Source: Candidatus Brocadiaceae bacterium
GTDB taxonomy: Bacteria; Planctomycetota; Brocadiia; SM23-32
Length of the DNA stretch: 64,000 nucleotides
NCBI GenBank assembly: GCA_012728835.1
Contig: JAAYEJ010000061.1
Span: forward strand, 1 to 64,000
Direction: 5' to 3'
Shown here: positions 1 to 64,000 of the stretch, piece after piece
How positions within the stretch are numbered: position 1 is the first letter of the stretch
How the letters are laid out: every line of letters begins with the position of its first letter
The notes under the pieces: generated by a model
What the model saw: the letters and a program-made list of their open reading frames with translations, nothing else
Database searches by the model: none
Told to the model about the DNA's origin: nothing
Position numbers and translations under genes: made by a program

Positions 1-253
1 GGCAGACGCACGGACCGGGCACGACGGAGCGTGCCCCTCCAGCGGCGTGAACCGTCCGTGCAAGTGGAGGGCCGCGCTCCGTCGCGGCCGGGGATGGCCG
101 GGTGCGGGCAGACGCACGGACCGGGCACGACGGAGCGTGCCCCTCCAGCGGCGTGAACTGTCCGTGCAAGTGGAGGGCCGCGCTCCGTCGCGGCCGGGGA
201 TGGCGAGCGGCCGGTGATTGCAGGCGCGGGCACGACGGAGCGTGCCCCTCCAG
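1..253. repeat. Tandem REP-like palindromic repeats
   Basis: A 106-bp unit occurs twice (1-106 and 107-212) with only a few differences, followed by a partial third copy (from about 228). Each unit holds two perfect 7-bp-stem hairpins: GGGCACG-ACGGAG-CGTGCCC (17-36, 123-142, 228-247) and GGCCGCG-CTCCGT-CGCGGCC (70-89, 176-195). The loops ACGGAG and CTCCGT are reverse complements. Read on opposite strands, both hairpins fit one family, TGGAGGG-stem-CTCCGT-stem, so the unit is a head-to-head pair as in bacterial REP/BIME elements. It lies just past the 3' end of the heparinase-like gene. Short open frames over it are read through the repeat and are not genes. Confidence 0.75.
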
Positions 254-285
254 CCACGGGATAGCCCCCGGCGTCCTGACCGGCC

Positions 286-2160
286 TCACCGCGCCGGGGC
301 GTCGGCATCCAGAAGCAGCCAGGCGGCGGCGAAGGGCAGGAGGGCGGCGCCGGAGAGGCGCAGGGCTCGGCTCGGGAGTTCGTGGTTCTGGCGGGGCGCG
401 CAGGATGACGGCTCGTCCCCGGTGGAGAGATCGGCAGCGGCGGGCCAGAGCGCGATGATGCGGCCGGCCGAGCCGTCCGGCAGGCGCCAGCGCCAGGCGC
501 GGCGAACGCCGTCCCGCAGGGCATCCGGCAGCGGCCCGGGCGGCAGGGCAGGGGCGTCTTCCGAGGGCTCCAGCACGGCGTCCGGCGCCAGGTGCAGGAA
601 GCTCTCGACGCCGTGGGTGCCCGAGCCCTCGACCCGGTCCAGCACGGCCAGCCCCCAGGGCTCCAGTGTGAAGGTGCGCCGGTGGACGGGGCGGCCGGGC
701 CGGTGGGCGTAGCCGTCGTGCTCGCCTTCCCAGCAGATGCCGTCGGCGTCCTGCCGGAGGATTCGGCCTCGGCAGCGGCGGGGGCGCCGGCCCACGCGGA
801 ACGAACTCCACGTCTCCATGGAGTCCTGCCCGTCCAGGCGCACGGTGTTGTGGGCCGCGGTGCCCCGGTCGCGCTGTCTCTGCTCACCGGGGTTGTAGGT
901 CACGTTTCCGCCGTCGCAGGCGAGCTTGCGCCCGCGGTGCCACAGCTCGAAGCCGAGGTGGTCCGCGTGCGCGTGGCCGAGCTGGTGGCCGGGCCCCGGT
1001 GGGCCGACGTCGAAGACGGCGCTCCAGGGGCCGACCGCCGCGGCCAGGTAGCCGCTGCCCCGCAGGCGTTCGTCGGCGGTCGGGCGGCCTATCTCGGCGA
1101 AGCGGGCGATCTCGGCGACGGACTGGTGGGCCTCATCAGGGGGCACCTCCTCGCCATCGTTCATGAGGGGCAGCGCGCGGACGGTCTCGAGCGTGCCCGC
1201 CACGATGCCGGCCATGGCGCCGGCGGCATGCCGCAGCGTCTCCAGACAGGCCGGTGCGCCGGGATCGTCGTCAAAGGCGCCTGCCTCGGCGACGGCCAGG
1301 ACCTCGGCCAGGTCGCGCATGCACTTGACGTGATAGGCGAAGCTGCGTTCCTCGTGCATGCCGTCGGCGAGCACCTGCTCCCGGACGACGCGGGCCAGCG
1401 TGGGCAGCCGGCGGCGGCGGACGCCGCGGGCGGCCGGGCCGTCCATGCAGGCGGCGGCGACCAGCAGGCCGCACAGGTTCTGCCACAGGTGGTTGGCCTG
1501 CAGGTCCCACTCCAGGTTCGCGGCCAGGAAGGCCGTCTGCTCGGCGAGGCTGCGTTCGAGCTGCGGCAGGGCGTCGGGGGGCACGGCATCCCGCAGGCGG
1601 CCGCCGGACGCCAGCCAGACGCGCAGGCGTTCGGAGATCACGTAGGGGCTCCAGCCGAAACGCCGCTCCCGTGGGTGGGGCGGGACGGACGCGATCCAGG
1701 AGGCGGTCAGATGTGCCCACGCTCCGGCGAAGCGGCCCTCGCCCGTCTCGGCCCGGGCGGCCGCGAGCGTCTCGAGGTAATGCTGGTAGTGCAGCTCGAA
1801 CCCCGCCAGCGGGCGGCCGGTGCGCAGGTCGGCCCGGTGCCAGTCCACGGTCTCGCCGAAGTCGTAGGTCTCGCCGGCCAGGCGGAACCGGCGCCCGAGT
1901 ATCTCGTCCGGCGGCCCCGGATAGGGCAGGGGGCGCGCGGCGCGCAGTTCGCAAAGGGCGCGCAGCGGCGCACCGATCCAGTCGACGGCCCCCCAGCGCG
2001 GGGCCGACCGCCGGAGCCTTGCCGGCATGCGACGCGGCAGCAGGCGCCCCGTGGCCGCGTGGACGATGTTCCGGGCGCGCCACAGGATCTGGCGGGGGGT
2101 GAGGTGGCGCACGGTGCGCAGGAGCCGGCCCGCCCGGAGCGTGCACGCTGCGTCATCCAT
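286..2160 (-). CDS. Heparinase II/III-family protein
   Basis: A 624-residue polysaccharide-lyase-type protein. The N-terminal half looks like the alpha/alpha-toroid of heparinase II/III and alginate lyases (NHLWQNLCGLL near residue 220; DGMHEERSFAYHVKC near 265). The C-terminal half has the Heparinase_II_III beta-domain signature, with GHAHADHLGFELWHRG near residue 395 and a following GGNVTYNPGEQRQRDRGTAA stretch. Such proteins usually cleave uronic-acid polysaccharides by beta-elimination. No signal peptide is visible, so periplasmic export is not obvious. It is the last gene of the minus-strand polysaccharide run, 15 bp after the epimerase gene. The ATG at 2160 is the plausible start but its ribosome site is weak. 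Substrate and activity are inferred from family and context. Confidence 0.85.
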   Translation of the reverse strand: MDDAACTLRAGRLLRTVRHLTPRQILWRARNIVHAATGRLLPRRMPARLRRSAPRWGAVDWIGAPLRALCELRAARPLPYPGPPDEILGRRFRLAGETYDFGETVDWHRADLRTGRPLAGFELHYQHYLETLAAARAETGEGRFAGAWAHLTASWIASVPPHPRERRFGWSPYVISERLRVWLASGGRLRDAVPPDALPQLERSLAEQTAFLAANLEWDLQANHLWQNLCGLLVAAACMDGPAARGVRRRRLPTLARVVREQVLADGMHEERSFAYHVKCMRDLAEVLAVAEAGAFDDDPGAPACLETLRHAAGAMAGIVAGTLETVRALPLMNDGEEVPPDEAHQSVAEIARFAEIGRPTADERLRGSGYLAAAVGPWSAVFDVGPPGPGHQLGHAHADHLGFELWHRGRKLACDGGNVTYNPGEQRQRDRGTAAHNTVRLDGQDSMETWSSFRVGRRPRRCRGRILRQDADGICWEGEHDGYAHRPGRPVHRRTFTLEPWGLAVLDRVEGSGTHGVESFLHLAPDAVLEPSEDAPALPPGPLPDALRDGVRRAWRWRLPDGSAGRIIALWPAAADLSTGDEPSSCAPRQNHELPSRALRLSGAALLPFAAAWLLLDADAPAR

Positions 2161-2175
2161 GCCCGTCTGCCCGTG

Positions 2176-3261
2176 TCATTGCAGGATCACGTCGGCGATG
2201 CGTTCGGCGGCGCGGCCGTCCCAGAGGGCGGGGCGGCGTTCGTCGCGCCGGCCGCTCTGCGCGGCTTCGAGGACCTCGGCGGCGAGGGTCTCCATGTGCG
2301 CGCCGGCCAGCCGGTTGGTGCCCTCGGTGATCGTGATGGGCCGTTCGGTGTTCGGCCGCAGGGTGAAGCACGGCACGCCGAGCCACGTGGTCTCCTCCTG
2401 GATGCCGCCGGAGTCGGTCAGCACGGCGCGGGCGTGCGACTGCAGGTGCAGGAAGTCCAGGTAGCCCACCGGCTCGATCAGGCGCAGCCCGCCGCCGTCG
2501 AGGCGCAGGCCCGCGCGCTGGAGGCGGTCGCGCGTGCGCGGATGGACGGGGAAGACGACGGCCATCCGGCCGGCCAGTTCCTCCAGGACGCCGCCGATGC
2601 GCTGCAGGCGCGCGGGGTCGTCGACGTTGGAGGGGCGATGGAGCGTTACCAGCACGTAGGGCCGCGGGGCGCCGTCGGTGAGCAGCCCGACGTCGCGCAG
2701 GACGGGCCGCTCGCCGGCGGCCCCGTGCAGCCGTGCAAGCGTGTCGATCATGACGTTGCCGACGCGCCGGATGCGCTCGGCCGGCACGCCCTCGGCGCGC
2801 AGGTTCTCATCGCCGTCGGGCGAGGGCGTGAACAGCAGGTCGCAGACGTGGTCGGTGACGATGCGGTTGATCTCCTCGGGCATGGTGCGGTCGCCGCTCC
2901 GAAGCCCGGCCTCGACGTGCGCGACCGGGCGCAGAAGCTTGGCCGCCACGAGCGCGGCGGCGACGGTGGAGTTCACGTCGCCGTAGACGAGCACCCAGTC
3001 GGGCGCATAGGAGTCGATCACCGGTTCGATGCGTTTCATCACGTCGGCAGTCTGGGCGGCGTGCGTGCCTGAGCCGACGCCGAGGTCCACGTCGGGCGCG
3101 GGCAGGTCGAGTTCCACGAAGAAGATGCGCGACATCTTCTCGTCGTAGTGCTGCCCCGTGTGCACGAGCTGCTGTTCGGCGCCGCGTGCGGCGAGCGCGC
3201 GGTGGACGGGCGCGGCTTTCATGAAGTTGGGGCGTGCGCCGACGACGTGAAGGACCCGCAT
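2176..3261 (-). CDS. wecB: UDP-N-acetylglucosamine 2-epimerase (non-hydrolysing)
   Basis: A 361-residue epimerase interconverting UDP-GlcNAc and UDP-ManNAc for surface polysaccharide. Family marks visible are GARPNFMKAAPVHRAL at the N-terminus, HVEAGLRSGDRTMPEEINR near residue 115, TLHRPSNVDDP, and LTDSGGIQEETTWLGVP near 283, which forms part of the nucleotide site. The start was chosen at 3261 rather than further upstream because GGAGGAGG lies six bases before the ATG and the ATG overlaps the stop of the preceding glycosyltransferase (TGATG). The NFMK-type N-terminus differs from the GTRPEAIK type of the second epimerase at 23.8-24.9 kb, so the two are paralogues of different subgroups. No UDP-ManNAc dehydrogenase is visible in the window. 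Confidence 0.92.
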   Translation of the reverse strand: MRVLHVVGARPNFMKAAPVHRALAARGAEQQLVHTGQHYDEKMSRIFFVELDLPAPDVDLGVGSGTHAAQTADVMKRIEPVIDSYAPDWVLVYGDVNSTVAAALVAAKLLRPVAHVEAGLRSGDRTMPEEINRIVTDHVCDLLFTPSPDGDENLRAEGVPAERIRRVGNVMIDTLARLHGAAGERPVLRDVGLLTDGAPRPYVLVTLHRPSNVDDPARLQRIGGVLEELAGRMAVVFPVHPRTRDRLQRAGLRLDGGGLRLIEPVGYLDFLHLQSHARAVLTDSGGIQEETTWLGVPCFTLRPNTERPITITEGTNRLAGAHMETLAAEVLEAAQSGRRDERRPALWDGRAAERIADVILQ

Positions 3262-4499
3262 CAAGACCTCCTCCGGCCGGGCCGGGCGGCGTGTTCGAGT
3301 ATGCGCAGCATGCGCGTGGCCAGTGCCCGCCGGTCGTAGTGGGTGCGGACGGCGCGCCGGCCGCATTCGCCCATCCGGCGGGCGAGTTCGGGGTCGGCGC
3401 GCAGCCGCAGCACGGCGTCGGCCAGCGCGCGGGGGTTCTCCGCCCCTACGTAAATGCCTGCCTGGGAATCCTCTACGATGCGCCGCGCCTCGCCGTCCAC
3501 CCCGAGGATGATCGGCCGGCCGGCGGCCATGGCCTCGAAGATCTTCGAGGGGATGACCGTCGTGAACAGGTCGCTCCTGCGCAGCAGCACCAGGCTCGCG
3601 TCGGCGGCCAGCAGGTAGCGTTGGGCCGCGTCGCGCGGCACCTGGCCGACCATCTCGACGTTGTCCAGCCCCATCGCGCCACGCAACTGCTGCAGGCGCG
3701 CAAACTCGGCGCCGTCGCCGACCGTCACGAACCGGACGCCGTCGTCCCTGAGCAGGCGCGCGGCCTCCAGGAGCGTCTCCAGGTTGTGCGCCATCCCGTG
3801 CGTGCCCACGTAGGCCGCCACGAAGCCGTTGTTCAGCCCCAGGGACGCCCGGAGCGCGCCGCGGTCGGCGTCCGCCGGCCAGCAGTCGGCGTCGACGCCG
3901 TTGGTCACCACGTGCACCTTCTCGCCGGGCACGCCGCGCGCGCACAGGTTGTCGCGGAACGCGTGCGTCAGCGCCACGATCCCCGCCGCGTCGCGATACA
4001 GCGACAGCTCCACGTGCTCGAAGAACCGCAGCGCCGCCCGTGCCGACACCGCACCGACCGCCGCCACGGAGTCCGGCCACAGGTCGCGCAGCTCGAACAC
4101 CCACGGGCGGCCGAACAGCTTCGACACCAGCCCGCCCGCGCAGGCGCAGAAGAACTGCGGCGATGTGGCCACGATGACGTCCGGACGCGGCAGCCGGGGG
4201 GCCGCCGCCGCAGCCGAAAGCATGAAACTGACGTAGCCGATCGTGCGCCGCCAGACGCCGCGGTTCGGCGCCACGTGCGTCCACACCCGGTGCACGCGCA
4301 GTCCGTCCACCGTCTCATGCTGCACGCCGAATCGCGTGCGGTATCCCGGGTAGACCCGCCCCTGCGGATGGCTCGGCACGCACGTCAGCACGTGCACCTC
4401 GTGCCCGGCGCGCACCCACTCGCGGCAGTGCTCGTGCGTGCGCACGGCCGGCGCGTTGACCTCCGGCGGGAAGTAGTGGCTCAGGAACAGGATACGCAT
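3261..4499 (-). CDS. Glycosyltransferase family 4 (WbuB-like)
   Basis: A 412-residue GT-B fold glycosyltransferase. It opens with MRILFLSHYFPPEVNAPAVR, the usual beta-strand plus glycine/proline start of WbuB-type GT4 enzymes. The donor-binding half contains YVGTHGMAHNLETLLEAA near residue 240 and IPSKIFEAMAAGRPIILGV near 320, where the acidic residue contacts the sugar nucleotide. It should transfer one sugar to a lipid-linked intermediate on the cytoplasmic face; donor and acceptor cannot be read from sequence. The ATG at 4499 fits the N-terminal fold and leaves one base to the upstream oxidoreductase stop; the stop overlaps the wecB start by one base, indicating coupling. Confidence 0.88.
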   Translation of the reverse strand: MRILFLSHYFPPEVNAPAVRTHEHCREWVRAGHEVHVLTCVPSHPQGRVYPGYRTRFGVQHETVDGLRVHRVWTHVAPNRGVWRRTIGYVSFMLSAAAAAPRLPRPDVIVATSPQFFCACAGGLVSKLFGRPWVFELRDLWPDSVAAVGAVSARAALRFFEHVELSLYRDAAGIVALTHAFRDNLCARGVPGEKVHVVTNGVDADCWPADADRGALRASLGLNNGFVAAYVGTHGMAHNLETLLEAARLLRDDGVRFVTVGDGAEFARLQQLRGAMGLDNVEMVGQVPRDAAQRYLLAADASLVLLRRSDLFTTVIPSKIFEAMAAGRPIILGVDGEARRIVEDSQAGIYVGAENPRALADAVLRLRADPELARRMGECGRRAVRTHYDRRALATRMLRILEHAARPGRRRS

Positions 4500-4500
4500 G

Positions 4501-6696
4501 TCAGTGCCCCGCCGCCTCCAGTTCCGCCCGCAGTTCCTCCAGCGGCACCGTGCGCCCGCCCTCGCGCATCGACCGCACGGCCGCAAAAGTCGCCAGCGTC
4601 ACCTCCTCGACCTCGTCGTAGGGGATCGGCGCCGGGCCGCCCGATGCCACCGCCCGCAGGAACGCCTCGACCGCCCCGCGGTGGCCCTTGTCCTGGCGGC
4701 GCAGCACCATGCGGCGGAAGCGCCGCCACCCGTGCCCGCGCAGTTGTCGGAAGTTGTTCAGAGCAAGTACCTTGCCGTCGCAGAATGCCTCCAGCCGCTC
4801 CTTCGGGTACGCCTTGTGCCCCGAGGCGAAGTAGTTGATCACGCCCAGCGAGCCGTCCGCGAAGTCCAGCACCAGCGCCGTCTTGTCCTCGTCCACACCG
4901 TCCGGGCTGCCGCTCACCGCCGCCGCGCGCACGCGCTCGATGCACGCGCCCGCCAGGAAGCGCAGCGTGTCCACGAAGTGGCACCCCTCGCCGATGATGC
5001 GCCCGCCGCCGACCGCCGGGTTCTGGATCCAGTGGTCCGGCGGGATCGCCCCGGCGTTGACCGTCATCGTCATGCTCAGCGGCCCCGTGCGCGCGGCCAG
5101 AAGCTCGCGCATGCGGCGCGCGTGCGGCGAGAAGCGCCGGTTGAACCCGGCCGTCACCCAGCCGGCCGCCCCGGCCAGCGCCTCGCGCACCCGCCGCACG
5201 CCGTCCAGGTCGATCGCCAGCGGCTTCTCCACGTGCACGCACTTGCCCGCCGCCAGCGCCTCGGCCGCGATCGGCGCGTGCAGATGGTGCGGCACGGTCA
5301 CGAACACCGCGTTGACCGCCTCGTCGGCCAGCAGCTCGCGGTAGTCCGTCCCGGCCGTCTCGAACCCGAACTTGCCGGCTGCGTGCCGTGCCGCCACCGG
5401 GTCCAGGTCGGCCACGCGCAGCCGCCGCGCGCCCGCGCGCTTGAGCAGCGGGAACTGCACGTAGCGCGCAAACTGCCCCGCGCCGATCGCCCCCACCACC
5501 GCGACGCCGCCTGCGTGGCCCGGCCCCTGGCCCTGCCGGGCCAGCCCCCGGCCGGGTGTCACGGCCACCGCCGTCGCCCGGTCCGGCTCCGACTCGCCGT
5601 ATGTGAACACCGTTCCGATCGCCCGGCCGCCCGCCAGGCGCCTGTAGGACTCTGCCGCTTCGGCGAAGGGCATCCGCTCGGAGACCAGCGCCTCCGCGTC
5701 CAGCCGGCCCTCGGCCATCAGCGCCAGCACGGCCTCCATATTGCGCCGCTCCGTCCAGCGCACGAACCCGTACGGGTAGTCCCGCCCGCCCTGCTCGTAG
5801 GCCGGGTCGTAGCGGCCCGGGCCGTAGGAGCACGAGACCTGGAAGCTCAGCTCCTTCTCGTAGAAATCCGCCCGGTTCAGCTTCAGCCCGGCCACGCCCA
5901 CCAGCACCACACGCCCGCGCTGGCGGCTCATCTTCGCCGCCTGGCGCACGGGCGCATCGCTGTCGGTCGCCGCGGCGATCAGCACCGCGTCCATCCCGCG
6001 TCCGGCCGTGGCCGCCATGGCCGCTTCCACGGGGTCCGCCTCGGCGGCCAGGTCCACCGTCTGCGCGCCGAACCGCTCGGCCAGCGCGCGGCGTTCGGGC
6101 ACGAAATCGGTCCCCATCACGCGGCAGCCGTTCGCGCGCAGGATCTGCACGGCCAGCAGGCCCACCAGCCCGAGCCCCAGCACGGCCACGTGCTCGCCCA
6201 CGGCCGGTGCGGCCAGGCGCACGGCCTGCAGGGCGATCGACCCGGCCACGGTGAAGGCCGCCGCCTCGTCGCTCACGCCCTCGGGCACGCGTGCGCACAG
6301 GTTGCGCGGCACGCACACGACCTCGGCGTGCGGGCCGTTGGACGCCACGCGGTCGCCCGGGCGCAGGTCGTCCACCCCGGCGCCCACGTCCAGCACGACG
6401 CCGGCGTTGCAGTAGCCGAGCGGCATGGGCTCGTCGAGTCGGGCGAAGACGGCTTCGAGCGTGGGCAGCAGGCCGTCGGCGCGGATCTTATCGAGGACCT
6501 GGCGGACCTTTTCGGGCTGGCGTCGGGCCTTGCCGATCAGGCCGGCCTCGGAGAACTCGACGAGCATGCGTTCGGTGCCGGCCGAGACGAGGCTGGCGCG
6601 CGTGCGGATGAGCACGTGGCCGGGCCGGACGGCGGGGCAGGGGAGTTCGGCCAGTTCGGTGGCCCCGGACTTGAGGTTCTGGAGGATCTGTCTCAT
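4501..6696 (-). CDS. Bi-domain oxidoreductase (Zn-dehydrogenase + Gfo/Idh/MocA)
   Basis: A 731-residue fusion of two NAD(P)-dependent modules. Residues about 1-355 resemble the zinc-type alcohol dehydrogenase superfamily (GYCNAGVVLDVGAGVDDLRPGD, then VAVLGLGLVGLLAVQILRANG for dinucleotide binding). Residues about 380-731 are a Gfo/Idh/MocA oxidoreductase (VAVVGAIGAGQFARYVQFPL, then HVEKPLAIDLDGVRRV with the EKP motif). This arrangement is known from capsule and exopolysaccharide clusters, where the precise sugar reaction is generally uncharacterised. Its ATG overlaps the stop of the CapK-like gene by four bases (ATGA). Likely role: oxidation, reduction or epimerisation of a nucleotide sugar or linked residue; substrate unknown. 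Confidence 0.88.
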   Translation of the reverse strand: MRQILQNLKSGATELAELPCPAVRPGHVLIRTRASLVSAGTERMLVEFSEAGLIGKARRQPEKVRQVLDKIRADGLLPTLEAVFARLDEPMPLGYCNAGVVLDVGAGVDDLRPGDRVASNGPHAEVVCVPRNLCARVPEGVSDEAAAFTVAGSIALQAVRLAAPAVGEHVAVLGLGLVGLLAVQILRANGCRVMGTDFVPERRALAERFGAQTVDLAAEADPVEAAMAATAGRGMDAVLIAAATDSDAPVRQAAKMSRQRGRVVLVGVAGLKLNRADFYEKELSFQVSCSYGPGRYDPAYEQGGRDYPYGFVRWTERRNMEAVLALMAEGRLDAEALVSERMPFAEAAESYRRLAGGRAIGTVFTYGESEPDRATAVAVTPGRGLARQGQGPGHAGGVAVVGAIGAGQFARYVQFPLLKRAGARRLRVADLDPVAARHAAGKFGFETAGTDYRELLADEAVNAVFVTVPHHLHAPIAAEALAAGKCVHVEKPLAIDLDGVRRVREALAGAAGWVTAGFNRRFSPHARRMRELLAARTGPLSMTMTVNAGAIPPDHWIQNPAVGGGRIIGEGCHFVDTLRFLAGACIERVRAAAVSGSPDGVDEDKTALVLDFADGSLGVINYFASGHKAYPKERLEAFCDGKVLALNNFRQLRGHGWRRFRRMVLRRQDKGHRGAVEAFLRAVASGGPAPIPYDEVEEVTLATFAAVRSMREGGRTVPLEELRAELEAAGH

Positions 6697-8123
6697 TGTT
6701 GGCTTGTCTCAGCGGGTGCGGGTTGTGGGGGCTCGGTGTGCGCGCGCACGTCCAGGTGCTGGATCATGTAGCGGTACTTGCCGCCCTCGGTCGGCGGGAT
6801 CTCGGCCACGCGCTCGATGGTGAAGCGGCATTCGCCGTCGCAGATGGCCTCGAAGCCCCGCCGGATCTGCTCCAGCTCCTCGGCGGTGGCGCCGGCCGCC
6901 TGCACGACGCGCAGTATGGCCGCCCCCGGCTCGCGCTGCTCGAGCTGCACCTTCTCCATCTGCGTGTACTCGTCCATGTGCGCGCCGAACAACATGCCCG
7001 TGATCGGGATCAGGCGGCCCGACTGCGTCACCACGTGGTCCTGCTCGCGCCCGGCCAGCTTGTCGATCATCGGATACTGCCGCCCGCATGCGCAATCGCC
7101 CTCGCCCCAGGCCGCGCGGTCGCCCATGCGGTAGCGGATCAGCGGCATGGCGCGGTTCATGAACCCCGTGCCCACCAGCTCGCCGACCTCGCCGGGCGCG
7201 CACGGGGCGCCGTCCGGCCGCACGATCTCCGTGACGCCATACTGGGGGTAGCAGTGGTAGCGCGCGCCGTGCTCGCATTCGCCGGCCAGGATCACCTTCT
7301 CCGTCTGGCCGTACCAGGAGTAGACGCGGCAGCCCAGCACCTCCCCGATCAGTTCCCGCTGATGGGGGAAGATCTGCTCCGAGCCGCAGAGCACCGCCTG
7401 CAGGGGCGGCAGGTCGGCGCCTGCCTCGCGCACCAGTTGCGCGAAGCGCGCGACCGCCGACGGGTAGCCATGCACGAACCGCGGCCGGAAGGCCCGGAAC
7501 GCCGCCAGGTAGTGCGGCAGGGCCTCGCGCGTCAGGTGATAGATCGAGAAGCAGCGCTCGTGGTAGACGGGATTGTCCCGGTGGAAGCGGTCGGGGCGCA
7601 CCTCGAAATGGCGGCCGCGGAACGTCGCCTTGCGGTCGCCGGGTCGGAAGCCGACGCGGCGCCACTGGTCGAGCATGAAGGCCCATTCGGTGCCGTAGCA
7701 GTCGTTGTGGAAGTGCAGTCCGAGCGGTTCGCCGGTGGAGCCGGCCGTGGTGGCGAAGTGGGTGCGGCGGGGCGGCACGCAGCGGGCGCGGAGATCGTCG
7801 GCATGGCGGCGCACGTCGTCCTTGGCCAGCAGGGGCAATTTCGGCAGGTCGTCGACTCCGGCGAAGTCGGCGGGCGACAGGCCCAGCCGGTCCATGGTGC
7901 GGCGGTAGTAGGGCACGTGCTCGTGGGCGAAGGCGACGAGTTCGCGGACGCGTTCGTCCTGAAGGGCGCGCAGTTGGCCGGCCGACCAGCGTTCGGACGC
8001 CTCCAGCAGGCGCCGGGTGCGGCGATAGGGCGCCCCCAGCCGCCAGGCGTACGGCACGGCGGCATAGGCCCGCTGCAATCCCCCCGGGCTGCGCAGGTAC
8101 AGCGCTTTCAGGCGGTTCAACAT
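6693..8123 (-). CDS. CapK-like / phenylacetate-CoA ligase-family adenylate-forming protein
   Basis: A 476-residue member of the adenylate-forming superfamily, in the CapK/PaaK branch found in capsule clusters. Visible motifs are TTAGSTGEPLGLHF near residue 128 (the P-loop-like AMP-binding segment), YGQTEKVILAGEC near 274 (the adenine/acyl-AMP motif) and MPLIRYRMGDRAAWGEGDCACGRQ near 330. The family activates a carboxylate with ATP; in capsule clusters the acyl substrate is usually unknown. The start at 8123 (MLNRLKALYL) was preferred to upstream codons because the similarity begins there and the next gene ends 10 bp upstream. Together with the adjacent ATP-grasp gene it suggests an acyl or amino-acid substituent on the polymer. 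Confidence 0.85.
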   Translation of the reverse strand: MLNRLKALYLRSPGGLQRAYAAVPYAWRLGAPYRRTRRLLEASERWSAGQLRALQDERVRELVAFAHEHVPYYRRTMDRLGLSPADFAGVDDLPKLPLLAKDDVRRHADDLRARCVPPRRTHFATTAGSTGEPLGLHFHNDCYGTEWAFMLDQWRRVGFRPGDRKATFRGRHFEVRPDRFHRDNPVYHERCFSIYHLTREALPHYLAAFRAFRPRFVHGYPSAVARFAQLVREAGADLPPLQAVLCGSEQIFPHQRELIGEVLGCRVYSWYGQTEKVILAGECEHGARYHCYPQYGVTEIVRPDGAPCAPGEVGELVGTGFMNRAMPLIRYRMGDRAAWGEGDCACGRQYPMIDKLAGREQDHVVTQSGRLIPITGMLFGAHMDEYTQMEKVQLEQREPGAAILRVVQAAGATAEELEQIRRGFEAICDGECRFTIERVAEIPPTEGGKYRYMIQHLDVRAHTEPPQPAPAETSQQ

Positions 8124-8133
8124 GCGGGAGGGA

Positions 8134-9225
8134 TCACCTTTCGATTCCCAGGTCGTGTTTGAGGCCCCGCTGGCACGTGATCTGCAGGTGGTCAATCCCC
8201 GCGTGTACATTCACTTCGATCACCACAGGCCCGGAGACCGTCAGCGCGACGTCCCAACCGAGCAGCCGGCTCTTCGGGAACAGGCTCGCGGCCGATTCCA
8301 ACAGGCCGCGCACAGCGTCCTTCAGGGGCAACTCCTGCGTGAAGGGCAGACCTGTGTCCGGATGCTCCGCGTAGTCGGCTACCGGGTGTTCCGAGTGCGC
8401 GGGCCCACGGAGCCTCCAGGAGTCCAGGTCGACCTCACAGCTCAGTCCTCCTTGTGCGCTGTTGTCCACCATCGTCCCTCCACGGCCCATGCGGAGGATG
8501 GCGACCAGCGGGCAAACGGCCGGGCCTTCCGTGCGCGTGAGGATGCGCAGCGTGTTGACCGAGCGCGGGTGCAGCCTGTTGAGTTCTTCGACTTGCTGCA
8601 GTCCCTCCTGGACGACGAAGTCGCCTTCAGAGCACAGGCGGCCCAGGTAAGGGGAATCGAGCACGTCCCCGTTGCCATTCTCCAGGACACCCGCTGCGGT
8701 GCGTGTGAAGACGCGGATCCCCTCGCCGCCCATGCCGCCGGCCGGTTTGACAAAGACCCGGGTGCAGGGCTGAAGCGCCCCTTCGGCGCGGGCCGGGTCC
8801 AACGGCGAGCAGGTCGCATCGAACAGGCCCCCCCCCTCCGTCCACATCAGGACGTTCGGCGTCGGCACCCTCTTCATGGCCAGCATCTTGTGCAGCATGA
8901 TCTTGTTCTGGAGCAGCGCAGTGTAGGCCGGGTCGTGCAGCTTGGGGAGGAACACATGGTAGAAGTAGAACTCCGGAATGTACTCCCTCAAGTCAGCACG
9001 GGTCTGCCCGCGCCCTTCATACAGGCGGTACCGGAAGTAGTGAAACGGGAACATGCGCCAGTGGGCCCACAGGGCCAGCACGTCCGCGAAGACCGTGCGC
9101 CAGGGCTTCCGTTGCCGTGAACGCACGCACCCCCAGATCGCCGGTGACTGCACGACCAGGTAGTACCAGAACCGTGCGGTCAGTAGAACAGGCCGCAGAA
9201 CCCGACTGTCCTTGATCGTCGTCAT
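8134..9225 (-). CDS. Sugar-transfer-associated ATP-grasp protein
   Basis: A 363-residue ATP-grasp enzyme resembling the family found in polysaccharide clusters (ATPgrasp_ST). ATP-binding features include VFVKPAGGMGGEGIRVF near residue 155 and the acidic metal-binding segment LLGWDVALTVSGPVVIEVNV near the C-terminus. ATP-grasp enzymes form amide-type bonds through an acyl-phosphate, so this protein could attach an amino acid or peptide-like group to a sugar. Substrate is not known. The ATG at 9225 is chosen; a GTG at 9294 would add 23 unconserved-looking residues. GC falls from this gene leftward-to-rightward into the cassette. Confidence 0.8.
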   Translation of the reverse strand: MTTIKDSRVLRPVLLTARFWYYLVVQSPAIWGCVRSRQRKPWRTVFADVLALWAHWRMFPFHYFRYRLYEGRGQTRADLREYIPEFYFYHVFLPKLHDPAYTALLQNKIMLHKMLAMKRVPTPNVLMWTEGGGLFDATCSPLDPARAEGALQPCTRVFVKPAGGMGGEGIRVFTRTAAGVLENGNGDVLDSPYLGRLCSEGDFVVQEGLQQVEELNRLHPRSVNTLRILTRTEGPAVCPLVAILRMGRGGTMVDNSAQGGLSCEVDLDSWRLRGPAHSEHPVADYAEHPDTGLPFTQELPLKDAVRGLLESAASLFPKSRLLGWDVALTVSGPVVIEVNVHAGIDHLQITCQRGLKHDLGIER

Positions 9226-9300
9226 GCCCTGTGAAGTGTCAGAGATGGTGTGGCATACTGCCTTGGGCACACCGTGCAACTCCGCGCGCTGCACGCAACA

Positions 9301-10170
9301 TCACATCATGGCATCCTGAGACGACACCGCGCCGGTGAGTCGGTACTCCCTCTTCTTGAGGGAGATCATGAGGGAGAAGAATAGCTTAAGGAGTGCGTAG
9401 TCCAGACCTGCTCTTCCGTCCAGAAATCCCAGGCGGAAAAAGAAACGATACAGAAACAGCAGCAAGGGGCCGCATGGCACCCATGGCCACACCCGCTCGA
9501 AAAGGAACCGGCGCCAGGCGACCTTTCGCCCGGACGGCGCGCCCGTTACCTTCTCCTTCCGGCGGAAGAACTCGATGGCCTCCATGGTGGAGTAGCGGTT
9601 GTGCCGCCAGACCCAGGCGCTGATGCCCTTGCGGTCGTCGTGGATCAGGGGCTGTTTGAGGGAGCGCACCTCGCCGTCGACGATCAGTTGCTCGTTGACA
9701 GACCGGTCCTCGAACCGCCCGCGCCCGGTCCGCCAGATACGTATGCTATGGACCTTCCGGCATGTGTGCTTCAGCCACTTGCCCATGAAGATGAACTTCC
9801 ACCAGAGCGTGAACGCGGCGACCTCCCCGCGGGCGGTCTGGATCGCCGCCGCGATCTCATCCCGCGTCTTCTCGGGCACGGATTCGTCAGCCGCCAGGAT
9901 CATCACCCACTCCGTCTCGATGGGCAGGTTGTCGAGCGCCCAGTTCCACTGCTTGCTGTAGTTCTCGAAGGGGTGCTCGAAGACCTGCACACCCTCGTAG
10001 GATCGAGCGATGCGGACCGTGTCATCGCTGCTGAGCGAATCAACGACAAACACCTGCGCGGCCCAGCCAAGGACGGACTCGATAGCACGATGTACGTTCA
10101 TCGCCTCGTTGAGCGTGGGGATGAACACGGCGAGATCTGGCCTCGCGATTGCACCTGATTGTGTTGACAT
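9301..10170 (-). CDS. Glycosyltransferase family 2 (WaaE/KdtX-like)
   Basis: A 289-residue GT-A fold transferase. The N-terminus has VFIPTLNEAMNVHRAIESVL followed by VVDSLSSDDT, the nucleotide-sugar-binding part of GT2 enzymes; ILAADESVPEKTRDEI carries the acidic acceptor-side residues. The ending contains a hydrophobic segment (WVPCGPLLLFLYRFFFRLGF), as in membrane-associated LPS-core WaaE/KdtX-like enzymes. It probably adds a hexose to a lipid-linked glycan at the inner membrane. The ATG at 10170 has GGGAGAA just upstream and was preferred over the codon at 10191. Confidence 0.88.
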   Translation of the reverse strand: MSTQSGAIARPDLAVFIPTLNEAMNVHRAIESVLGWAAQVFVVDSLSSDDTVRIARSYEGVQVFEHPFENYSKQWNWALDNLPIETEWVMILAADESVPEKTRDEIAAAIQTARGEVAAFTLWWKFIFMGKWLKHTCRKVHSIRIWRTGRGRFEDRSVNEQLIVDGEVRSLKQPLIHDDRKGISAWVWRHNRYSTMEAIEFFRRKEKVTGAPSGRKVAWRRFLFERVWPWVPCGPLLLFLYRFFFRLGFLDGRAGLDYALLKLFFSLMISLKKREYRLTGAVSSQDAMM

Positions 10171-10243
10171 ACCGGTTCTCCCTTCGGCCACAGCGAACAG
10201 AGCGACGTTCTGACACGGCAGCGGTTACGTGCCGATTTGCCGC

Positions 10244-10828
10244 TCACTGCGGCTCGTGAAGCTCGAATCTCAGCGACAGCACGCGTCCACAGGAGGAGCA
10301 CGTGAGGCGAAGAAGGTCACCGGCGCCGTGGATCTTGCGGAGCTCCCGTCCACACTTGCACGCGAAGCTTTTGAGCCGGGCGGGATTCCCCAGCATCACC
10401 GAGTAGGGAAGCGTGTCTTCGGTCACGACAGCTCCGGCGGCTATGAGCGAGTACTCTCCGATGGTTACGCCGCAGACAATGGTTGCGTTTGCCCCGATGG
10501 AGCAGCCCTTCCTCAAACGTGTCGGGATCACCTTCCAGTCTACCGGGAACGCACGCGGGTAGAGGTCATTCGTGAACGTGCAGTTGGGGCCGAGCAGAAC
10601 ATCATCCTCTACCTGGACGCCCGCGTACACGGAGATGCCATTCTGTATCTTGACACCGTTGCCTATCTTCACGCCTGCATCGATGTACACGCCCTTGCCG
10701 AGGTTACAGTTCTCGCCGATTTCCGCGCCGCTCCGAATCTGTGCGTAATGCCAGACCTTCGTGCCCTTCCCGATTGCCGCATCTGCAGCGACTTCAGCAG
10801 TCGGGTGAATCTGTACTAGGGGGTGCAT
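10244..10828 (-). CDS. Hexapeptide-repeat N-acetyltransferase (WlbB/WbpD-like) with zinc-ribbon tail
   Basis: A 194-residue left-handed beta-helix acyltransferase. Repeated hexapeptides run from residue 8 to about 140 (IGENCNLGKGVYIDAGVKIG, IGANATIVCGVTIGEYSLIA). The order and the PNCTFTNDLYPRAF loop resemble WlbB/WbpD, which acetylate the 3-amino group of UDP-2-acetamido-3-amino-2,3-dideoxy-glucuronate. The C-terminus adds CKCGRE and CSSCGR, a likely zinc ribbon seen in some members. The dehydrogenase and aminotransferase that would make that substrate are not visible in the window, so the exact substrate is an inference. Confidence 0.87.
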   Translation of the reverse strand: MHPLVQIHPTAEVAADAAIGKGTKVWHYAQIRSGAEIGENCNLGKGVYIDAGVKIGNGVKIQNGISVYAGVQVEDDVLLGPNCTFTNDLYPRAFPVDWKVIPTRLRKGCSIGANATIVCGVTIGEYSLIAAGAVVTEDTLPYSVMLGNPARLKSFACKCGRELRKIHGAGDLLRLTCSSCGRVLSLRFELHEPQ

Positions 10829-10852
10829 GGGACTACTCCCACAAAAAGGGTG

Positions 10853-11623
10853 TCACTTGGTCGCCTTCACGCCGATGACGCGCTTCACCGTCTCGAACGA
10901 CCGATGCCTCTGAAAGTGTGCTTCCGCCGCTCCTGCGAAATCGCGCTCCAGTTGCTCCTCGTAGAGGTTGTGCGAGCGCCAGTATCGAAGAAGCGAATCG
11001 ACTGAGTCAAATCGGAGCGGATTGACGAAAGTGGATATCTCAACGTGACGAAAGTATGCCCCAGCCATCTGAGGCGCCTTGTCTTCCATGAGGACGTGCA
11101 CCGGGTCGTCCTCAAGCTCCGTACCCCGGAGGGAGCAGATGAAACGCAGGAGCTCGGCGTTGTTTCCCCGGCCCGGGCCGCAGAAGAAAAAGAGCCCACT
11201 CGGTCGAAGAACGTCCTGCACTGTCTGGATGACCGCGTAGGGGTCTCTGGCATAGTACAGGGAGTAGCTCGCCAGCGCGCGGTCGAAGAGCTCCTTGCAT
11301 GGAACGCACCGAAGGTCGTCCAGACTGAGGGCCCAGAGCCTGATCTGCCCATCGACTCTGAGTTCCTGAGCCCGGCGTTGCAGCGCTCGGAGTGCCGTCT
11401 CCGCGATGTCCACTGCAACAACCGTCCCCTCGGTACCGACCATCCGGGCCAGCGGTAATGTCTGCTTCCCTGTGCCGCAACCGAGTTCCAGTATGGACAG
11501 ACCCGCATGGATTTCCATCTGCTGGAGAATCCACTCGTTGATGTCATAGAGGCCGTAGCGCACATGCGCGTCTATCCTCTGGGCCAGAGCTTCCGAGTCT
11601 ATGTCGAACTTGCCCGGCTTCAT
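10853..11623 (-). CDS. Class I SAM-dependent methyltransferase
   Basis: A 256-residue Rossmann methyltransferase. Motif I is ILELGCGTGKQTLPLARMVG near residue 50, followed by VVAVDIAETALRALQRR (motif II acidic residue) and DRALASYSLYYARDPYAVIQ. The ATG at 11623 overlaps the stop of the upstream glycosyltransferase by four bases (ATGA), deciding the start. In this context it most likely methylates a sugar or a chain end, but a small-molecule or protein target cannot be excluded. The local GC is clearly lower than at the flanks. Confidence 0.82.
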   Translation of the reverse strand: MKPGKFDIDSEALAQRIDAHVRYGLYDINEWILQQMEIHAGLSILELGCGTGKQTLPLARMVGTEGTVVAVDIAETALRALQRRAQELRVDGQIRLWALSLDDLRCVPCKELFDRALASYSLYYARDPYAVIQTVQDVLRPSGLFFFCGPGRGNNAELLRFICSLRGTELEDDPVHVLMEDKAPQMAGAYFRHVEISTFVNPLRFDSVDSLLRYWRSHNLYEEQLERDFAGAAEAHFQRHRSFETVKRVIGVKATK

Positions 11624-12873
11624 GCACAGTGATCTCCGTCTCGAACCTGCCCGCCGCATGCAACACCAGGCCAGGCCGAGGCACAAGGTGTGTCCAGCAG
11701 CCGAAGTATCTCGTGGACGTGGCGTTCCCAACTGAAGTCCGTGCTGCGGCGGCGGCCCCGCTCAGCCAGTTCGGCGCGCAGGGCCGAGTCGGCGAGGACT
11801 GACTCCATCCGGTCGGCCAGGGCCTCGGGCTCGAAGGTGTCGAAGTAGACGGCCGCGTCGCCGCACACTTCGCGATGCACGGCCGTGTCGGAGGCGATGA
11901 CGGGCAGCCCCGACGCCATCGCCTCCACCAGCGGCATGCCGAAGCTCTCCAGGTAGGAGGGGAAGACAAAGACGTCCGCCGCCGCGTACAAGTTCCAGAG
12001 TTCCGGCCACGGGACACCTCCCAGGAACACGATGTCGTCCTGGAAGCGGCATTCGGCCAAGGCGTCGCGGGCTCGATGCCCGCCCGGTGTGTCCAGCTTC
12101 TCCTTGGGGAACGTCAGGAGGAGGCGCCCGTCGTTGCCGCCCGACCGGAGAACGTCGAACGCGCGCAACAGGGTGTCCACGTTCTTGTGCTCGCAAAAGG
12201 CCGAGACGAACAGGAGGCGCGGCACGCCGGGGGGGCAGGCATCCAGCATCGCCCGCTGACGTTCGTTCAACGGGCGGCCGTTCAGGAACGCGACGCGGTC
12301 GAATCCATGGTAGACGGCCTGCCAGAGTTGTCCATCGCGCGGGGGACACTGCGCCCGCGCCGTGTCGAGCATCGCTTGCGTAGGCGCAATCACCACGTCC
12401 GCCTGCCGGATGGATCGGCGCGCCATGCGACGGCGGACGGCCGCCCGCAGCCGAGCCGTCCTTGTGGAGTACTCGGCGAATCGCCGCCGATACGTCTCGT
12501 CGAAGTGGATCGCGTTCCGGAGGTTGAGCACCTGCCGTCCGGGGAACCTGGGGACGGCAAAGACCTGCGAATACAGGCTGCCGGCGCCTTCCCTGCGAGC
12601 CAGCCGCTTCAGCCCGTGACGGTCGAAGTAGAGGCGGTGCAAAGCGGATCGCTTGGTCCAGGCGAGGACACAGTATTCGACCTGCGGCGTCGCCGGCCAG
12701 GCCTCGAACCGGTTCCAGGCGTCCGAGCAGAGCAGTACGAGGAACCGCCCGGGGCAATCGACGCGGGCAAGCTCTGTGCAGACGTTGCGTGCATACGTGA
12801 GCGCGCCCCCCTGGTCTGCGGCAACGAAGTTGAGTAGAGCGGTCATCCCATGGGGGCCATCCGAGCAGATCAC
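11620..12873 (-). CDS. Glycosyltransferase family 4
   Basis: A 417-residue GT-B transferase with the mannosyl/glucosyl GT4 signature. SAFCEHKNVDTLLRAFDVLR near residue 230 marks the donor half, and FPSYLESFGMPLVEAMASGL holds the E-x7-E motif that coordinates the nucleotide sugar. The start is set at a GTG (12873): it overlaps the stop of the previous gene as GTGA and is preceded by GAGGAGG at good distance. An ATG at 12846 would shorten the protein by nine residues. Sugar specificity is unknown. Confidence 0.87.
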   Translation of the reverse strand: MICSDGPHGMTALLNFVAADQGGALTYARNVCTELARVDCPGRFLVLLCSDAWNRFEAWPATPQVEYCVLAWTKRSALHRLYFDRHGLKRLARREGAGSLYSQVFAVPRFPGRQVLNLRNAIHFDETYRRRFAEYSTRTARLRAAVRRRMARRSIRQADVVIAPTQAMLDTARAQCPPRDGQLWQAVYHGFDRVAFLNGRPLNERQRAMLDACPPGVPRLLFVSAFCEHKNVDTLLRAFDVLRSGGNDGRLLLTFPKEKLDTPGGHRARDALAECRFQDDIVFLGGVPWPELWNLYAAADVFVFPSYLESFGMPLVEAMASGLPVIASDTAVHREVCGDAAVYFDTFEPEALADRMESVLADSALRAELAERGRRRSTDFSWERHVHEILRLLDTPCASAWPGVACGGQVRDGDHCA

Positions 12874-13853
12874 GGAAGAACCTCCTCGTACAGAGCCAGA
12901 TAGTCGGCTGCAATGCGTTCCGGCCGGAAGCGCCTCACGTTCTCCAAGCCTGCGGCAACCAGATCCTCTCGGTACGCGGAGTCGGCACACACTCGAAGCA
13001 CACCCTCACGGATGGAAGCCACGCTGAACGGGTCGACGAGGCAAGCACCTTCCCCAGCGACTTCGGGCATCGAGCAGATGTTGCTCGTCACAAGCGGCCG
13101 TCCGGTAGCCTGAGCCTCGAGGATCGGCATGCCGAACCCTTCATATGTAGAGGCGAAGACGACCATGTCGCACTGCCTGTACGTCGCAAGCAACTCTTGA
13201 TCCGTCAGGCCATACGATTCACTCCAGTCGATGCGGCATTCCGCGAGGATGGCCCGCTGCCTTTCATCGACGCGGCCGACAACCTCCAAGCGGCAGGTGA
13301 TCCCCTCGAGTGCCCTGGCGACACGCTCCAGATTCTTGTTCTCCTTCGTGCCAACGTGCAACAGCACAGGCTTCCTGGTGTCGAACTTGGCTGAGCAGGG
13401 TTCAAAGCCGCTCGGAAGAGGGTCGTGGACGACCCGGATCTTGTCCGGGTTGGCATCAACGTTCTTGAGTAGCTCATCTTTCGAGAAGCTGGAGATGGTC
13501 GTGACGAGCGCGCAGCGGCGTATGGGCAGGCTGTACCAGAAGAGCTTGAGCACGTCCCTGCGCAACCCCTTCAGGCGATTCAACGAGACGCAGTCATGGA
13601 TCGTCAGAATCGTCCGTCCCGCGGGCAGGGCGAGAGCCACGTAATGCACATCGCCGGTCACGTGGTGCAGTTCGCCCCGGATGCGCGCCGCATGGGCCAT
13701 GTTGTGTAACCGCGGCAGAACGCCCCGGCTCGGCCGTGGGCACTCTACGCCCTGGCAGACCACGCGCTTGGGCATGGCGCTCCGCACGGCGGCGAATACA
13801 CGCTCAATGCTGCGACCTGCACCGCGTTTGCGCTGGTGGTATGCGACGCGCAT
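12870..13853 (-). CDS. Glycosyltransferase family 4
   Basis: A 327-residue GT4 protein. Hallmarks are TILTIHDCVSLNRLKGLRRD in the acceptor half, LHVGTKENKNLERVARALEG near residue 190, and FASTYEGFGMPILEAQATGR with the E-x7-E nucleotide-sugar motif. It is somewhat shorter than the typical 370-400 residues, mainly in the N-terminal domain. It is translationally coupled to the downstream transferase by a GTGA overlap. The probable role is adding one sugar of the repeat unit at the cytoplasmic membrane face. Confidence 0.87.
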   Translation of the reverse strand: MRVAYHQRKRGAGRSIERVFAAVRSAMPKRVVCQGVECPRPSRGVLPRLHNMAHAARIRGELHHVTGDVHYVALALPAGRTILTIHDCVSLNRLKGLRRDVLKLFWYSLPIRRCALVTTISSFSKDELLKNVDANPDKIRVVHDPLPSGFEPCSAKFDTRKPVLLHVGTKENKNLERVARALEGITCRLEVVGRVDERQRAILAECRIDWSESYGLTDQELLATYRQCDMVVFASTYEGFGMPILEAQATGRPLVTSNICSMPEVAGEGACLVDPFSVASIREGVLRVCADSAYREDLVAAGLENVRRFRPERIAADYLALYEEVLP

Positions 13854-13883
13854 TGGCTCTCGTCCAAGCCTCCTCGAGGGCTC

Positions 13884-15089
13884 CTACGTCCTGCAGATGC
13901 GCGCTGTTAACACGGCTTGTTCGATTGCCTGCGCCGCTACAGGCACGTCCTGCGTTTCGGCGATCTCAAGGCTACGCTGGGCCATGCGCGCGTACTCAAC
14001 CGGATCGTCCATGAGGCGGGTGATTGCTGCGGCCAGCGCCTTTACGTCACCACAAGGGTACACGATCGCATTCTCGCCGTGACGGGCCGTGTCCGTTGGC
14101 CCCACGCACCCGGCACGGTCGGACACGATGACCGGGAGGCCGCAGGCTGCGGCCTCGGTGACCGCTAGTGGGTGGTTGTCACGGTCAGAGGACAGCACGA
14201 GAGCATCGCACGACGCATACATGGTCGGGATCTCCGACTGATTGATGAAGCCGGTCCAGGATATCTGCGCCGCTATTCCCCCTTGCTCTGCGTAGCGCTT
14301 CATGTCCTCCAGCAATGGGCCGCTCCCGACCATGAGAGCTTGGACGACTCGGCCTTGGCCCTTGAGCCTGCAGACTGCTTCCAACACATCCCGGGGCCGC
14401 TTGATGGACGTCATCTTACCCGCGAATCCCACAACGAACCCACTGCCCGCCGGCAACCCGAAGCGTTGCCGGCGGATCCCCTGCCGGCGTTCTTGCCAGT
14501 CGCCTTCCAGAACCTGCCTGAATCGACCGATATCGACGGTCAGTGGGCATCGGATGATGCGTTCCGGCGAAGCACCATACTGCAGAAGATAATCAATGTT
14601 GCGATCACCGACGGCAAGGAAGACCGACACTCTGCCGAAATACACCTTGAGCGCGATCCTCTTCAGCATGCGTCTTGCGAACGAGCGATTCTGGATGACA
14701 TTCGTGTCGCTGAAGTACAGAATGCCTTTGCGCTGCATTCTGGCCCAGTTCCATGCGCGCCACTGCATGCGTGAGGCATAGCCGTACAGCAAAACGACGT
14801 CGGGGTCGTATCGGTTGAGTTCCTCAGTCAGGCGGGGGGAGTTCAGTCGGCGGGAGTGTGCACCGCCCACGGGGGCGCCGGGAGTCAGGATGACGGAGTC
14901 ATAGCCACTCAGCAGGTCGATGTCCCATTGGACATCGCGACCGAATCCTCTGTCGTGGAAGCTCCGAGCACCTGCGTCGGAACCATAGAATACGCGAAGA
15001 CCGATATTGTTGCGCGATGCAAGCTCCAGGTACACGGGCGCGAAGTGCTGGATGGGGTGGCTGATCACAACTCCGAGTCTCGGCCGCAT
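13884..15089 (-). CDS. Glycosyltransferase family 4
   Basis: A 401-residue GT-B transferase. The first half includes VVISHPIQHFAPVYLELASR, a start often seen in GT4 proteins of capsule clusters, and LYGYASRMQWRAWNWARMQR. The second half includes FVVGFAGKMTSIKRPRDVLE near residue 225 and SSDRDNHPLAVTEAAACGLP near 310, which carries the conserved acidic donor-site residue in a slightly altered context. It is 10 bp from the CgeB-like gene and 30 bp from the next transferase, so probably co-transcribed. Donor and acceptor are unknown. Confidence 0.87.
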   Translation of the reverse strand: MRPRLGVVISHPIQHFAPVYLELASRNNIGLRVFYGSDAGARSFHDRGFGRDVQWDIDLLSGYDSVILTPGAPVGGAHSRRLNSPRLTEELNRYDPDVVLLYGYASRMQWRAWNWARMQRKGILYFSDTNVIQNRSFARRMLKRIALKVYFGRVSVFLAVGDRNIDYLLQYGASPERIIRCPLTVDIGRFRQVLEGDWQERRQGIRRQRFGLPAGSGFVVGFAGKMTSIKRPRDVLEAVCRLKGQGRVVQALMVGSGPLLEDMKRYAEQGGIAAQISWTGFINQSEIPTMYASCDALVLSSDRDNHPLAVTEAAACGLPVIVSDRAGCVGPTDTARHGENAIVYPCGDVKALAAAITRLMDDPVEYARMAQRSLEIAETQDVPVAAQAIEQAVLTARICRT

Positions 15090-15098
15090 GTCGTACCA

Positions 15099-16172
15099 TC
15101 ACTCCTTCCCGAAATGGTCTCCTGGTTGCTCCCCATGCTGCTCCCGAAACCACTGCACGATGCGAGTGGCTCTGCCGTCAAGACTGTTCTCCGCAACACA
15201 CCGCCGATGGCCGGCGAGCCGAATGGCCTCCCTTTCCTCCTCGTTGTCAAGGTAATAGCGCGTCTTCTCAACCAGTTCCTCTGCCGATCCGAAACAGGCG
15301 ACCTCCTTTCCCTCGTCATAGAACTGCAGCAGTTCGTGCGTGCGCTCGTGCAGCATGAAGCCCCCGCTGGCGGGTATGTGGAAGGTCCGCGAGGTGGTCA
15401 GGTCGCCGGAACTGGCCCCTTCGCGCTGCTCCGACAGAATGGCAATGTTGATACGCGACGCTCCTATCGCCAGCGGGTACGTGTCGCCAAGGAGATGTCT
15501 TCCACCTACGACTCCACGGATCTGGGGGGCCGTTGCCTTCTCCCACTGCGAGCCCCATATTCTCAGCCTAATGTGGGGGGACACCGCAGCCAGCGAAGCC
15601 AGCATGGCTTCCTTCTTGGGCGACCAGGTGCCAATGAACGATGCATCGGCACCCAGGGCCTCCATGTCGTCAGGTCTCACGCACAGGGGTCGGTGGATGT
15701 CAGGGTCGAAACCATGGGGAAGAAACTCTGCTGACTCAAGACCCAGGATGCGCTGCATATCCGCGATCCCGAACGACTTGGTCGTGAAAATGTGGTGGTA
15801 CAGGGCAAGACCCTCTCGCACGTCTTTGCCGTGGCACAAGAAGCTGACATCCGGGTAGAAGTTGACAAGACAGAGGCCACGCGCGCGCAGATCCCGCAGA
15901 AGGGCAGGGGATACGCCGTTCCCCTTGAAGACCAGAACACAATCCGGCCGGAAGACCTCGACTTCATCGAGCACTGCCCGCTGGAACGCCATGTGACACA
16001 TAGGGCGGATCACTCGCCGCACGACGCGTGGTCCCAGCCCACGCCCCAGGTTCGGCACGAAACGGTCCGGGGCAACGTGTCTCACGGCATGACCGAGCCG
16101 GCGGAAGGCGCGTGCAAGCCCCAGCGCATCGCTCCCGTGCCAATCAGCTCCAAGAAGGAGTATCCGCAGCAT
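15099..16172 (-). CDS. CgeB-like glycosyltransferase
   Basis: A 357-residue GT-B protein of the CgeB/DUF3880 type. FIGTWSPKKEAMLASLAAV near residue 195 and TSRTFHIPASGGFMLHERT near 290 are typical of the group, in which the RTF-x-I/A-x-GGF segment replaces the usual E-x7-E motif. CgeB-like proteins decorate surface glycans or proteins; substrate here is unknown. The start at 16172 (MLRILLLGADWHG) is where family similarity begins, and GGAG stands eight bases upstream. Confidence 0.83.
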   Translation of the reverse strand: MLRILLLGADWHGSDALGLARAFRRLGHAVRHVAPDRFVPNLGRGLGPRVVRRVIRPMCHMAFQRAVLDEVEVFRPDCVLVFKGNGVSPALLRDLRARGLCLVNFYPDVSFLCHGKDVREGLALYHHIFTTKSFGIADMQRILGLESAEFLPHGFDPDIHRPLCVRPDDMEALGADASFIGTWSPKKEAMLASLAAVSPHIRLRIWGSQWEKATAPQIRGVVGGRHLLGDTYPLAIGASRINIAILSEQREGASSGDLTTSRTFHIPASGGFMLHERTHELLQFYDEGKEVACFGSAEELVEKTRYYLDNEEEREAIRLAGHRRCVAENSLDGRATRIVQWFREQHGEQPGDHFGKE

Positions 16173-16212
16173 GAGGGAAGCTCCGTCGTTTCCCGGGGTG
16201 CGCTTGGGAGAA

Positions 16213-17841
16213 TCACTCCGCGCGTTCATGACGCGTTTCCGGGCCAAAAGGCTCGTGAGAAGACTGACGAACAGAACGCGCTTCCAGGTCGCAGAAAGCG
16301 CGCTTGGTCAGCAAGAGGAGGGTGTAGGAGACGATGAACAATTGGGCGTAGTACGTGATCCCGCCGGAGAAAGCCGATTCAAAATGGCGCAGGCCCGCTA
16401 CGATCAGACTCATCGACGCGATGGATGCAAAGGGGTTCGAGACCAAAAAGGGGCCAAATGCCTGCCAGGCCAGTGCGAACAGAAGACCGTTGAGGAACAT
16501 ACCGGCCAGCAGCATGGCGAGTCCACCATTCCAGTACAGGGTGGCCGCGAGCCCCAGTCCAGTCGAGGTAGTCGCAGTGTCAGAGGATTTCGCCTGACCG
16601 AGCAACACCGCAAAATCGCGGCCGGGGGCTATGAGTGGCTTGTCTGGCCAGAACAGGCGGGGAACCAGCGCTCTGAAGCTGTCCAGCAGCGTGCGACCCC
16701 GGATCGTTCCGCGTGCGCGTACCTCTGCAGATGCCCAGGCGGCAGCCGTGATCCATTGGTTGCGGCGGATGAACGACCAGGACTCACCATCCGGGAACGA
16801 TAGCAGGGACTGGCTTTCACCGGCATCTTCTCCCAAATAGGCGCCGGCGACCTCTATCAGCGTTTCCACCGCTGGCCGTGGGTTCTCCCGATGACGGCGG
16901 CGCAAATGCATATGTGGGAACAGAACCAGAACGACGAACAGGCTCACTACGAGCATACATGTCACCGGGAACAGAAGCTTGAGAGTAAGTGCGGTGGAGT
17001 GACGGCGCCTTCGGTGCGCATGCAGGTACAGAGCACCCAAGACGACGGGGAGCAACGCGACAATGACGCGTTGCCGCATGAAGCCGCCGAGCGCCATGCC
17101 CATATCGCCCAGCACACTCATTGCAGCCACCGTCCAGAGCACAACCCGCTCTCGTGGATTGTGTTCGCCGGATACGAAGAGAACCAGCGCGCCTGCGGGA
17201 ATGCCATTTTCAAATATGGCGAAGAGAGAGCCAAAGGCCCGGAGGTCAAGGCCCACCATCCGGCCCAGACGGAGGGACCAACCCAGCCCCAACAGGAGGC
17301 ACCCCAGCCGCACCATGTCTCGAACGCTTGGCAGTCTTCTCGTCTCTGCAGACGACGAAGCAAATCCCCTGCGTGTTCTCAGGAAGTGATAGCCTGCCAC
17401 AAAGCAGATGTCGCCGACGAGCATGATGCCGTAGCCGTACATGATGTGTGGCCGGGCATGGAATCTCACGAATGTGAACACTTCGTCATGCCCAAGGAGC
17501 CCCGCAATGCCCAGGTAGATGGGGGCGAGCCCGAGGCGGAAGAACCCTGTCGTGAGGTAGAACAGAAAGGGCGAAAACCCATATGCGTTCAGCAGGAATT
17601 CACGTCGTATCAGCAGCGCGTATGCGACGCATGAACAGATGCCTCCACCGATCAGCAGCGGCATGTGCCGGGGCTGCAGGAATACGAGCAGAACCGCAGC
17701 CTGCAGCACTTGCAGGACGATGAACGACCTGATTGCCACGCAGCTCCGGACTCTCCATGGGCTGCTGAACGCGGGATGGGGAGCATCGTCAGCAACTGCA
17801 AGCATCCTCGCTTGCGTGGGCTTGTCCTGGGCGATCTGCAT
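16213..17841 (-). CDS. Wzy-like O-antigen/exopolysaccharide polymerase
   Basis: A polytopic membrane protein (about 542 residues from the ATG at 17841) with 10 or more hydrophobic segments, alternating with short basic loops. A long soluble loop near residues 330-430 includes FIRRNQWITAAAWASAEVRA and LVPRLFWPDKPLIAPGRDFA, a large periplasmic loop typical of Wzy polymerases, which join lipid-linked repeats in the periplasm. Wzy sequences diverge greatly, so this is from topology and from its place between glycosyltransferases and near wzx. Start is uncertain: a TTG at 17910 is also in frame and no clear ribosome site is seen. Confidence 0.7.
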   Translation of the reverse strand: MQIAQDKPTQARMLAVADDAPHPAFSSPWRVRSCVAIRSFIVLQVLQAAVLLVFLQPRHMPLLIGGGICSCVAYALLIRREFLLNAYGFSPFLFYLTTGFFRLGLAPIYLGIAGLLGHDEVFTFVRFHARPHIMYGYGIMLVGDICFVAGYHFLRTRRGFASSSAETRRLPSVRDMVRLGCLLLGLGWSLRLGRMVGLDLRAFGSLFAIFENGIPAGALVLFVSGEHNPRERVVLWTVAAMSVLGDMGMALGGFMRQRVIVALLPVVLGALYLHAHRRRRHSTALTLKLLFPVTCMLVVSLFVVLVLFPHMHLRRRHRENPRPAVETLIEVAGAYLGEDAGESQSLLSFPDGESWSFIRRNQWITAAAWASAEVRARGTIRGRTLLDSFRALVPRLFWPDKPLIAPGRDFAVLLGQAKSSDTATTSTGLGLAATLYWNGGLAMLLAGMFLNGLLFALAWQAFGPFLVSNPFASIASMSLIVAGLRHFESAFSGGITYYAQLFIVSYTLLLLTKRAFCDLEARSVRQSSHEPFGPETRHERAE

Positions 17842-18198
17842 GCTATATACCAAGTGTTCTCGTGAAGCCCGCACATGTCCAAGAGAGCGTTCTGGCCTCG
17901 GGCGGAACAACGTTTCGCGTTAGCGTGTCGTGAGCGGCACGGTCCGTCCGTCTGCCAGCCGCACCAAACCCGCCTGCATGATAGGGCAGGTCCGTAGGTT
18001 CGGCCAAACGCGCCCTCTGATTCTGCTGGCGCCTTTCGCCACCAACCCAGAGAGACGAGAGTCCCACCGCTGCTGCGAGGGCTTCACCCTCCAACAGCAG
18101 GCAGACAAGGACGTCGCGTGCAGCCTTGTCTGAAACACGATTGCCGCTCGGGTCTGTCGCAGTCGCCATCCGTGTCGTAATGAGGGCTGTGCTATGGT
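17842..18198. other. Intergenic stretch without a convincing gene
   Basis: This 357-bp gap is the largest inside the minus-strand glycan cluster. Open frames on both strands exist (for example 17843-18202 on the minus strand) but show no recognisable family, no good ribosome site and ordinary high-GC shadow composition. No obvious terminator or insertion-sequence end was seen. It may be a decayed gene or a scar of cassette assembly. Confidence 0.4.
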
Positions 18199-19428
18199 TC
18201 ACCTCAGCGACTCAAGTCCGCCTATGAGCGCCCCGGCCACACTCTCGGGCGCGAACACATCCGCTGTCGGGAAGCGGTATCCGCTCAGGTCCTCCCCGGC
18301 CACCGCGCGTTCGAGAAACTGGATGATCCTGGCGGACGCCACGTCGGGGTCCTGGCCAAGGAAGCCGGGGTGCGAGAACCCCCCCACGAGATCCGCCACA
18401 GTGCCATTCGGCGGGCTGAACATCAGCACCGGCCGGCCTGAGGCCGCATAGTCGGCCAACTTGGAGGGCAAGTACACGCCGGTCTCCATCACGGCCTCCA
18501 CGAGCATCAGCCCGCTTGCTTTCTGCATCGTCTCCAGCGACTCGGCATAGCCAAGCGTTCCGCAGTATCGCACGGCATCTGCATCACCTCCAAACACTCC
18601 CTCCAACCACCTTCCGTCCAAGGATGGACCGAAGAACCGGAGGGCAGCGGGGAGTCTCCGATCCCTGATCTGCTCGTTCAGAGCGATCAGGGTGGCGGCA
18701 AGCAATCGGCTACTGCGGTGATGCACCAGGGAACCTAGGTGCACTACGTGATGGCAGCCATTGCACTGCAGCGCGTCCTGTTGCCGACTGCGCCACCCTA
18801 TGTGTGGGACGACAATCCCCCTGCGGTCAACGTCCAGTGCGTAGCCACGGGCGATGAGCTGCAGAAGGCGTCTGGTAGGGGCTAGTATTGCGTCAGCGTG
18901 TGTCAGGCAGGCACGTGCCCGCCATATCTGAAACCGATCGCACAAGCCTTCGGCATTGCCGGAGGCATAAGGCGCAGGGCTCAAGCACCATGGTGAGGGG
19001 TCGTTGAAGAGGCACGCCCAACGCACACCGTATCTGCGTTTGAGTGCCCACCCCAGATGAGCGGTTGGTGACGACGGGGAACCAGTGACGATCCAGTCGA
19101 AGGAGTCCCGCTCAAGGATGGCTCTCGAGTGCCTGTAGAGCTTCGGCAGGAACCCGCCGATGCCTGGGCTCAGGAATCGCATCCGTGCGGCCAGCGCCCC
19201 CAGCTTCCGCATGGAACGGGCCTGCGGTTCAGCCGGCTGCTCCGGCACTGGCAGCCGGGCCCACAGCCCTGCATCTTGAGCACCGTCAGGAGGCAAGTGG
19301 CTCGGCTTGCGACAGACGACCGAGACGTGATGTCCGCTGTCCTGAAGAGCCATTGTGAGCTTGCCCACACAGAATGCCTCCGCACGCATTTCCGGCGGGA
19401 ACGTTTGTGTGATCAGGAGTATCCTCAT
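18199..19428 (-). CDS. Glycosyltransferase (GT4-like)
   Basis: A 409-residue GT-B protein. The N-terminus MRILLITQTFPPEMRAEAFC and following VCRKPSHLPPDG fit the WbuB/WcaI-like branch. SKLADYAASGRPVLMFSPPN near residue 335 is the donor-site segment that in related proteins reads PSK-x-x-E-Y-x-A-x-G-R-P. It is separated from its neighbours by 357 bp upstream of the Wzy-like gene and 170 bp from the pyruvyltransferase-family gene, so it could have its own transcript end or a cassette join on either side. Substrate unknown. Confidence 0.82.
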   Translation of the reverse strand: MRILLITQTFPPEMRAEAFCVGKLTMALQDSGHHVSVVCRKPSHLPPDGAQDAGLWARLPVPEQPAEPQARSMRKLGALAARMRFLSPGIGGFLPKLYRHSRAILERDSFDWIVTGSPSSPTAHLGWALKRRYGVRWACLFNDPSPWCLSPAPYASGNAEGLCDRFQIWRARACLTHADAILAPTRRLLQLIARGYALDVDRRGIVVPHIGWRSRQQDALQCNGCHHVVHLGSLVHHRSSRLLAATLIALNEQIRDRRLPAALRFFGPSLDGRWLEGVFGGDADAVRYCGTLGYAESLETMQKASGLMLVEAVMETGVYLPSKLADYAASGRPVLMFSPPNGTVADLVGGFSHPGFLGQDPDVASARIIQFLERAVAGEDLSGYRFPTADVFAPESVAGALIGGLESLR

Positions 19429-19598
19429 GCCGTCAGCACTCCAAGACGTTCCGCACGCCGGTCACCCGTACGAACCGTACCCTGATTGTGCTCCGAAGGC
19501 AACCCATCGATGTCATATGTCGCCATCTCAAGTGCGACCCCCCAATGTCGAGCGGCCTTTCGAAAGCACGCTCCCAGGTGAACCGATTCTCTGCCGCT

Positions 19599-20846
19599 CT
19601 ACTTGCCGCATACGTCCTGACCTTGCAGGCACTCGGCCAGGAAGGCTCCTCCTCTGAACGCATCCTCGTGGAATTGATTCGCGGAATCGCGGAGGTACTC
19701 CCTGACAGCAGAGCGGCGCTCCAGAAGCAATGCGATCTTCTCGATTGTCGAGGCCGCAGGAAGCTCGGTGAGCCCGATGTGCCATTGGAGGTCGCCATAC
19801 ACGTACTGAGCCATCCCCTTGGCCTTGGAGCTGTAGGATACAAAGAGCGTTGGCACGCCACTCGAGACCCCCGCAATCGCGCAGTGCATGCGCGCCGCGA
19901 CAAGAGCGTCGCACTGGCCGATCACCCCCTTCGTCCGCCGGGCGCCCAGGCCACCCGGCAGAACGGTGACCGCATCCGGCTCGGGGCACGCTGCCCGCAA
20001 GCGTTCGTGCATGCGGGCCAGGTAACGGCAGTCGTCGTCGCCCTCCGTATGGGGTGCCACGACGTGAGGGACCAGGACCACCCGTACATCCAACTTCCGC
20101 ATCATGGTTGCGACAAAGTCCGTCTGTTCCTGCAGCGCACCGGCCATCCCATTCGGTCCATATGCCGTCCGGACGGACAAAGGGCTCAGGTTCACGGCGA
20201 GTGTGGGTTTGGCGTGATCCGTCCAGGGGAAGTCCCCATTGACGGATGCAGCGGGCATCAGGAACGCAGGGTCTGCGACGGACTTCACCTTGTCGTGGCC
20301 GGCCAGATCGCTCAGATATCGGTGCGTCAGAGGCTCGCGCGCGGTCACCAAAGTTGCTCTCTTGAGCAAGCTCCTGTAAGCCTCCGCTGCCCCGGGGCAT
20401 GGGGTGACCGATGTGGCCCAGATCACAAGCCCTGCGCTTCGGCGTGCGATGGCTCTGGGCAGATCGAAATGCGCTACAGTCTGATCGGAGCGGAACGGGC
20501 CCAGGCCGATGTCGGGCGTATCCCCGCCGATCCACAGGGCACAATCGTCCTTGTGGAAACACGAGAGGCGAGCAGGCGGAATCCATCGATAGGGGGCGCC
20601 AATGCGACGAAGTGTGCCCCTGCATATGTGCAGTGGATGCCACCGGGCGCGTTGTTGCCAACCGACGACCTGAACGGCGCAGTCAGACAGTGCCGCTGCG
20701 TCCTCCGTCGGCCGCTGTGAAAGATAGCGGACGTGGCTGTCAGGAGAGACCTGGCGAAGTATCTCGACGGTTCCGCGCACGATGGCCTCGCACCCGTAGT
20801 TGTAGACGCCACCGATGCCGAACATCACGAACGCGGGCTTTCTCAT
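19599..20846 (-). CDS. Polysaccharide pyruvyl transferase-family protein
   Basis: A 415-residue member of the CsaB/WcaK family, which attaches pyruvate ketals from phosphoenolpyruvate to sugars. Family marks are FGIGGVYNYGCEAIVRGTVE at the N-terminus, LWIGGDTPDIGLGPF near residue 105, SVADPAFLMP near 200, and ALVAARMHCAIAGVSSGVPT near 330 containing the conserved R-x-H. The start at 20846 overlaps the stop of the FrhB-like gene by four bases (ATGA), with AGGA nine bases upstream. Pairing with an FrhB-like protein is a recurring arrangement in polysaccharide clusters. Confidence 0.85.
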   Translation of the reverse strand: MRKPAFVMFGIGGVYNYGCEAIVRGTVEILRQVSPDSHVRYLSQRPTEDAAALSDCAVQVVGWQQRARWHPLHICRGTLRRIGAPYRWIPPARLSCFHKDDCALWIGGDTPDIGLGPFRSDQTVAHFDLPRAIARRSAGLVIWATSVTPCPGAAEAYRSLLKRATLVTAREPLTHRYLSDLAGHDKVKSVADPAFLMPAASVNGDFPWTDHAKPTLAVNLSPLSVRTAYGPNGMAGALQEQTDFVATMMRKLDVRVVLVPHVVAPHTEGDDDCRYLARMHERLRAACPEPDAVTVLPGGLGARRTKGVIGQCDALVAARMHCAIAGVSSGVPTLFVSYSSKAKGMAQYVYGDLQWHIGLTELPAASTIEKIALLLERRSAVREYLRDSANQFHEDAFRGGAFLAECLQGQDVCGK

Positions 20847-22255
20847 GGTGTGCATTCCTGTCGGGTTCCTGCGCTGCTATCCGGTGATCGCTTCAGAAGG
20901 CCTACGAAGCGCGCAACAAGCGACTCGAGACGCATCACAATAGGCATCAGAACAGATTGGAGCAGGAGCAAGTCGGCAATGGACAGCCAGAAGGCAGTCG
21001 GTCCGTGCCGTCTGCCGTAATACCGCCAGGCGGCTTTGCTGCGGCGTTGTGTCCAACGATTAAGGTGCCAGGATAGCATATCGGAGAGGCTGATTCTGGG
21101 GGCATGCTGCGGGCGATGGGACACGCCGAACGCTGTCCTCGTTCTGGCGAGCCGCCATTTTCGGCGAAGGGCTCCCTGCTGACTGCGGGCGACATCGCCC
21201 GCAGTGACCGGAGCGAGAACGAGGTCTCCGGACGCAACGCCGCCGGCAACGAGGGCCTCAAGTCCGGCGTTTCGGATGACAACGAGGGATGTGCCCCGGG
21301 GGTCGCGTGCATACTCGGGCAGCCAGGCGTCCATGAAGCAGGCGTCGGCTGCTCCGGCGAAGACGTCTCGGCAGAAGTTGCAGGCGTCCAGTCGAAAATA
21401 CCCGTTTCTGCCGAGGAACAACGGAAGGCCTCTGTAAGGAATCGGCCGCCCTTCCGAACCGTCCCTGCGTGTCGCGACGAAGCAGAAATCGCCCGGCGGT
21501 CCTTCTGTATCCTTCACGCGGTAGCGGACGGCGACCGTCTCGTCAGTCTTGACCCCGCTTTCGGCAAGGAGAAGCTCGGTGTACATGACGTTCTGGTACA
21601 TCCCGCACGCGAGGCCCAGGACGTATGGTATGGACCGGGCCAGCGCGGGCTTCTTCCCGACCGCTCTTCGGACAGCAGTGCAGAGGCAGGGAACGCCTGC
21701 GACGGCCCAACGCCTCTCCGGGGCGCGCAGAATCTCCTGAAGCACACCCGATAGCTCAACCGGCTGATAGACGCTGCCAGCGGCCCTTCGGATATCTGCC
21801 ACCGATTCTGCAGCACGAAACTCAAAAAGAGGCTTGTCCTGTCCACCCGCAAACCTGACAACAGCGGCGCAGTCAATCATGCCATTGCTAAGCAGGGATT
21901 CGAGCAGCCAGGTGAGAAGGCCTCCTGATGCACCTGACGATCTATGCCCGTCCTTCGCAGAGTGGCCAGCGAAACAGGCGCGATGCCACCCAACAGCAGG
22001 ATGCCGAGGGTCGCGAACCGCCCCCTCGTCAGCGAAGAGGGCCTTGTTCTCCGGGACGGAACCATGGATTCCTTCGGCAAACGGGCACACGAAAAGGCAC
22101 ACACCACAATCCACGCAACCGCCGACGTCACACGCAGTCAGGTCGCCATTGGCCGCGATCCTCATCTGGAGCACGCCAACGGGGCAGAGAGCAGTGCAGA
22201 CGCCACAGCCACTGCAAAGACCGGAGGCAACGACCGTGTTCGCGACATTCAGCAT
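20843..22255 (-). CDS. Coenzyme F420 hydrogenase/dehydrogenase beta-subunit-like Fe-S protein
   Basis: A 470-residue redox protein. It begins with two [4Fe-4S] motifs of ferredoxin type, CSGCGVCTALCP (from residue 14) and CVDCGVCLFVCP (from about 47), followed by FrhB-type N and C domains (SSGASGGLLTWLLESLL near 108; VAGVPCLCTAVRR near 190; ACNFCRDVFAGAADACFMDA near 300). In methanogens FrhB binds FAD and F420; bacterial homologues next to pyruvyltransferase-family genes are common in capsule loci and have no settled function. The stop overlaps the next start and its own start overlaps the flippase stop by seven bases. Confidence 0.85.
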   Translation of the reverse strand: MLNVANTVVASGLCSGCGVCTALCPVGVLQMRIAANGDLTACDVGGCVDCGVCLFVCPFAEGIHGSVPENKALFADEGAVRDPRHPAVGWHRACFAGHSAKDGHRSSGASGGLLTWLLESLLSNGMIDCAAVVRFAGGQDKPLFEFRAAESVADIRRAAGSVYQPVELSGVLQEILRAPERRWAVAGVPCLCTAVRRAVGKKPALARSIPYVLGLACGMYQNVMYTELLLAESGVKTDETVAVRYRVKDTEGPPGDFCFVATRRDGSEGRPIPYRGLPLFLGRNGYFRLDACNFCRDVFAGAADACFMDAWLPEYARDPRGTSLVVIRNAGLEALVAGGVASGDLVLAPVTAGDVARSQQGALRRKWRLARTRTAFGVSHRPQHAPRISLSDMLSWHLNRWTQRRSKAAWRYYGRRHGPTAFWLSIADLLLLQSVLMPIVMRLESLVARFVGLLKRSPDSSAGTRQECTP

Positions 22256-23772
22256 ATGGGCGCCGCCTTCATTCGGCCTTCTTCAGCCAGGGGGCTGCGT
22301 GGTCTGGCCCAGCCCGAGATGCGGACGAACGCCCACAAGACAACTGCCGTGGCCAGCGGCAGAGCCAGGAGACGCGGCACGAATGGTGCTCTGCACAGCG
22401 TGGCGAAGCCTAACACGAGAATGACCATCCAGACGATACCGGCCTCGAAAGAGACGATCGTGCTGCGTGGAACAAGCATCCTGCGCACGTAGAACGGGAC
22501 GAAGACTGCCGTATTGACGGCGTAGGCCAGAGCGTAGGCCGCAGCCAGTCCTGTTGCGCCCCAACTGCGCATGGCCAGTGTCCCGACTATCAGGAGAAGC
22601 GCCCAGAACGCATTGCTGAGTGCACCCCACCACATGAGACTCCGCGAGGCAAGAACCCGTGCCAGTCCCTGCTTGTACATGAGGACGCAGGCGGCAAGTG
22701 TGACGACCACCACCGCGCGGTTGAAATGCAAGCTGGCGTATCCCGGTCCAAACACCAGACTCACCAGTTCGGGCAGGGCAATCAGTACGAGTGCGGGGAA
22801 GACCCCCAGTGCCCATGTGAGAACCATGTTCACACGCTTGAACCGGTCACTCGCTTCGCCCTCGCGCGAGCACAGCATCGGCAGCAGAACAGAACCCAGC
22901 GGTGCTGCCACCAGCAGAAGGACTCCCTTGAACTGGCTCGCGGCGGCAAACAGACCAAGCTCGGAGTATCCGCCCTGCTGGTTCGCGAGAATCGCGTGTG
23001 CTCCCCAGGTGGCGGGGGCGGTCATCGCACCACCCATGACTGCAGGCACGGAGAAACGCCAGAGAATCTGCATCTCTCTGGTTGCGTGGCGGTAGGTCAG
23101 GGGGACGCCCTTCCTGCGGGCCTGGACACGAACCGCTGCATGGTTCAATGCCCAGCCCATTGCCGCCGTGCCTGTCACGGCGATGACGGCACCGCGCAGA
23201 TCCCAGTAGTAGGCTCCGACAAGCATCAGCGGGAAGCTCAGGAGCCCCTGTACCAGAGAGAGCGTGGCGACGGTCCCAAACGCTTCAAACCCGGCCAGTG
23301 CACCCCTCTGGGCGCCACCGAGTGCGTTGAACAGCAGCAGCAGGCAGGCGATGCGCAGTTCAGTCACAAGGTGGGGTGCGTTGATTGCGTGCGCGGCAAG
23401 GTATGGCGTCAGCAGGAAGACCAATGTGCAGAAGAAACCCCCGGAGCCGACAGCAACGACAGTCGACATTCCGAGGATGCGACCTGCTCTTGTGGGGTCT
23501 GTGTCCCTGAATTCCGCCACGTACTTCGTCGCCGTGAGGCCGAGCCCGAGTCCCGCGAACACCCCGAACATGCCGACGGTGCTGCGGATCATACCCAGTT
23601 CGCCGAAACCCGTCTTGCCCAGGATCCGGGCGACCACGATGGACGACATTGCCCCCAGGACATGGGCGATGCCCGTGCCCATGATCGTCCAGAAAGCTCC
23701 CCGTGCAAGCCGGGCGCGAAGGGAGCCTTTCGGCAGGAGAAGATCTCGTTGCTGGCGGATCCGACCGATCAA
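22249..23772 (-). CDS. wzx: Wzx-type polysaccharide flippase
   Basis: A 507-residue polytopic protein of the MOP superfamily, with about 12-14 hydrophobic helices. The N-terminus RLARGAFWTIMGTGIAHVLG and ARILGKTGFGELGMIRSTVG are typical of Wzx, which moves undecaprenyl-linked repeat units to the periplasmic side. The start is a TTG overlapping the epimerase stop (TTGA) with CAGGGAAC just before it. It lies beside the FrhB-like/pyruvyltransferase pair, consistent with a Wzx/Wzy-dependent pathway. A separate, truncated flippase-like N-terminus occurs at 24.9-25.2 kb. Confidence 0.88.
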   Translation of the reverse strand: MIGRIRQQRDLLLPKGSLRARLARGAFWTIMGTGIAHVLGAMSSIVVARILGKTGFGELGMIRSTVGMFGVFAGLGLGLTATKYVAEFRDTDPTRAGRILGMSTVVAVGSGGFFCTLVFLLTPYLAAHAINAPHLVTELRIACLLLLFNALGGAQRGALAGFEAFGTVATLSLVQGLLSFPLMLVGAYYWDLRGAVIAVTGTAAMGWALNHAAVRVQARRKGVPLTYRHATREMQILWRFSVPAVMGGAMTAPATWGAHAILANQQGGYSELGLFAAASQFKGVLLLVAAPLGSVLLPMLCSREGEASDRFKRVNMVLTWALGVFPALVLIALPELVSLVFGPGYASLHFNRAVVVVTLAACVLMYKQGLARVLASRSLMWWGALSNAFWALLLIVGTLAMRSWGATGLAAAYALAYAVNTAVFVPFYVRRMLVPRSTIVSFEAGIVWMVILVLGFATLCRAPFVPRLLALPLATAVVLWAFVRISGWARPRSPLAEEGRMKAAPIC

Positions 23773-24902
23773 GTTCCCTGCCCCGCAATGCTCAGTCGAC
23801 GACAGATTCGGTCGCTGGCCTGGCCATCCCCGTACGGGTTCACCGCACGGGCCATGGCTGTGTATGCATCGTCCTCAGCCAGCAGCCGAGAAACGGTTTC
23901 GATGATTAGGGCCTCATCCGTGCCGACGAGCACGGCGGTCCCCGCAGCGACCCCTTCGGAACGCTCTGTCTTCTCCCGCATGACCACGACCGGCTTGCCC
24001 AGGGTCGGTGCCTCTTCCTGGAGCCCGCCGGAGTCCGTCAGGATCAGCGTTGCGGCATCCAGTAGCCCAACGAACGAGAAGTAGTCGAGGGGCTCCAGAA
24101 GGCGGACGTTTGGCAGTTCGCCCAGAACAGGGTAGACCACTTCGCGCACGTGAGGGTTCAGGTGAACCGGAAAGATGAACACGGTGTCAGAGTGAGCGGA
24201 TGCCAGTGCTCGGACACCACGGCATATGCTGCGCATCCCCGGGCCGAAGCTCTCCCGGCGGTGTGCCGTCAGGAGGACGAGACGGCGGCCATCCAGCGAC
24301 TGGAGTTGCTCTCGGAGCGCGGGATCGATCGGCACCGCGCCCCTTCTAACCTTGTCGACGGCCAGCAGCAGTGCGTCGATCACTGTGTTGCCAGTTACGG
24401 CGACGTGTTCGGACGGGACCCCTTCGGCCAGCAGGTTCTGCCGGTTCGCCTCGGTGGGGGCGAAGTGCAGGTGCGCCAGCCGGGAGACCAACACCCTGTT
24501 CGCCTCTTCGGGCCAGGGCGCGTTCATGTCTCCCGTGCGGAGGCCGGCTTCCACGTGCCCGACGGGGATGTGACGGAAGAACGCGGCGAGTGCTCCACAT
24601 AGGGCCGACGTCGTGTCGCCCTGCACCAGCACGCAATCCGGCTCGACGGCGCCCAGATAGCCGTCCAAGGCTTCGATCATGCGCGCGGTGAGCGCGGCAA
24701 GGCCCTGGTCCGGGCGCATCAGGTTCAGGTCGGCGTCGGGTTCGACTTCGAAGACGTCAAGGACTTGGTCGAGCATGTCGCGATGCTGCCCGGTGACGCA
24801 GACGTTGACCTGGAAGCCAGCCTCCCGCCTCAGGCGGAGTATGACCGGGGCCAGCTTGATGGCCTCGGGGCGGGTGCCGAAGATGACGGAGACCTTCTTC
24901 AT
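23769..24902 (-). CDS. wecB: UDP-N-acetylglucosamine 2-epimerase (non-hydrolysing)
   Basis: A 377-residue canonical WecB/MnaA. Landmarks: FGTRPEAIKLAPVILRLR at the N-terminus, HVEAGLRTGDMNAPWPEEAN near residue 115, LLTAHRRESFGPGM near 210, LTDSGGLQEEAPTLGKPVVV near 290 and REKTERSEGVAAGTAVLVG. It makes UDP-ManNAc for the polymer. The ATG overlaps the preceding short ORF's stop (ATGA) and the stop overlaps the flippase's TTG. It is the second 2-epimerase in the cluster (compare 2176-3261), with a different N-terminal subtype. It lies at the right end of the lower-GC block. Confidence 0.93.
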   Translation of the reverse strand: MKKVSVIFGTRPEAIKLAPVILRLRREAGFQVNVCVTGQHRDMLDQVLDVFEVEPDADLNLMRPDQGLAALTARMIEALDGYLGAVEPDCVLVQGDTTSALCGALAAFFRHIPVGHVEAGLRTGDMNAPWPEEANRVLVSRLAHLHFAPTEANRQNLLAEGVPSEHVAVTGNTVIDALLLAVDKVRRGAVPIDPALREQLQSLDGRRLVLLTAHRRESFGPGMRSICRGVRALASAHSDTVFIFPVHLNPHVREVVYPVLGELPNVRLLEPLDYFSFVGLLDAATLILTDSGGLQEEAPTLGKPVVVMREKTERSEGVAAGTAVLVGTDEALIIETVSRLLAEDDAYTAMARAVNPYGDGQASDRICRRLSIAGQGT

Positions 24903-25225
24903 GTCGGGCCCACCTTCGAGATACGTCCCAATGGCTTCCCGAAAGAGGCGCCTTCCAGCGGCGTTGCGACAGACCCGCGGGCGAGCTTGCCGGCGAAGAC
25001 CCAGCCGGCGCCCTTGACGACCCGGGTCGTGAGGGACGGTTCGCTGCCGACCGGCGCCGCGCCGCCGACGGGCGCGCCGCCGACGGGCGCGCCGCCAACG
25101 GGCGCGCCGCCAACGGGCGGCGGCGTGGCGGCCGGCGCCGCGTCCGTGCCTGAGGCCGCAACGGCGTCCGTTGACGCCGCGGCGTCGGTTGCGGGCACGG
25201 CAGCGGTGTCCAGCGGCTCGGTCAC
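24899..25225 (-). pseudogene. Short chimeric ORF with flippase-like N-terminal remnant
   Basis: An open frame of about 108 residues from a GTG at 25225. Residues 1-60 are low complexity, including four copies of a five-residue Gly-Ala-Pro-Val-Gly unit encoded by a 15-bp tandem repeat (about 25059-25119). Residues 64-83, SLTTRVVKGAGWVFAGKLAR, look like the amphipathic start of a Wzx/MOP flippase, after which the similarity stops and an unrelated-looking tail of about 25 residues ends at the wecB start (ATGA). The best reading is a flippase gene with its body deleted and the frame closed by chance, but a real small protein cannot be excluded. It sits at the right edge of the lower-GC cassette. 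Confidence 0.5.
25059..25119. repeat. 15-bp tandem repeat
   Basis: About four head-to-tail copies of a 15-base unit (GCGCCGCCGACGGGC and the variant GCGCCGCCAACGGGC) lie within the short ORF at 24899-25225. The unit length is a multiple of three, so copy-number change would keep the frame and only lengthen the Gly-Ala-Pro-Val-Gly stretch. Such repeats are prone to slippage. Confidence 0.75.
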
Positions 25226-25302
25226 GGGGGTGCGGGCTCTTTCAGCAAGGGACGCTTATGGGTTCGTTTCCGGTGCTTCTACGGGCGATGCGGGACAGTA
25301 TA

Positions 25303-26907
25303 CTATGAATCGACGGCATCGCCAACGGGCTGCAGAACGGGCGGCTCGGGGGCGGCGTCCCCACCGGCATGGGGACCGCCCGGAGGGGCGGCGTGCCCCG
25401 CGGAGGGGCCGGCGGGCCCGGCAGCGTGCAGCTCGGCCACGCGCGCGCGCAGGGCGGCGATGAGCATGTCGAGCGCGTGCGGCACCGACGGGCCGAGCGC
25501 GCGTCCGTTGGTGGACTTGCGCGCGTGCAGGCTTCCGACGGCCCGGCCGTCGACCGTCAGCGGGTAGACGGCGGACCAGAGGGCGCCGGGCCCGTGGTGG
25601 GCGGACTCTGCGGCGTCCCAGGCGGCCTCTTCGAAGTCGGCGTCGTCGCCGAACGTCCACGAGCGGTGGACGCGGCGGCCGTTGAGCCGCAGGGCCATCT
25701 CGGCGGCGTCGAGCTGCAGGGCGCGGGCGGTGTCGACGACGAGCTGCCAGAGGTCGTCGACGTCGGCGGTGCGGGCGATGCGGCCGGCGGCGACGTGGCT
25801 GGCAGTCAGGCAGCGGCGGCGTTCGCGGCGCGTGTGGACGGCGTCGACGATGCGTGTCTTGACCAGTGCGACCTCGTGCCGGCCGATGATGCGGACGGCC
25901 AGGACGACGCACGCGGCCAGGGCGACCAGCAGGGCGCCGGTCTGCGCGTGGGTGCTGACGGCGATGGCCAGTGCGAAGAGGCCGAGCACGATGCAGCCGC
26001 CATACATGACGAGCAGTGCGGTGCGGTGGCTCAGGCCCATGTCGAGCAGCTTGTGGTGGATGTGCTGCCGGTCGCTGCAGGAGACGGGCAGGGCGCGCGC
26101 CCATCGGCGGAGGATGGCCAGGGAGGTGTCCATGACGGGCAGGCCGAGGGCGATGACGGGGATGAGGAGTGCGACGGCGGTGGCGCCCTTGTGGGAGCCG
26201 CTGACGCCGAAGCAGGCGATGAGGAAGCCGAGCAGCAGGCTGCCGGAGCTGCCGAGGTAGATGGAGGCCGGGGGGAAGTTGAACGGCAGGAACCCGGCCA
26301 CGGCGCCGGCCAGCGCCAGGGCGAGCAGCGCGCTCTGGGTGTTGCCGAGCATGAGGGCGAGCAGGCAGATGGTGGCGGTGGTGAACAGTGCGACGCCGCC
26401 GGCCAGGCCGTCCAGGCCGTCGATCAGGTTCAGGGCGTTCATGCAGCCGAGGAACCAGAAGATGGTGAGCGGCAGGGCGAAGGCGCCGAGTTCGATGGCC
26501 GGCCCGAAGGGGTTGCTGATGGACGCGATGCTGTAGCCGCGGGCGTACATGAGCGCGGCGGCGACGGTCATGAAGAGCACGCGGACGGCGGGGCGCAGGT
26601 CGCGGATGTCGTCCCAGATGCCGACGAGCACGACCAGTGCCGCGCCGCCGAGGAGGGTCAGCAGGCCGTCGCCCCGGAAGACGGGCGTCCACAGGGTGGC
26701 CCGGCCGAGGTGCCGGGCGGCCAGCAATGCCAGGAAGAAGGCGGCAAAGATGGCGGCACCGCCAAGCAGGGGGATGGGTGCGGCGTGGAGCTTTCGGAAG
26801 CCGTCCGGGCGATCGACGATGCCCAGTCTTGGCGCCGCTGCGCGCGCCCCCAGAGTGCCGACGAGCCCAAGGCCGAAGGCAAGAGCGAACGTCACCGCGT
26901 AGATCAC
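25303..26907 (-). CDS. WecA-like undecaprenyl-phosphate sugar-1-phosphate transferase with GAF-like tail
   Basis: A 534-residue protein that probably starts the polymer by moving a HexNAc-1-phosphate (or similar) to undecaprenyl phosphate. The membrane part (residues 1 to about 330, some 10 helices) has MNALNLIDGLDGLAGGVA near residue 150 with the catalytic aspartates, and DRQHIHHKLLDMGLSHRTA near 275, as in WecA/TagO. The last 170 residues are a soluble domain with GAF-like features (LWQLVVDTARALQLDAAEMA; VYPLTVDGRAVGSLHARK), followed by a Pro/Gly-rich end. The GTG at 26907 is chosen because GGAGGGG lies six bases upstream; this removes 27 residues of a longer frame. It is the first gene after the minus-strand promoter at 27140. 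Confidence 0.87.
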   Translation of the reverse strand: MIYAVTFALAFGLGLVGTLGARAAAPRLGIVDRPDGFRKLHAAPIPLLGGAAIFAAFFLALLAARHLGRATLWTPVFRGDGLLTLLGGAALVVLVGIWDDIRDLRPAVRVLFMTVAAALMYARGYSIASISNPFGPAIELGAFALPLTIFWFLGCMNALNLIDGLDGLAGGVALFTTATICLLALMLGNTQSALLALALAGAVAGFLPFNFPPASIYLGSSGSLLLGFLIACFGVSGSHKGATAVALLIPVIALGLPVMDTSLAILRRWARALPVSCSDRQHIHHKLLDMGLSHRTALLVMYGGCIVLGLFALAIAVSTHAQTGALLVALAACVVLAVRIIGRHEVALVKTRIVDAVHTRRERRRCLTASHVAAGRIARTADVDDLWQLVVDTARALQLDAAEMALRLNGRRVHRSWTFGDDADFEEAAWDAAESAHHGPGALWSAVYPLTVDGRAVGSLHARKSTNGRALGPSVPHALDMLIAALRARVAELHAAGPAGPSAGHAAPPGGPHAGGDAAPEPPVLQPVGDAVDS

Positions 26908-27139
26908 GTCATCCCCTCCGTACGAACAGGGGGGCGCGCTCATCCCAATGCGCAGCCGGTTCCCTGCCCATCTCCTCCACAGGCGCACGCGATGTTGTGA
27001 CCGCGCGACCCGCGCACCATATCCTCAGGCGATCCGTTCCGCTTGCCGCCCCCGTGTGCAAGTCTCGGCAGATCCGTCTCGCCGAGGCCACCGGCCGCTC
27101 CGGCCGCTGCCAACTCTGCCGAAGCGTATGCAGTAGAGG

Positions 27140-27168
27140 AATCTACCGCGCCCGATCGGTTTTGTCAA
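27140..27168 (-). promoter_or_regulatory. Sigma70-like promoter of the minus-strand polysaccharide operon
   Basis: On the minus strand TTGACA (27168-27163) is followed by 17 bases and TAGATT (27145-27140). Transcription would begin near 27133 and run through a leader of about 225 bases to the GTG of the wecA-like gene at 26907. Distance, spacing and near-consensus hexamers make it the strongest candidate for driving the cluster down to 286. Confidence 0.6.
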
Positions 27169-27192
27169 GTCGAATTCTCGCGAATGTCAACC

Positions 27193-27236
27193 GCAGATAG
27201 AAATGTCCGCTATACACGGCAGATAGAAATGTCCGG
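27193..27236. repeat. Direct repeats: operator-like or transposon-end
   Basis: GCAGATAGAAATGTCCG occurs at 27193-27209 and again at about 27220-27236, with 26-27 bases between copy starts. The pair lies just upstream of the minus-strand promoter, centred roughly 68 and 94 bases before its expected start point, where activators often bind. The motif on the other strand (CGGACATTTCTATCTGC) also resembles terminal repeats of some DDE-integrase insertion elements; no transposase is visible next to it. Either reading is possible. Confidence 0.5.
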
Positions 27237-27515
27237 TTGTTGCCGCAGCCACAAATGCACGGTCATGTTCAGGGATGGTCCGGCGCTGGACGTCGCCGCC
27301 CGTTGCGTGGTAGCCTCTGTATGCCCTCGGGAGGACAGGGCTTGTCCGCCATTCGTGTGGCGGGCTCCGCAGGAGTGCGACCCGAGCGCCCGTGGGACAG
27401 ACGTACGGCACGGGGCTCAGCCGCCGCCGCAGCCGGGCACTTCCTGCGCCCGGGTGCCGGAGTGACAGCATCCGTTCGGCTGCACGCGCTGCGCGGAAAT
27501 TCCGCCAGACAGTGC

Positions 27516-27544
27516 TTGACACGCCTGCAGTGGACGGGTAGACT
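27516..27544 (+). promoter_or_regulatory. Sigma70-like promoter of the plus-strand export operon
   Basis: TTGACA (27516-27521), 17 bases, TAGACT (27539-27544). Transcription would begin near 27551, about 80 bases before the GTG at 27632. It diverges from the promoter at 27140-27168, leaving about 350 bp of shared control region that contains the direct repeats but no convincing gene. Confidence 0.65.
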
Positions 27545-27631
27545 GACTGCTGATGGTTGGGAGGCGCTCTGCGCCGGTGGCATTGGGGGCGCGACGTCGG
27601 TCTGAGGTTCAGGAGAAGTGGAGGTGTTGAG

Positions 27632-28186
27632 GTGAGTGGCGTGAAAGGCTTGCTGGCGGTTCTTGGATTGGTGGCGGCTCTGAGCGGTGGGGCGGCGGCT
27701 GCCGAGGGCGTTGTGACTGTGGCTCCGTCGCCGTTGCGGGCGCAGGTGATGTACTCTGACATGACGAACGTCGGGAGTGGCGTATTCATCCGGGTCTGGC
27801 AGGTCGGTGCGAAGGACTTCCTGGCGAGCGTGCGGACGGCCGAGGCGGGCATGGTCGAGCTGCCGGCGCTCGACGTGGGGCGTTATGTGCTGGTGGTGAA
27901 CGACCGGGCGCGCGTGGATCTGCACGTGAGCCGCGATGCGAAGGCGACCGCCGAACCGACGCGGATCGTCATCCCCCGCGGGCAGGGCACGTATGCCCGG
28001 CTGACGCCCGCCCAGCAGGTCGCGGCGCTGACCCTTCTGGCGGCTGCCGGCGAAGAAGGTGCCCCGGCAGAGGATGGCGAGAGTGATTCCGACATCCTGG
28101 CGCCGATTCTGATCGTTGCCGGTGTCGGTGCGGGGGCGGGCGGCTACGCCTACTACCGCCACCGTCGTCGCCGCGTCAGCCCGTAG
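27632..28186 (+). CDS. Small secreted/anchored protein heading the export operon
   Basis: A 184-residue protein of unknown function. The N-terminus has a signal-peptide-like stretch (GLLAVLGLVAALSGGAAAAE, residues 6-25). The middle is a beta-rich domain with YVLVVNDRARVDLHVSRDAK. The C-terminus has an acidic patch, a hydrophobic segment (ILAPILIVAGVGAGAGGYAY, about residues 155-174) and a basic tail (RHRRRR), a tripartite arrangement like C-terminal anchoring or sorting signals, though no known signature is recognised. The GTG start has GGAGGT six bases upstream. As first gene of the Wza-Wzc operon it may assist export or surface attachment. Confidence 0.75.
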   Translation: MSGVKGLLAVLGLVAALSGGAAAAEGVVTVAPSPLRAQVMYSDMTNVGSGVFIRVWQVGAKDFLASVRTAEAGMVELPALDVGRYVLVVNDRARVDLHVSRDAKATAEPTRIVIPRGQGTYARLTPAQQVAALTLLAAAGEEGAPAEDGESDSDILAPILIVAGVGAGAGGYAYYRHRRRRVSP

Positions 28187-28216
28187 GGTACACCGCGTGT
28201 CGTTACGGCCGTATCT

Positions 28217-28240
28217 GGGCCGGCCCCGCCGGGCCGGCCC
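28217..28240 (+). terminator. Strong hairpin between first gene and wza
   Basis: Two copies of the self-complementary 10-mer GGGCCGGCCC flank CGCC, giving a 10-bp all-GC stem with a four-base loop 31 bases after the stop of the first gene. It is not followed by a T tract, so it may attenuate transcription or protect mRNA rather than terminate fully. Confidence 0.45.
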
Positions 28241-28311
28241 TCTCCGCCGGACGTTGCCCTTCCGGCGCGTGTCGCGTTACTCGTGAATAGCGCCGGGGGT
28301 GTTTGTCTGCC

Positions 28312-29367
28312 ATGAATCCTCTCGGGCGGTCCCGTCTGCTGTGCACGGCCGTTTTGGCGTTCGTGGCCGCCGGTTGCAGCCAGTTGGACCTGGGTGCGAC
28401 CATCAAGGGCGAGCCTTGGAGCGACGCGCGCGCCTCCGTCGAGCGGGTGGAGGAGGACCGCCGCCTGCGCCAGCTGGCGTCCGTGCTGGCCGCGTGGGAG
28501 GAGGAGAGGCCCGAGGGGGATCAGGAGTATCGCCTGGGGGCCGGCGACGTGCTGAGGATCCAGATCTTCGGGCTTCAGACCGCCGACGGTTCGACCAGTC
28601 TGCAGTTGACGGTGTCCGGAGACGGCACCATCGCGCTTCCCTATGTCGGTGCACTCGACGTGGGGGGGTGCACGGTGCGCCAGGTGGAGGACCGCGTGCG
28701 TGCGGCCTACGCCGAAGGCTACCTGCGCAACCCGCAGGTCAGCCTCGAGGTCGTCGAGTACCGGAGCGCCTACGTGACGGTCGCCGGGGCGGTCGGGAAG
28801 GCCGGGGTCTACCCTCTGAAGCGCGGACCCAGCACCGTGCTGGAGTGCCTTGCGGAGGCGGGGGGGCTGGCCCGGGACGCCGGCGATGAGGTCGTGCTGA
28901 TGCGTCCCCGGGAGCCGGGGACCCGGGGGCAGCTCACGCGCATCGACCTGCGCGAGCTGATCGACCGCGGCAACCTCCTGGTCAACCTGCCCGTGCGTGC
29001 GGGTGACATCGTAACCGTCCCGCCGCGCGTGGAGAGGTACGTCTACGTTCTCGGCTACGTGCGGAGTGCCGGCGCGTTCAAGGTCGAGAGCGGGCGGACG
29101 GTGGACGCCGTGCGCGCCGTGGCCATGGCGGGAGGCCTGACCAACACGGGCCGGGCCGCCAACTGCTACTTGGTGCGCAAGCGGGAGACCGGCGAGGAGG
29201 CGTTCAAGATCAACCTGAAGAAGGTGGTCAAGGGCGACCTGCCCCCCCTGTATCTGCAGCCTGGCGACGTGCTGGTGGTCGGCACGGACTTCTGGGGCAA
29301 GGCATCGGAAATCTGGCGGCCGAGCCTGAACACCAGCATGTCGGCGAGCGCCAGCGTGGTGCCGTAG
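28312..29367 (+). CDS. wza: Wza-like polysaccharide export lipoprotein
   Basis: A 351-residue outer-membrane polysaccharide export protein. A signal sequence ends in a lipobox (AFVAAGC, Cys at about residue 22), giving a lipoprotein. A Poly_export domain starts near residue 70 (YRLGAGDVLRIQIFGLQTAD), followed by two SLBB-type beta-grasp domains (YVTVAGAVGKAGVYPLKRGP; YVYVLGYVRSAGAFKVESGR). Wza octamers form the outer-membrane channel fed by Wzc. The ATG at 28312 is chosen; a TTG nine bases earlier is in frame but too close to the GGGGGT ribosome site. The next gene, wzc, follows after 26 bp. Confidence 0.92.
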   Translation: MNPLGRSRLLCTAVLAFVAAGCSQLDLGATIKGEPWSDARASVERVEEDRRLRQLASVLAAWEEERPEGDQEYRLGAGDVLRIQIFGLQTADGSTSLQLTVSGDGTIALPYVGALDVGGCTVRQVEDRVRAAYAEGYLRNPQVSLEVVEYRSAYVTVAGAVGKAGVYPLKRGPSTVLECLAEAGGLARDAGDEVVLMRPREPGTRGQLTRIDLRELIDRGNLLVNLPVRAGDIVTVPPRVERYVYVLGYVRSAGAFKVESGRTVDAVRAVAMAGGLTNTGRAANCYLVRKRETGEEAFKINLKKVVKGDLPPLYLQPGDVLVVGTDFWGKASEIWRPSLNTSMSASASVVP

Positions 29368-29393
29368 CGGCCTGCGAGGAGACACGGAGCGCT

Positions 29394-31676
29394 ATGTCGG
29401 ACGCAACACAACCCGGCGCCGAGCCGGTCTATGCGACCCAGGAGCCCTTGGGCGACGGTCTGGACCTGCGGCACTACCTGGGCATCGTTCGCCGGCGGTT
29501 TTGGGTGATCCTCACGAGTCTGGTTGTCGTGGTCACGCTGGGCACCGTCCATGCATTCCGCGCCACGCCCATCTACCGGGCGGAGGGCTCCGTGCTGATC
29601 GAGCTGCAGGGGCCGCGGGTGATGGGCTTCGAGGACATCACGCAGGCGCAGGGCGGTTCGCGCGACTGGTACTTCTATGCCACGCAGCGCGAGATGCTGC
29701 GGAGCCAGGCCGTGATGGAGAAGGCGCTGGAGCAGCCGGGAATCCGCGAGATGCTGGAGGGCGCCGGCGAGGCGACAGAGGCGCCTCCCGGTGGGCTGCG
29801 CGGGCTCATCACCGAGGTCCGAAACACCATCTCCGCGCTGCTGGGAGGGGTGCCGAGTTCGCCGCCCGCTCCCTGGGAGCGCCTGCGCGGCATGGCCCAG
29901 GTGTCGGTGGATCGCGACACCGAGTCGCTGCTCCGCATCTCTTCCGAGGGGACGAATGCGGCGCAGACCGCCCTGGTGGTCAACGCCGTAGCCCGTGCGT
30001 TCGCCGCGTATCACATCGAGCGCCGACAGCGGAGCAGCAGCGAGGCGTTCGCCTTCCTGGAAGAACAGAAGAGCATACAGGAGCAGAAGCTCCTCCAGGC
30101 CGAGGCGGCACTCCAGGAGTTCCGCGAGGAGGTGCGCCTGCCGACGCTGGACACGTCCGACCGCCAGAACCCCGTGCTCGTGCGTCTGGGGCGTCTGAGC
30201 GACCGCCTCACCGAGACCCAGCTTCGCCGGATCGAACTGCAGGCCCAGGCGATGGTCCGGGATGAGGTGCTGGCGGAGGCGCCCGGCGGCGGCGACGACG
30301 GTTTCGGCGGCCATGTGTTCAGTCTGCCCGGCGTGCGGGCTGACGAAGGCGTGCAGTCTCTGCACGAGCGGCTGCTGGCCGCCGAGCAGAAGGTGCAGGG
30401 CCTGGGCGACGTCTACGGCCCCGAGCATCCCCAACTGCGGGCGGCCCTGGCCGAACGTGACCTGCTGGCGGAGGAACTGCGGTCCGCGGTGGACAGCATC
30501 GTGGTCTCGGCCACCAAGCAGCTCGACATGCTGAAGCACGAGGAAGATCAACTGCTGGCCGAGTATGAGGAACAGAACCGGAACGCGCTGGAACTCTCGC
30601 GTGAATCGGCCACAAGCAACCGGCTGATCCGGGAGGTGGAGCGGCATCAGCGGCTGTTCGACGTGCTCGTCGAGCGGATGCGGGAGGTCGACCTGACCGG
30701 CGACTACGCGCGCACCAACGTGGAGATCGTGCAGGAGGCGGTTGTGCCGCGCCTGCCCATCCGGCCGCAGCGGGCGCGTATCATCCTGCTCTCGATCTTC
30801 CTGGGCACGTTCCTGGGGGGCGGGCTGGCGCTCCTGCTGGAGCACCTGGACGACACGCTGAAGATGCCGGAGGATCTGGAGCAGTATGCGGGTGTGCCGG
30901 CGCTCGGCTTCGTGCCGACGCTGGAGGAGGAGGACGGAGAGGTTCCGCCGTTCGCCTTCCGCAGCCAGATCGCCGCCCTGCGCCCGATGTCCTCCGCCAG
31001 CGAGGCCTACCGCAGCATCCGCACGAGCCTCTTCTTCGCCGCCCCGCCGGAGGACAGCCAGGTCCTCACCGTCACGTCCGCCCAGCCCGGCGAGGGCAAG
31101 ACGACGACCTCCTGCAACCTCTCCGTCGTGATGGCCCTGGGCGCCAAGCGCGTGCTCCTGATCGACGCCGACTTCCGCAAGCCCATGGTGCACCGGGCCT
31201 TCTCGCTGGAGAACAAGGTTGGGCTGAGCAACGTGCTCGTGGGCGACAAGCCGCTCGAGGAGGTCGTTCAGCAGGCCAACGTCGACGGCAAGCCGCTCGA
31301 GTATCTGAGCGTGCTCACGACCGGCCCGACGCCGCCGAACCCCGCCGAACTGCTGGACTCCCAGGCGATGCGCGATCTGCTCGGCCGGGCGCGGGGCGTC
31401 TACGACCGGATCGTCATCGACACGCCGCCCGTCCTGTTCGTTGCCGACGCCTCCGTTGCGGCGTCGATGAGCGACGGCGTGGTGGTCGTCGCGAAGTCGG
31501 CCGTCAGCACCCGGGCGGCCGCGCGGCGCATGCGGGGTCAGTTGGAGAGCGTGCGCGCCCGCATCCTCGGCGGGGTGCTCAACGACGTGCACCTGGCGCG
31601 GCTCGGGTACTACTACTCGGACTACGCCTACTACGGCTATTCGCGTTATTATGGCGATTACCGGAAGGCCTATTGA
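29394..31676 (+). CDS. wzc: Wzc-like BY-kinase / chain-length determinant
   Basis: A 760-residue inner-membrane protein. Residues about 20-50 hold the Wzz N-terminal segment and first transmembrane helix (FWVILTSLVVVVTLG); a coiled-coil periplasmic domain runs to about 450 (EEQKSIQEQKLLQAEAALQE); a second helix (IILLSIFLGTFLGGGLALLL) precedes a cytoplasmic kinase. Walker A is SAQPGEGKTTTS near 565, Walker A' VLLIDADFRKP near 587 and Walker B DRIVIDTPP near 675. The C-terminus is a tyrosine cluster (11 Tyr in the last 22 residues) for autophosphorylation. Kinase and export domains are on one chain, the Gram-negative arrangement. Confidence 0.95.
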   Translation: MSDATQPGAEPVYATQEPLGDGLDLRHYLGIVRRRFWVILTSLVVVVTLGTVHAFRATPIYRAEGSVLIELQGPRVMGFEDITQAQGGSRDWYFYATQREMLRSQAVMEKALEQPGIREMLEGAGEATEAPPGGLRGLITEVRNTISALLGGVPSSPPAPWERLRGMAQVSVDRDTESLLRISSEGTNAAQTALVVNAVARAFAAYHIERRQRSSSEAFAFLEEQKSIQEQKLLQAEAALQEFREEVRLPTLDTSDRQNPVLVRLGRLSDRLTETQLRRIELQAQAMVRDEVLAEAPGGGDDGFGGHVFSLPGVRADEGVQSLHERLLAAEQKVQGLGDVYGPEHPQLRAALAERDLLAEELRSAVDSIVVSATKQLDMLKHEEDQLLAEYEEQNRNALELSRESATSNRLIREVERHQRLFDVLVERMREVDLTGDYARTNVEIVQEAVVPRLPIRPQRARIILLSIFLGTFLGGGLALLLEHLDDTLKMPEDLEQYAGVPALGFVPTLEEEDGEVPPFAFRSQIAALRPMSSASEAYRSIRTSLFFAAPPEDSQVLTVTSAQPGEGKTTTSCNLSVVMALGAKRVLLIDADFRKPMVHRAFSLENKVGLSNVLVGDKPLEEVVQQANVDGKPLEYLSVLTTGPTPPNPAELLDSQAMRDLLGRARGVYDRIVIDTPPVLFVADASVAASMSDGVVVVAKSAVSTRAAARRMRGQLESVRARILGGVLNDVHLARLGYYYSDYAYYGYSRYYGDYRKAY

Positions 31677-31746
31677 CGGGGATCCGCTGGCCGGCTGAGG
31701 ACCACCCGCACGGCGTGGGCGCACGCCCGGCGGGTCGGAGAGGCCT

Positions 31747-32502
31747 ATGGAATCGACCGACGTCGGGCGCATCACGGACGTCCACAGCCATCTGCTGTGG
31801 GGGGTGGATGACGGGGCGGCCTCCCTCGACGAGTCGTTGCGCATGTGCGAGGCCTACGTGGCCGAGTCCGTCGAGACCGTCGTGGCCACGCCTCACATGG
31901 CACACCCCGTCTACAACGTGCCGCGCCCCCTGATCCTGGAGAGGGTGGCCGAACTCCGGGACGCCTCCCGCCGACGCGGTCTGGGGCTGTCGATCCTGCC
32001 GGGAGGCGACGTGCACCTGCAGCCGGATCTGCTGCCGATGCTCGACTCCGGCAACCTGATGACCGTCGCCGATGGCGGCGTCTACCTGCTCCTGGAACTG
32101 CCCGAGCAGGGCCTGCCGCCCCTGGCCGATCTGGTCTTCCAGCTTCAGGTGCGGGGCATCACGCCCGTTGTGACCCACCCGGAGCGTCACGCGCCCCTCG
32201 TGCGCCGCCCGCAGTACCTGGCCGAGCTGGTCGAGCGGGGCTGTCTGGCGCAGGTGACGGCCGGGGCGCTGCTGGGGGAGTTCGGCCGGTCCGCCCGTCG
32301 CGCGGCCGAACGTTTCCTGGCGGGTGGACTGGCGCACGTCGTGGCCAGCGACGCGCACTCGGCATCCGGGCCCCGCAGCCCGTCGTTTGCCCCGGTGCGC
32401 GACCGTCTGGCGTCCCTGGTGGGGCCGGAACGCGCCGCACAGCTCCTCTGTGCGAATCCGGGCCGGCTTGTGCGGGGCGAACCGATGGAACCGATCGAGT
32501 AG
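31747..32502 (+). CDS. CpsB/YwqE-family tyrosine-protein phosphatase (PHP domain)
   Basis: A 251-residue metal-dependent PHP phosphatase that should dephosphorylate the adjacent Wzc tyrosine tail. The metal-site motif DVHSHLLWGVDDGA (residues 11-24) is nearly identical to that of CpsB/YwqE. Further metal ligands are in ATPHMAHPVYN, THPERHAPL and ASDAHSASG. The 70-bp gap after wzc contains no gene. Kinase and phosphatase as neighbours is the standard control unit for chain length. The Gram-positive-type PHP phosphatase with a one-chain Gram-negative-type kinase is an unusual mixture compared with the Wzb-type enzyme of enterobacteria. Confidence 0.92.
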   Translation: MESTDVGRITDVHSHLLWGVDDGAASLDESLRMCEAYVAESVETVVATPHMAHPVYNVPRPLILERVAELRDASRRRGLGLSILPGGDVHLQPDLLPMLDSGNLMTVADGGVYLLLELPEQGLPPLADLVFQLQVRGITPVVTHPERHAPLVRRPQYLAELVERGCLAQVTAGALLGEFGRSARRAAERFLAGGLAHVVASDAHSASGPRSPSFAPVRDRLASLVGPERAAQLLCANPGRLVRGEPMEPIE

Positions 32503-32518
32503 ATGTGCTCGGCGGGAC

Positions 32519-34567
32519 ATGACTCTCTCTCGCGGTAGGGGGGATGGACTCGTGGACGACAGAAAGGACCGTTTGTCCGGCGCGGGGCTCTTCGCGGTGA
32601 TCGCCGCCGTTGTGGCTGCGCCATGGCTCTTCGGCGCTGCCGAACCCTGGGCGTACCTGTTGGTCAGCCTCCTGGTCGGAGCCGGCACCTGCCTGTGGCT
32701 GCTGAGCGTCATCCGATGCCCGGCCGCGCGTCTGCGGGCCCCCCTGACGACCGTCAGCCTGCTGCTGTTGGTGGGCCTGGTGCTGTTCCAGATGCTCCCG
32801 CTTCCCGGCGGCCTGACCGCGCGCCTCAACCCCCTGGGCGCCCAGGCACGGGAGGCCCGTGTGCAGACGTTCGAGGCCATGCGCACGGCCGGTGCAGACG
32901 ACTACCTTCTGGGCGGTGCGGACGAGCAGCCCGAGTGGGCGGGCGTCTCGGCCGCCCCCGGGGCGACCCTGCGCAGCCTCTACCTGCTGGTGGCGTACGT
33001 CTGCGTCTTCCTGGTCCTGGCCAATGGCATTCAGTCCTCGGCTCAGTTGCGTCGGACGGCCGTTGCGCTGACCGTCAGCGGGTTCATCATGGCAGCGGTG
33101 GGGATGGCCCACAAGTTCAGCGGGAGCCGGCTGCTCCTCTGGTTCCACGTGCCGCGCTTCGGCGGCTCGCTGTTCGGCCCTTTCACGAATCGCAACCACT
33201 ACGCCGCGTTCATGAACCTGATGGTAGGGGTCACGCTCGGGCTGCTCATGGCCGCCTCGATGGTGCGCATGCATGGCGCGCAGACCTGGCGCGAGCGTGT
33301 CGCCTGGCTCTCGACGCGTGCGGCCAACCGCGTCGTGCTGATCGGCTTCGCCCTGCTGGTGATGACGGCCAGCGTGTGGGTCTCCCTCTCCCGGGGCGGA
33401 ATCAGCTCCCTGATCGTCGCGTTCGGCGCGGCGGGCGTCGCCGGCGTGCTGCTGGCCCGGGGCGGCCGGCGGCCGCGCCTGATGGCCGCCGTGGCGCTCC
33501 TGGTCGTCGGCGGCCTCGTCTGGGTCGGCTGGCGTCCCGTGTTCGACCGCATGGGCACCCTGGCCGAACTCGATCCGGCAGCCGACAGCCGCACGGAGGC
33601 CACCCGGGCGACGCTGGAGGTCTTCCGCACGGCTCCGCTGGCGGGCGTCGGGTTCGGTGCGTATCAGCACGTCTTCCCCATCTTCCAGACCGGCGGCATC
33701 CAGTTCGGCCGCTGGGCGCATGCCCACAACGATTACGCGCAACTGCTTGCTGAAGGCGGACTTCCGGCGGCCGTTCTGGTTCTGCTGGCGGCCGTGACGC
33801 TCCTGGCCACCGTCCGCCGCCGGTGGCGGCGCAGCGCCCCGCATCGCCGGGCCATGGCCGCCGGCCTGTTGGTGGCGCTGATCACGATCGCGCTGCACAG
33901 CCTGGTCGACTACGGACTCCACAAGCCCGCGATCACCTTCATGCTGGCGGCCGTGGCCGCACTCGCTGTGGCCGCCGTCTGCGTGCGAGGACGTTCGGAC
34001 TCCACGACCCGCTTCAACGGGAACGGGCGCCGGGCCGACGAGCCCGAGGAACCGGAACGGTCGGCCCCGATGAGCATGCCGGCAGCGGCGGGCCTGCGCC
34101 TCGGCTCTGTCGTCGTGCTGGTGGGCCTGGTGGTTCTGATGATGCTGCAGATTGACGAACTGCGCGGCGAACTGGCCTTTGCGCGGCTCTGGCACCTGAG
34201 TTCCATGGTCGAGAAGGTCGAGGACCGCTCGACGGCGGAGGCCATCGTGCGGCATGGGATCGCCGAGGCGGGGCTCGTGGAGCGGTTTGCGCCCACGAGT
34301 GCGGACGCCCTGTGGGACGTGTCCCTGACGAGCGGCCAGTGGGCGGCCCGCGACGACCTGGACGGTCTGCTGAGGCTCCGGCTGGCAGAGCTCAGCGTCC
34401 GCAGCGCGGCGATGGCCGTGCGGGCCGCGCCGACGGACTACGAGGGGTGGTACTTCCTGGCCGGTGCGTTCCATGCCTTCGGGCTGCCGGAGCCGGCGGC
34501 CCTGGCGATGGAGCGGTCGCGCCGCCTGGCGCCGCCGGGCATGGAGGTCGGCCTGCCGGGGCTGTGA
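32519..34567 (+). CDS. O-antigen ligase (Wzy_C/WaaL)-like membrane protein
   Basis: A protein of about 682 residues with some 12 membrane helices and a Wzy_C-type loop (RATLEVFRTAPLAGVGFGAY, then WAHAHNDYAQLLAEGGLPAA near residue 400) seen in WaaL ligases and Wzy polymerases. The last 170 residues form a soluble region with TPR-like helical repeats (YEGWYFLAGAFHAFGLPEPA). It may ligate the polymer to its anchor, or polymerise a second one. The ATG at 32519 has little ribosome site; a GTG at 32552, preceded by AGGGGGGA, is an equally good start. It closes the export operon. Confidence 0.85.
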   Translation: MTLSRGRGDGLVDDRKDRLSGAGLFAVIAAVVAAPWLFGAAEPWAYLLVSLLVGAGTCLWLLSVIRCPAARLRAPLTTVSLLLLVGLVLFQMLPLPGGLTARLNPLGAQAREARVQTFEAMRTAGADDYLLGGADEQPEWAGVSAAPGATLRSLYLLVAYVCVFLVLANGIQSSAQLRRTAVALTVSGFIMAAVGMAHKFSGSRLLLWFHVPRFGGSLFGPFTNRNHYAAFMNLMVGVTLGLLMAASMVRMHGAQTWRERVAWLSTRAANRVVLIGFALLVMTASVWVSLSRGGISSLIVAFGAAGVAGVLLARGGRRPRLMAAVALLVVGGLVWVGWRPVFDRMGTLAELDPAADSRTEATRATLEVFRTAPLAGVGFGAYQHVFPIFQTGGIQFGRWAHAHNDYAQLLAEGGLPAAVLVLLAAVTLLATVRRRWRRSAPHRRAMAAGLLVALITIALHSLVDYGLHKPAITFMLAAVAALAVAAVCVRGRSDSTTRFNGNGRRADEPEEPERSAPMSMPAAAGLRLGSVVVLVGLVVLMMLQIDELRGELAFARLWHLSSMVEKVEDRSTAEAIVRHGIAEAGLVERFAPTSADALWDVSLTSGQWAARDDLDGLLRLRLAELSVRSAAMAVRAAPTDYEGWYFLAGAFHAFGLPEPAALAMERSRRLAPPGMEVGLPGL

Positions 34568-34654
34568 ACGCCGCCGGGCCGCGAAGGCCGGGCGGTGGCT
34601 GCTGCCTAACATGTGGCTGGCGGGGGGGTTAGGTGTGTAGGGCCGGCAGCGCGC

Positions 34655-34684
34655 TTGAAGCGCCTTCTTCCGTTCGGATAGACT
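34655..34684 (+). promoter_or_regulatory. Candidate promoter of dksA-like/lspA pair
   Basis: TTGAAG (34655-34660), 18 bases, TAGACT (34679-34684), about 60 bases before the GTG of the DksA-like gene. The -10 hexamer has the same TAGAxT form as several other promoters in the window. Confidence 0.5.
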
Positions 34685-34745
34685 GAGCGTTCCGGCGGAC
34701 GTGAGGGGCCGGTGCGGCCTGGGGCGAGAGAGAAGAGGGCAACGC

Positions 34746-35129
34746 GTGAACAAGAAGGAGCTGGCCCAGTTTCGCAGGGTGCTTCTCGAGTTGCGCGGGA
34801 AGCTGGCCGACAGCGTGGATCATCTGCAGAATGATGCGTTGAAGAGCGGAGGCGAAGCCGCCGAGGAACTCTCGGACGTCCCTGCGGAGCACATGGCGGA
34901 GCGCGGATCCGACAACTTCGCGCGGGACCTGAAGATCCGCATCCTCCAGAACAGCGACTCCGAACTCTGCGAGGTCAACCTGGCGCTGGACAAGATCGAC
35001 CGGGGCGTCTACGGCCTCTGCGAGCACTGCGCGGGCTCGATCAGCCGCAAGCGCCTCAAGGCGCTCCCGTTCGCGCGCCTCTGCATCGGGTGTCAGCAGG
35101 AGATGGAGGAGCAGGGCGGCGGCCTGTAG
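34746..35129 (+). CDS. TraR/DksA-family zinc-finger regulator
   Basis: A 127-residue DksA/TraR-type protein. A long helical hairpin (KELAQFRRVLLELRGKLADS and the following helix) is followed by a C4 zinc finger: CEHC near residue 97 and CIGC near 118. Proteins of this family bind the RNA-polymerase secondary channel or, in short forms, act in unknown stress roles. The GTG start is preceded by AGAGGG. It is followed by lspA after 42 bp; a DksA-like gene just before lspA is a widespread arrangement. The acidic coiled-coil tip typical of DksA (DxxDxA) is not clear, so a ppGpp-linked role is not asserted. Confidence 0.88.
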   Translation: MNKKELAQFRRVLLELRGKLADSVDHLQNDALKSGGEAAEELSDVPAEHMAERGSDNFARDLKIRILQNSDSELCEVNLALDKIDRGVYGLCEHCAGSISRKRLKALPFARLCIGCQQEMEEQGGGL

Positions 35130-35171
35130 GCGTCGCCCCCAGCCAACGGTTTCGGCCGGGCAAGGAGCCTC

Positions 35172-35702
35172 GTGAGTCGATCGTGCACAGCCCTGAAGGG
35201 GCGAAGGCTGTTCTGGATCCTCGCGGCCGTCACCTTCCTGCTCGACCAACTGACCAAGGCATGGCTCTGGCACCATCCGGATGAAGGCCTTGCGGATCTG
35301 GATCTGATCCCGCAGGTCCTGCGCATCGTCAGCCATCCGGGCAACCTGCACGGCGTACTCGGCCTGGGGCCGGGCACGCCGGTATTCTACGTCGGCGCGT
35401 CGCTGGCGGCGCTCGGCGTGATCGGGTTCCTGCTGTTCACCACGGACAGGGGCCGGACCCACCTGATGGCGGCGCTGGGCCTTGTGGCCGGCGGGGCCGT
35501 GGGGAACCTGGTGGACCGCGTCTCGCACGGATTCGTGCGGGACTTCATCGACCTGCACTGGCGGGACCGGCTGCACTGGCACACGTTCAACGTGGCCGAT
35601 GCCGCCATCTGCGTGGGTGTGGCCGTGATCCTGCTGGACGCGCTTCTGGCGCCTGCGCAGGGGCAGGAGGCGGCGCCGGAGGACGGGGAGACGAGCCCCT
35701 GA
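35172..35702 (+). CDS. lspA: Lipoprotein signal peptidase II
   Basis: A 176-residue integral-membrane aspartic peptidase that removes lipoprotein signal peptides (Wza and the TolC-like protein in this window carry lipoboxes). Four helices are evident. The catalytic aspartates lie in GNLVDRVSHGFVRDFIDLHW (near residue 115) and FNVADAAIC (near 140). The first conserved box, usually an Asn-x-Gly-Ala-x-Phe-Gly segment, reads SHPGNLHGVLG here, so the expected Asn is His. A GTG start follows AAGGAG at five bases. Length is normal. Confidence 0.9.
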   Translation: MSRSCTALKGRRLFWILAAVTFLLDQLTKAWLWHHPDEGLADLDLIPQVLRIVSHPGNLHGVLGLGPGTPVFYVGASLAALGVIGFLLFTTDRGRTHLMAALGLVAGGAVGNLVDRVSHGFVRDFIDLHWRDRLHWHTFNVADAAICVGVAVILLDALLAPAQGQEAAPEDGETSP

Positions 35703-35725
35703 CCGGCGGCCGCTCGGTTTTGCGC

Positions 35726-35753
35726 TTGCATCGACGCGATACGCTGGTACAAT
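35726..35753 (+). promoter_or_regulatory. Candidate promoter of FHA-GAF-SpoIIE gene
   Basis: TTGCAT (35726-35731), 16 bases, TACAAT (35748-35753), about 107 bases before the ATG at 35860 and 24 bases after the lspA stop. Confidence 0.45.
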
Positions 35754-35859
35754 CGCCCGCGACGGTGTCGCTCGCTCGGGCATTCACCGGGTCTCGGGGG
35801 CCGAAACGGGTTCGGCCTGCTTCGGGCTTCTCTATGCTCCTGATCTCGTTCAGAACGCC

Positions 35860-37545
35860 ATGGCTCATCTGATCATCGCCAAAGGCGACGGCGCAGGCCG
35901 TCAGGTCGCCCTGAAGAAGGTCACGTGTCTGGGCCGGGGCATCGACATGGACATCCGGCTCGACGACCTGACCGCGTCGAAGCGGCACGCTCGGATCCTC
36001 AGCAATGAGCGGGGCGAGTTCTTCCTGGAGGATCTGGGCAGCAGCAACGGCACCTTCCTCAACGAGGTGCAGGTGAGCAGCACCCGCACACTGAAGCACG
36101 GCGACGAGATACGCGTCGGCAACAGCGTGTTCGTCTTCCATAAGATCAAGGTGGAGGAGAACGCCGACGTCTCCGACAGCACGCTGTTCGACATCGAGGA
36201 CGACGAGCGCACCAGCACGTCCGTTCTCTCCTCGGTCGGGGTGGGCTACGACACCGCCGGTCCGACGGTGGGCGCCGAGACGACGGCCGAGGAACTGGCC
36301 GCCGCCAACTTCCGCCTTCGCACGCTGATCGAGATATTCCAGTCCATCGGCGCGGCGCTCGATGAGGACGAACTGCTCAACAAGATACTCGAGAAGCTTT
36401 TCGAGGTCTTCCCGGAGACGGCCCGCGGCTACATCATCCTGCGCGATCCCGAGACGGGGCAACTGACCCCGCGAGCCGTGAAGATGGCCAAGCCCGGCGC
36501 GTCCGACGAGGAACGCCTCCAGATCAGCGGCACGATCCTCGAACTGGTGATCGAGAAGAAGGAAGCCGTTCTGACCCGCGACGCGATGAACGACGAGCGC
36601 TTCCCCCAGAGCCAGAGCATCATGGACTTCGAGATGCGCTCGGTCATGTGCGCGCCGCTCATGTACGAGGAGGAGGTGCTCGGCTTCATCCTGCTCGATA
36701 CCCAGCGGATTGCCACCAACTACGACCAGGAGGGCCTGGCCCTGCTGGCCGGCATCGCCAATCAGGCCGCACTGACCATCGCCAACGCCCGCCTGCACTC
36801 CCGCCTGGTCCAGCGCGAGCGCCTCGAACAGGACCTGCGCAACGCCCGCAGGATCCAGAACAGCTTCCTGCCCAAGGAGCCCCCCCAGGCCGACGGCTAT
36901 CAGTTCGTCGACTGGTACGGGACGGCCCTCGAGGTGGGAGGCGACTTCTACGACTTCGTCGAGCTGCCCAACGGCCGCGTGATGGTCGTCGTCGGCGACG
37001 TTAGCGGCAAGGGCATCACGGCCGCCCTCATGATGGCCAAGATGGCCAGCAACGTGCGGTTCTTCGCCGGCGGCCAGACGGACCCGCCCACCCTCCTGTG
37101 CAAGCTGAACGAGGTGGCCCTGGCCTCCGCCGAGGACATGTTCGTCACCGTGCTGCTGCTGCTGCTCGACTGGCAGAACCACACGATCCGCCTCTCGAAC
37201 GCCGGCCACTGCTATCCCATGGTGCGCAGGGCCGACGGCACCGTGGAGCGGGTCGAGAGCGCCACCGGCTTCCCCGTCGGCATCACCGAAGAGGCGGAGT
37301 TCCCCGAGGCCGGCATCGACGTGCAGCCGGGCGAGGTCATCTGCGCCTTCAGCGACGGCATCATCGAGGCCATGAGCGAGAGCAGCGAGTTGTTCGGCTA
37401 CAAGCGGCTCAGCCGCGCCATGGCCGAAGCGGACCCCACCCCCGAGTCGGTCGTCAAGAGCATCCAGAAAGCGATCCGCGAGCACGCCGGCGCCGCCTCC
37501 CAGAGCGACGACCTCACCCTGGTCTGCTTCGGACGCCCCCAGTAG
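35860..37545 (+). CDS. FHA-GAF-SpoIIE (PP2C) phosphatase
   Basis: A 561-residue signalling protein. Residues 1-100 form an FHA phosphothreonine-binding domain (LTASKRHARILSNE and LEDLGSSNGTFLNEVQV). Residues about 140-310 are a GAF domain (VFPETARGYIILRDPETGQL; MCAPLMYEEEVLGFILLDTQ). After a coiled linker (QERLEQDLRNARRIQNSFLP type), residues about 330-560 are a SpoIIE-type PP2C phosphatase: DWYGTALEVGGDFYDFVELP, VVVGDVSGKGITAALMMAKM, and VICAFSDGIIEAMSESSELF with the metal-binding aspartates. Soluble, no membrane segment. Likely dephosphorylates an anti-sigma-factor antagonist in a partner-switching path; no antagonist or sigma factor is next to it. Confidence 0.93.
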   Translation: MAHLIIAKGDGAGRQVALKKVTCLGRGIDMDIRLDDLTASKRHARILSNERGEFFLEDLGSSNGTFLNEVQVSSTRTLKHGDEIRVGNSVFVFHKIKVEENADVSDSTLFDIEDDERTSTSVLSSVGVGYDTAGPTVGAETTAEELAAANFRLRTLIEIFQSIGAALDEDELLNKILEKLFEVFPETARGYIILRDPETGQLTPRAVKMAKPGASDEERLQISGTILELVIEKKEAVLTRDAMNDERFPQSQSIMDFEMRSVMCAPLMYEEEVLGFILLDTQRIATNYDQEGLALLAGIANQAALTIANARLHSRLVQRERLEQDLRNARRIQNSFLPKEPPQADGYQFVDWYGTALEVGGDFYDFVELPNGRVMVVVGDVSGKGITAALMMAKMASNVRFFAGGQTDPPTLLCKLNEVALASAEDMFVTVLLLLLDWQNHTIRLSNAGHCYPMVRRADGTVERVESATGFPVGITEEAEFPEAGIDVQPGEVICAFSDGIIEAMSESSELFGYKRLSRAMAEADPTPESVVKSIQKAIREHAGAASQSDDLTLVCFGRPQ

Positions 37546-37597
37546 CCCGCCGCCCCTCCCCGGGCAGCCCGTCCGTGTCGGTCCGTGTTCCGTCCGG

Positions 37598-38845
37598 CTA
37601 CGTGGCCATCATGTGGGCAAAGATGCGCGCGTCGGCCACCATGGCGGCGATCGAGCAGCTCTCCTCCGGTCCGTGCGCGGTGTTGAGCGTCGTGCCGTAG
37701 CAGGCGACCTGCAGCCCGCGCGCCCGCAGAGGCGAGGCGACGGACATGCCCCCGGTGCCGACGGGCTTGGGCTTGAACCCATGCACGGCCTCGACGGCCG
37801 TCTGCAGGCGGCGCACGACCTCCGAATCGGCCGACGTCGGCGGCGGTGCGTCCTGCCGCGCCTGCACGATCAGCCTCGTCTCCGTCTTGTGGATGGCGTC
37901 CGCGCGCCGGCATTCGACCTCGACGCACGCCAGCACGGCGTCCAGCTCGTAGCAGGGCAGCACCCGGCAGTCGAAGGCGAAGGTCTCATTGCCGGGTATC
38001 GTGTTGATGTTCGGCACGTTGGCGCCGTGGCGCGTGGGCTCGAAGGACGACGCGGGCGTGTCGTAGAGGTGGTCGACGCGGTCGAAGCGCATGTGCAGGG
38101 CCCGGTCGATGAGGAAGACCAGCTCGGCGGCGGCCCGGAACGCGTTGACGGCCCGGCCGGGCTGCGAGGCGTGGGCCTGGCGGCCGGTGACGCTGCATTC
38201 GAACCAGAGGAGGGACTTCTCGGCGATCTCGACCTGGTCGCCCTCCGGGTTGCCCCAGTCCGGCACGACGATCAGGTCGTCGGTGTGGAACAGCTCGTCG
38301 GCCGTGTGGACCACGTAGCCGAGGCCGTAGCGGCTGCCGGTCTCCTCGTCCGAGACGAAGAGCAGCCGCACCGGCCGCGCGGGGGCGACGCCCGTTTCGA
38401 GGAGCGCCCGTGCGGCGAAGACGGCCCCGACCAGGGACTGCTGGTTGTCCACCACCCCCCGGCCGATCAGCAGGTCGTCGGCGCGTCGCAGCGTGTACGG
38501 ATCGCCGGCCCAGCCCTTCCAGGAGCCGTCGGGCAGCCGCTCTCCGGGGGGCACGATGTCCATGTGCGTCAGCAGCCAGAGGGCCGGCCCGTCCTGCGGG
38601 TCCGGCAGCGAGACGGCGAAGTTCGGCCGCGACCCCTCCGGCACGCGCGGGTCGGGGCAGTCGTAATGGTCGATGTCGTCCAGGCCGTGGCTGCGCAGGT
38701 ACTCCTCCAGCAGGCGCGCCCTGGCCCACTCGCCCGTCCCGCCGTTCTCGGGCCCCAGGGCGGGGATCGCCGTCAGCTCGGTCTGGAGCTGCACCATCTC
38801 CTCGGCGTGCGCCTCGATCCACTTGCTGATCTTCCGGAGACTCAT
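37598..38845 (-). CDS. M20-family metallopeptidase (ArgE/DapE-like)
   Basis: A 415-residue di-zinc hydrolase of the M20 family. Metal and catalytic regions visible: LWLLTHMDIVPPGE near residue 90 with the HxD, GRGVVDNQQSLVGAVFAARA near 125, LFVSDEETGSRYGLGYVV near 160 with the catalytic Glu pair, GRQAHASQPGRAVNAF near 215 in the dimerisation domain, and NTAHGPEESC near the end with the last His. It likely removes an acyl or peptide bond from a small molecule; substrate is not evident. It is 2 bp from kdsC on the same strand, although functionally unrelated to Kdo synthesis. Confidence 0.9.
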   Translation of the reverse strand: MSLRKISKWIEAHAEEMVQLQTELTAIPALGPENGGTGEWARARLLEEYLRSHGLDDIDHYDCPDPRVPEGSRPNFAVSLPDPQDGPALWLLTHMDIVPPGERLPDGSWKGWAGDPYTLRRADDLLIGRGVVDNQQSLVGAVFAARALLETGVAPARPVRLLFVSDEETGSRYGLGYVVHTADELFHTDDLIVVPDWGNPEGDQVEIAEKSLLWFECSVTGRQAHASQPGRAVNAFRAAAELVFLIDRALHMRFDRVDHLYDTPASSFEPTRHGANVPNINTIPGNETFAFDCRVLPCYELDAVLACVEVECRRADAIHKTETRLIVQARQDAPPPTSADSEVVRRLQTAVEAVHGFKPKPVGTGGMSVASPLRARGLQVACYGTTLNTAHGPEESCSIAAMVADARIFAHMMAT

Positions 38846-38847
38846 TC

Positions 38848-39402
38848 CTACGACTCCTGTCCGCTCTCAGGTGACTCGGGACCGTAGCGCGCGAGGATGC
38901 TGCGCCAGAGGTCCTGGGATTTCAGCACGAACTCGGCGACTTCGCGTAGCGCGCCGTCGCCGCCGCAACGTTCGGTGACCACGTGGGCGACCTGGCGGAC
39001 CTCCGGCACGGCGTTGGCTACGGCGACGGCCAGGCCCACCTGGCGCATCACGGGCACGTCCGGCAGGTCGTCGCCGACGTAGGCGATCTGCTCGTCGGTC
39101 ACCCCCGCGCGTCGGCGCAGCGTCCGGTATGCCTCCATCTTGACCCGGGCGCCCTGGGCGATCAGCCGGATGCCCAGCATGCGCGCGCGGGCGGCGACCG
39201 CCGTGCTCCGGCGGCCGCTGAGGAACGCCGTCTCGATGCCGACCCGGCGCAGGTACTTCACCGCCGTGCCGTCCTGCACGCAGAAGAAGGCGCCCTCCGG
39301 GCCGTCCGGGCCCAGGAAGATGCGGCCATCGGTGAGCACGCCGTCCACGTCGGTTATGAGCAGCCGTACCTTGCGGGCGCGGCCTGCGGGATCGGGTTGC
39401 AC
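38848..39402 (-). CDS. kdsC: KDO 8-phosphate phosphatase
   Basis: A 184-residue HAD hydrolase of the KdsC subclass, which converts Kdo-8-phosphate to Kdo for LPS. The nucleophile motif is LLITDVDGVLTDGRIFLG near residue 14; FLSGRRSTAVAARARMLG carries the Ser/Thr motif; IAYVGDDLPDVPVM near 125 is the metal-binding motif III. No cap domain is present, as expected for this tetrameric type. It is next to kdsD, the preceding step. Together they show the organism makes a Kdo-containing LPS. Confidence 0.92.
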   Translation of the reverse strand: MQPDPAGRARKVRLLITDVDGVLTDGRIFLGPDGPEGAFFCVQDGTAVKYLRRVGIETAFLSGRRSTAVAARARMLGIRLIAQGARVKMEAYRTLRRRAGVTDEQIAYVGDDLPDVPVMRQVGLAVAVANAVPEVRQVAHVVTERCGGDGALREVAEFVLKSQDLWRSILARYGPESPESGQES

Positions 39403-39414
39403 GGTCGGCGTCCT

Positions 39415-40404
39415 TCAGACAGGGGGGTGGTCCGGCATGGCGGCACCGCGTTCGATGTCCAGCCAGTCCTGCACGTCGATGAGGCCGACGGGGTGCCCGG
39501 CCCCGTCCACCACGGGCAACTGGTCTATGCGGAAGTCGCGCAGCATCCGGTAGGCTTCGGCGACCAGGCTCTCCTGGGAGACCGTCCTGGGCCCGGGCGT
39601 CATGACGTCGCGGACGCGCCGTTCCAGCACCTCCGCCCCGTCCTCCTCCAGCAGGCGGCGCAGGTCGCCGTCCGTGAAGAACCCCACCAGGACCCCGGCT
39701 TCGTCCACGAGGCTGACGGCGCCGGGTCGGCCCTCTCCGCTCATGACCTTCAGCGCCGCTCGCACGGTCACGTCGGCGGAGGCGACGGGGTTCCGAGCGC
39801 CCCTGCGCATGACCTCGCGCACCTTGATCAGGCGCCGCCCCAGTTCGCCCCCGGGGTGGTAGAATGCGTAGTCCTCCGGCCGGAGCCTGCGCATACGGAA
39901 CAGCGTCAGCGCCAGCGCATCGCCCAGCACGAGCATGGCCGTCGTGCTGGAACTCGGGGCGAGGCCGAGCGGACAGGCCTCCTCGACCTCGCCGATGTCC
40001 AGCACGACCTCAGCGTGCCGGGCGAGTGTCGACCCCGGGCGGCCCGTCAGGGCGATCAGCGGCACGTGGAGCTTCTTGAGCGAGGGCAGGAGCTGCACGA
40101 CCTCCGTCTCGCCGCTGTTGCTCAGGGCCAGGACGACGTCCTCGGGCCGGACGCGCCCCAGGTCGCCGTGGCGGGCCTCGACGGCATGCATCCAGTGGCT
40201 CGGCGTGCCGGTGCTGGCCAGCGTGGCGGAGATCTTGCGCCCGATCAGCCCGGCCTTGCCGACTCCGGTGACCACGACGCTGCCGCCGCAGGCGGCCACC
40301 AGTTCCACGGCGCGCTCGAAGCCCTCCCCCAGCCGGCCGCACATGATCTCCAGGGCCTTGATCTCCAGCCGGATGATCTCGCGTGCGGCGTCCAGATGGT
40401 TCAT
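39415..40404 (-). CDS. kdsD: Arabinose-5-phosphate isomerase (KpsF/GutQ family)
   Basis: A 329-residue enzyme converting ribulose-5-phosphate to arabinose-5-phosphate, the first committed substrate of Kdo. An N-terminal SIS domain has VVVTGVGKAGLIGRKISATL near residue 42, HGDLGRVRPEDVVLALSNSG near 80 and PSSSTTAMLVLGDALAL near 150. Two CBS domains follow (VREVMRRGARNPVASADVTV; VRDVMTPGPRTVSQESLVAE), probably regulatory. It ends 12 bp before kdsC. The HPGG motif FYHPGGELGRRL is typical. Confidence 0.94.
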   Translation of the reverse strand: MNHLDAAREIIRLEIKALEIMCGRLGEGFERAVELVAACGGSVVVTGVGKAGLIGRKISATLASTGTPSHWMHAVEARHGDLGRVRPEDVVLALSNSGETEVVQLLPSLKKLHVPLIALTGRPGSTLARHAEVVLDIGEVEEACPLGLAPSSSTTAMLVLGDALALTLFRMRRLRPEDYAFYHPGGELGRRLIKVREVMRRGARNPVASADVTVRAALKVMSGEGRPGAVSLVDEAGVLVGFFTDGDLRRLLEEDGAEVLERRVRDVMTPGPRTVSQESLVAEAYRMLRDFRIDQLPVVDGAGHPVGLIDVQDWLDIERGAAMPDHPPV

Positions 40405-40446
40405 CGGCCGGCTCGAAACGGGTCACGAAGATCGCGGACGGGTCGG

Positions 40447-40475
40447 ATTATAGCCGTTGCCGCCGGGGCGCGCAA
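40447..40475 (-). promoter_or_regulatory. Candidate promoter of kdsD-kdsC-M20 operon
   Basis: On the minus strand TTGCGC (40475-40470), 17 bases, TATAAT (40452-40447), about 43 bases before the kdsD ATG. The -10 is a perfect consensus. Confidence 0.55.
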
Positions 40476-40567
40476 CCCGCTGCCCGGGGGGGCGAGGGGG
40501 TAGCCCCCGCGCCTCGAATGGGGTACAATGCGGGGAGAGGAACCCACTACACTGGGGGGATACGTCC

Positions 40568-41626
40568 ATGCGTGCGGCGATGACATCGCTTCTGGTGCTG
40601 GCTGTGCTGTGGATGCTCGGGGCCTCGGAGGTTCGGGCCTCAGACGAGGGCCCGGACGCGCGGCAGGGACGAGGGGGCGGGGTGGTGGTGGGCGGAACGC
40701 ACCCGCCGTCGATCCCTCGCCAGGGCCACGGGCGCCCACCCGCCGAGCCGCTCGACCGGCTGGGCACCTATCCCTACTGGTTCCGTTACCATCATCGCTA
40801 CGGCTACAACGACGGCATCGCGCCCCTTCCGCCGCCGCGCGTCTACCTGCCGCCGCATTCGGGCCGGTACCGCTACTACAGCGTCTACCCCTACACCCGG
40901 TACTACGATTCGTACGGCTACTGGGATGACGGGGCGTATCGGCCCTACTCCGACGAGTACGTGGGGGGCGACGCCTACCGGGAGTACCTGTACCTGGACC
41001 CGCTGCCCGCTCCGGAGCCGGACCCCGGGGCGGCGGCGCCCGCCGTGCCCGAGCCGGCGGCGCCGGCCGGGGGTGAGATGTTCCCGTCCGGCCTGTCCCC
41101 CATGCTCGGCGGCACGGACTTCGTCCGGGCGGGCTTCGCCCTGGGCGAACTCGATCTGAAGGGCGGGCGCTTCGAGGCGGCCGCCAGGGCGTTCCGTCAG
41201 GCGATCCGCGAGGATCCGCGTGCGCCCGCGCCGCGGCTCGCCCTGGGCCTGGCGCTGGCCGCGCAGGGCGACTACGCCGGCGCCGGCCGGATGGTCCGGT
41301 TCGGGCTGGAGGCGCTGCCCGCCATGGAGATACTGCGGCTGGACGCGGCTGAGGCGTTCGGGTCTGAGGAGGTTCTTCCGGCGGTCATCTCGGCCATCGA
41401 GGCCGCCGTGAAGCCGTCGGTCGAGCCCGAACCGCGTCTGTTGCTCGGGTTCATGTACCTGATCGCGGGTCGGGCCGAAGAGGCCAGGGACGTGCTCTGG
41501 GTGGCCTACGACACGTCCGGAGGCGATCTGACGGTGGGGCGGTTGCTGCTGGCTGCCGAACGCCGTATGCGGGCCCAACGGCGGACGGCCGGAGAGACGG
41601 CCGATGAGGCGACCCGGGACGAGTAG
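40568..41626 (+). CDS. Secreted Tyr-rich TPR-like protein
   Basis: A 352-residue protein with a signal peptide (MTSLLVLAVLWMLGASEVRA within the first 25 residues). Residues about 65-140 are strongly tyrosine-rich (YPYWFRYHHRYGYNDG; YRYYSVYPYTRYYDSYGYWD), with few other aromatic residues. After a Pro/Ala linker, residues about 200-340 look like TPR repeats (LGELDLKGGRFEAAARAFRQ; PRLALGLALAAQGDYAGAGR). No enzyme motif. The ATG is preceded by GGGGGGA, and a TACAAT -10-like hexamer lies at 40524-40529 without a good -35. Its stop lies inside the next gene's start region. Exported and perhaps a scaffold; function unknown. Confidence 0.82.
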   Translation: MRAAMTSLLVLAVLWMLGASEVRASDEGPDARQGRGGGVVVGGTHPPSIPRQGHGRPPAEPLDRLGTYPYWFRYHHRYGYNDGIAPLPPPRVYLPPHSGRYRYYSVYPYTRYYDSYGYWDDGAYRPYSDEYVGGDAYREYLYLDPLPAPEPDPGAAAPAVPEPAAPAGGEMFPSGLSPMLGGTDFVRAGFALGELDLKGGRFEAAARAFRQAIREDPRAPAPRLALGLALAAQGDYAGAGRMVRFGLEALPAMEILRLDAAEAFGSEEVLPAVISAIEAAVKPSVEPEPRLLLGFMYLIAGRAEEARDVLWVAYDTSGGDLTVGRLLLAAERRMRAQRRTAGETADEATRDE

Positions 41627-42737
41627 CGTGTGGCTCTGCGCGGCGGTGTGGGCGTTCCTTTGCGTCCTGCTGCCGGCCCGTGTGCGCGCCGACGGGGACG
41701 GGGCCGCCGAGCCGCCCCCCGAGGAGGAAGCCCCGCCGACCCAGGTGGACCCGGACGGCGTGCGCCGGGGACTCGTGGGGCCTCCGCGACGCCGCGTTCC
41801 GGGGCCCGAGGCCCCGGCGCCGAGCGTGCTCACGCCGGACCGCCTCTGGGTGCCGTCTCTCCCCGGGGCGTTCTTCGTCGATCCCGCAGGCGGTGTCGCC
41901 TACTACCCCGGAATCAGCATGCTTCAGTTGACCGTGCAGGACCCCGCCGGCGGCCCGCCGAGGGTCGTCTGCCACGTGATCCCGAACGCCTCGATCGGCG
42001 ACGTGTCCCACTACAGGGCCCTGCTGGAGCGGGCCGCCGCGCAGATGGCGTGGGAGGTGCGCGTGCGTGAGGCCGCCGGGGCGGAGGCCGCGGCGGACGC
42101 GGACGCGGCCGCGGCGGCTCCGGATGCCCCGGACGGTGCGCCCGACCAGGAGCCGGGCGAGGCGGCGGAGGCCGAGGCGCCGCCCGTCCCCAAGGCGTTG
42201 AGCCTGCTGGTCTCGCGCCTCTCACAGACGCTCGGCGGGCCCGCGCGCGTGCCCATGCCCTTCGTCGTGGGCGAGGCGAGGCTGCGTCTGGGAAAGGACG
42301 CCGAGGCGGCGGATGCCTTCGAGCAGGCGGCCCGGGAGTTCGGCGAGGAGCCCGTGTTCCTGCTGGGCCGTGCCGTGCCCCTGATGCTGCTGGAGGACTA
42401 CGGCGCGGCGGTCGAGATGGTCCGACGCGGCGTCGAGGGCCTGGAGGACCTGCAACGGATGCGCGTGGACTGGCCGACGGTCCTCGGGGGGCCGCTCCGG
42501 GCGCGCATGCTGCTTGAGGATCTTGAACGGAACACCATGCGCGATCCGACCGATGCCGGCGCGCACCTGCTGCTGGGGTTCTACCTCTTCGCCGGCGGCG
42601 AGGACGATGCGGCGACCGGGGTGCTGAACCAGCCGGGCGCGCTGGGCGAACCGATGTGCGGGAGGCTCTACAGGGCCGCGGTGGTCCGCCTTCACACGAC
42701 CGCCGAGGCCGCTGCGGCGGCCGCCGAGGGGCGTTGA
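41604..42737 (+). CDS. Secreted TPR-like protein with Ala/Glu/Asp-rich linker
   Basis: A 377-residue protein starting 23 bases before the stop of the previous gene, so the two are co-translated. A signal peptide is present (VWLCAAVWAFLCVLLPARVR). Residues about 160-205 are an Ala/Asp/Glu-rich linker. The C-terminal half has helical repeats of TPR type (FVVGEARLRLGKDAEAADAF; AGAHLLLGFYLFAGGEDDAA), resembling those in the preceding gene, which suggests duplication. No catalytic motif recognised; likely periplasmic or exported. Confidence 0.8.
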   Translation: MRRPGTSSVWLCAAVWAFLCVLLPARVRADGDGAAEPPPEEEAPPTQVDPDGVRRGLVGPPRRRVPGPEAPAPSVLTPDRLWVPSLPGAFFVDPAGGVAYYPGISMLQLTVQDPAGGPPRVVCHVIPNASIGDVSHYRALLERAAAQMAWEVRVREAAGAEAAADADAAAAAPDAPDGAPDQEPGEAAEAEAPPVPKALSLLVSRLSQTLGGPARVPMPFVVGEARLRLGKDAEAADAFEQAAREFGEEPVFLLGRAVPLMLLEDYGAAVEMVRRGVEGLEDLQRMRVDWPTVLGGPLRARMLLEDLERNTMRDPTDAGAHLLLGFYLFAGGEDDAATGVLNQPGALGEPMCGRLYRAAVVRLHTTAEAAAAAAEGR

Positions 42738-42747
42738 CCCGCCCCGG

Positions 42748-43374
42748 TCACCGGCGGGCGGCCGGGCAGGTGAACGTGACCTCCACGGCGTTCTCCGCCA
42801 TGCCGATCTGCGCGATCACCGTTCCGTCGGACCACCGGGTCGCCGAGCGTTCGCGGGCATGCGCATACTGCGCCGCGTAGAATGCCTGGAGCGTGTCATA
42901 GAGTTCGCCGCGAGACTGGCCCTCGGCCGGAGCCACGCCCAGCTCCACCCGGTAGAGGGAGTCCCCGGAGAAGTGGAACCGCACCGTGGTCGTGCGGTCC
43001 TCCCCGGGGTAGTGGGCGAGCATCAGCTCACCCGACCGGACGCGCTCCCACCCCACCGAGTAGGCGCGCCGGACCTGTCCCGAGGGCATCCCGAACTGAA
43101 CGTGCCGCAGGACGGGCGGCAGGACGATCGGGTCCCCAGCCGCGGCCGGGGCCGTGCCGGCCGGCGGCGCTGCGGGCCGGGCGGCGTCGGCGGCGTCGGC
43201 GGCGGCCGCGGCGGCCGCGGCGGCCGCGGCGGGCGGGAGCCTCTGAGGGTGGGCGCGGGGGGACGCCGCAGGGCCGCCGATCGCGGACAGGTCGATGCGT
43301 TCATGCAGGCGCGCCATCCAGACGACGGCGCAGACGGTACCCGCGATCAGTGCGAAGGCGAACAGGCGACGCAC
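42748..43374 (-). CDS. Membrane-anchored protein with Ala-rich spacer
   Basis: A 208-residue protein of unknown function, convergent with the previous gene. An N-terminal hydrophobic helix (LFAFALIAGTVCAVVWMARL) acts as signal anchor, then an Ala-rich spacer (about 45 residues, including a run of 11 Ala encoded by a GGCCGC-type repeat near 43,200-43,235), then a globular C-terminal domain (VLRHVQFGMPSGQVRRAYSV; TTTVRFHFSGDSLYRVELGV). The GTG at 43374 is preceded by GGAGGG six bases away; a longer frame extends upstream but lacks such a site. Confidence 0.75.
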   Translation of the reverse strand: MRRLFAFALIAGTVCAVVWMARLHERIDLSAIGGPAASPRAHPQRLPPAAAAAAAAAAADAADAARPAAPPAGTAPAAAGDPIVLPPVLRHVQFGMPSGQVRRAYSVGWERVRSGELMLAHYPGEDRTTTVRFHFSGDSLYRVELGVAPAEGQSRGELYDTLQAFYAAQYAHARERSATRWSDGTVIAQIGMAENAVEVTFTCPAARR

Positions 43375-43456
43375 ATCGACCCTCCGGCCATGTGGAACGG
43401 CGAGGCCCCGGGACCGAACTCCCTGCGGCGTGCCCGGCCGTGCGGCGGGACGCCGA

Positions 43457-43657
43457 TCAACCCGGCTTCTGATGGTCGGCGGCCGACGCCGGCGCCGGCG
43501 CCGGCGCCTGGAGCTGGTTGCCGTCGACGGGAGCCGTCTGCGCCGTGTCGTCCCCGGCGTGGACGTAGCTTGCGGCCAGATTCCGCAGGGGCGGGCAATA
43601 GACGAACAGGCAGACCAGCATGACCAGCCCGACGATCGAGGCGACAAGCATGCGCAT
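43457..43657 (-). CDS. Small single-pass membrane protein
   Basis: A 66-residue protein with one transmembrane helix at the N-terminus (LVASIVGLVMLVCLFVYC) and a Pro/Ala-rich tail. The ATG is preceded by GGAGG seven bases away. It lies upstream of the membrane-anchored gene on the same strand with an 82-bp gap. No family recognised. The short length makes it less certain, but ribosome site and helix favour a real gene. Confidence 0.65.
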   Translation of the reverse strand: MRMLVASIVGLVMLVCLFVYCPPLRNLAASYVHAGDDTAQTAPVDGNQLQAPAPAPASAADHQKPG

Positions 43658-43785
43658 TCGGCATCCTCCGGTCACGTGCGCACGCCCTCTGCGCGGCGTC
43701 GCACGTTGAGACTCCTGTGCCCGTGCAAAGGCCGTGCCGTGCTCGCCGGCCCGGCTCGCCGGCTCGGCTCGCCGGCCCGTTCCCG

Positions 43786-43815
43786 TTGAAAAGGTCGATC
43801 CGGCCCGCGTAGAAT
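43786..43815 (+). promoter_or_regulatory. Candidate pyrF promoter
   Basis: TTGAAA (43786-43791), 18 bases, TAGAAT (43810-43815), about 50 bases before the GTG of pyrF. Immediately upstream (about 43,741-43,780) are repeated GCCGGC/GCTCGCCGG blocks that can form hairpins. Confidence 0.55.
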
Positions 43816-43864
43816 CCATCCATTGCTTCCGCCGCATCTCGACGGCAGGCAGGGGAGGAGGCCG

Positions 43865-44779
43865 GTGAGTGAGCGTCATTTCGCGGACGCGTTGCTGGAC
43901 GCATGCCGCCGCAAGCGGAGCCAGGTCGTTGTGGGGCTGGACCCGCGCGTGGACCGGCTGCCGGCCGAGCTGCGGCCGGACGCCACCTGCGAGGGGCGGG
44001 CGCAGTGCGTGGAGTCGTTCAACCGCGGCGTGATCGACGCCGTGGCCGACATCGCGGCGGCCGTCAAACTGCAGATCGCATTCTATGAGCAACTCGGTTG
44101 CGCCGGCATGGCGGCCTATGCCGCCACGATCCGATGTGCGCGCGAGCGGGGCCTGATCGTCATCGGCGACATCAAGCGCGGCGACATCGCCGGCACGGCC
44201 TCCGCCTACGCGGCGGCGCACCTGGGCGGTTCGGCCGCCATCTCGGCCGACTTCGTGGTCGACGCCGTGACCGTCAATCCCTACCTGGGCAGCGACGGCG
44301 TGCGGCCGTTCGTCGACGCCGCCGCAGCGACGGGGCGCGGGCTGTTCGTGCTGGTCAAGACCAGCAACCCGTCGGCGGTGGAGCTGCAGGACCTGAGCTG
44401 CGGCGGGGCGCTCCTGCATGAGCACGTGGCGGCGCTCGTGGAGGTCTGGGGCGCGCCGCACACGGGGGCCGGCGGCTACAGCCCGGTCGGCGCCGTTGTG
44501 GGTGCCACGTTCCCGGACGACCTGGCCCGGCTGCGCGCGCTCATGCCGCACACGCTGCTGCTGGTGCCCGGCTACGGCGCGCAGGGCGGCGGGATCGACG
44601 ACGTGCTGCCGGCCTTCGACGCGGCCGGCGAGGGCGCGGTCGTGAACTCCTCGCGCGGCATCATCTTCGCCTGGCGGCACGGCCCGCATGCCGGGCGCCA
44701 CGGCGAGGGTGCCTGGCGCGATGCCGTGCGCGCCGCTGCGGCCGAGATGCGGGACGCGCTCTGGCAGGCCACTCACTGA
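43865..44779 (+). CDS. pyrF: Orotidine 5'-phosphate decarboxylase (type 2)
   Basis: A 304-residue OMP decarboxylase of the longer (subfamily 2) kind, which makes UMP. Visible elements: VVGLDPRVDRLP near residue 20, VKLQIAFYEQLG near 68, the catalytic DIKRGDIAGTASAYAAAHLG near 95, VTVNPYLGSDGVRPFVDAAA near 133 and LVPGYGAQGGGIDDV near 235. The GTG start has GGGGAGGAGG just upstream. It converges with the HAD-YvcK gene, with only four bases between stops. Confidence 0.93.
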   Translation: MSERHFADALLDACRRKRSQVVVGLDPRVDRLPAELRPDATCEGRAQCVESFNRGVIDAVADIAAAVKLQIAFYEQLGCAGMAAYAATIRCARERGLIVIGDIKRGDIAGTASAYAAAHLGGSAAISADFVVDAVTVNPYLGSDGVRPFVDAAAATGRGLFVLVKTSNPSAVELQDLSCGGALLHEHVAALVEVWGAPHTGAGGYSPVGAVVGATFPDDLARLRALMPHTLLLVPGYGAQGGGIDDVLPAFDAAGEGAVVNSSRGIIFAWRHGPHAGRHGEGAWRDAVRAAAAEMRDALWQATH

Positions 44780-44783
44780 CGCA

Positions 44784-46478
44784 TCACGCGTGCATCCGGT
44801 CGCAGTAGATGCGGCAGATGGCGTTGGCCAGCCGGTCCGGATGGTGGCGCAGCAGGTCCTTCTTCTCCCAGAGCACCCGCCTTCCGTCCAGGTCTTCCAC
44901 CAGGTTGTCGGTGACCACCGGCACGCCCAGCGTGTGCAGGTCGTCGTCGGCCAGGACCATCTCTGCGCCCTCGGCCCGGTAGCGCGCCAGGACCTCCTGG
45001 TCGGGGCAGTGGTCGTTGAACAGGGCGACGTCCACGCTGCCGGCGTCCACGTACCCCAGGAACGTCTGCAGGTGGGCACGGGCGTTCAGTCCGTCGGTCT
45101 GGCCCGGCTGGGTCACGATGTTGCCGACGTAGATGCGCGTGGCCTTCGTGCGGGCCAGGGCGTCCCGTACGCCGGGCACCAGGAGGTTTGCGACGACGCT
45201 GGTCAGCAGGCTGCCGGGGCCCAGGACGACGATGTCGGCCTCCTGGATCTCCTCGATGGCTTCCTGGCAGGCCGCCGGTGCCGGGGGCTTCAGCAGGACG
45301 CGGCGGACGGGCGCGTGGTGGGGCGAGTGGACGTTCGCCTCGCCCTGGACGACTGTGCCGTCGGTCAGTTCGGCGCAGAGCTGGCAGTCCTCCAGCGTGG
45401 GGGTCAGCACGCGGCCCCGGATGTTCAGCAGGCGGCTCAGTTCGCGGATGCCCTGCTCGAAGCTGCCCTCCAGGTCGGACATGGCGGCGATCAGCAGGTT
45501 GCCCAGGCTCATGCCGTTGAAGCTGCCCTGGCGGAAGCGGTACTGGAACAGGCGGTTGAGCAGCCGCTCGCGCTCCCCGGGCTCGCTCAGGGCGACCAGG
45601 CAGTTGCGGGCGTCGCCGGGCGGCAGCATGCCCAGCTCGGTGCGCAACTGGCCGCTGGACCGCCCGCTGTCGGTCACCGTGACGATGCCCACGGGGTGGG
45701 CGCAGTAGGTCTTGCAGCCTTCCAGGACGATGGGCAGGCCGGTGCCGCCGCCGATCGCCACGATCCGCAGGACGTGCGGCGGCTTGTTCATGTTGGCCAG
45801 GCGCAGCAGCGTGGGCACCTGGAAGACGCCCGTGACGCGGTAGTTCGGGCGTTCGTGTTCGTCGCGCGGGGCGAAGTTGCTGAACCGCCCCTGCAGCACC
45901 TGGGCCGTGGTCATGCCCAGGTCGTTGGCCACGCGGATCTCCTCCTGGGGCCGGTCGCCTACCAGCAGCACTTCGTCGGGCCGCAGCCGGTGTCGGCGGA
46001 GCAGGTAGCGCAGGCTCTCGCTCAGCAGCGCGCCCCGGTCCACGTCGTTGATCACGATCTCGTCGAAGGCGTCCTCCAGCCCCAGTTGCCGCACCTTGGC
46101 CGACTGCCGCCGGTGCGTGCCGCTGGTGACCAGGAAGCGCCGGATGTCGCATGCGCGCAGCTTCGCGAGTGTCTCCATGACCCCCGGGAACGGCTGGATC
46201 GGGTCCACCTCGTCGCTGTTGTAGGCGCGGTAGGCTCGGTCGACCGCGTCCGGTTCCAGGCCGTACTGCCGCGCGATCTCGTCGAAGACCAGGAAGTGGG
46301 GCCCATGCATCAGGGCCAGCTTCCGTTGCAGAGCGACCGCCTCGGTCTCGCTCATCGGCAGGCCGGCCTCGACCAGCACGGCCGCGGCCTTGCGGCGGGC
46401 GGCCTCCACCAGCGTGCCCGTGCAGTCGTACAACGTGTCGTCCAGGTCGAACACCACGGCTCGCAACGGCCCGCCCAT
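44784..46478 (-). CDS. HAD hydrolase-YvcK (GNF/CofD-like) fusion
   Basis: A 564-residue protein joining two modules. Residues about 1-220 are a HAD-superfamily hydrolase (AVVFDLDDTLYDCTGTLVEA with the DxD nucleophile, FLVTSGTHRRQSAKVRQLGL, VLLVGDRPQEEIRVANDLGM). Residues about 235-564 are a YvcK/gluconeogenesis-factor domain of the CofD-like superfamily (LRIVAIGGGTGLPIVLEGCK; VTVTDSGRSSGQLRTELGML; MSLGNLLIAAMSDLEGSFEQ; YVGNIVTQPGQTDGL). YvcK binds UDP-sugars and tunes cell-wall precursor flow and shape; the HAD partner could act on a phosphorylated sugar. The ATG at 46478 is chosen for GGGAGG five bases upstream; one at 46505 is in frame. Confidence 0.88.
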   Translation of the reverse strand: MGGPLRAVVFDLDDTLYDCTGTLVEAARRKAAAVLVEAGLPMSETEAVALQRKLALMHGPHFLVFDEIARQYGLEPDAVDRAYRAYNSDEVDPIQPFPGVMETLAKLRACDIRRFLVTSGTHRRQSAKVRQLGLEDAFDEIVINDVDRGALLSESLRYLLRRHRLRPDEVLLVGDRPQEEIRVANDLGMTTAQVLQGRFSNFAPRDEHERPNYRVTGVFQVPTLLRLANMNKPPHVLRIVAIGGGTGLPIVLEGCKTYCAHPVGIVTVTDSGRSSGQLRTELGMLPPGDARNCLVALSEPGERERLLNRLFQYRFRQGSFNGMSLGNLLIAAMSDLEGSFEQGIRELSRLLNIRGRVLTPTLEDCQLCAELTDGTVVQGEANVHSPHHAPVRRVLLKPPAPAACQEAIEEIQEADIVVLGPGSLLTSVVANLLVPGVRDALARTKATRIYVGNIVTQPGQTDGLNARAHLQTFLGYVDAGSVDVALFNDHCPDQEVLARYRAEGAEMVLADDDLHTLGVPVVTDNLVEDLDGRRVLWEKKDLLRHHPDRLANAICRIYCDRMHA

Positions 46479-46590
46479 CGATGCCTCCCGGGGGATGAAT
46501 GGCACGAGACTCCCACGGCGGGATTATACCCGCCGCCGCACACGGACGCACGCACGGACGGGCACGGACGTACGCAGGGCCGGGCGCGCG

Positions 46591-47235
46591 CTATGGGGAT
46601 GCCTGAGCGCCTGCCGGCAGCACGCGCACGCGCCGGCCCTCGATCCTCAGGCGGCCTTCGGCGAACAGGTTGACGGCCTCCGGGTAGGCCGCCTTCTCCT
46701 GCTCGAACACGCGTGCGGCCAGCGTGTGTTCGTCGTCGTCTTCGAGCACGGGCACGGCCCTCTGCACGATGATGGGGCCCTGGTCGTACTCGTTGTCGGC
46801 GAAGTGCACGCTGCAGCCGCTCACCTTGCAGCCGCACTCCAGCACGGCCCGATGGACGCGGTCGCCGTAGAAGCCGCGGCCGCCGAAGGAGGGCAGCAGG
46901 GCGGGGTGGACGTTCATCACCCGCCCGGCGTAGCAGGCGGGGATGCGGTAGAGGCTGAGGAATCCCGCCAGGGCGACCAGGTGCACGTCCTCGGCCCGCA
47001 GTTCGGCGGTGACGGCGTCGGCGAATGCCTGGGCCGTGGCGAAGTCCCGGCGGCGCACGACGCAGGCGGGAATCCCGCAACGCCGGGCGCGCGCCAGACC
47101 CCCGGCGTCGGGCCGGCTGCTGACGACCTTGACCACCTGCGCCCGGAGCCGGCCGGTCTCGGACAGGTCGATGAAGTTCTGCAGGCTCCGCCCGCCGCCG
47201 CTGATCAGCACCCCAAGCCTCAACCGGTCGGCCAT
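46591..47235 (-). CDS. purN: Phosphoribosylglycinamide formyltransferase
   Basis: A 214-residue GAR transformylase of purine synthesis, using 10-formyl-THF. Characteristic segments: LGVLISGGGRSLQNFIDLSE, VVKVVSSRPDAGGLARARRC, RVMNVHPALLPSFGGRGFYG (catalytic Asn and His), and VHFADNEYDQGPIIVQRAVP (catalytic Asp). The ATG at 47235 follows AAGGAGAG at about eight bases; a longer frame from 47364 would add 43 residues of poor composition. It is separated from the HAD-YvcK gene by 112 bp containing a TATAAT-like -10 near 46523. Confidence 0.93.
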   Translation of the reverse strand: MADRLRLGVLISGGGRSLQNFIDLSETGRLRAQVVKVVSSRPDAGGLARARRCGIPACVVRRRDFATAQAFADAVTAELRAEDVHLVALAGFLSLYRIPACYAGRVMNVHPALLPSFGGRGFYGDRVHRAVLECGCKVSGCSVHFADNEYDQGPIIVQRAVPVLEDDDEHTLAARVFEQEKAAYPEAVNLFAEGRLRIEGRRVRVLPAGAQASP

Positions 47236-47281
47236 CGAATCGCTCTCCTTCGGCACCGCGTTCGCAGGACTGCCGGCCGCG

Positions 47282-47309
47282 ATTATAGCAGCCTGAGGCG
47301 GTGCGTCCA
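47282..47309 (-). promoter_or_regulatory. Candidate purN promoter
   Basis: On the minus strand TGGACG (47309-47304), 16 bases, TATAAT (47287-47282), about 47 bases before the purN ATG. The -35 is weak, the -10 is consensus. Confidence 0.4.
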
Positions 47310-47337
47310 GCGCCGGCCCGGCCGGCGCGTTTCCGCT

Positions 47338-47365
47338 TTGAATCCGGCCCGCGATGGTGTACATT
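47338..47365 (+). promoter_or_regulatory. Candidate promoter of toroid-glycosidase-like gene
   Basis: TTGAAT (47338-47343), 16 bases, TACATT (47360-47365), about 104 bases before the ATG at 47469. It diverges from the purN promoter. Confidence 0.4.
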
Positions 47366-47468
47366 GGAGCGCTCGGGGTGGCCCGCCGAGTGCCCGCGCC
47401 GGCCCCCTCCGGACCGTCATTGCCCTCCCACTGAGCCCGGCCGACCGCGCCGGGCCGAGGAGCCCCAC

Positions 47469-49640
47469 ATGCACCCGATCACAGACGCAGCCGCCACGTT
47501 CGGCGGTCGCTTCAACCTGATACTCGACCCGCACGACCACTGCGTCTACCAGAATGCCTTCGGCGACTGGCGCGAACGGCCCCTGGACCTGACGGTGGGC
47601 GTGAAGACCCCCGAGGGCGAGGTCTGGGCGCTGCCGTTCACGTCGCGGGCGCCCCACTTCCCGTTCGTCGAGCAGTTCGACACCCTGACGACCATCGAGT
47701 ACCGGGCGGTGCACCCCGGCCTCTGGATCGAGCTGCGCATGCGCATCCGGGCGCCCTTCTACCCGCGCGAGGTGCGCATCTCGACGGCGCCCGTATACTA
47801 TGTCGACGTGGAGGTGCGGCCCCTGAAGCGATTCCGCCGCATGCGCGCGGACTCGCCGCTGCCGGCCGGCGAACTGGTCTTCGAACTCCGCGGCGAAGGG
47901 CTGGAGACCGTGCGCGCCGAGGATGGGTTCGGCTACTCGTTCGCGAGCGTCCCGCCCGGATGCTGCTCGGACACGCCGCTGGACGCCCGGACCGAGTGCC
48001 GCGTGCAGGGCCTCGACGCCGAGCCGTTCGCTGCGGCCGGGCTGCGCCGCCGCTTCGACCTGACGGCCGAGCCGTCCGGCCGCCTGGCCCTGACGTGGTC
48101 GGCCTGGGCGCCGGAGCCCGTCCTGGAGGTGGCCGGCGAGAAGACGCCGTTCAAGTACCGGAGCGTCTTCGGCTCGCATGCGGACCTGCTGAAGTGGGCG
48201 TGCGTCGAGCGGGAGGAGGTCGAGACGAAGTGCGACTTCCTCGACCGCCTGTTCACCGACTGGAGTCTGGGCGGCAGCATGTCGGACATGGCGGCCCTGG
48301 CGTTCCATTCGTTCCTGGCCGACACCTGGTGGACGACCCGCAAGGACGGCCGGGACTGGTTCAGCGTGTGCGAGGGCCCCGGCTGCCGCCAGAGCGCGGT
48401 GGACGTCGAGTACAACAACGCGCTCCTCTACTTCGCCCTCTGGCCCGATCTGCTGAAGATGCTGCTGGACCAGTGGGCGGAACTCGAGAAGGACGGATCC
48501 GCCCTGCTGGGTGCGGTCGGGAAGGGCAGCGCGTTCCTCAGCCGCGACCTGGGGGCCTGCCACGTGGTCGGGCGCCCGACGCAGAGCCGCCCCATGGGCG
48601 TGGAGGCCAACGCCGACTACCTGCTGCTGCTGACCGCCTGGGCGGGCTTCACCGGCAACCTGGAGGAGGCGGCCGGCAAGGTGGCCCTGGGGCGTCGGCT
48701 GGCGGAGTTCATCTTTCGAAGCGACTCCTCCGGCAACGGCGTGCCCGACCGGGCCGTGGCCAACGCGATCGACGACGCCGGCCCGGCGCTGCAGTACGGG
48801 CCGGAGCAGGTCTACCTGGCGTTCAAGTCCCACGCCGCCCTCTGGGCCTTCGCGGAGCTGGAGCAGAAGTGCGGCCTGAAGGGCTCGCAGGCCGAACGCT
48901 GGCGCGCCTTCACCTCCAAGGGCATCAAGACCATCGAGGACGAGGGCTGGGTCGGCGACCACTACGCCGTGACCCTGGCGCGCACGACCGAGGGCATGGC
49001 CGACCCCCGCACCGACGAGCCGCTGCCGGCCGGCGAACTGACCGGGTGGAACGCATACTCCGTCTACACCACCAACGGCCTGCTCTACCTGTTCCTGAGC
49101 GCGCTCAAGATGCCGCGCTGGAAGATGAACCGCCTGCGCCGTGACGTCGAGAACGCCCACGTTGCCACCGCGACGCCCTACGGCGACCGCCACACGAGCG
49201 GCCCCGACGACATCGTGTGGTTCTCGCAGAACATGTGGCGGGACTTCGTGGCCGCCTACCTCGGCATCGACATGCTCCACAACGTCGAGCGCTACCGGGA
49301 CTACCAGGTCACGGCGGGCGATAGCTGCAGCGCCAGCCCCTACTGCGACACGACGGAGGGGAACGACGGCCGGTTCTCGTCGCGCGGGGCCGCCGTCTTC
49401 GGGGCGCCCCTGAGCGCTGCCGGCCTGGGACTGAACCGGCTGGAGAAGGACCTGGTGCTGCGGCCCGTGCGTTCGACCCTGACGGTGCCCCTGCTGCCCC
49501 TGGCGGACTGGGCGGCGATGCGCGTGCCCGTGCTGAACGTGACGAACCGCGACGGCGTGGCCGTGGCCCGCATCTCCGAGAACGATCTCCTCAAGGGGCT
49601 CACCCTGCGCCTGGAAGGCGCCGAACTCGAGCCCGAGTAG
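47469..49640 (+). CDS. (alpha/alpha)6-toroid glycosidase-like protein, DUF4965/glutaminase-A-like
   Basis: A 723-residue cytoplasmic-looking protein without signal peptide. An N-terminal beta-sandwich (residues about 1-220) is followed by a toroid domain. WFSVCEGPGCRQSAVDVEYN near residue 300 and SAFLSRDLGACHVVGRPTQS near 355 resemble the conserved boxes of DUF4965/DUF1793 (glutaminase-A-type) proteins and, more distantly, GH52 beta-xylosidases. YGPEQVYLAFKSHAALWAFA and GWNAYSVYTTNGLLYLFLSA fit the helical barrel. The ATG has GAGGAG six bases upstream. Substrate is unresolved: sugar cleavage is inferred from fold, not shown by a specific catalytic motif. Confidence 0.7.
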   Translation: MHPITDAAATFGGRFNLILDPHDHCVYQNAFGDWRERPLDLTVGVKTPEGEVWALPFTSRAPHFPFVEQFDTLTTIEYRAVHPGLWIELRMRIRAPFYPREVRISTAPVYYVDVEVRPLKRFRRMRADSPLPAGELVFELRGEGLETVRAEDGFGYSFASVPPGCCSDTPLDARTECRVQGLDAEPFAAAGLRRRFDLTAEPSGRLALTWSAWAPEPVLEVAGEKTPFKYRSVFGSHADLLKWACVEREEVETKCDFLDRLFTDWSLGGSMSDMAALAFHSFLADTWWTTRKDGRDWFSVCEGPGCRQSAVDVEYNNALLYFALWPDLLKMLLDQWAELEKDGSALLGAVGKGSAFLSRDLGACHVVGRPTQSRPMGVEANADYLLLLTAWAGFTGNLEEAAGKVALGRRLAEFIFRSDSSGNGVPDRAVANAIDDAGPALQYGPEQVYLAFKSHAALWAFAELEQKCGLKGSQAERWRAFTSKGIKTIEDEGWVGDHYAVTLARTTEGMADPRTDEPLPAGELTGWNAYSVYTTNGLLYLFLSALKMPRWKMNRLRRDVENAHVATATPYGDRHTSGPDDIVWFSQNMWRDFVAAYLGIDMLHNVERYRDYQVTAGDSCSASPYCDTTEGNDGRFSSRGAAVFGAPLSAAGLGLNRLEKDLVLRPVRSTLTVPLLPLADWAAMRVPVLNVTNRDGVAVARISENDLLKGLTLRLEGAELEPE

Positions 49641-49707
49641 CACCCCCCGCCGCCGGGCGAGGCCGCCCGGGGCTGCCCGTTCGTCGTGCCTCGGTGGGCG
49701 CAACCGT

Positions 49708-49736
49708 TTGGCATGCCGGCCGGCCCCGGTTATGAT
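49708..49736 (+). promoter_or_regulatory. Candidate promoter of pfkB-family/radA genes
   Basis: TTGGCA (49708-49713), 17 bases, TATGAT (49731-49736), about 33 bases before the GTG at 49769. Confidence 0.5.
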
Positions 49737-49768
49737 ACACGCCCCATCGCGATGCGGAGGATGTGCGA

Positions 49769-50704
49769 GTGGCCAACCGGAGCCGGTTCGACGTCGTCGG
49801 GGTCGGGTGCTGTGCCTTCGATATCGTCACGGAGGTGGACGCGGTCCCGGGACCGGATGACAAGGTGCCCGTGCGCGCGCTCCGCACGCAGGGCGGCGGG
49901 CTGGTGGCCACCGGCCTCGTGGCGGCCGCGCGCCTGGGCGGGCGCTGCGCCTACCTGGGTGCGCTCGGGGACGACCAGTTCTCCCAGTTCTGCGTCGACG
50001 ACTTCGACCGCGAAGGCGTGGAGACGCGGTTCATCCGCCGCGTGCCGGGCGCGTCCGTCATCACGTCCCTGATCGTCGCCTGCCCGGCCGGCGGCACGCG
50101 CATGATCCTGGCCGCGTGCGACGAGGCGGCCGTGGCCGTGCCGGAGGACGTGCCCGCCGAGGTGGTCCGGTCCGCGCGCGTGCTGCACGTGGACAACTTC
50201 CAGCCCGAGGCCGCCGTCCACGCGGCGCGCACGGCCCGCGAGGCGGGCGTGCCGGTCGTCATGGACCTGGAGGGGCTGGGCCGGGGCGTCGAGGAACTGC
50301 TGCCGTTGGGCACGCACGTGATCGTGCCGGCGGAGTTCGCCCGGCGCCGCTACGGCACAGCCGGGCTGGAGGACGGCGCGCGGGCGCTGTGGGAGGAGAT
50401 TGCGCCGTGCGGGGCGGCCGCGGCCGTCGCCACGGGCGGGGCCGAGGGTTCCTTCGCCGTCTGGAAGGGCGGGGAACTGCGGCAGGCGGCGTATCGTGTG
50501 CCGGTCGTCGACACGACGGGCTGCGGCGACGTCTTCCACGGTGCGTTCGCCTACGGCCTTTCGCAGGGGTGGGAACTGGCGCGGATCCTGCCGTTCGCCG
50601 CAGCCACGGCGGCGCTCAAGTGCCGGCAGCTCGGCGGGCGGGCCGGCATCCCGCGGGGCGACGAGGTCGGCGCCTTTCTCGCCTCGGCCGGGGCGGCGGA
50701 GTAG
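49769..50704 (+). CDS. PfkB-family carbohydrate kinase
   Basis: A 311-residue ribokinase-like sugar kinase. The catalytic and anion-hole motif is VDTTGCGDVFHGAFAYGLSQ near residue 250, with the Asp of GCGD as base; VVGVGCCAFDIVTEVDAVPG starts the fold; QGGGLVATGLVAAARLGGRC near 45 is the substrate-side glycine motif. The substrate could be ribose, fructose or another sugar. Start is a GTG at 49769, with GGAGG eight bases upstream; an earlier GTG at 49763 would be too close. It is 4 bp from radA, suggesting an operon, though no functional link is obvious. Confidence 0.88.
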   Translation: MANRSRFDVVGVGCCAFDIVTEVDAVPGPDDKVPVRALRTQGGGLVATGLVAAARLGGRCAYLGALGDDQFSQFCVDDFDREGVETRFIRRVPGASVITSLIVACPAGGTRMILAACDEAAVAVPEDVPAEVVRSARVLHVDNFQPEAAVHAARTAREAGVPVVMDLEGLGRGVEELLPLGTHVIVPAEFARRRYGTAGLEDGARALWEEIAPCGAAAAVATGGAEGSFAVWKGGELRQAAYRVPVVDTTGCGDVFHGAFAYGLSQGWELARILPFAAATAALKCRQLGGRAGIPRGDEVGAFLASAGAAE

Positions 50705-50708
50705 GCCC

Positions 50709-52061
50709 ATGGCGAAGGCCCGCACCGTCTACGTCTGCAGCGAATGCGGCGGCAGCTTCCACCGCTGGAGCGGCCGCTGCCCGAACTGCGAGCAGTGGGA
50801 CACCCTGCAGGAGGCCCGTCCGCAGGCGGTGCCCGAGGCCCGGGCGGCCGGGAGCGCCGGCCCGTCCGTGCCCCTCGCGAGCGTGCCCGTGCACGCGCAC
50901 GTGCGCATCCCGTCCGGCCTGGCCGAACTGGACCGCGTCCTGGGCGGCGGCGTGCTGCCGGGCGCCGCGGTGCTCCTGGGGGGCGACCCGGGCATCGGCA
51001 AGTCCACGCTGCTCCTGCAGGCCCTCGGGCGCATGGCCGACGCCGGCGCGCGCTGCCTCTACGTGAGCTGCGAGGAGTCCCTGGCCCAGGTGCGCATGCG
51101 CGCCGAGCGGCTGGGCCTGGGCGGATCGGCGCTGGCGGTCTCGTCGGAGACGTCCCTGGAGGCCGTCCTGGCCCTCCTGGCGGCCGAGGGGCCGCAGGCG
51201 GTCGTCGTGGACTCCATCCAGCGCGTGCACGCGGCCGACCTGGACTCGCCCCCGGGCAGCCTGCGGCAGGTCAGCGCCTGCGCGGTCGCCCTGACCGAGG
51301 TGTGCAAGGCGGCCGGCTGCGCGCTGTTCCTGGTCGGGCACGTCACCAAGCAGGGGCTCATCGCCGGGCCGCGCGCGCTCGAGCACCTGGTGGACACGGT
51401 GCTCTACTTCGAAAGCGAGCGCTTCCACGCGTTGCGCATCCTGCGGGCGGCCAAGAACCGGTTCGGCACCGTCAACGAGATCGGCGTCTTCCAGATGGGC
51501 GCCCAGGGCCTGGAGGAGGTGGCCAACCCCAGCGAGCTTCTGCTGGCGGAGCGCGACCCGACGGCCACCGGATCGGTCGTGACCGCCGCCATGGAGGGCA
51601 CCCGCGCGCTGCTGGTGGAGATGCAGGCGCTGGTCGGCCCCGGCGCCTACGGCACCCCCGAGCGGAAAGTGAGCGGGGTCGACTACCGCCGGTTCAGCAT
51701 GCTGATGTCCGTGCTGGAGCGGCGGGCCGGGCTGGAGCTGGGCCGCTGCGACGCGTTCGTGAACGTGCCGGGCGGCGTGCGCGTGCTCGAGCCGGCCGCC
51801 GACCTGCCGCTGGTGCTCGCGCTGGCCTCGAGTTTCAGCGGCAGGGCGTTCCCGGGCGACGCCATGGCCGTGGGCGAGGTCGGCCTGGGGGGCGAGGTGC
51901 GCGGCGTGGCCCGCGCGGAGGAGCGGCTGCGCGAGGCGGCCAAGCTCGGGTTCCGACAGGCCGTTGTGCCGCGCGGCAACGCCGAAGACGCCGCCCGCTG
52001 CATGCCGCAGGTGCACGCCGTGCGCAACCTGTCCGAAGCCCTCCGGCTGCTCAAAGGGTGA
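50709..52061 (+). CDS. radA: DNA repair protein RadA
   Basis: A 450-residue RadA/Sms, a helicase acting at recombination intermediates. Order: a C4 zinc finger (YVCSECGGSFHRWSGRCPNC, residues 8-27), RecA-like core with Walker A LLGGDPGIGKSTLLLQAL near 93, Walker B VVVDSIQRVHA near 170, the RadA-specific KNRFGT near 253, and a Lon-like C-terminal domain (GDAMAVGEVGLGGEVRGVAR) without catalytic residues expected there. Length matches the family. It is followed by tRNA-Phe. Confidence 0.96.
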   Translation: MAKARTVYVCSECGGSFHRWSGRCPNCEQWDTLQEARPQAVPEARAAGSAGPSVPLASVPVHAHVRIPSGLAELDRVLGGGVLPGAAVLLGGDPGIGKSTLLLQALGRMADAGARCLYVSCEESLAQVRMRAERLGLGGSALAVSSETSLEAVLALLAAEGPQAVVVDSIQRVHAADLDSPPGSLRQVSACAVALTEVCKAAGCALFLVGHVTKQGLIAGPRALEHLVDTVLYFESERFHALRILRAAKNRFGTVNEIGVFQMGAQGLEEVANPSELLLAERDPTATGSVVTAAMEGTRALLVEMQALVGPGAYGTPERKVSGVDYRRFSMLMSVLERRAGLELGRCDAFVNVPGGVRVLEPAADLPLVLALASSFSGRAFPGDAMAVGEVGLGGEVRGVARAEERLREAAKLGFRQAVVPRGNAEDAARCMPQVHAVRNLSEALRLLKG

Positions 52062-52091
52062 ACGCGCCGACCGGACGGCGCCCCGATCAGC

Positions 52092-52120
52092 TTGACAGGG
52101 GGGCGGAGGGCGCGTAGAAT
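52092..52120 (+). promoter_or_regulatory. Promoter of tRNA-Phe
   Basis: TTGACA (52092-52097), 17 bases, TAGAAT (52115-52120), only 14 bases before the mature tRNA 5' end. The distance and hexamers make this a convincing dedicated promoter. Confidence 0.7.
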
Positions 52121-52134
52121 CGGGGGCGTTCGAT

Positions 52135-52210
52135 GGGTGGGTAGCTCAGCTGGTAGAGCACAGGACTGAAAATCCTGGTGTCAGCGGTTCGACTCCGCTT
52201 CCACCCACCA
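52135..52210 (+). tRNA. tRNA-Phe (anticodon GAA), CCA encoded
   Basis: A complete 76-base cloverleaf. Acceptor strand GGGTGGG pairs with TCCACCC (one G-U), D-arm GCTCAGCTGGTAGAGC, anticodon stem CAGGA/TCCTG around loop CTGAAAA with anticodon GAA at 52168-52170, T-arm AGCGG-TTCGACT-CCGCT, discriminator A and genomically encoded CCA (52208-52210). It decodes UUU/UUC. It is transcribed as a single unit with its own promoter and terminator. Confidence 0.97.
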
Positions 52211-52220
52211 TGCTAAACCA

Positions 52221-52259
52221 CGGCGCAGGCGCGAGTTACGGCCTGCGCCGTCTTCTTTT
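52221..52259 (+). terminator. Rho-independent terminator after tRNA-Phe
   Basis: A perfect 10-bp stem, CGGCGCAGGC pairing with GCCTGCGCCG, with a 10-base loop, then TCTTCTTTT. It lies 10 bases past the tRNA 3' end and is the only hairpin with a T-rich tail noticed in the window. Between it and the alaS stop (52261-52490) nothing further was identified. Confidence 0.85.
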
Positions 52260-52490
52260 CGCCCCCTGCCGGCCCGCACGTGAGCGGCCGGAGGCTGCGT
52301 TCACAGGGAGGCCGGTTCGAGCCCGACCAGGAGTAGCGGCTCGAGGCCATCCGTTCGTTGGCTGACCTGTTCGACGATCAGCCGTTCCTCCACGGCAGGA
52401 TGCCGGGAGAAGGAGGTCAGACTCCCGGGGAACCGGTGAACGCCTGCCTGGCAGGACCTCGCGCTCCCGTGCGCCGCTCTCGCCTGCGGG

Positions 52491-55178
52491 TCAGGCGGGG
52501 TGGAGTTGGGCCACGGCCTTGCGGACGGCGTCGAGGGCCTCGTCCAGGCGGTCCGCGTTGGGGCCGCCGGCCTGGGCCAGGTCGTCGCGCCCGCCGCCTC
52601 CGCCGCCGAGCACGTCGGCGGCCGCCCGGGCGAGCGTGCGCGCGCTGACGCCGCGCCGGACCATGTCGGCCGAGACGCCGACCACCAGGGCCACCTTGCC
52701 GGCGTCCGCAGCGGTGAGCACGCAGACGAGCCCGGCGTTCTCCTTGCGCAGGACGTCGGCGGCGCTGCGCAACTCGCCCGGGGCGCCGTCGAAGGGCGCC
52801 AGCACGAGGCGGACGTCGCCGATCGTCTCGGCGGCCTCGAGCAGGCTGCCCCCGGCCGCCTGCCGGGCGGCGCGCCGGCGCTCCTGCTGGATCTCCCGCT
52901 GGACGGTGCGCAGCTCGGCGGGCAGCTCGGCCGACCGCCGCAGCAGGTCGTCCTCCTGCGTGTTCAGGTTGCGGCAGACCTCGGCGATGAGTCCCTCCCG
53001 TTGGCGAAGCCGGTCCAGGACGCACAGGCCCGTGACGGCCTCGATGCGGCGCACGCCGCCGGCGACGCTGCTCTCCCGCGTGATGCGGCAGAGGCCGATC
53101 CGGCCGGTGCTTTCGCAGTGCGTGCCGCCGCAGAGTTCGCGGCTGTAGTCGCCGATGCGGATCACGCGGACGACCTCGCCGTAGGTCTCGCCGAACAGGG
53201 CGATGGCGCCGCTCCCGCGGGCCTCGGCCAGGCTCATCTGCGTGCCGACGACGGGGTCGTCGGCCAGGATGTGCCCGTTGACGATGTCCTCGATGCGGCG
53301 GAGGCGGTCGGGGCCGAGTTCGGTCGGGTTCGAGAAGTCGAAGCGCAGCCGCTCGGGGGAGACGTGCGAACCCGCCTGCCGGGCGTGTTTGCCGAGCACC
53401 TCGCGCAGGGCGTTGTGAAGGAGGTGCGTGGCCGTGTGATTGCGGGCGATGGCCATGCGGTTCGACTCTTCGACGCGGCAGACGACCGCCGTGCCGGGCT
53501 CCAGGCGGCCGGAGACGACGCGGCCGACATGGAGGAAGAAGCCCTTCTCGCGCCGCACGGTATCGAACCGGAACTCGCCTTCGCCGCCGGCCTCCGCGAC
53601 GATCACGCCGCAGTCGCCGACCTGCCCGCCGGCCTCGCCGTAGGCGGGGGTGCGGTCCAGGACCAGCGCGACGGTCTCGCCCGGGCCGACGGAGTCGAGC
53701 AGGGCGTCCTCATGGACGATGCCGATGACCGTCCCGGCGGCCTCCAGGGCGGTGTAGCCGACGAACTCGGTGGCCGGGTGGCGGTCCTGCAGATGCGAGA
53801 GCGGTCCGGTGACGAAGACGGCGCCGCCGAAGGCGGACCCCTGCTTGGAGAGCTGCTGGTGGGCCTCCATCTCCTTGCGGAAGCCGTCCACGTCGGCCTC
53901 CATGCCCTCCTCGGCCAGGAGGGACTCGGTCATTTCGACCGGGAAGCCATAGGTCTGGTACAGGTCGAAGACGTCGCGTCCGGGCAGCGCCGTGACGTTC
54001 CGGCGCCGGAGTTCGGACACGTGCTGCGCGAGCAGCCGGGACCCGCGCACGACGGTCTTCTGGAACGCCTTCTCCTCCTCGGCGATCACGTTCTCGATGT
54101 GCCCGCGGCTCTCGGCCAGTTCGGGGTAGGGGTCGCGAAACGCCTCGACGACCGGCTGGACCAACTGCGTCAGGAACGGCCCGTCGACGCCGAGCTGCAC
54201 GCCGTCGCGCACGGCGCGGCGCAGCAGGCGCCGCACCACGTAGCCGCGTTCCTCGTTGCTGGGCAGCACGCCGTCGGCGATGCAGAAGACGACCGCGCGG
54301 GCGTGGTCGGCGATTCGGCGCATCTGGGCGATGCGGCGCATCTGGGCGATGCGGCGCATCCCGGCGACGGCGCCGGGACCGGGGTCGGCCGGCCGACGGC
54401 AGACCTCGGCGACCTGGCGCATGATCGGCTGGAAGATGTCGATGTCGAAGTTCGTGGGCACGCCCTGCAGGACGCGCGCGATGCGCTCCAGGCCCAGGCC
54501 CGTGTCGATGTTCCGCATGGGCAGGGGTTCGAGCGTTCCGTCGGGCTGGCGGTCGTACTGCTGGAAGACGAGGTTGTAGAGTTCGATGAACCGCCCGCAG
54601 CCGCAGGAGGGGTCGCAGGAGGGCTTGCCGCAGCCGCCGCCGGAGTCGAAATGCATCTCGCTGCAGGGCCCGCAAGGGCCGTCGGGGCCCTGGGAGCGCG
54701 CATTTTCCGGCCAGAAATTGTCGCCTTCGCCGAAGCGGAAGATCCTCTCGGGCGGGATGCCGATCACGTCGCGCCAGACCTGCTCGGCCTCGTCGTCGCC
54801 CTCGTAGACGGTGACGACCAAAGACTCCGCGGGCAGGCCCATCTCATCGACCATGAACCGCCAGCCCCACTCGATCGCCTCGCGTTTGAAGTAGTCGCCG
54901 AAGGAGAAGTTGCCGAGCATCTCGAAGAACGTGTGATGAGAAGCGGTGCGGCCGACGTTCTCGATGTCGCCGGTGCGGAGGCACTTCTGGCAGGTGGCCG
55001 CGCGCTTGAGGGAACGGTCGCCCCGGCCATAGAACTCGTCCTTGAACTGGTTCATGCCGGCGCCGGTGAACAGCAGGGAGGGGTCGTGGGCGGGCACCAG
55101 CGAGTCGGGCGGCACGATGCGGTGGTCGCGGGCCCGGAAGTACTCCAGGAACCGTTTGCGTATGTCGTCGGTCTTCAT
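52491..55178 (-). CDS. alaS: Alanine-tRNA ligase
   Basis: An 895-residue alanyl-tRNA synthetase. The catalytic domain (residues 1 to about 250) has FTGAGMNQFKDEFYGRGDRS and SHHTFFEMLGNFSFGDYFKR; a Cys-rich insert (GGGCGKPSCDPSCGCGRF) likely binds zinc. A tandem MRRIAQ insert stands at about residues 270-287. The editing domain has NHTATHLLHNALREVLG and ELCGGTHCESTGRIGLCRI, and the C-Ala domain ends the protein (AAADVLGGGGGGRDDLAQAG). The start at 55178 (MKTDDIRKRF) matches the family; 29 additional upstream residues in frame are not used. Confidence 0.96.
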   Translation of the reverse strand: MKTDDIRKRFLEYFRARDHRIVPPDSLVPAHDPSLLFTGAGMNQFKDEFYGRGDRSLKRAATCQKCLRTGDIENVGRTASHHTFFEMLGNFSFGDYFKREAIEWGWRFMVDEMGLPAESLVVTVYEGDDEAEQVWRDVIGIPPERIFRFGEGDNFWPENARSQGPDGPCGPCSEMHFDSGGGCGKPSCDPSCGCGRFIELYNLVFQQYDRQPDGTLEPLPMRNIDTGLGLERIARVLQGVPTNFDIDIFQPIMRQVAEVCRRPADPGPGAVAGMRRIAQMRRIAQMRRIADHARAVVFCIADGVLPSNEERGYVVRRLLRRAVRDGVQLGVDGPFLTQLVQPVVEAFRDPYPELAESRGHIENVIAEEEKAFQKTVVRGSRLLAQHVSELRRRNVTALPGRDVFDLYQTYGFPVEMTESLLAEEGMEADVDGFRKEMEAHQQLSKQGSAFGGAVFVTGPLSHLQDRHPATEFVGYTALEAAGTVIGIVHEDALLDSVGPGETVALVLDRTPAYGEAGGQVGDCGVIVAEAGGEGEFRFDTVRREKGFFLHVGRVVSGRLEPGTAVVCRVEESNRMAIARNHTATHLLHNALREVLGKHARQAGSHVSPERLRFDFSNPTELGPDRLRRIEDIVNGHILADDPVVGTQMSLAEARGSGAIALFGETYGEVVRVIRIGDYSRELCGGTHCESTGRIGLCRITRESSVAGGVRRIEAVTGLCVLDRLRQREGLIAEVCRNLNTQEDDLLRRSAELPAELRTVQREIQQERRRAARQAAGGSLLEAAETIGDVRLVLAPFDGAPGELRSAADVLRKENAGLVCVLTAADAGKVALVVGVSADMVRRGVSARTLARAAADVLGGGGGGRDDLAQAGGPNADRLDEALDAVRKAVAQLHPA
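54316..54369. repeat. 18-bp in-frame tandem repeat in alaS
   Basis: Two identical 18-base units CGGCGCATCTGGGCGATG (54316-54333, 54334-54351) are followed by a diverged third (to 54369). On the coding strand they give MRRIAQ-like hexapeptides just before the conserved RIADHARA segment. Copy number looks prone to slippage and stays in frame. Confidence 0.85.
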
Positions 55179-55267
55179 GGCGATGAGGAACCCCGCGAGG
55201 GAGGAAGGCTGCATGGCGCGGATCGGCCCCGTGCCGGGGACGCGCGACGGCGTCCAAGCCGCCATGC

Positions 55268-55296
55268 AGGATATCAGGGGCCTGCGGGGCGGTCAA
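55268..55296 (-). promoter_or_regulatory. Candidate alaS promoter
   Basis: On the minus strand TTGACC (55296-55291), 17 bases, TATCCT (55273-55268), about 90 bases before the alaS ATG. It starts only 15 bases from the divergent promoter at 55311. Confidence 0.5.
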
Positions 55297-55310
55297 GCGC
55301 GCGCCCGGAC

Positions 55311-55339
55311 TTGACGTGCGAACGCACATTCAGTAGAAA
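55311..55339 (+). promoter_or_regulatory. Candidate promoter of TolC-like gene
   Basis: TTGACG (55311-55316), 17 bases, TAGAAA (55334-55339). Transcription from about 55346 gives a leader of roughly 178 bases before the ATG at 55524. No further gene is seen in the leader; a regulatory role for it cannot be judged by eye. Confidence 0.55.
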
Positions 55340-55523
55340 ACATGCCTTCGGGGGTCCGGCAGGCCGCTCATCCCGGACGGCCCGCGGACATCCGTGTTGT
55401 GCCTCGGAGGCAGTACGAGCGGGCCATTCCCTGTGGGTTCTGCGGCGCGAGCCGGTCGCCGTCCGTCGATTCCAGGGCGATGCGGCGGGTATTCTGGGAC
55501 GGCGCACTGGCGGAGGACGGGCG

Positions 55524-57074
55524 ATGATGGGCGTGAGGGCTCCCTGGTCGGGGGCAATGCTTCTGCTTGGCCTGGCGGTGCTGACGGCGGCGGGGTGCCT
55601 GCGGCCTCGGGGCGAGATCTACTCCGAGCTGCAGTGGTCCCGACGCGTCTCCTACGCACGCTGGCGCGACGAGGCGGACCCCGACGACTGCCTGGTGCGC
55701 GTGGACGGGGACCTGAGCGTCGAGGAGGCGGTCCGGCTGGCGCTGGAGCACAACCCGACGCTTCAGAGCACCATGCTGGAGCGGGAGAAGGCGCGCGGGC
55801 GCCTGTACACCGCCAGGGCCGACGGCCTGCCCCAGGTGCGTGTCGAGGCCGGCTACACGCGCCTGGACGAGGGGGCGCTGGTCAACACGGCGACGGGGGC
55901 GCGGGGCCCCAGGGACAACTACTCGTACCAGGTGAACGTGACACAGCCGCTCTACAAGGGTGGGGCCATCGCCGCCGGGCTGGACGCCGCCCGCTACTAC
56001 CAGCTTCTGAGCGACGAGGTCGTCCGGCAGGCCGTTCAGGACGTGGCCTATCAGACGGTCTCGACGTACTACGAGGTCGTCCTGGCCGAGAAGCTGCTGC
56101 AGGTGCAGACGGAGGCGCTGGAGTTCGCACAGGCCAACCTGAGGGACGTCACGGCGCGCGAGGAGCGGGGGGTGGCCATCCCGTTCGACCGGCTGCGTGC
56201 GCGCGTGGAGGTCGCCAACGTCGAGGCGCAGGTGATCCAGGAGCGCAACCGTCTGAACCGGGCGCGCACGGCCCTGATGCGCCTCATGGGCGTCTCGCAG
56301 AAGAGCGAGGTCGCCTATGTCAGCGACCTGACGTACGTGCCCGTGAATGCGGACTTCGAGACGACCGTCCGCACGGCGCTGCTGCACCGGCCCGAACTCT
56401 ACCGGTCCGAACTGACCATCCTGATGCAGCGGGCGGCGCTGGAGATGGCGATGTCCGCGTACCTGCCGTCGCTGGAGGCCTGGGGCATCTTCAAGAGGGG
56501 GCGCCCCGATCCGCACGACTCCTCGCGGAACGACTGGGCCGGGCAGTGGCAGGGCGGGCTGCGCCTGGCGTGGACGCTCTTCGACGGGCTGCGCCGGGAG
56601 GGCGAGGTGATCCAGCAGCGGGCCACCGTGCGCCAGAGCCTGATCGACCTTGCCGACGCCGAGCAGCACGTGTTCGAAGAGATCAAGAACGCCCTGTTCG
56701 ACCTGACCGATGCGGACGCGATGGTCCGGTCCCAGGAGTTCAACCTGGAACTGGCCGCCGAGGCCCTGCGCCTGGTGGCCATCGGCGTCAGGGAGGGGGT
56801 GAACACGGAGCTGGAGGTGCTGGACGCCCGGTCGGCGCTGACGACCGCGCAGGGCAACTACTACCAGGCGCTGCACGCGCACCTGCAGGCGCGCCACACG
56901 CTGCAGCGGGTCGTCGGGCTGCTGGCGCCGGAGCCGGGCATGACGGCGGTGCCGGACGAGGTGCCGCCGGTGGAGGTCCTCAGGCGCCTGGAACCGCTGC
57001 CGGCCTCGGACGAGGACGGCCGCGTCCTGTATGCCGAGCCGGTCTACGCGCTGCCGGTGCGGGAGGACCGGTAG
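55524..57074 (+). CDS. TolC-family outer-membrane efflux lipoprotein
   Basis: A 516-residue outer-membrane factor. The signal peptide ends in a lipobox (AVLTAAGC, Cys at about residue 26). Two OEP-type helical halves follow (VEEAVRLALEHNPTLQSTML; then NDWAGQWQGGLRLAWTLFDG) with coiled-coil barrels and the beta strand segments of TolC trimers. Start at 55524 has GGAGG seven bases upstream. The usual partner genes (membrane-fusion protein, RND/ABC pump) are not adjacent, so it is an orphan exit duct. It converges with mutS2 with only 11 bases between stops. Confidence 0.9.
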   Translation: MMGVRAPWSGAMLLLGLAVLTAAGCLRPRGEIYSELQWSRRVSYARWRDEADPDDCLVRVDGDLSVEEAVRLALEHNPTLQSTMLEREKARGRLYTARADGLPQVRVEAGYTRLDEGALVNTATGARGPRDNYSYQVNVTQPLYKGGAIAAGLDAARYYQLLSDEVVRQAVQDVAYQTVSTYYEVVLAEKLLQVQTEALEFAQANLRDVTAREERGVAIPFDRLRARVEVANVEAQVIQERNRLNRARTALMRLMGVSQKSEVAYVSDLTYVPVNADFETTVRTALLHRPELYRSELTILMQRAALEMAMSAYLPSLEAWGIFKRGRPDPHDSSRNDWAGQWQGGLRLAWTLFDGLRREGEVIQQRATVRQSLIDLADAEQHVFEEIKNALFDLTDADAMVRSQEFNLELAAEALRLVAIGVREGVNTELEVLDARSALTTAQGNYYQALHAHLQARHTLQRVVGLLAPEPGMTAVPDEVPPVEVLRRLEPLPASDEDGRVLYAEPVYALPVREDR

Positions 57075-57085
57075 CGGCCGGCGCC

Positions 57086-59188
57086 TCAGGGCTGGTCGGC
57101 GTGCCGGCCCCAGGGCTGCAGGTCCTCGACGGGCACCTCGACCTGTGCGTCGCCGACGCGCACCCGGGCGCTGCCGGAGCGGGTGTGGACGCGCTCGACG
57201 GTACCCCACCGATGGAGGCGAATGACGTAGACGTCGTCGCCCGCCTGCAGGGGCCGTTCGATGCGATGGCCCCGGAGCAGTTCGGCCAGGTCGTCCAGGC
57301 ATCCCCGCAGGCCGTCGCGCACCGTCCGCACGCGCCTGGAAACGGCCTTGTGGCTGTGGCGCAGGTCCTCGGCCAGGCGGTCCGCCTCCTCGTGCAGCTC
57401 GCGAAGCGTCTCCTGCATGCGCAGGCCGAAGTCGGCGCTCTGGCGGTCCTCCTGGGCTCGGAGTCGGCGGAGGGTCTCCTCGTAGTCCGCCTTCAGGCGG
57501 GCGGCCTGCTGCTCCAGATACAGGACGCGCTCGCGGCGCTCCTCGGCATCCTGCCGCACCAGCCGGACCTCCTCGAGGATGGTGCCGTACTCCCCGGCGG
57601 ACTGCGCGTTGAGCAGCTCGCGGGCGGCCGACAGGACCTCGTCCGGCAGGCCGAGCCGCCGGGCGATCTCCAGTGCGTTGGAGCTGCCGATGGTGCCGAT
57701 GGTCAGGTGGTAGGTGGGGCGGAGCGTGCGGGGGTCGAAGTCGACCGAGGCGTTCTCCACCCCGGGGCGGCCGGCGGCGAACGACTTCAGCGGGCCCAGG
57801 TGGGTCACCACGATGGCGCTGCAGGCCAGGTCGGCCAGGCGCTTCAGGATGGCGGCGCCGAGCGCGCTGCCCTCGGCGGGGTCGGTGCCGGCGCCCAGTT
57901 CGTCCAGGAGCACCAGGCTGCCGCGCGTGGCCGTGCGCAGGATGCGGATGATGCGTGACACGTGGGAGCTGAAGGTGCTGAGGCTCTGCTCCAGGCTCTG
58001 TTCGTCTCCGATGTCGGCGCAGACGGTGTCGTACAGGGGCACCACGGCGCGCTGCGCGGGCACGTGCATGCCGGCGCGGGCCATCAGGCAGATGAGGCCG
58101 ACGGTCTTGAGCACCACCGTCTTGCCGCCCGTGTTGGGGCCGGTGATGACGATCATGCGGAAGTCGCGTCCCAGCCGCACGTCGAGGGGCACGACCGCCT
58201 CGAAGTCCAGATCGGCTTCCCTCGGGACGGTCCGGTCCCGCGGCCGGGTCAGATGGAGCAGCACCGGGTGGCGGGCCTGCACGAGTTCCAGTGCGCCGGC
58301 CCCCGCCATCTGCGGTTCGGCCATGCGGAAGGCGGCGCTCATCAGGGCCTTGGCCCGCACCAGGTCCACCTCCGCCAGGCGCTGGACGGCCTCGACGATC
58401 GTCTCCGCCTCGGCAGCCACCTCGCGCGTCAGGGCCCAGAGCACGCGGCGGATCTCCTCCTCCTCCTCGCCCAGCGCCTCGCCCAGCTCGTTGCCGAGGG
58501 GCACGATCTCCATCGGCTCGACGTACAGCGTGGCGCCGCTGTCTGACGAGCCGTGGACAAGGCCGCGGACCTCCGCCTTCCGATACGCATTCACCGGGAG
58601 CACGTAGCGCTCGCGGTGGATCGTCGGGTTGCCATACTGCAGATGGGGGCGGATCCGGGGGTCGTTGACCAGGCGCAGGAGCCGCCGCTCGATGCGGCCC
58701 CGGATAGAGCGGATGCGGCTGCGCACGGCCTTGAGGGCGGGGCTCGCTCCGTCCAGCACGAGACCCGTGGCGTCGACCGTGCTGCGGATGCGCGCGACCA
58801 TCTCCGGCAACCGGGGCAGGCCGTCGCCGAGCGCCAGAAGGGCCGGGTAGGAGCCCCCGAGCCGTCGCAGCGCATTGCCCACCCGATGGGCCGTGTCGAG
58901 GGCTTCGGCGATCCGCCAGAACGTGGACGGCTCCAGGGGCGACCCGGCGCCCGACGCCCGGCGCGCGGCGGCCGAGACGTCCTCGACGGGGCCGAGGGGC
59001 AGGGTGAACTCCCGGCCCAGCGCCCGGACCATCTCGGTCGTCTCCTGCAGGGCGCGCTCGATGCCGGCGGGCTCGTCCATCGGGCGCAGGGAGCGGGCCA
59101 GGAGCTTGCCGCGCGGACTGACGGCGTAGGCCGACAGGATGTCGACCACCTTGCCGAACTCCAGGACCTTGATCGCGTGTTCGTGCAT
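57086..59188 (-). CDS. mutS2: MutS2-like ATPase without Smr domain
   Basis: A 700-residue MutS2. It begins with HEHAIKVLEFGKVVDILSAY, the MutS2 N-terminal signature. Core and clamp domains follow; the ATPase has Walker A ITGPNTGGKTVVLKTVGLIC near residue 346 and Walker B SLVLLDELGAGTDPAEGSAL near 425. A long coiled coil (EERRERVLYLEQQAARLKAD) leads to a KOW-like beta-segment (VYVIRLHRWGTVERVHTRSG), and the protein ends there: the C-terminal Smr endonuclease domain of typical MutS2 is absent. Such proteins suppress recombination or split collided ribosomes. The ATG at 59188 is preferred over a longer frame. Confidence 0.92.
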   Translation of the reverse strand: MHEHAIKVLEFGKVVDILSAYAVSPRGKLLARSLRPMDEPAGIERALQETTEMVRALGREFTLPLGPVEDVSAAARRASGAGSPLEPSTFWRIAEALDTAHRVGNALRRLGGSYPALLALGDGLPRLPEMVARIRSTVDATGLVLDGASPALKAVRSRIRSIRGRIERRLLRLVNDPRIRPHLQYGNPTIHRERYVLPVNAYRKAEVRGLVHGSSDSGATLYVEPMEIVPLGNELGEALGEEEEEIRRVLWALTREVAAEAETIVEAVQRLAEVDLVRAKALMSAAFRMAEPQMAGAGALELVQARHPVLLHLTRPRDRTVPREADLDFEAVVPLDVRLGRDFRMIVITGPNTGGKTVVLKTVGLICLMARAGMHVPAQRAVVPLYDTVCADIGDEQSLEQSLSTFSSHVSRIIRILRTATRGSLVLLDELGAGTDPAEGSALGAAILKRLADLACSAIVVTHLGPLKSFAAGRPGVENASVDFDPRTLRPTYHLTIGTIGSSNALEIARRLGLPDEVLSAARELLNAQSAGEYGTILEEVRLVRQDAEERRERVLYLEQQAARLKADYEETLRRLRAQEDRQSADFGLRMQETLRELHEEADRLAEDLRHSHKAVSRRVRTVRDGLRGCLDDLAELLRGHRIERPLQAGDDVYVIRLHRWGTVERVHTRSGSARVRVGDAQVEVPVEDLQPWGRHADQP

Positions 59189-59360
59189 GTTTGAGAGTCT
59201 GCGCGGGCAAGAGCCGGCCGCGTGCACGGCAGCCGACGGGAAGGGCGCGGGCAGGCCGCACCCACCATGAGACTATAAACGGCGCGGTCTCGCAAGCGGA
59301 GGGCGCGGTCCACGTTCGGCGCCTGTGTCCGTGCCGGCCGCCTGCCCGGCCGCATCGGCC

Positions 59361-59389
59361 TCGACAACCGGCGGGGGAGTCGCTACACT
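59361..59389 (+). promoter_or_regulatory. Candidate promoter of zinc-ribbon membrane gene
   Basis: TCGACA (59361-59366), 17 bases, TACACT (59384-59389), 46 bases before the ATG at 59436. Confidence 0.45.
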
Positions 59390-59435
59390 GTTCACCGGGA
59401 GGGCACGGCGTCTTCATGTTCACTGGAGGACCGGC

Positions 59436-60353
59436 ATGAACGTCAAGTGTTCGTGCGGACGGATGTTCGCTGTGGCCGACGGCGCGCGGAGCGGCAAGTG
59501 CCCGGCGTGCGGGAAGGTGGTCGAGACGGGTCCGGCCGAGAACTGGCTCCAGGACGTGGACCTGGACGGTCTTTCGCTGGAGCAGGGGCCGGGGCCGGAG
59601 GTGCCTGCCCAGGAGGGGGCCGAGGCGCCGAGGGCCCCGAGGCCCGTCGGTACGCCGGCGGCGGACGCAGCCGGGGCGACGCGGGGCGGGGCCGTGGAGC
59701 GGGCGGCGGCGGCCGCCGCGCGCCGCCAGACCGCTCCGGCCGTGAAGGCCCCGAAGCACGGGCCGCCCCAGAGCGTCCTGGACCTCTTCAAGGTGCTGCG
59801 GGACGACCCCACGGAGGCCGCGCCCCTGCTGCGTGACGGCGTGACCGGCACGCGGTTCATGGTGGAGATGGGAGTCGGCTTCGCGGTGCTGAGCCTGATC
59901 GGCGGGGGGCTGGTGAGCTGGCTGCTCCATGGTGGTGCGTTCAACCTGGCCGGGACGGTGAGTTCGTGGCTGCGTCTGGTGATCGAGGCGGCCGCAGCGG
60001 GCATCATGCTGAGCCTGCTGGCGATCGGGCTCAAGCGCCAGTGCCGGCCGCTCGGCGTCGTGCAGGGGGCCGTGTTCGCCCGCATGATCAGCGTGGCCGT
60101 CCTGCTGCCGGTGGGTGTGGGGCTGGCCATCCTGACGGCGATCCTGACCAGGGGCGAGGCGTATCCGGGAGCCCTGATGTCCCTCAACGGCTGGATGCCC
60201 AAGGTGTACGTGGTGACGGTGATGCTCGCCCAGGGAGCCGTAACGGCGGGCGTGTTCGGGCTTGGCTGTGGCGGCGGGCTGGCCATCAGCGCCGTGGTCG
60301 TCTACGGCGGGGCCATGCTTGCCAGGCAGCTCGTCGGCATGGTGGGCCTGTAG
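59436..60353 (+). CDS. Zinc-ribbon polytopic membrane protein
   Basis: A 305-residue protein with a C4 zinc-ribbon at the N-terminus (CSCGRMF and CPACGKVVE, residues 5-30), a long charged/Ala-rich cytoplasmic linker (about 35-110), and four or five membrane helices (FAVLSLIGGGLVSWLL; MISVAVLLPVGVGLAILTAI; GAVTAGVFGLGCGGGLAISA). The ribbon-plus-membrane layout is common in Planctomycetota. The ATG has GGAGG six bases upstream. Function unknown; Yip1-like or channel-like membrane proteins are possible comparisons. Confidence 0.78.
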   Translation: MNVKCSCGRMFAVADGARSGKCPACGKVVETGPAENWLQDVDLDGLSLEQGPGPEVPAQEGAEAPRAPRPVGTPAADAAGATRGGAVERAAAAAARRQTAPAVKAPKHGPPQSVLDLFKVLRDDPTEAAPLLRDGVTGTRFMVEMGVGFAVLSLIGGGLVSWLLHGGAFNLAGTVSSWLRLVIEAAAAGIMLSLLAIGLKRQCRPLGVVQGAVFARMISVAVLLPVGVGLAILTAILTRGEAYPGALMSLNGWMPKVYVVTVMLAQGAVTAGVFGLGCGGGLAISAVVVYGGAMLARQLVGMVGL

Positions 60354-60367
60354 AGCGGTTCTGCATC

Positions 60368-60389
60368 GCCGGCCGGAGGGCCTGCCGGC
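60368..60389. repeat. Hairpin, REP-like
   Basis: GCCGGCCGG-AGGG-CCTGCCGGC forms an eight-of-nine-pair stem with an AGGG loop, 15 bases after the membrane gene's stop. It may be a terminator-like end or member of the same palindrome family as the next entry. Confidence 0.5.
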
Positions 60390-60500
60390 CCGTTCAGGAA
60401 GTGTGGAACAACCGCCGCGCCCGCCCCGGCGGGCAAGCCCCGTCGGGCTGGCCTCGGCTGTTGGTCCAGGTCTGGAACGGCCTGACTACAGGCAGGAACG

Positions 60501-60520
60501 CACAGGCGAGGGCGCCTGTG
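60501..60520. repeat. Palindrome of an intergenic repeat family
   Basis: CACAGGCG-AGGG-CGCCTGTG is a perfect 8-bp stem with an AGGG loop, followed by CCACACAAAA. This form, read in reverse as GGCACAGGCG..., resembles a recurrent intergenic element in PVC-group genomes as remembered; only one copy was noted here. It lies in the 196-bp gap between the membrane gene and holC. Confidence 0.5.
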
Positions 60521-60549
60521 CCACACAAAAAGACTCCTTCAACGGGCTC

Positions 60550-60993
60550 CTACGCCTTGACGAAGCGCATGCGGTAGCCGGCGGCCTGGCAGGCGGCGAA
60601 GCGGCGGCGGCCGGCCCCGCGGCGGGCTTCGTCGTACACCTCGGCGAAGTCGATGATGTGGGCGAACCGTTCGAAGCCCTCGGGCAGGTCGCCGGCGGTC
60701 AGGACGACCAGGACGTCGGCCCCCAGGTCCGGCGCGTCGCCGCCGAACAGGACCACCGGCTCAACCACGGGGCCCTCGGCTTCCTCCAGCCGGACGTGCG
60801 GGATGAACGCCTCCCGACGGAACGTCCACAGCGTCTTGTCCAGCTCGGCGGCCTCGTCGGCGTCGGGGACGTGGACGGCCACGGTGCGCCCGCCCTCGTA
60901 GTGCATCCGGGTGCGCTCGCACGCCTCGACCATGCGCCGGTCGGGGGAGGCCAGTTCGACGTACTCGGCGATCTTCTCGGGTGTGGTGGCCAT
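60550..60993 (-). CDS. holC: DNA polymerase III chi subunit-like
   Basis: A 147-residue HolC homologue. ELDKTLWTFRREAFIPH near residue 50 and RRRFAACQAAGYRMRFVKA at the C-terminus match the central and last helices of the chi subunit, which links the clamp loader to SSB. Length agrees with the E. coli protein (147). A psi subunit gene is not visible. It lies 18 bp downstream of pdxJ on the same strand. Confidence 0.87.
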   Translation of the reverse strand: MATTPEKIAEYVELASPDRRMVEACERTRMHYEGGRTVAVHVPDADEAAELDKTLWTFRREAFIPHVRLEEAEGPVVEPVVLFGGDAPDLGADVLVVLTAGDLPEGFERFAHIIDFAEVYDEARRGAGRRRFAACQAAGYRMRFVKA

Positions 60994-61011
60994 GGCGGCT
61001 CCGCCGGCGTC

Positions 61012-61746
61012 TCAGGCGTCCAGGACCTCCGTGCGCCAGATGATCTCCTTCATCTGGTGCACGGCCTCCCTGATGCCCACGAAGAGCGCGCGGGCGATGA
61101 TGCTGTGCCCGATGTGCAGTTCGTGCGGCCGCAGGGCGCAAAGGACGGGGGCCACGTTTGCGTAGGTGAGGCCGTGGCCGGCGTTGACGGTCAGCCCGAC
61201 CTGTCGGCCCAGCGCGGCGCCGTCGGCCAGTTCGGTCAGGCGGGCCTGGCGTTCGCCGGGGGACGCGGCGTTGGCGTAGGCGCCGGTGTGGAGTTCCACC
61301 ATGGCGACGCCGAGTTCGGCGGCGCGGCGTATCTGGCCCTCCTCGGGGTCGATGAACAGGCTGACCGGGATGCCGCGTTCGGCGAACGAGCGCACGGCGC
61401 CCTCGACACGGGCGCTCTGCCCGATGGCGTCGAGGCCGCCCTCGGTGGTGACCTCCTGGCGGTTCTCGGGCACGATGGTGACCATGTGGGGGGCCGTCTG
61501 GAGGGCGATGTCGACGATCTCGGGGTCCAGGGACATCTCCAGGTTCAGGTCGATCGAGACCGTTTCGCGCATGAGCCGGAGGTCGCGGTCGTTGATGTGG
61601 CGGCGGTCCATGCGCAGGTGGACGGTCAGGATGTCGGCCCCGCCGATCTGGGCCTCGGCGGCCGCCCAGACGGGGTCCGGCTCATACGTGCGGCGGGCCT
61701 GCCGGACCGTGGCCACGTGGTCGACGTTCACTCCCAGCAGTGCCAT
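61012..61746 (-). CDS. pdxJ: Pyridoxine 5'-phosphate synthase
   Basis: A 244-residue TIM-barrel enzyme of vitamin B6 synthesis, joining deoxyxylulose-5-phosphate with 3-amino-1-hydroxyacetone-phosphate. Markers: LLGVNVDHVATVRQARRT at the N-terminus, VHLRMDRRHINDRDLRLMRE near residue 45, VTIVPENRQEVTTEGGLD near 95, AVELHTGAYANA-like segment near 150 and LTVNAGHGLTYANVAPV near 190. The start at 61746 follows AGGAGACG; 277 upstream residues in an open frame are antisense to ybbR and not coding. Confidence 0.95.
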   Translation of the reverse strand: MALLGVNVDHVATVRQARRTYEPDPVWAAAEAQIGGADILTVHLRMDRRHINDRDLRLMRETVSIDLNLEMSLDPEIVDIALQTAPHMVTIVPENRQEVTTEGGLDAIGQSARVEGAVRSFAERGIPVSLFIDPEEGQIRRAAELGVAMVELHTGAYANAASPGERQARLTELADGAALGRQVGLTVNAGHGLTYANVAPVLCALRPHELHIGHSIIARALFVGIREAVHQMKEIIWRTEVLDA

Positions 61747-61766
61747 GGGGCGTCTCCTGTTCTTTC

Positions 61767-62813
61767 TCAGTGGGAGGGGTTCCTCAGCAGGACGTTGACG
61801 CGGTCGGGCTCGGCCTGCGCCTTGCCGTGGATGAACCCGGCGGGCAGTTGCACGTGCACGCGCTCGCGGTAGGGGGCGCTGCCGTCCAGGGGGATCACCT
61901 CGGCCGCCAGCGGGCTCAGGTCGACACAGGCGCGGATCTGTGCGGGGTCGAGCGTGCGCAGGTTCGCCGGCGATGCCTGGACGACGACGGTGACCGTTCC
62001 GTCGCCTTCGCCGAACTCCACCTGGTAGGGGAACCCCGGCGGCATCATGGCCAGGACGCGCACGTTCGGGAACCGCTGCTCCTGCATGGCCTCGCCCGCC
62101 ACCGAGACGACGACCGTGACGCCGGGCGGGGAGACCTCGAGCGGCACGGGCACGCGTTCCCCCGTGGGCAGGGTCACGGCGATGCTGTCGCGGACCCTCA
62201 CGGTGTGCTGCACGTCGGAGGAGACGTCGTAGAGCGGCGGCAGTTCCTCCGTCTCGATGTCCTGCATCGCCGCCAGGGCGAGCGCGGGGCCGCGCACGAG
62301 CACCTGTGCAGGCGTGACGGCCGGGGCGGCCGCCTGCCGGTACCCCAGGGCCGGCTGCACCGCGACGTGCGCCACCACCGGGAGCGTGCGTTCGTCCAGC
62401 GGGCAGGCGACGGCCCGGACCTGCGCGGGCTTGGCCGCGCGGAACTTGAGCCGGCGGCGGTGGCGGTCCTCCAGGTCCGCGCGGGGCCAGAGGCTTTCCA
62501 CGGGCAGGCTCACCTGTCCGTCGGTCAGGTCGGTCTCGTTCACCTGGGCCGTCAACGCGATCGGCGCCTGCATGCATCGGCGATCCAGCCGCGACAGGAG
62601 CGAGCGGGGGCCGGAGACGGTGACGCTGACCAGCCTCGCGCTCTGATGCACCAGGGCGTAGCCCGGCGGCGGCGTGATGACGACGGTGGCGTCGCAGGCG
62701 GTCTCGTCGGTCACGCGGCTGTTGGCGTAGAACCAGATGCCCAGCGCGATCACCAGGGCGGAGACCTTCAGCCAGAAGTCCTGGGTCAGCAGTCTGAGCA
62801 CGCTCTTGGCCAA
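61767..62813 (-). CDS. ybbR: YbbR/CdaR-type cyclase regulator
   Basis: A 348-residue protein with an N-terminal membrane helix (FWLKVSALVIALGIWFYANS) and three or more tandem extracytoplasmic YbbR beta-domains (RLVSVTVSGPRSLLSRLDR; PAQVLVRGPALALAAMQDIE; GVTVVVSVAGEA). In Firmicutes the homologue regulates the diadenylate cyclase CdaA, encoded just upstream here (6 bp between the cdaA stop and this start). The start is a TTG at 62813. Confidence 0.92.
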   Translation of the reverse strand: MAKSVLRLLTQDFWLKVSALVIALGIWFYANSRVTDETACDATVVITPPPGYALVHQSARLVSVTVSGPRSLLSRLDRRCMQAPIALTAQVNETDLTDGQVSLPVESLWPRADLEDRHRRRLKFRAAKPAQVRAVACPLDERTLPVVAHVAVQPALGYRQAAAPAVTPAQVLVRGPALALAAMQDIETEELPPLYDVSSDVQHTVRVRDSIAVTLPTGERVPVPLEVSPPGVTVVVSVAGEAMQEQRFPNVRVLAMMPPGFPYQVEFGEGDGTVTVVVQASPANLRTLDPAQIRACVDLSPLAAEVIPLDGSAPYRERVHVQLPAGFIHGKAQAEPDRVNVLLRNPSH

Positions 62814-62819
62814 ACCTGC

Positions 62820-63635
62820 CTACTCCTTGATCTCGGCTTCGGCGGCCAGGTCCTCCAGGGCGCGTCGAAGCGACTTCTCATCCAGTTCCCGCTGCAGTGA
62901 GCCGCCGACGGCCAGCGAGACCCGGCCGGTCTGCTCGCTGATGATGATGGCGGCCGCGTCCGATTCCTCGGTGATGCCCACCCCGGCGCGGTGCCTCGTG
63001 CCCATCTCCTTGCTGAACTGCGGGTTCTCGGTCAGGGGGAACAGGCAGCCGGCCGCCGCGATCTTCTGCTGGCTGATGACGATCGCCCCGTCGTGCAGCG
63101 GCGTGCCCGGCCAGAAGATGGTCTTGATCAGTTCGGCAGACACGTCGGCGTCCAGCCGGACACCCGCCTCCACGTAGCCGCGCAGGCCGACCTCGCGCTC
63201 GATGGCGATCAGGCCGCCCAGCTTGTCGCGCGAGAGGCTGAAGGTGGCCTTGACCAGCTCGTCCGTGAAGCCGCTGTGCGGCCGGAAGAACACGCGGAAG
63301 AGCGGGTTCTGACCCAGCCGGATCAGCCCACGGCGGATCTCGGGCTGGAACAGGATGATCAGCGGCACCAGGATGACCGGCACGAAGCTGGTGAAGACCC
63401 AGTGAAGGGTCTCCAGCTCGATCCACCACACCTGGGTCACCAGGATGGCGACGACGGCCAGGATGGCCACGAAGAAGGCCAGGCCCTTCAGCACGCCCGC
63501 GCCGCGCGTCCCCTGCATGATGCGCAGGAACGCGTAGACGATCGCGAAGATGATGAGCACTTCCAGCGCAACGCGCACAACGGTCGGCGACCAGACCGTC
63601 AGCCACTGCGTGATGCGCCGCAGGAGTTCATCCAT
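62820..63635 (-). CDS. cdaA: Diadenylate cyclase CdaA
   Basis: A 271-residue CdaA/DisA-N-type enzyme making c-di-AMP. Three N-terminal helices (VALEVLIIFAIVYAFLRIMQ; GLAFFVAILAVVAILVTQVW; LHWVFTSFVPVILVPLIILF) are followed by a DAC domain with both catalytic boxes, LHDGAIVIS (DGA) near residue 180 and GTRHRAGVGI (RHR) near 212. It overlaps the folP stop by eight bases and is next to ybbR, its usual regulator, giving a typical c-di-AMP unit with folate and B6 genes. Confidence 0.95.
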   Translation of the reverse strand: MDELLRRITQWLTVWSPTVVRVALEVLIIFAIVYAFLRIMQGTRGAGVLKGLAFFVAILAVVAILVTQVWWIELETLHWVFTSFVPVILVPLIILFQPEIRRGLIRLGQNPLFRVFFRPHSGFTDELVKATFSLSRDKLGGLIAIEREVGLRGYVEAGVRLDADVSAELIKTIFWPGTPLHDGAIVISQQKIAAAGCLFPLTENPQFSKEMGTRHRAGVGITEESDAAAIIISEQTGRVSLAVGGSLQRELDEKSLRRALEDLAAEAEIKE

Positions 63636-64000
63636 GCTCGTAGCGCGCTCCCCGTCGGACGGCCTCGCAGACCTTCACCACCTCCAGGGCCGGCCGAACG
63701 TCGTGCACGCGCACGATGTGGCAACCGGCCATGACGGCACAGGCGACCGTGGCCAGCGTGGCGGACAGCCGTTCGCCGGCCCGCGCCTTCAGGATGGCCC
63801 CGAGCATCGACTTGCGCGAGGTCCCGACCAGGAGCGGCCTGCCCAGCCCGTGCAGCTCTCCCAGGCGCCTCAGCAGCTCCAGGTTGTGGAGGAGCGTCTT
63901 GCCGAAGCCGAAGCCGGGATCGACGATCAGCCGGTCCGGCGGAATGCCCGCCGCCGTGGCCCGCTCCAGCCGTTCGGCGAGCCACGCCTTGACGTCCGCG
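63628..64000 (-). CDS. folP: Dihydropteroate synthase, C-terminal part (cut by window end)
   Basis: Only the last 123 residues lie in the window; the gene continues past 64000. Translation of the minus strand (frame from 63999) gives IPPDRLIVDPGFGFGKTLL, then LVGTSRKSMLGAILKARAGE, SATLATVACAVMAGCHIVRV and HDVRPALEVVKVCEAVR, the pterin- and phosphate-binding loops (the SRKS motif and the RVHDV ending) of DHPS. The stop overlaps the cdaA start by eight bases, so the two are coupled. Confidence 0.93.
   Translation of the reverse strand, partial: ADVKAWLAERLERATAAGIPPDRLIVDPGFGFGKTLLHNLELLRRLGELHGLGRPLLVGTSRKSMLGAILKARAGERLSATLATVACAVMAGCHIVRVHDVRPALEVVKVCEAVRRGARYEHG

Follow-up and report, generated by a model that had tools for sequence, protein, structure and literature searches.

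A HAD domain fused to the UDP-sugar-binding regulator YvcK/GlmR in the anammox lineage of Planctomycetota and in Aenigmatarchaeota

In a Brocadiaceae genome (Planctomycetota, class Brocadiia), a HAD hydrolase domain and the regulator YvcK/GlmR are encoded as a single protein, and in this class YvcK normally occurs in this fused form. We propose that HAD-YvcK serves the UDP-GlcNAc (hexosamine) pathway as a control protein with two domains, in which the HAD half would act as a YvcK-set phosphatase on a pathway intermediate; we give this reading a probability of roughly 0.48, just short of even odds. YvcK/GlmR proteins are important for envelope homeostasis and for the survival of several pathogens, and their mode of action is debated. 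The window analyzed here comprises 64,000 nucleotides (positions 1 to 64,000 of contig JAAYEJ010000061.1, assembly GCA_012728835.1), and the features of the fusion locus are collected in Table 1.

Table 1. Features of the HAD-YvcK locus, in window coordinates
Feature	Coordinates	Strand	Evidence
HAD-YvcK fusion gene, 564 aa	44784..46478	-	single open frame; same architecture in 50 relatives
Shine-Dalgarno-like GGGAGG, 5 nt 5' of the ATG at 46478	46484..46489	-	sequence reading
HAD (type IA, C1 cap) domain, aa 1-223	45810..46478	-	PF00702/PF13419; phmmer PH1655; Foldseek
HAD motif I DLDDT, aa 11-15; nucleophile D11, acid/base D13	46434..46448	-	invariant in fusions of the same type
HAD motif II T118	46125..46127	-	T or S in every fusion
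HAD motif III region, aa 145-155 DVDRGALLSES, without canonical KxP lysine	46014..46046	-	alignment with PH1655, adjacent standalone HADs and archaeal fusions
HAD motif IV GDRPQEE, aa 174-180 (D175, E180)	45939..45959	-	G174, D175, E180 invariant
Conserved interdomain segment, aa 198-236	45771..45887	-	I215, Q220, P222, L227, P234 nearly invariant; pLDDT mostly 83-94
YvcK/GlmR domain, aa 237-560	44799..45770	-	TIGR01826; 2o2z, TM 0.92 on target
VTVTDSGRSSG, aa 266-276; Ser271 at second Asp of GlmR DD motif; Arg273 for Gly	45651..45683	-	per-group residue counts
Y500 = B. subtilis Y265 (UDP-GlcNAc binding, PMC5482804)	44979..44981	-	invariant in fusions
R544 = B. subtilis R301 (UDP-GlcNAc binding, PMC5482804)	44847..44849	-	invariant in fusions
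purN-like formyltransferase, upstream, same strand, 112 bp from fusion	46591..47364	-	PF00551, 136 bits
pyrF (OMP decarboxylase), convergent with fusion	43853..44779	+	PF00215, 86.7 bits

The gene is one unbroken frame with an ATG start, and its product carries the HAD domain at the N-terminus and a complete YvcK/GlmR domain at the C-terminus. The HAD half matches the Pfam families PF00702 and PF13419 (74.6 and 70.5 bits, both over aa 6-194), and the YvcK half matches PF01933 (305.8 bits, aa 239-526) and the NCBIfam model TIGR01826 (304.7 bits against a cut-off of 196, aa 239-557). The protein is not a member of the CofD (2-phospho-L-lactate transferase) family TIGR01819, scoring 25.5 bits against a cut-off of 257.45, and it is the only CofD/YvcK gene product in its genome. 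In a Foldseek search with the AlphaFold2 model of the fusion (mean pLDDT 82, pTM 0.84), the YvcK half retrieved B. halodurans YvcK (2o2z), and the HAD half retrieved PH1655 (2hoq) and N-acylneuraminate-9-phosphatase (NANP); by phmmer, PH1655 is the nearest solved HAD (70 bits). The sequence-only reading had described this frame as a HAD phosphatase fused to YvcK, which the Pfam, NCBIfam and structure matches bear out. Its own candidate for an artifact, two genes joined through a sequencing error, is ruled out by the occurrence of the same fusion, with the same junction and a conserved linker, in 50 related proteins.

Within the YvcK half, T246, N453, Y500 and R544 are invariant among the fusions, according to per-group residue counts, and correspond to T14, N218, Y265 and R301 of B. 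subtilis, the UDP-sugar-binding residues of GlmR (PMC5482804). The uridyltransferase site of GlmR includes two consecutive aspartates (Bs D38-D39, Lm D40-D41; PMC10128056, PMC13046274). D270 and N431 of this site are kept in the fusion, and the second Asp is replaced by Ser271; S, C, T or A occupies this position in the 30 tree rows that hold a HAD-YvcK fusion of the window type. Because of this replacement, the uridyltransferase activity of the fusion is predicted to be weak or absent. The second Asp is also missing from several standalone YvcKs and is therefore not family-defining. A Gly-to-Arg replacement at residue 273 distinguishes the HAD-fused clade and its close archaeal kin.

Against the control-protein reading, none of the NCBIfam functional (equivalog) HAD models scored over its cut-off against the fusion protein; TIGR02253 (CTE7) also remained below its own (93.6 bits against 169.75). 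In its favor, N-acylneuraminate-9-phosphatase, an amino-sugar phosphatase, is among the nearest solved HADs (Foldseek, phmmer). In the alignment, D11 and D13 of motif I and the acidic pair D175 and E180 of motif IV are invariant among the fusions, and motif II has T or S throughout. The catalytic DxD pointed out earlier is thus present as D11-L-D13, but the KxP lysine of motif III is absent from every bacterial fusion aligned, with only R148 nearby in the window protein. The lysine is kept in PH1655, in the archaeal fusions (KDP) and in the standalone HADs adjacent to the fusion. Because it is missing, catalysis by the bacterial fused HAD is likely rather than assured, and the enzyme may be slow or inactive; another basic residue, e.g., K128, could stand in for it.

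The same residues bear on the main alternative, according to which the bacterial fused HAD is a pseudo-phosphatase and the fusion a two-input sensor of hexosamine phosphate and UDP-GlcNAc that regulates GlmS. The old active site would bind, e.g., GlcN-6-P without turnover, and an adjacent intact HAD paralogue would supply a phosphatase where one is needed. We consider this scenario unlikely. The loss of the lysine from the bacterial fusions but not from the adjacent standalone HADs or the archaeal fusions agrees with it, as does the HAD tree, in which the standalone HADs encoded beside the fusion in several bacterial families form a separate sister group of the fused domains. However, a pure binder would have no need for an invariant motif I Asp pair, for D175/E180 of motif IV or for T/S in motif II, and the Brocadiaceae genome under study has no second close HAD paralogue at E <= 0.001.

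Species genomes were scanned with six peptides of the window protein as queries, a choice that hardly sampled phyla outside the groups named here. Brocadia, Jettenia, Scalindua and further Brocadiaceae yielded full-length relatives that are 50-68% identical to the window protein, and an Aenigmatarchaeota genome yielded one with 39% identity. Among the 392 Planctomycetota genomes drawn for comparison, 38 belong to the anammox class Brocadiia, and about 36 of these carry the fusion (two of the 36 copies are incomplete), as do four planctomycete genomes from outside the class (G114, G130, G145 and G160). The YvcK of the remaining Planctomycetota, where present, is standalone, with matches starting at residue 202 or later, and no fusion was found among the listed matches from 193 Omnitrophota genomes, matches whose starts fall within the YvcK half or shortly ahead of it. 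The search for the same architecture, proposed earlier as a means of dating the fusion, thus found it class-wide; the fusion is old and not local to a single genome. At one locus (L018:5992-7702), it is split into two overlapping frames with a break near 7030, probably by an assembly frameshift. Two frames of 876-886 aa (L059, L060) gave the appearance of an extra N-terminal domain, which was rejected, since the added residues come from reading GC-rich DNA upstream of the HAD start and are of low complexity.

Orthologous fusions occur in two of the 156 Aenigmatarchaeota genomes (G403, locus L017, and G531, locus L108) and are about 51% identical to each other. Most of the archaeal genomes compared are probably metagenome bins; contamination is an unlikely source of the two archaeal fusions, given that the L017 contig also encodes an archaeal CTP-dependent riboflavin kinase and an archaeal-type PheRS, and that an archaeal-type ProRS adjoins the fusion in L108. 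In the YvcK-domain tree (74 rows), the bacterial fusions group with archaeal YvcKs, and the standalone YvcKs of other Planctomycetota group with those of Omnitrophota and Firmicutes. Forcing the fused and standalone planctomycete YvcKs together made the tree 88.8 log units worse (AU p about 1.6e-58), which rejects a local fusion of a vertically inherited planctomycete YvcK. A single origin of all orthologous fusions is compatible with the data (p 0.54), and the HAD tree likewise unites the fused domains, those of archaea among them, with modest support (81/75). The simplest reading of these trees is that there was probably one fusion event, after which the ready-made fusion crossed between domains. 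The greater diversity of the related archaeal forms tends to favor transfer from archaea to bacteria rather than the reverse. The usual anammox form of this regulator is therefore kin to archaeal proteins and not to those of other Planctomycetota.

The archaeal loci link the fusion to UDP-GlcNAc synthesis. In L017, a tight row of genes on one strand consists of glmS, a GNAT acetyltransferase, HAD-YvcK, an archaeal GlmU-type nucleotidyltransferase and an archaeal GlmM-type mutase. Among the 19 Aenigmatarchaeota YvcK loci read, most sit with glmS, glmU or glmM. A HAD is fused or adjacent to YvcK in 13 of these 19 loci. The same is true of none of 14 control loci, at which Omnitrophota and Planctomycetota encode a standalone YvcK (Fisher p 4.7e-5; the test takes no account of common descent, and the HAD profile came in part from the same archaeal loci). 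Among the bacterial loci read, glm genes were seen beside the fusion only in the Scalindua-type family (L068, L071 and L020), where glmU and glmM, encoded on the opposite strand, come after the fusion and a second HAD; both genes match archaeal-type models (468 bits against a cut-off of 292 and 590 against 447, respectively). Neither rapZ/yvcJ nor whiA was found beside the fusion in any locus read. The vicinity of these two genes, cited in the sequence-only reading as usual for YvcK, does not apply to the window, where the neighbors of the fusion are purN, pyrF, a pfkB-type kinase and a TPR protein; the placement beside purN and pyrF, with no glm genes, speaks against the control-protein reading. 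A 779-aa frame also lies in this part of the window (47301-49640, plus strand), of which the part 47466-49637 has no Pfam match.

HAD domains have joined this pathway in several other arrangements. A CTE7-like HAD is N-terminal to YvcK in L017 and L108 and C-terminal to it in L113. A short HAD with the motif FDLEDVL, weakly similar to the glucose-1-phosphatase YihX, is N-terminal to YvcK in L109-L111, and a HAD similar to this type is C-terminal to GlmM in L114. Yet another sort of HAD is fused to GlmU in L116 and stands alone beside GlmU in L115, L152 and L154. The HADs joined to YvcK, GlmM and GlmU are thus of different kinds, apparently the result of independent, repeated joins. Such recurrence strongly hints at a shared step and is the best evidence that the HAD acts in the pathway of UDP-GlcNAc synthesis. 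Three further features of these clusters were observed. The L114 cluster, with its GlmM-HAD gene beside YvcK, includes a nagB-like glucosamine-6-phosphate deaminase gene (L114:3922-5871 and L114:6899-7690, both plus strand). In L116, a second, beta-phosphoglucomutase-like HAD gene lies upstream of the archaeal glmU with its C-terminal HAD (L116:4478-6436, minus strand). The archaeal glmS frame of the same locus encodes 1085 aa (L116:8747-12001, minus strand) and has an in-frame insert after about residue 71 that matches intein-containing models and is probably an intein.

Two other roles of the HAD half can be weighed against these arrangements. An inorganic pyrophosphatase or a UMP/nucleotide phosphatase would pull uridyl transfer forward or clear by-products and would not be a brake on hexosamine phosphates. 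The HADs fused to or beside archaeal GlmU (L116, L115, L154) would suit such a role, and the HAD half does match the PpaX and pyrimidine nucleotidase models weakly. These matches are far below cut-off, though, and GlmM, the fusion partner in L114, neither makes pyrophosphate nor uses a nucleotide, which leaves this role improbable. Alternatively, the HAD may be a phosphatase that serves in metabolite repair or housekeeping; its attachment to YvcK would then be neutral, and the two halves would work independently. HADs are abundant and promiscuous, and the bacterial gene is mostly away from glm genes; yet a neutral join would hardly be expected to persist almost throughout the class and keep its interdomain segment conserved, or to recur as repeatedly as the association of HADs with UDP-GlcNAc genes has. 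We regard it as about equally improbable.

The genome containing the window has glmS (753.7 bits), and no gene scored over cut-off for GlmM or for GlmU with either the bacterial or the archaeal model. A UDPGP-family gene is over cut-off (115.6 bits), and UDP-GlcNAc may be made by a UDPGP-type enzyme in this genome. Within the class Brocadiia, the archaeal-type GlmU model TIGR03992 is over cut-off in 28 of 68 genomes, which suggests the presence of further archaeal-type genes of the UDP-GlcNAc pathway in this class.

In the proposed mechanism, the YvcK/GlmR half would bind the end product UDP-GlcNAc and probably contact GlmS, as GlmR does in Bacillus. The HAD half would dephosphorylate a pathway intermediate (GlcN-6-P, GlcN-1-P or GlcNAc-1-P), its activity being set by the ligand on the YvcK half, so that plentiful UDP-GlcNAc would trim the flux into cell-envelope precursors. 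Direct stimulation of GlmS by GlmR is known from B. subtilis, where UDP-GlcNAc abolishes it (PMC7525490). A HAD that shares its polypeptide with YvcK and its operon with glmS, glmU and glmM agrees with a phosphatase that is set by UDP-GlcNAc and acts on a hexosamine phosphate. The phosphatase activity, the substrate and the coupling between the halves are the parts of the scheme that we infer. The earlier suggestion that the fusion combines sensing with removal of a phosphorylated precursor gains from the archaeal glmS, glmU and glmM context and the retained UDP-sugar-binding residues, but its removal part is weakened by the loss of the motif III lysine in the bacterial fusions. A broader version, in which HADs were repeatedly recruited as a general control of UDP-GlcNAc synthesis in the archaeal line and, by transfer, in anammox bacteria, with YvcK as the UDP-GlcNAc-gated switch on a hexosamine-phosphate phosphatase, is conceivable but doubtful.

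The occurrence of the fusion or its look-alikes among archaeal UDP-GlcNAc genes suggests a new way of controlling UDP-GlcNAc supply. Anammox bacteria do carry peptidoglycan (PMC4432595). The proposal offers a protein family of disputed function both a partner activity and a pathway. If the broader version is true, the YvcK-gated phosphatase would be a metabolite-level feedback brake distinct from RapZ, from the glmS ribozyme and from the stimulation of GlmS by GlmR. No published description of a HAD-YvcK fusion was found in the open-licence literature searched.

The fusion can be compared with several known systems. It resembles the YvcK/GlmR proteins (CuvA, GNF; TIGR01826) of Firmicutes and Actinobacteria over its whole C-terminal half, in the 2o2z fold and in the UDP-GlcNAc-binding residues, and differs from them by its N-terminal HAD, by Ser271 in place of the second Asp and by Arg273 in place of Gly. 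The rapZ/yvcJ and whiA neighborhood, which the fusion lacks, is a habit of some Gram-positive members and not a definition of the family. The HAD half is similar to subfamily IA proteins near TIGR02253/PH1655 and NANP in its C1 cap, DLDDT, the T/S of motif II and GDxxxxE; unlike the TIGR02253/PH1655-type HADs, it falls below the TIGR02253 cut-off, is fused to YvcK and, in bacterial forms, has no motif III lysine. In RapZ/YvcJ-GlmR of B. subtilis and RapZ-GlmY/GlmZ of E. coli, GlmS is under feedback by UDP-GlcNAc or GlcN-6-P (PMC7525490), and a partner is likewise linked to GlmR, whereas the linked partner in the fusion is a HAD hydrolase and not a RapZ-like protein. Finally, HAD phosphatases also share a chain with another protein of their own pathway in the mannitol-1-phosphate dehydrogenase/phosphatase MtlD (7ocu) and in the HAD-terpene cyclase drimenol synthase (PMC12365925). 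In both of these the partner is a metabolic enzyme, whereas in HAD-YvcK it is a ligand-binding regulator.
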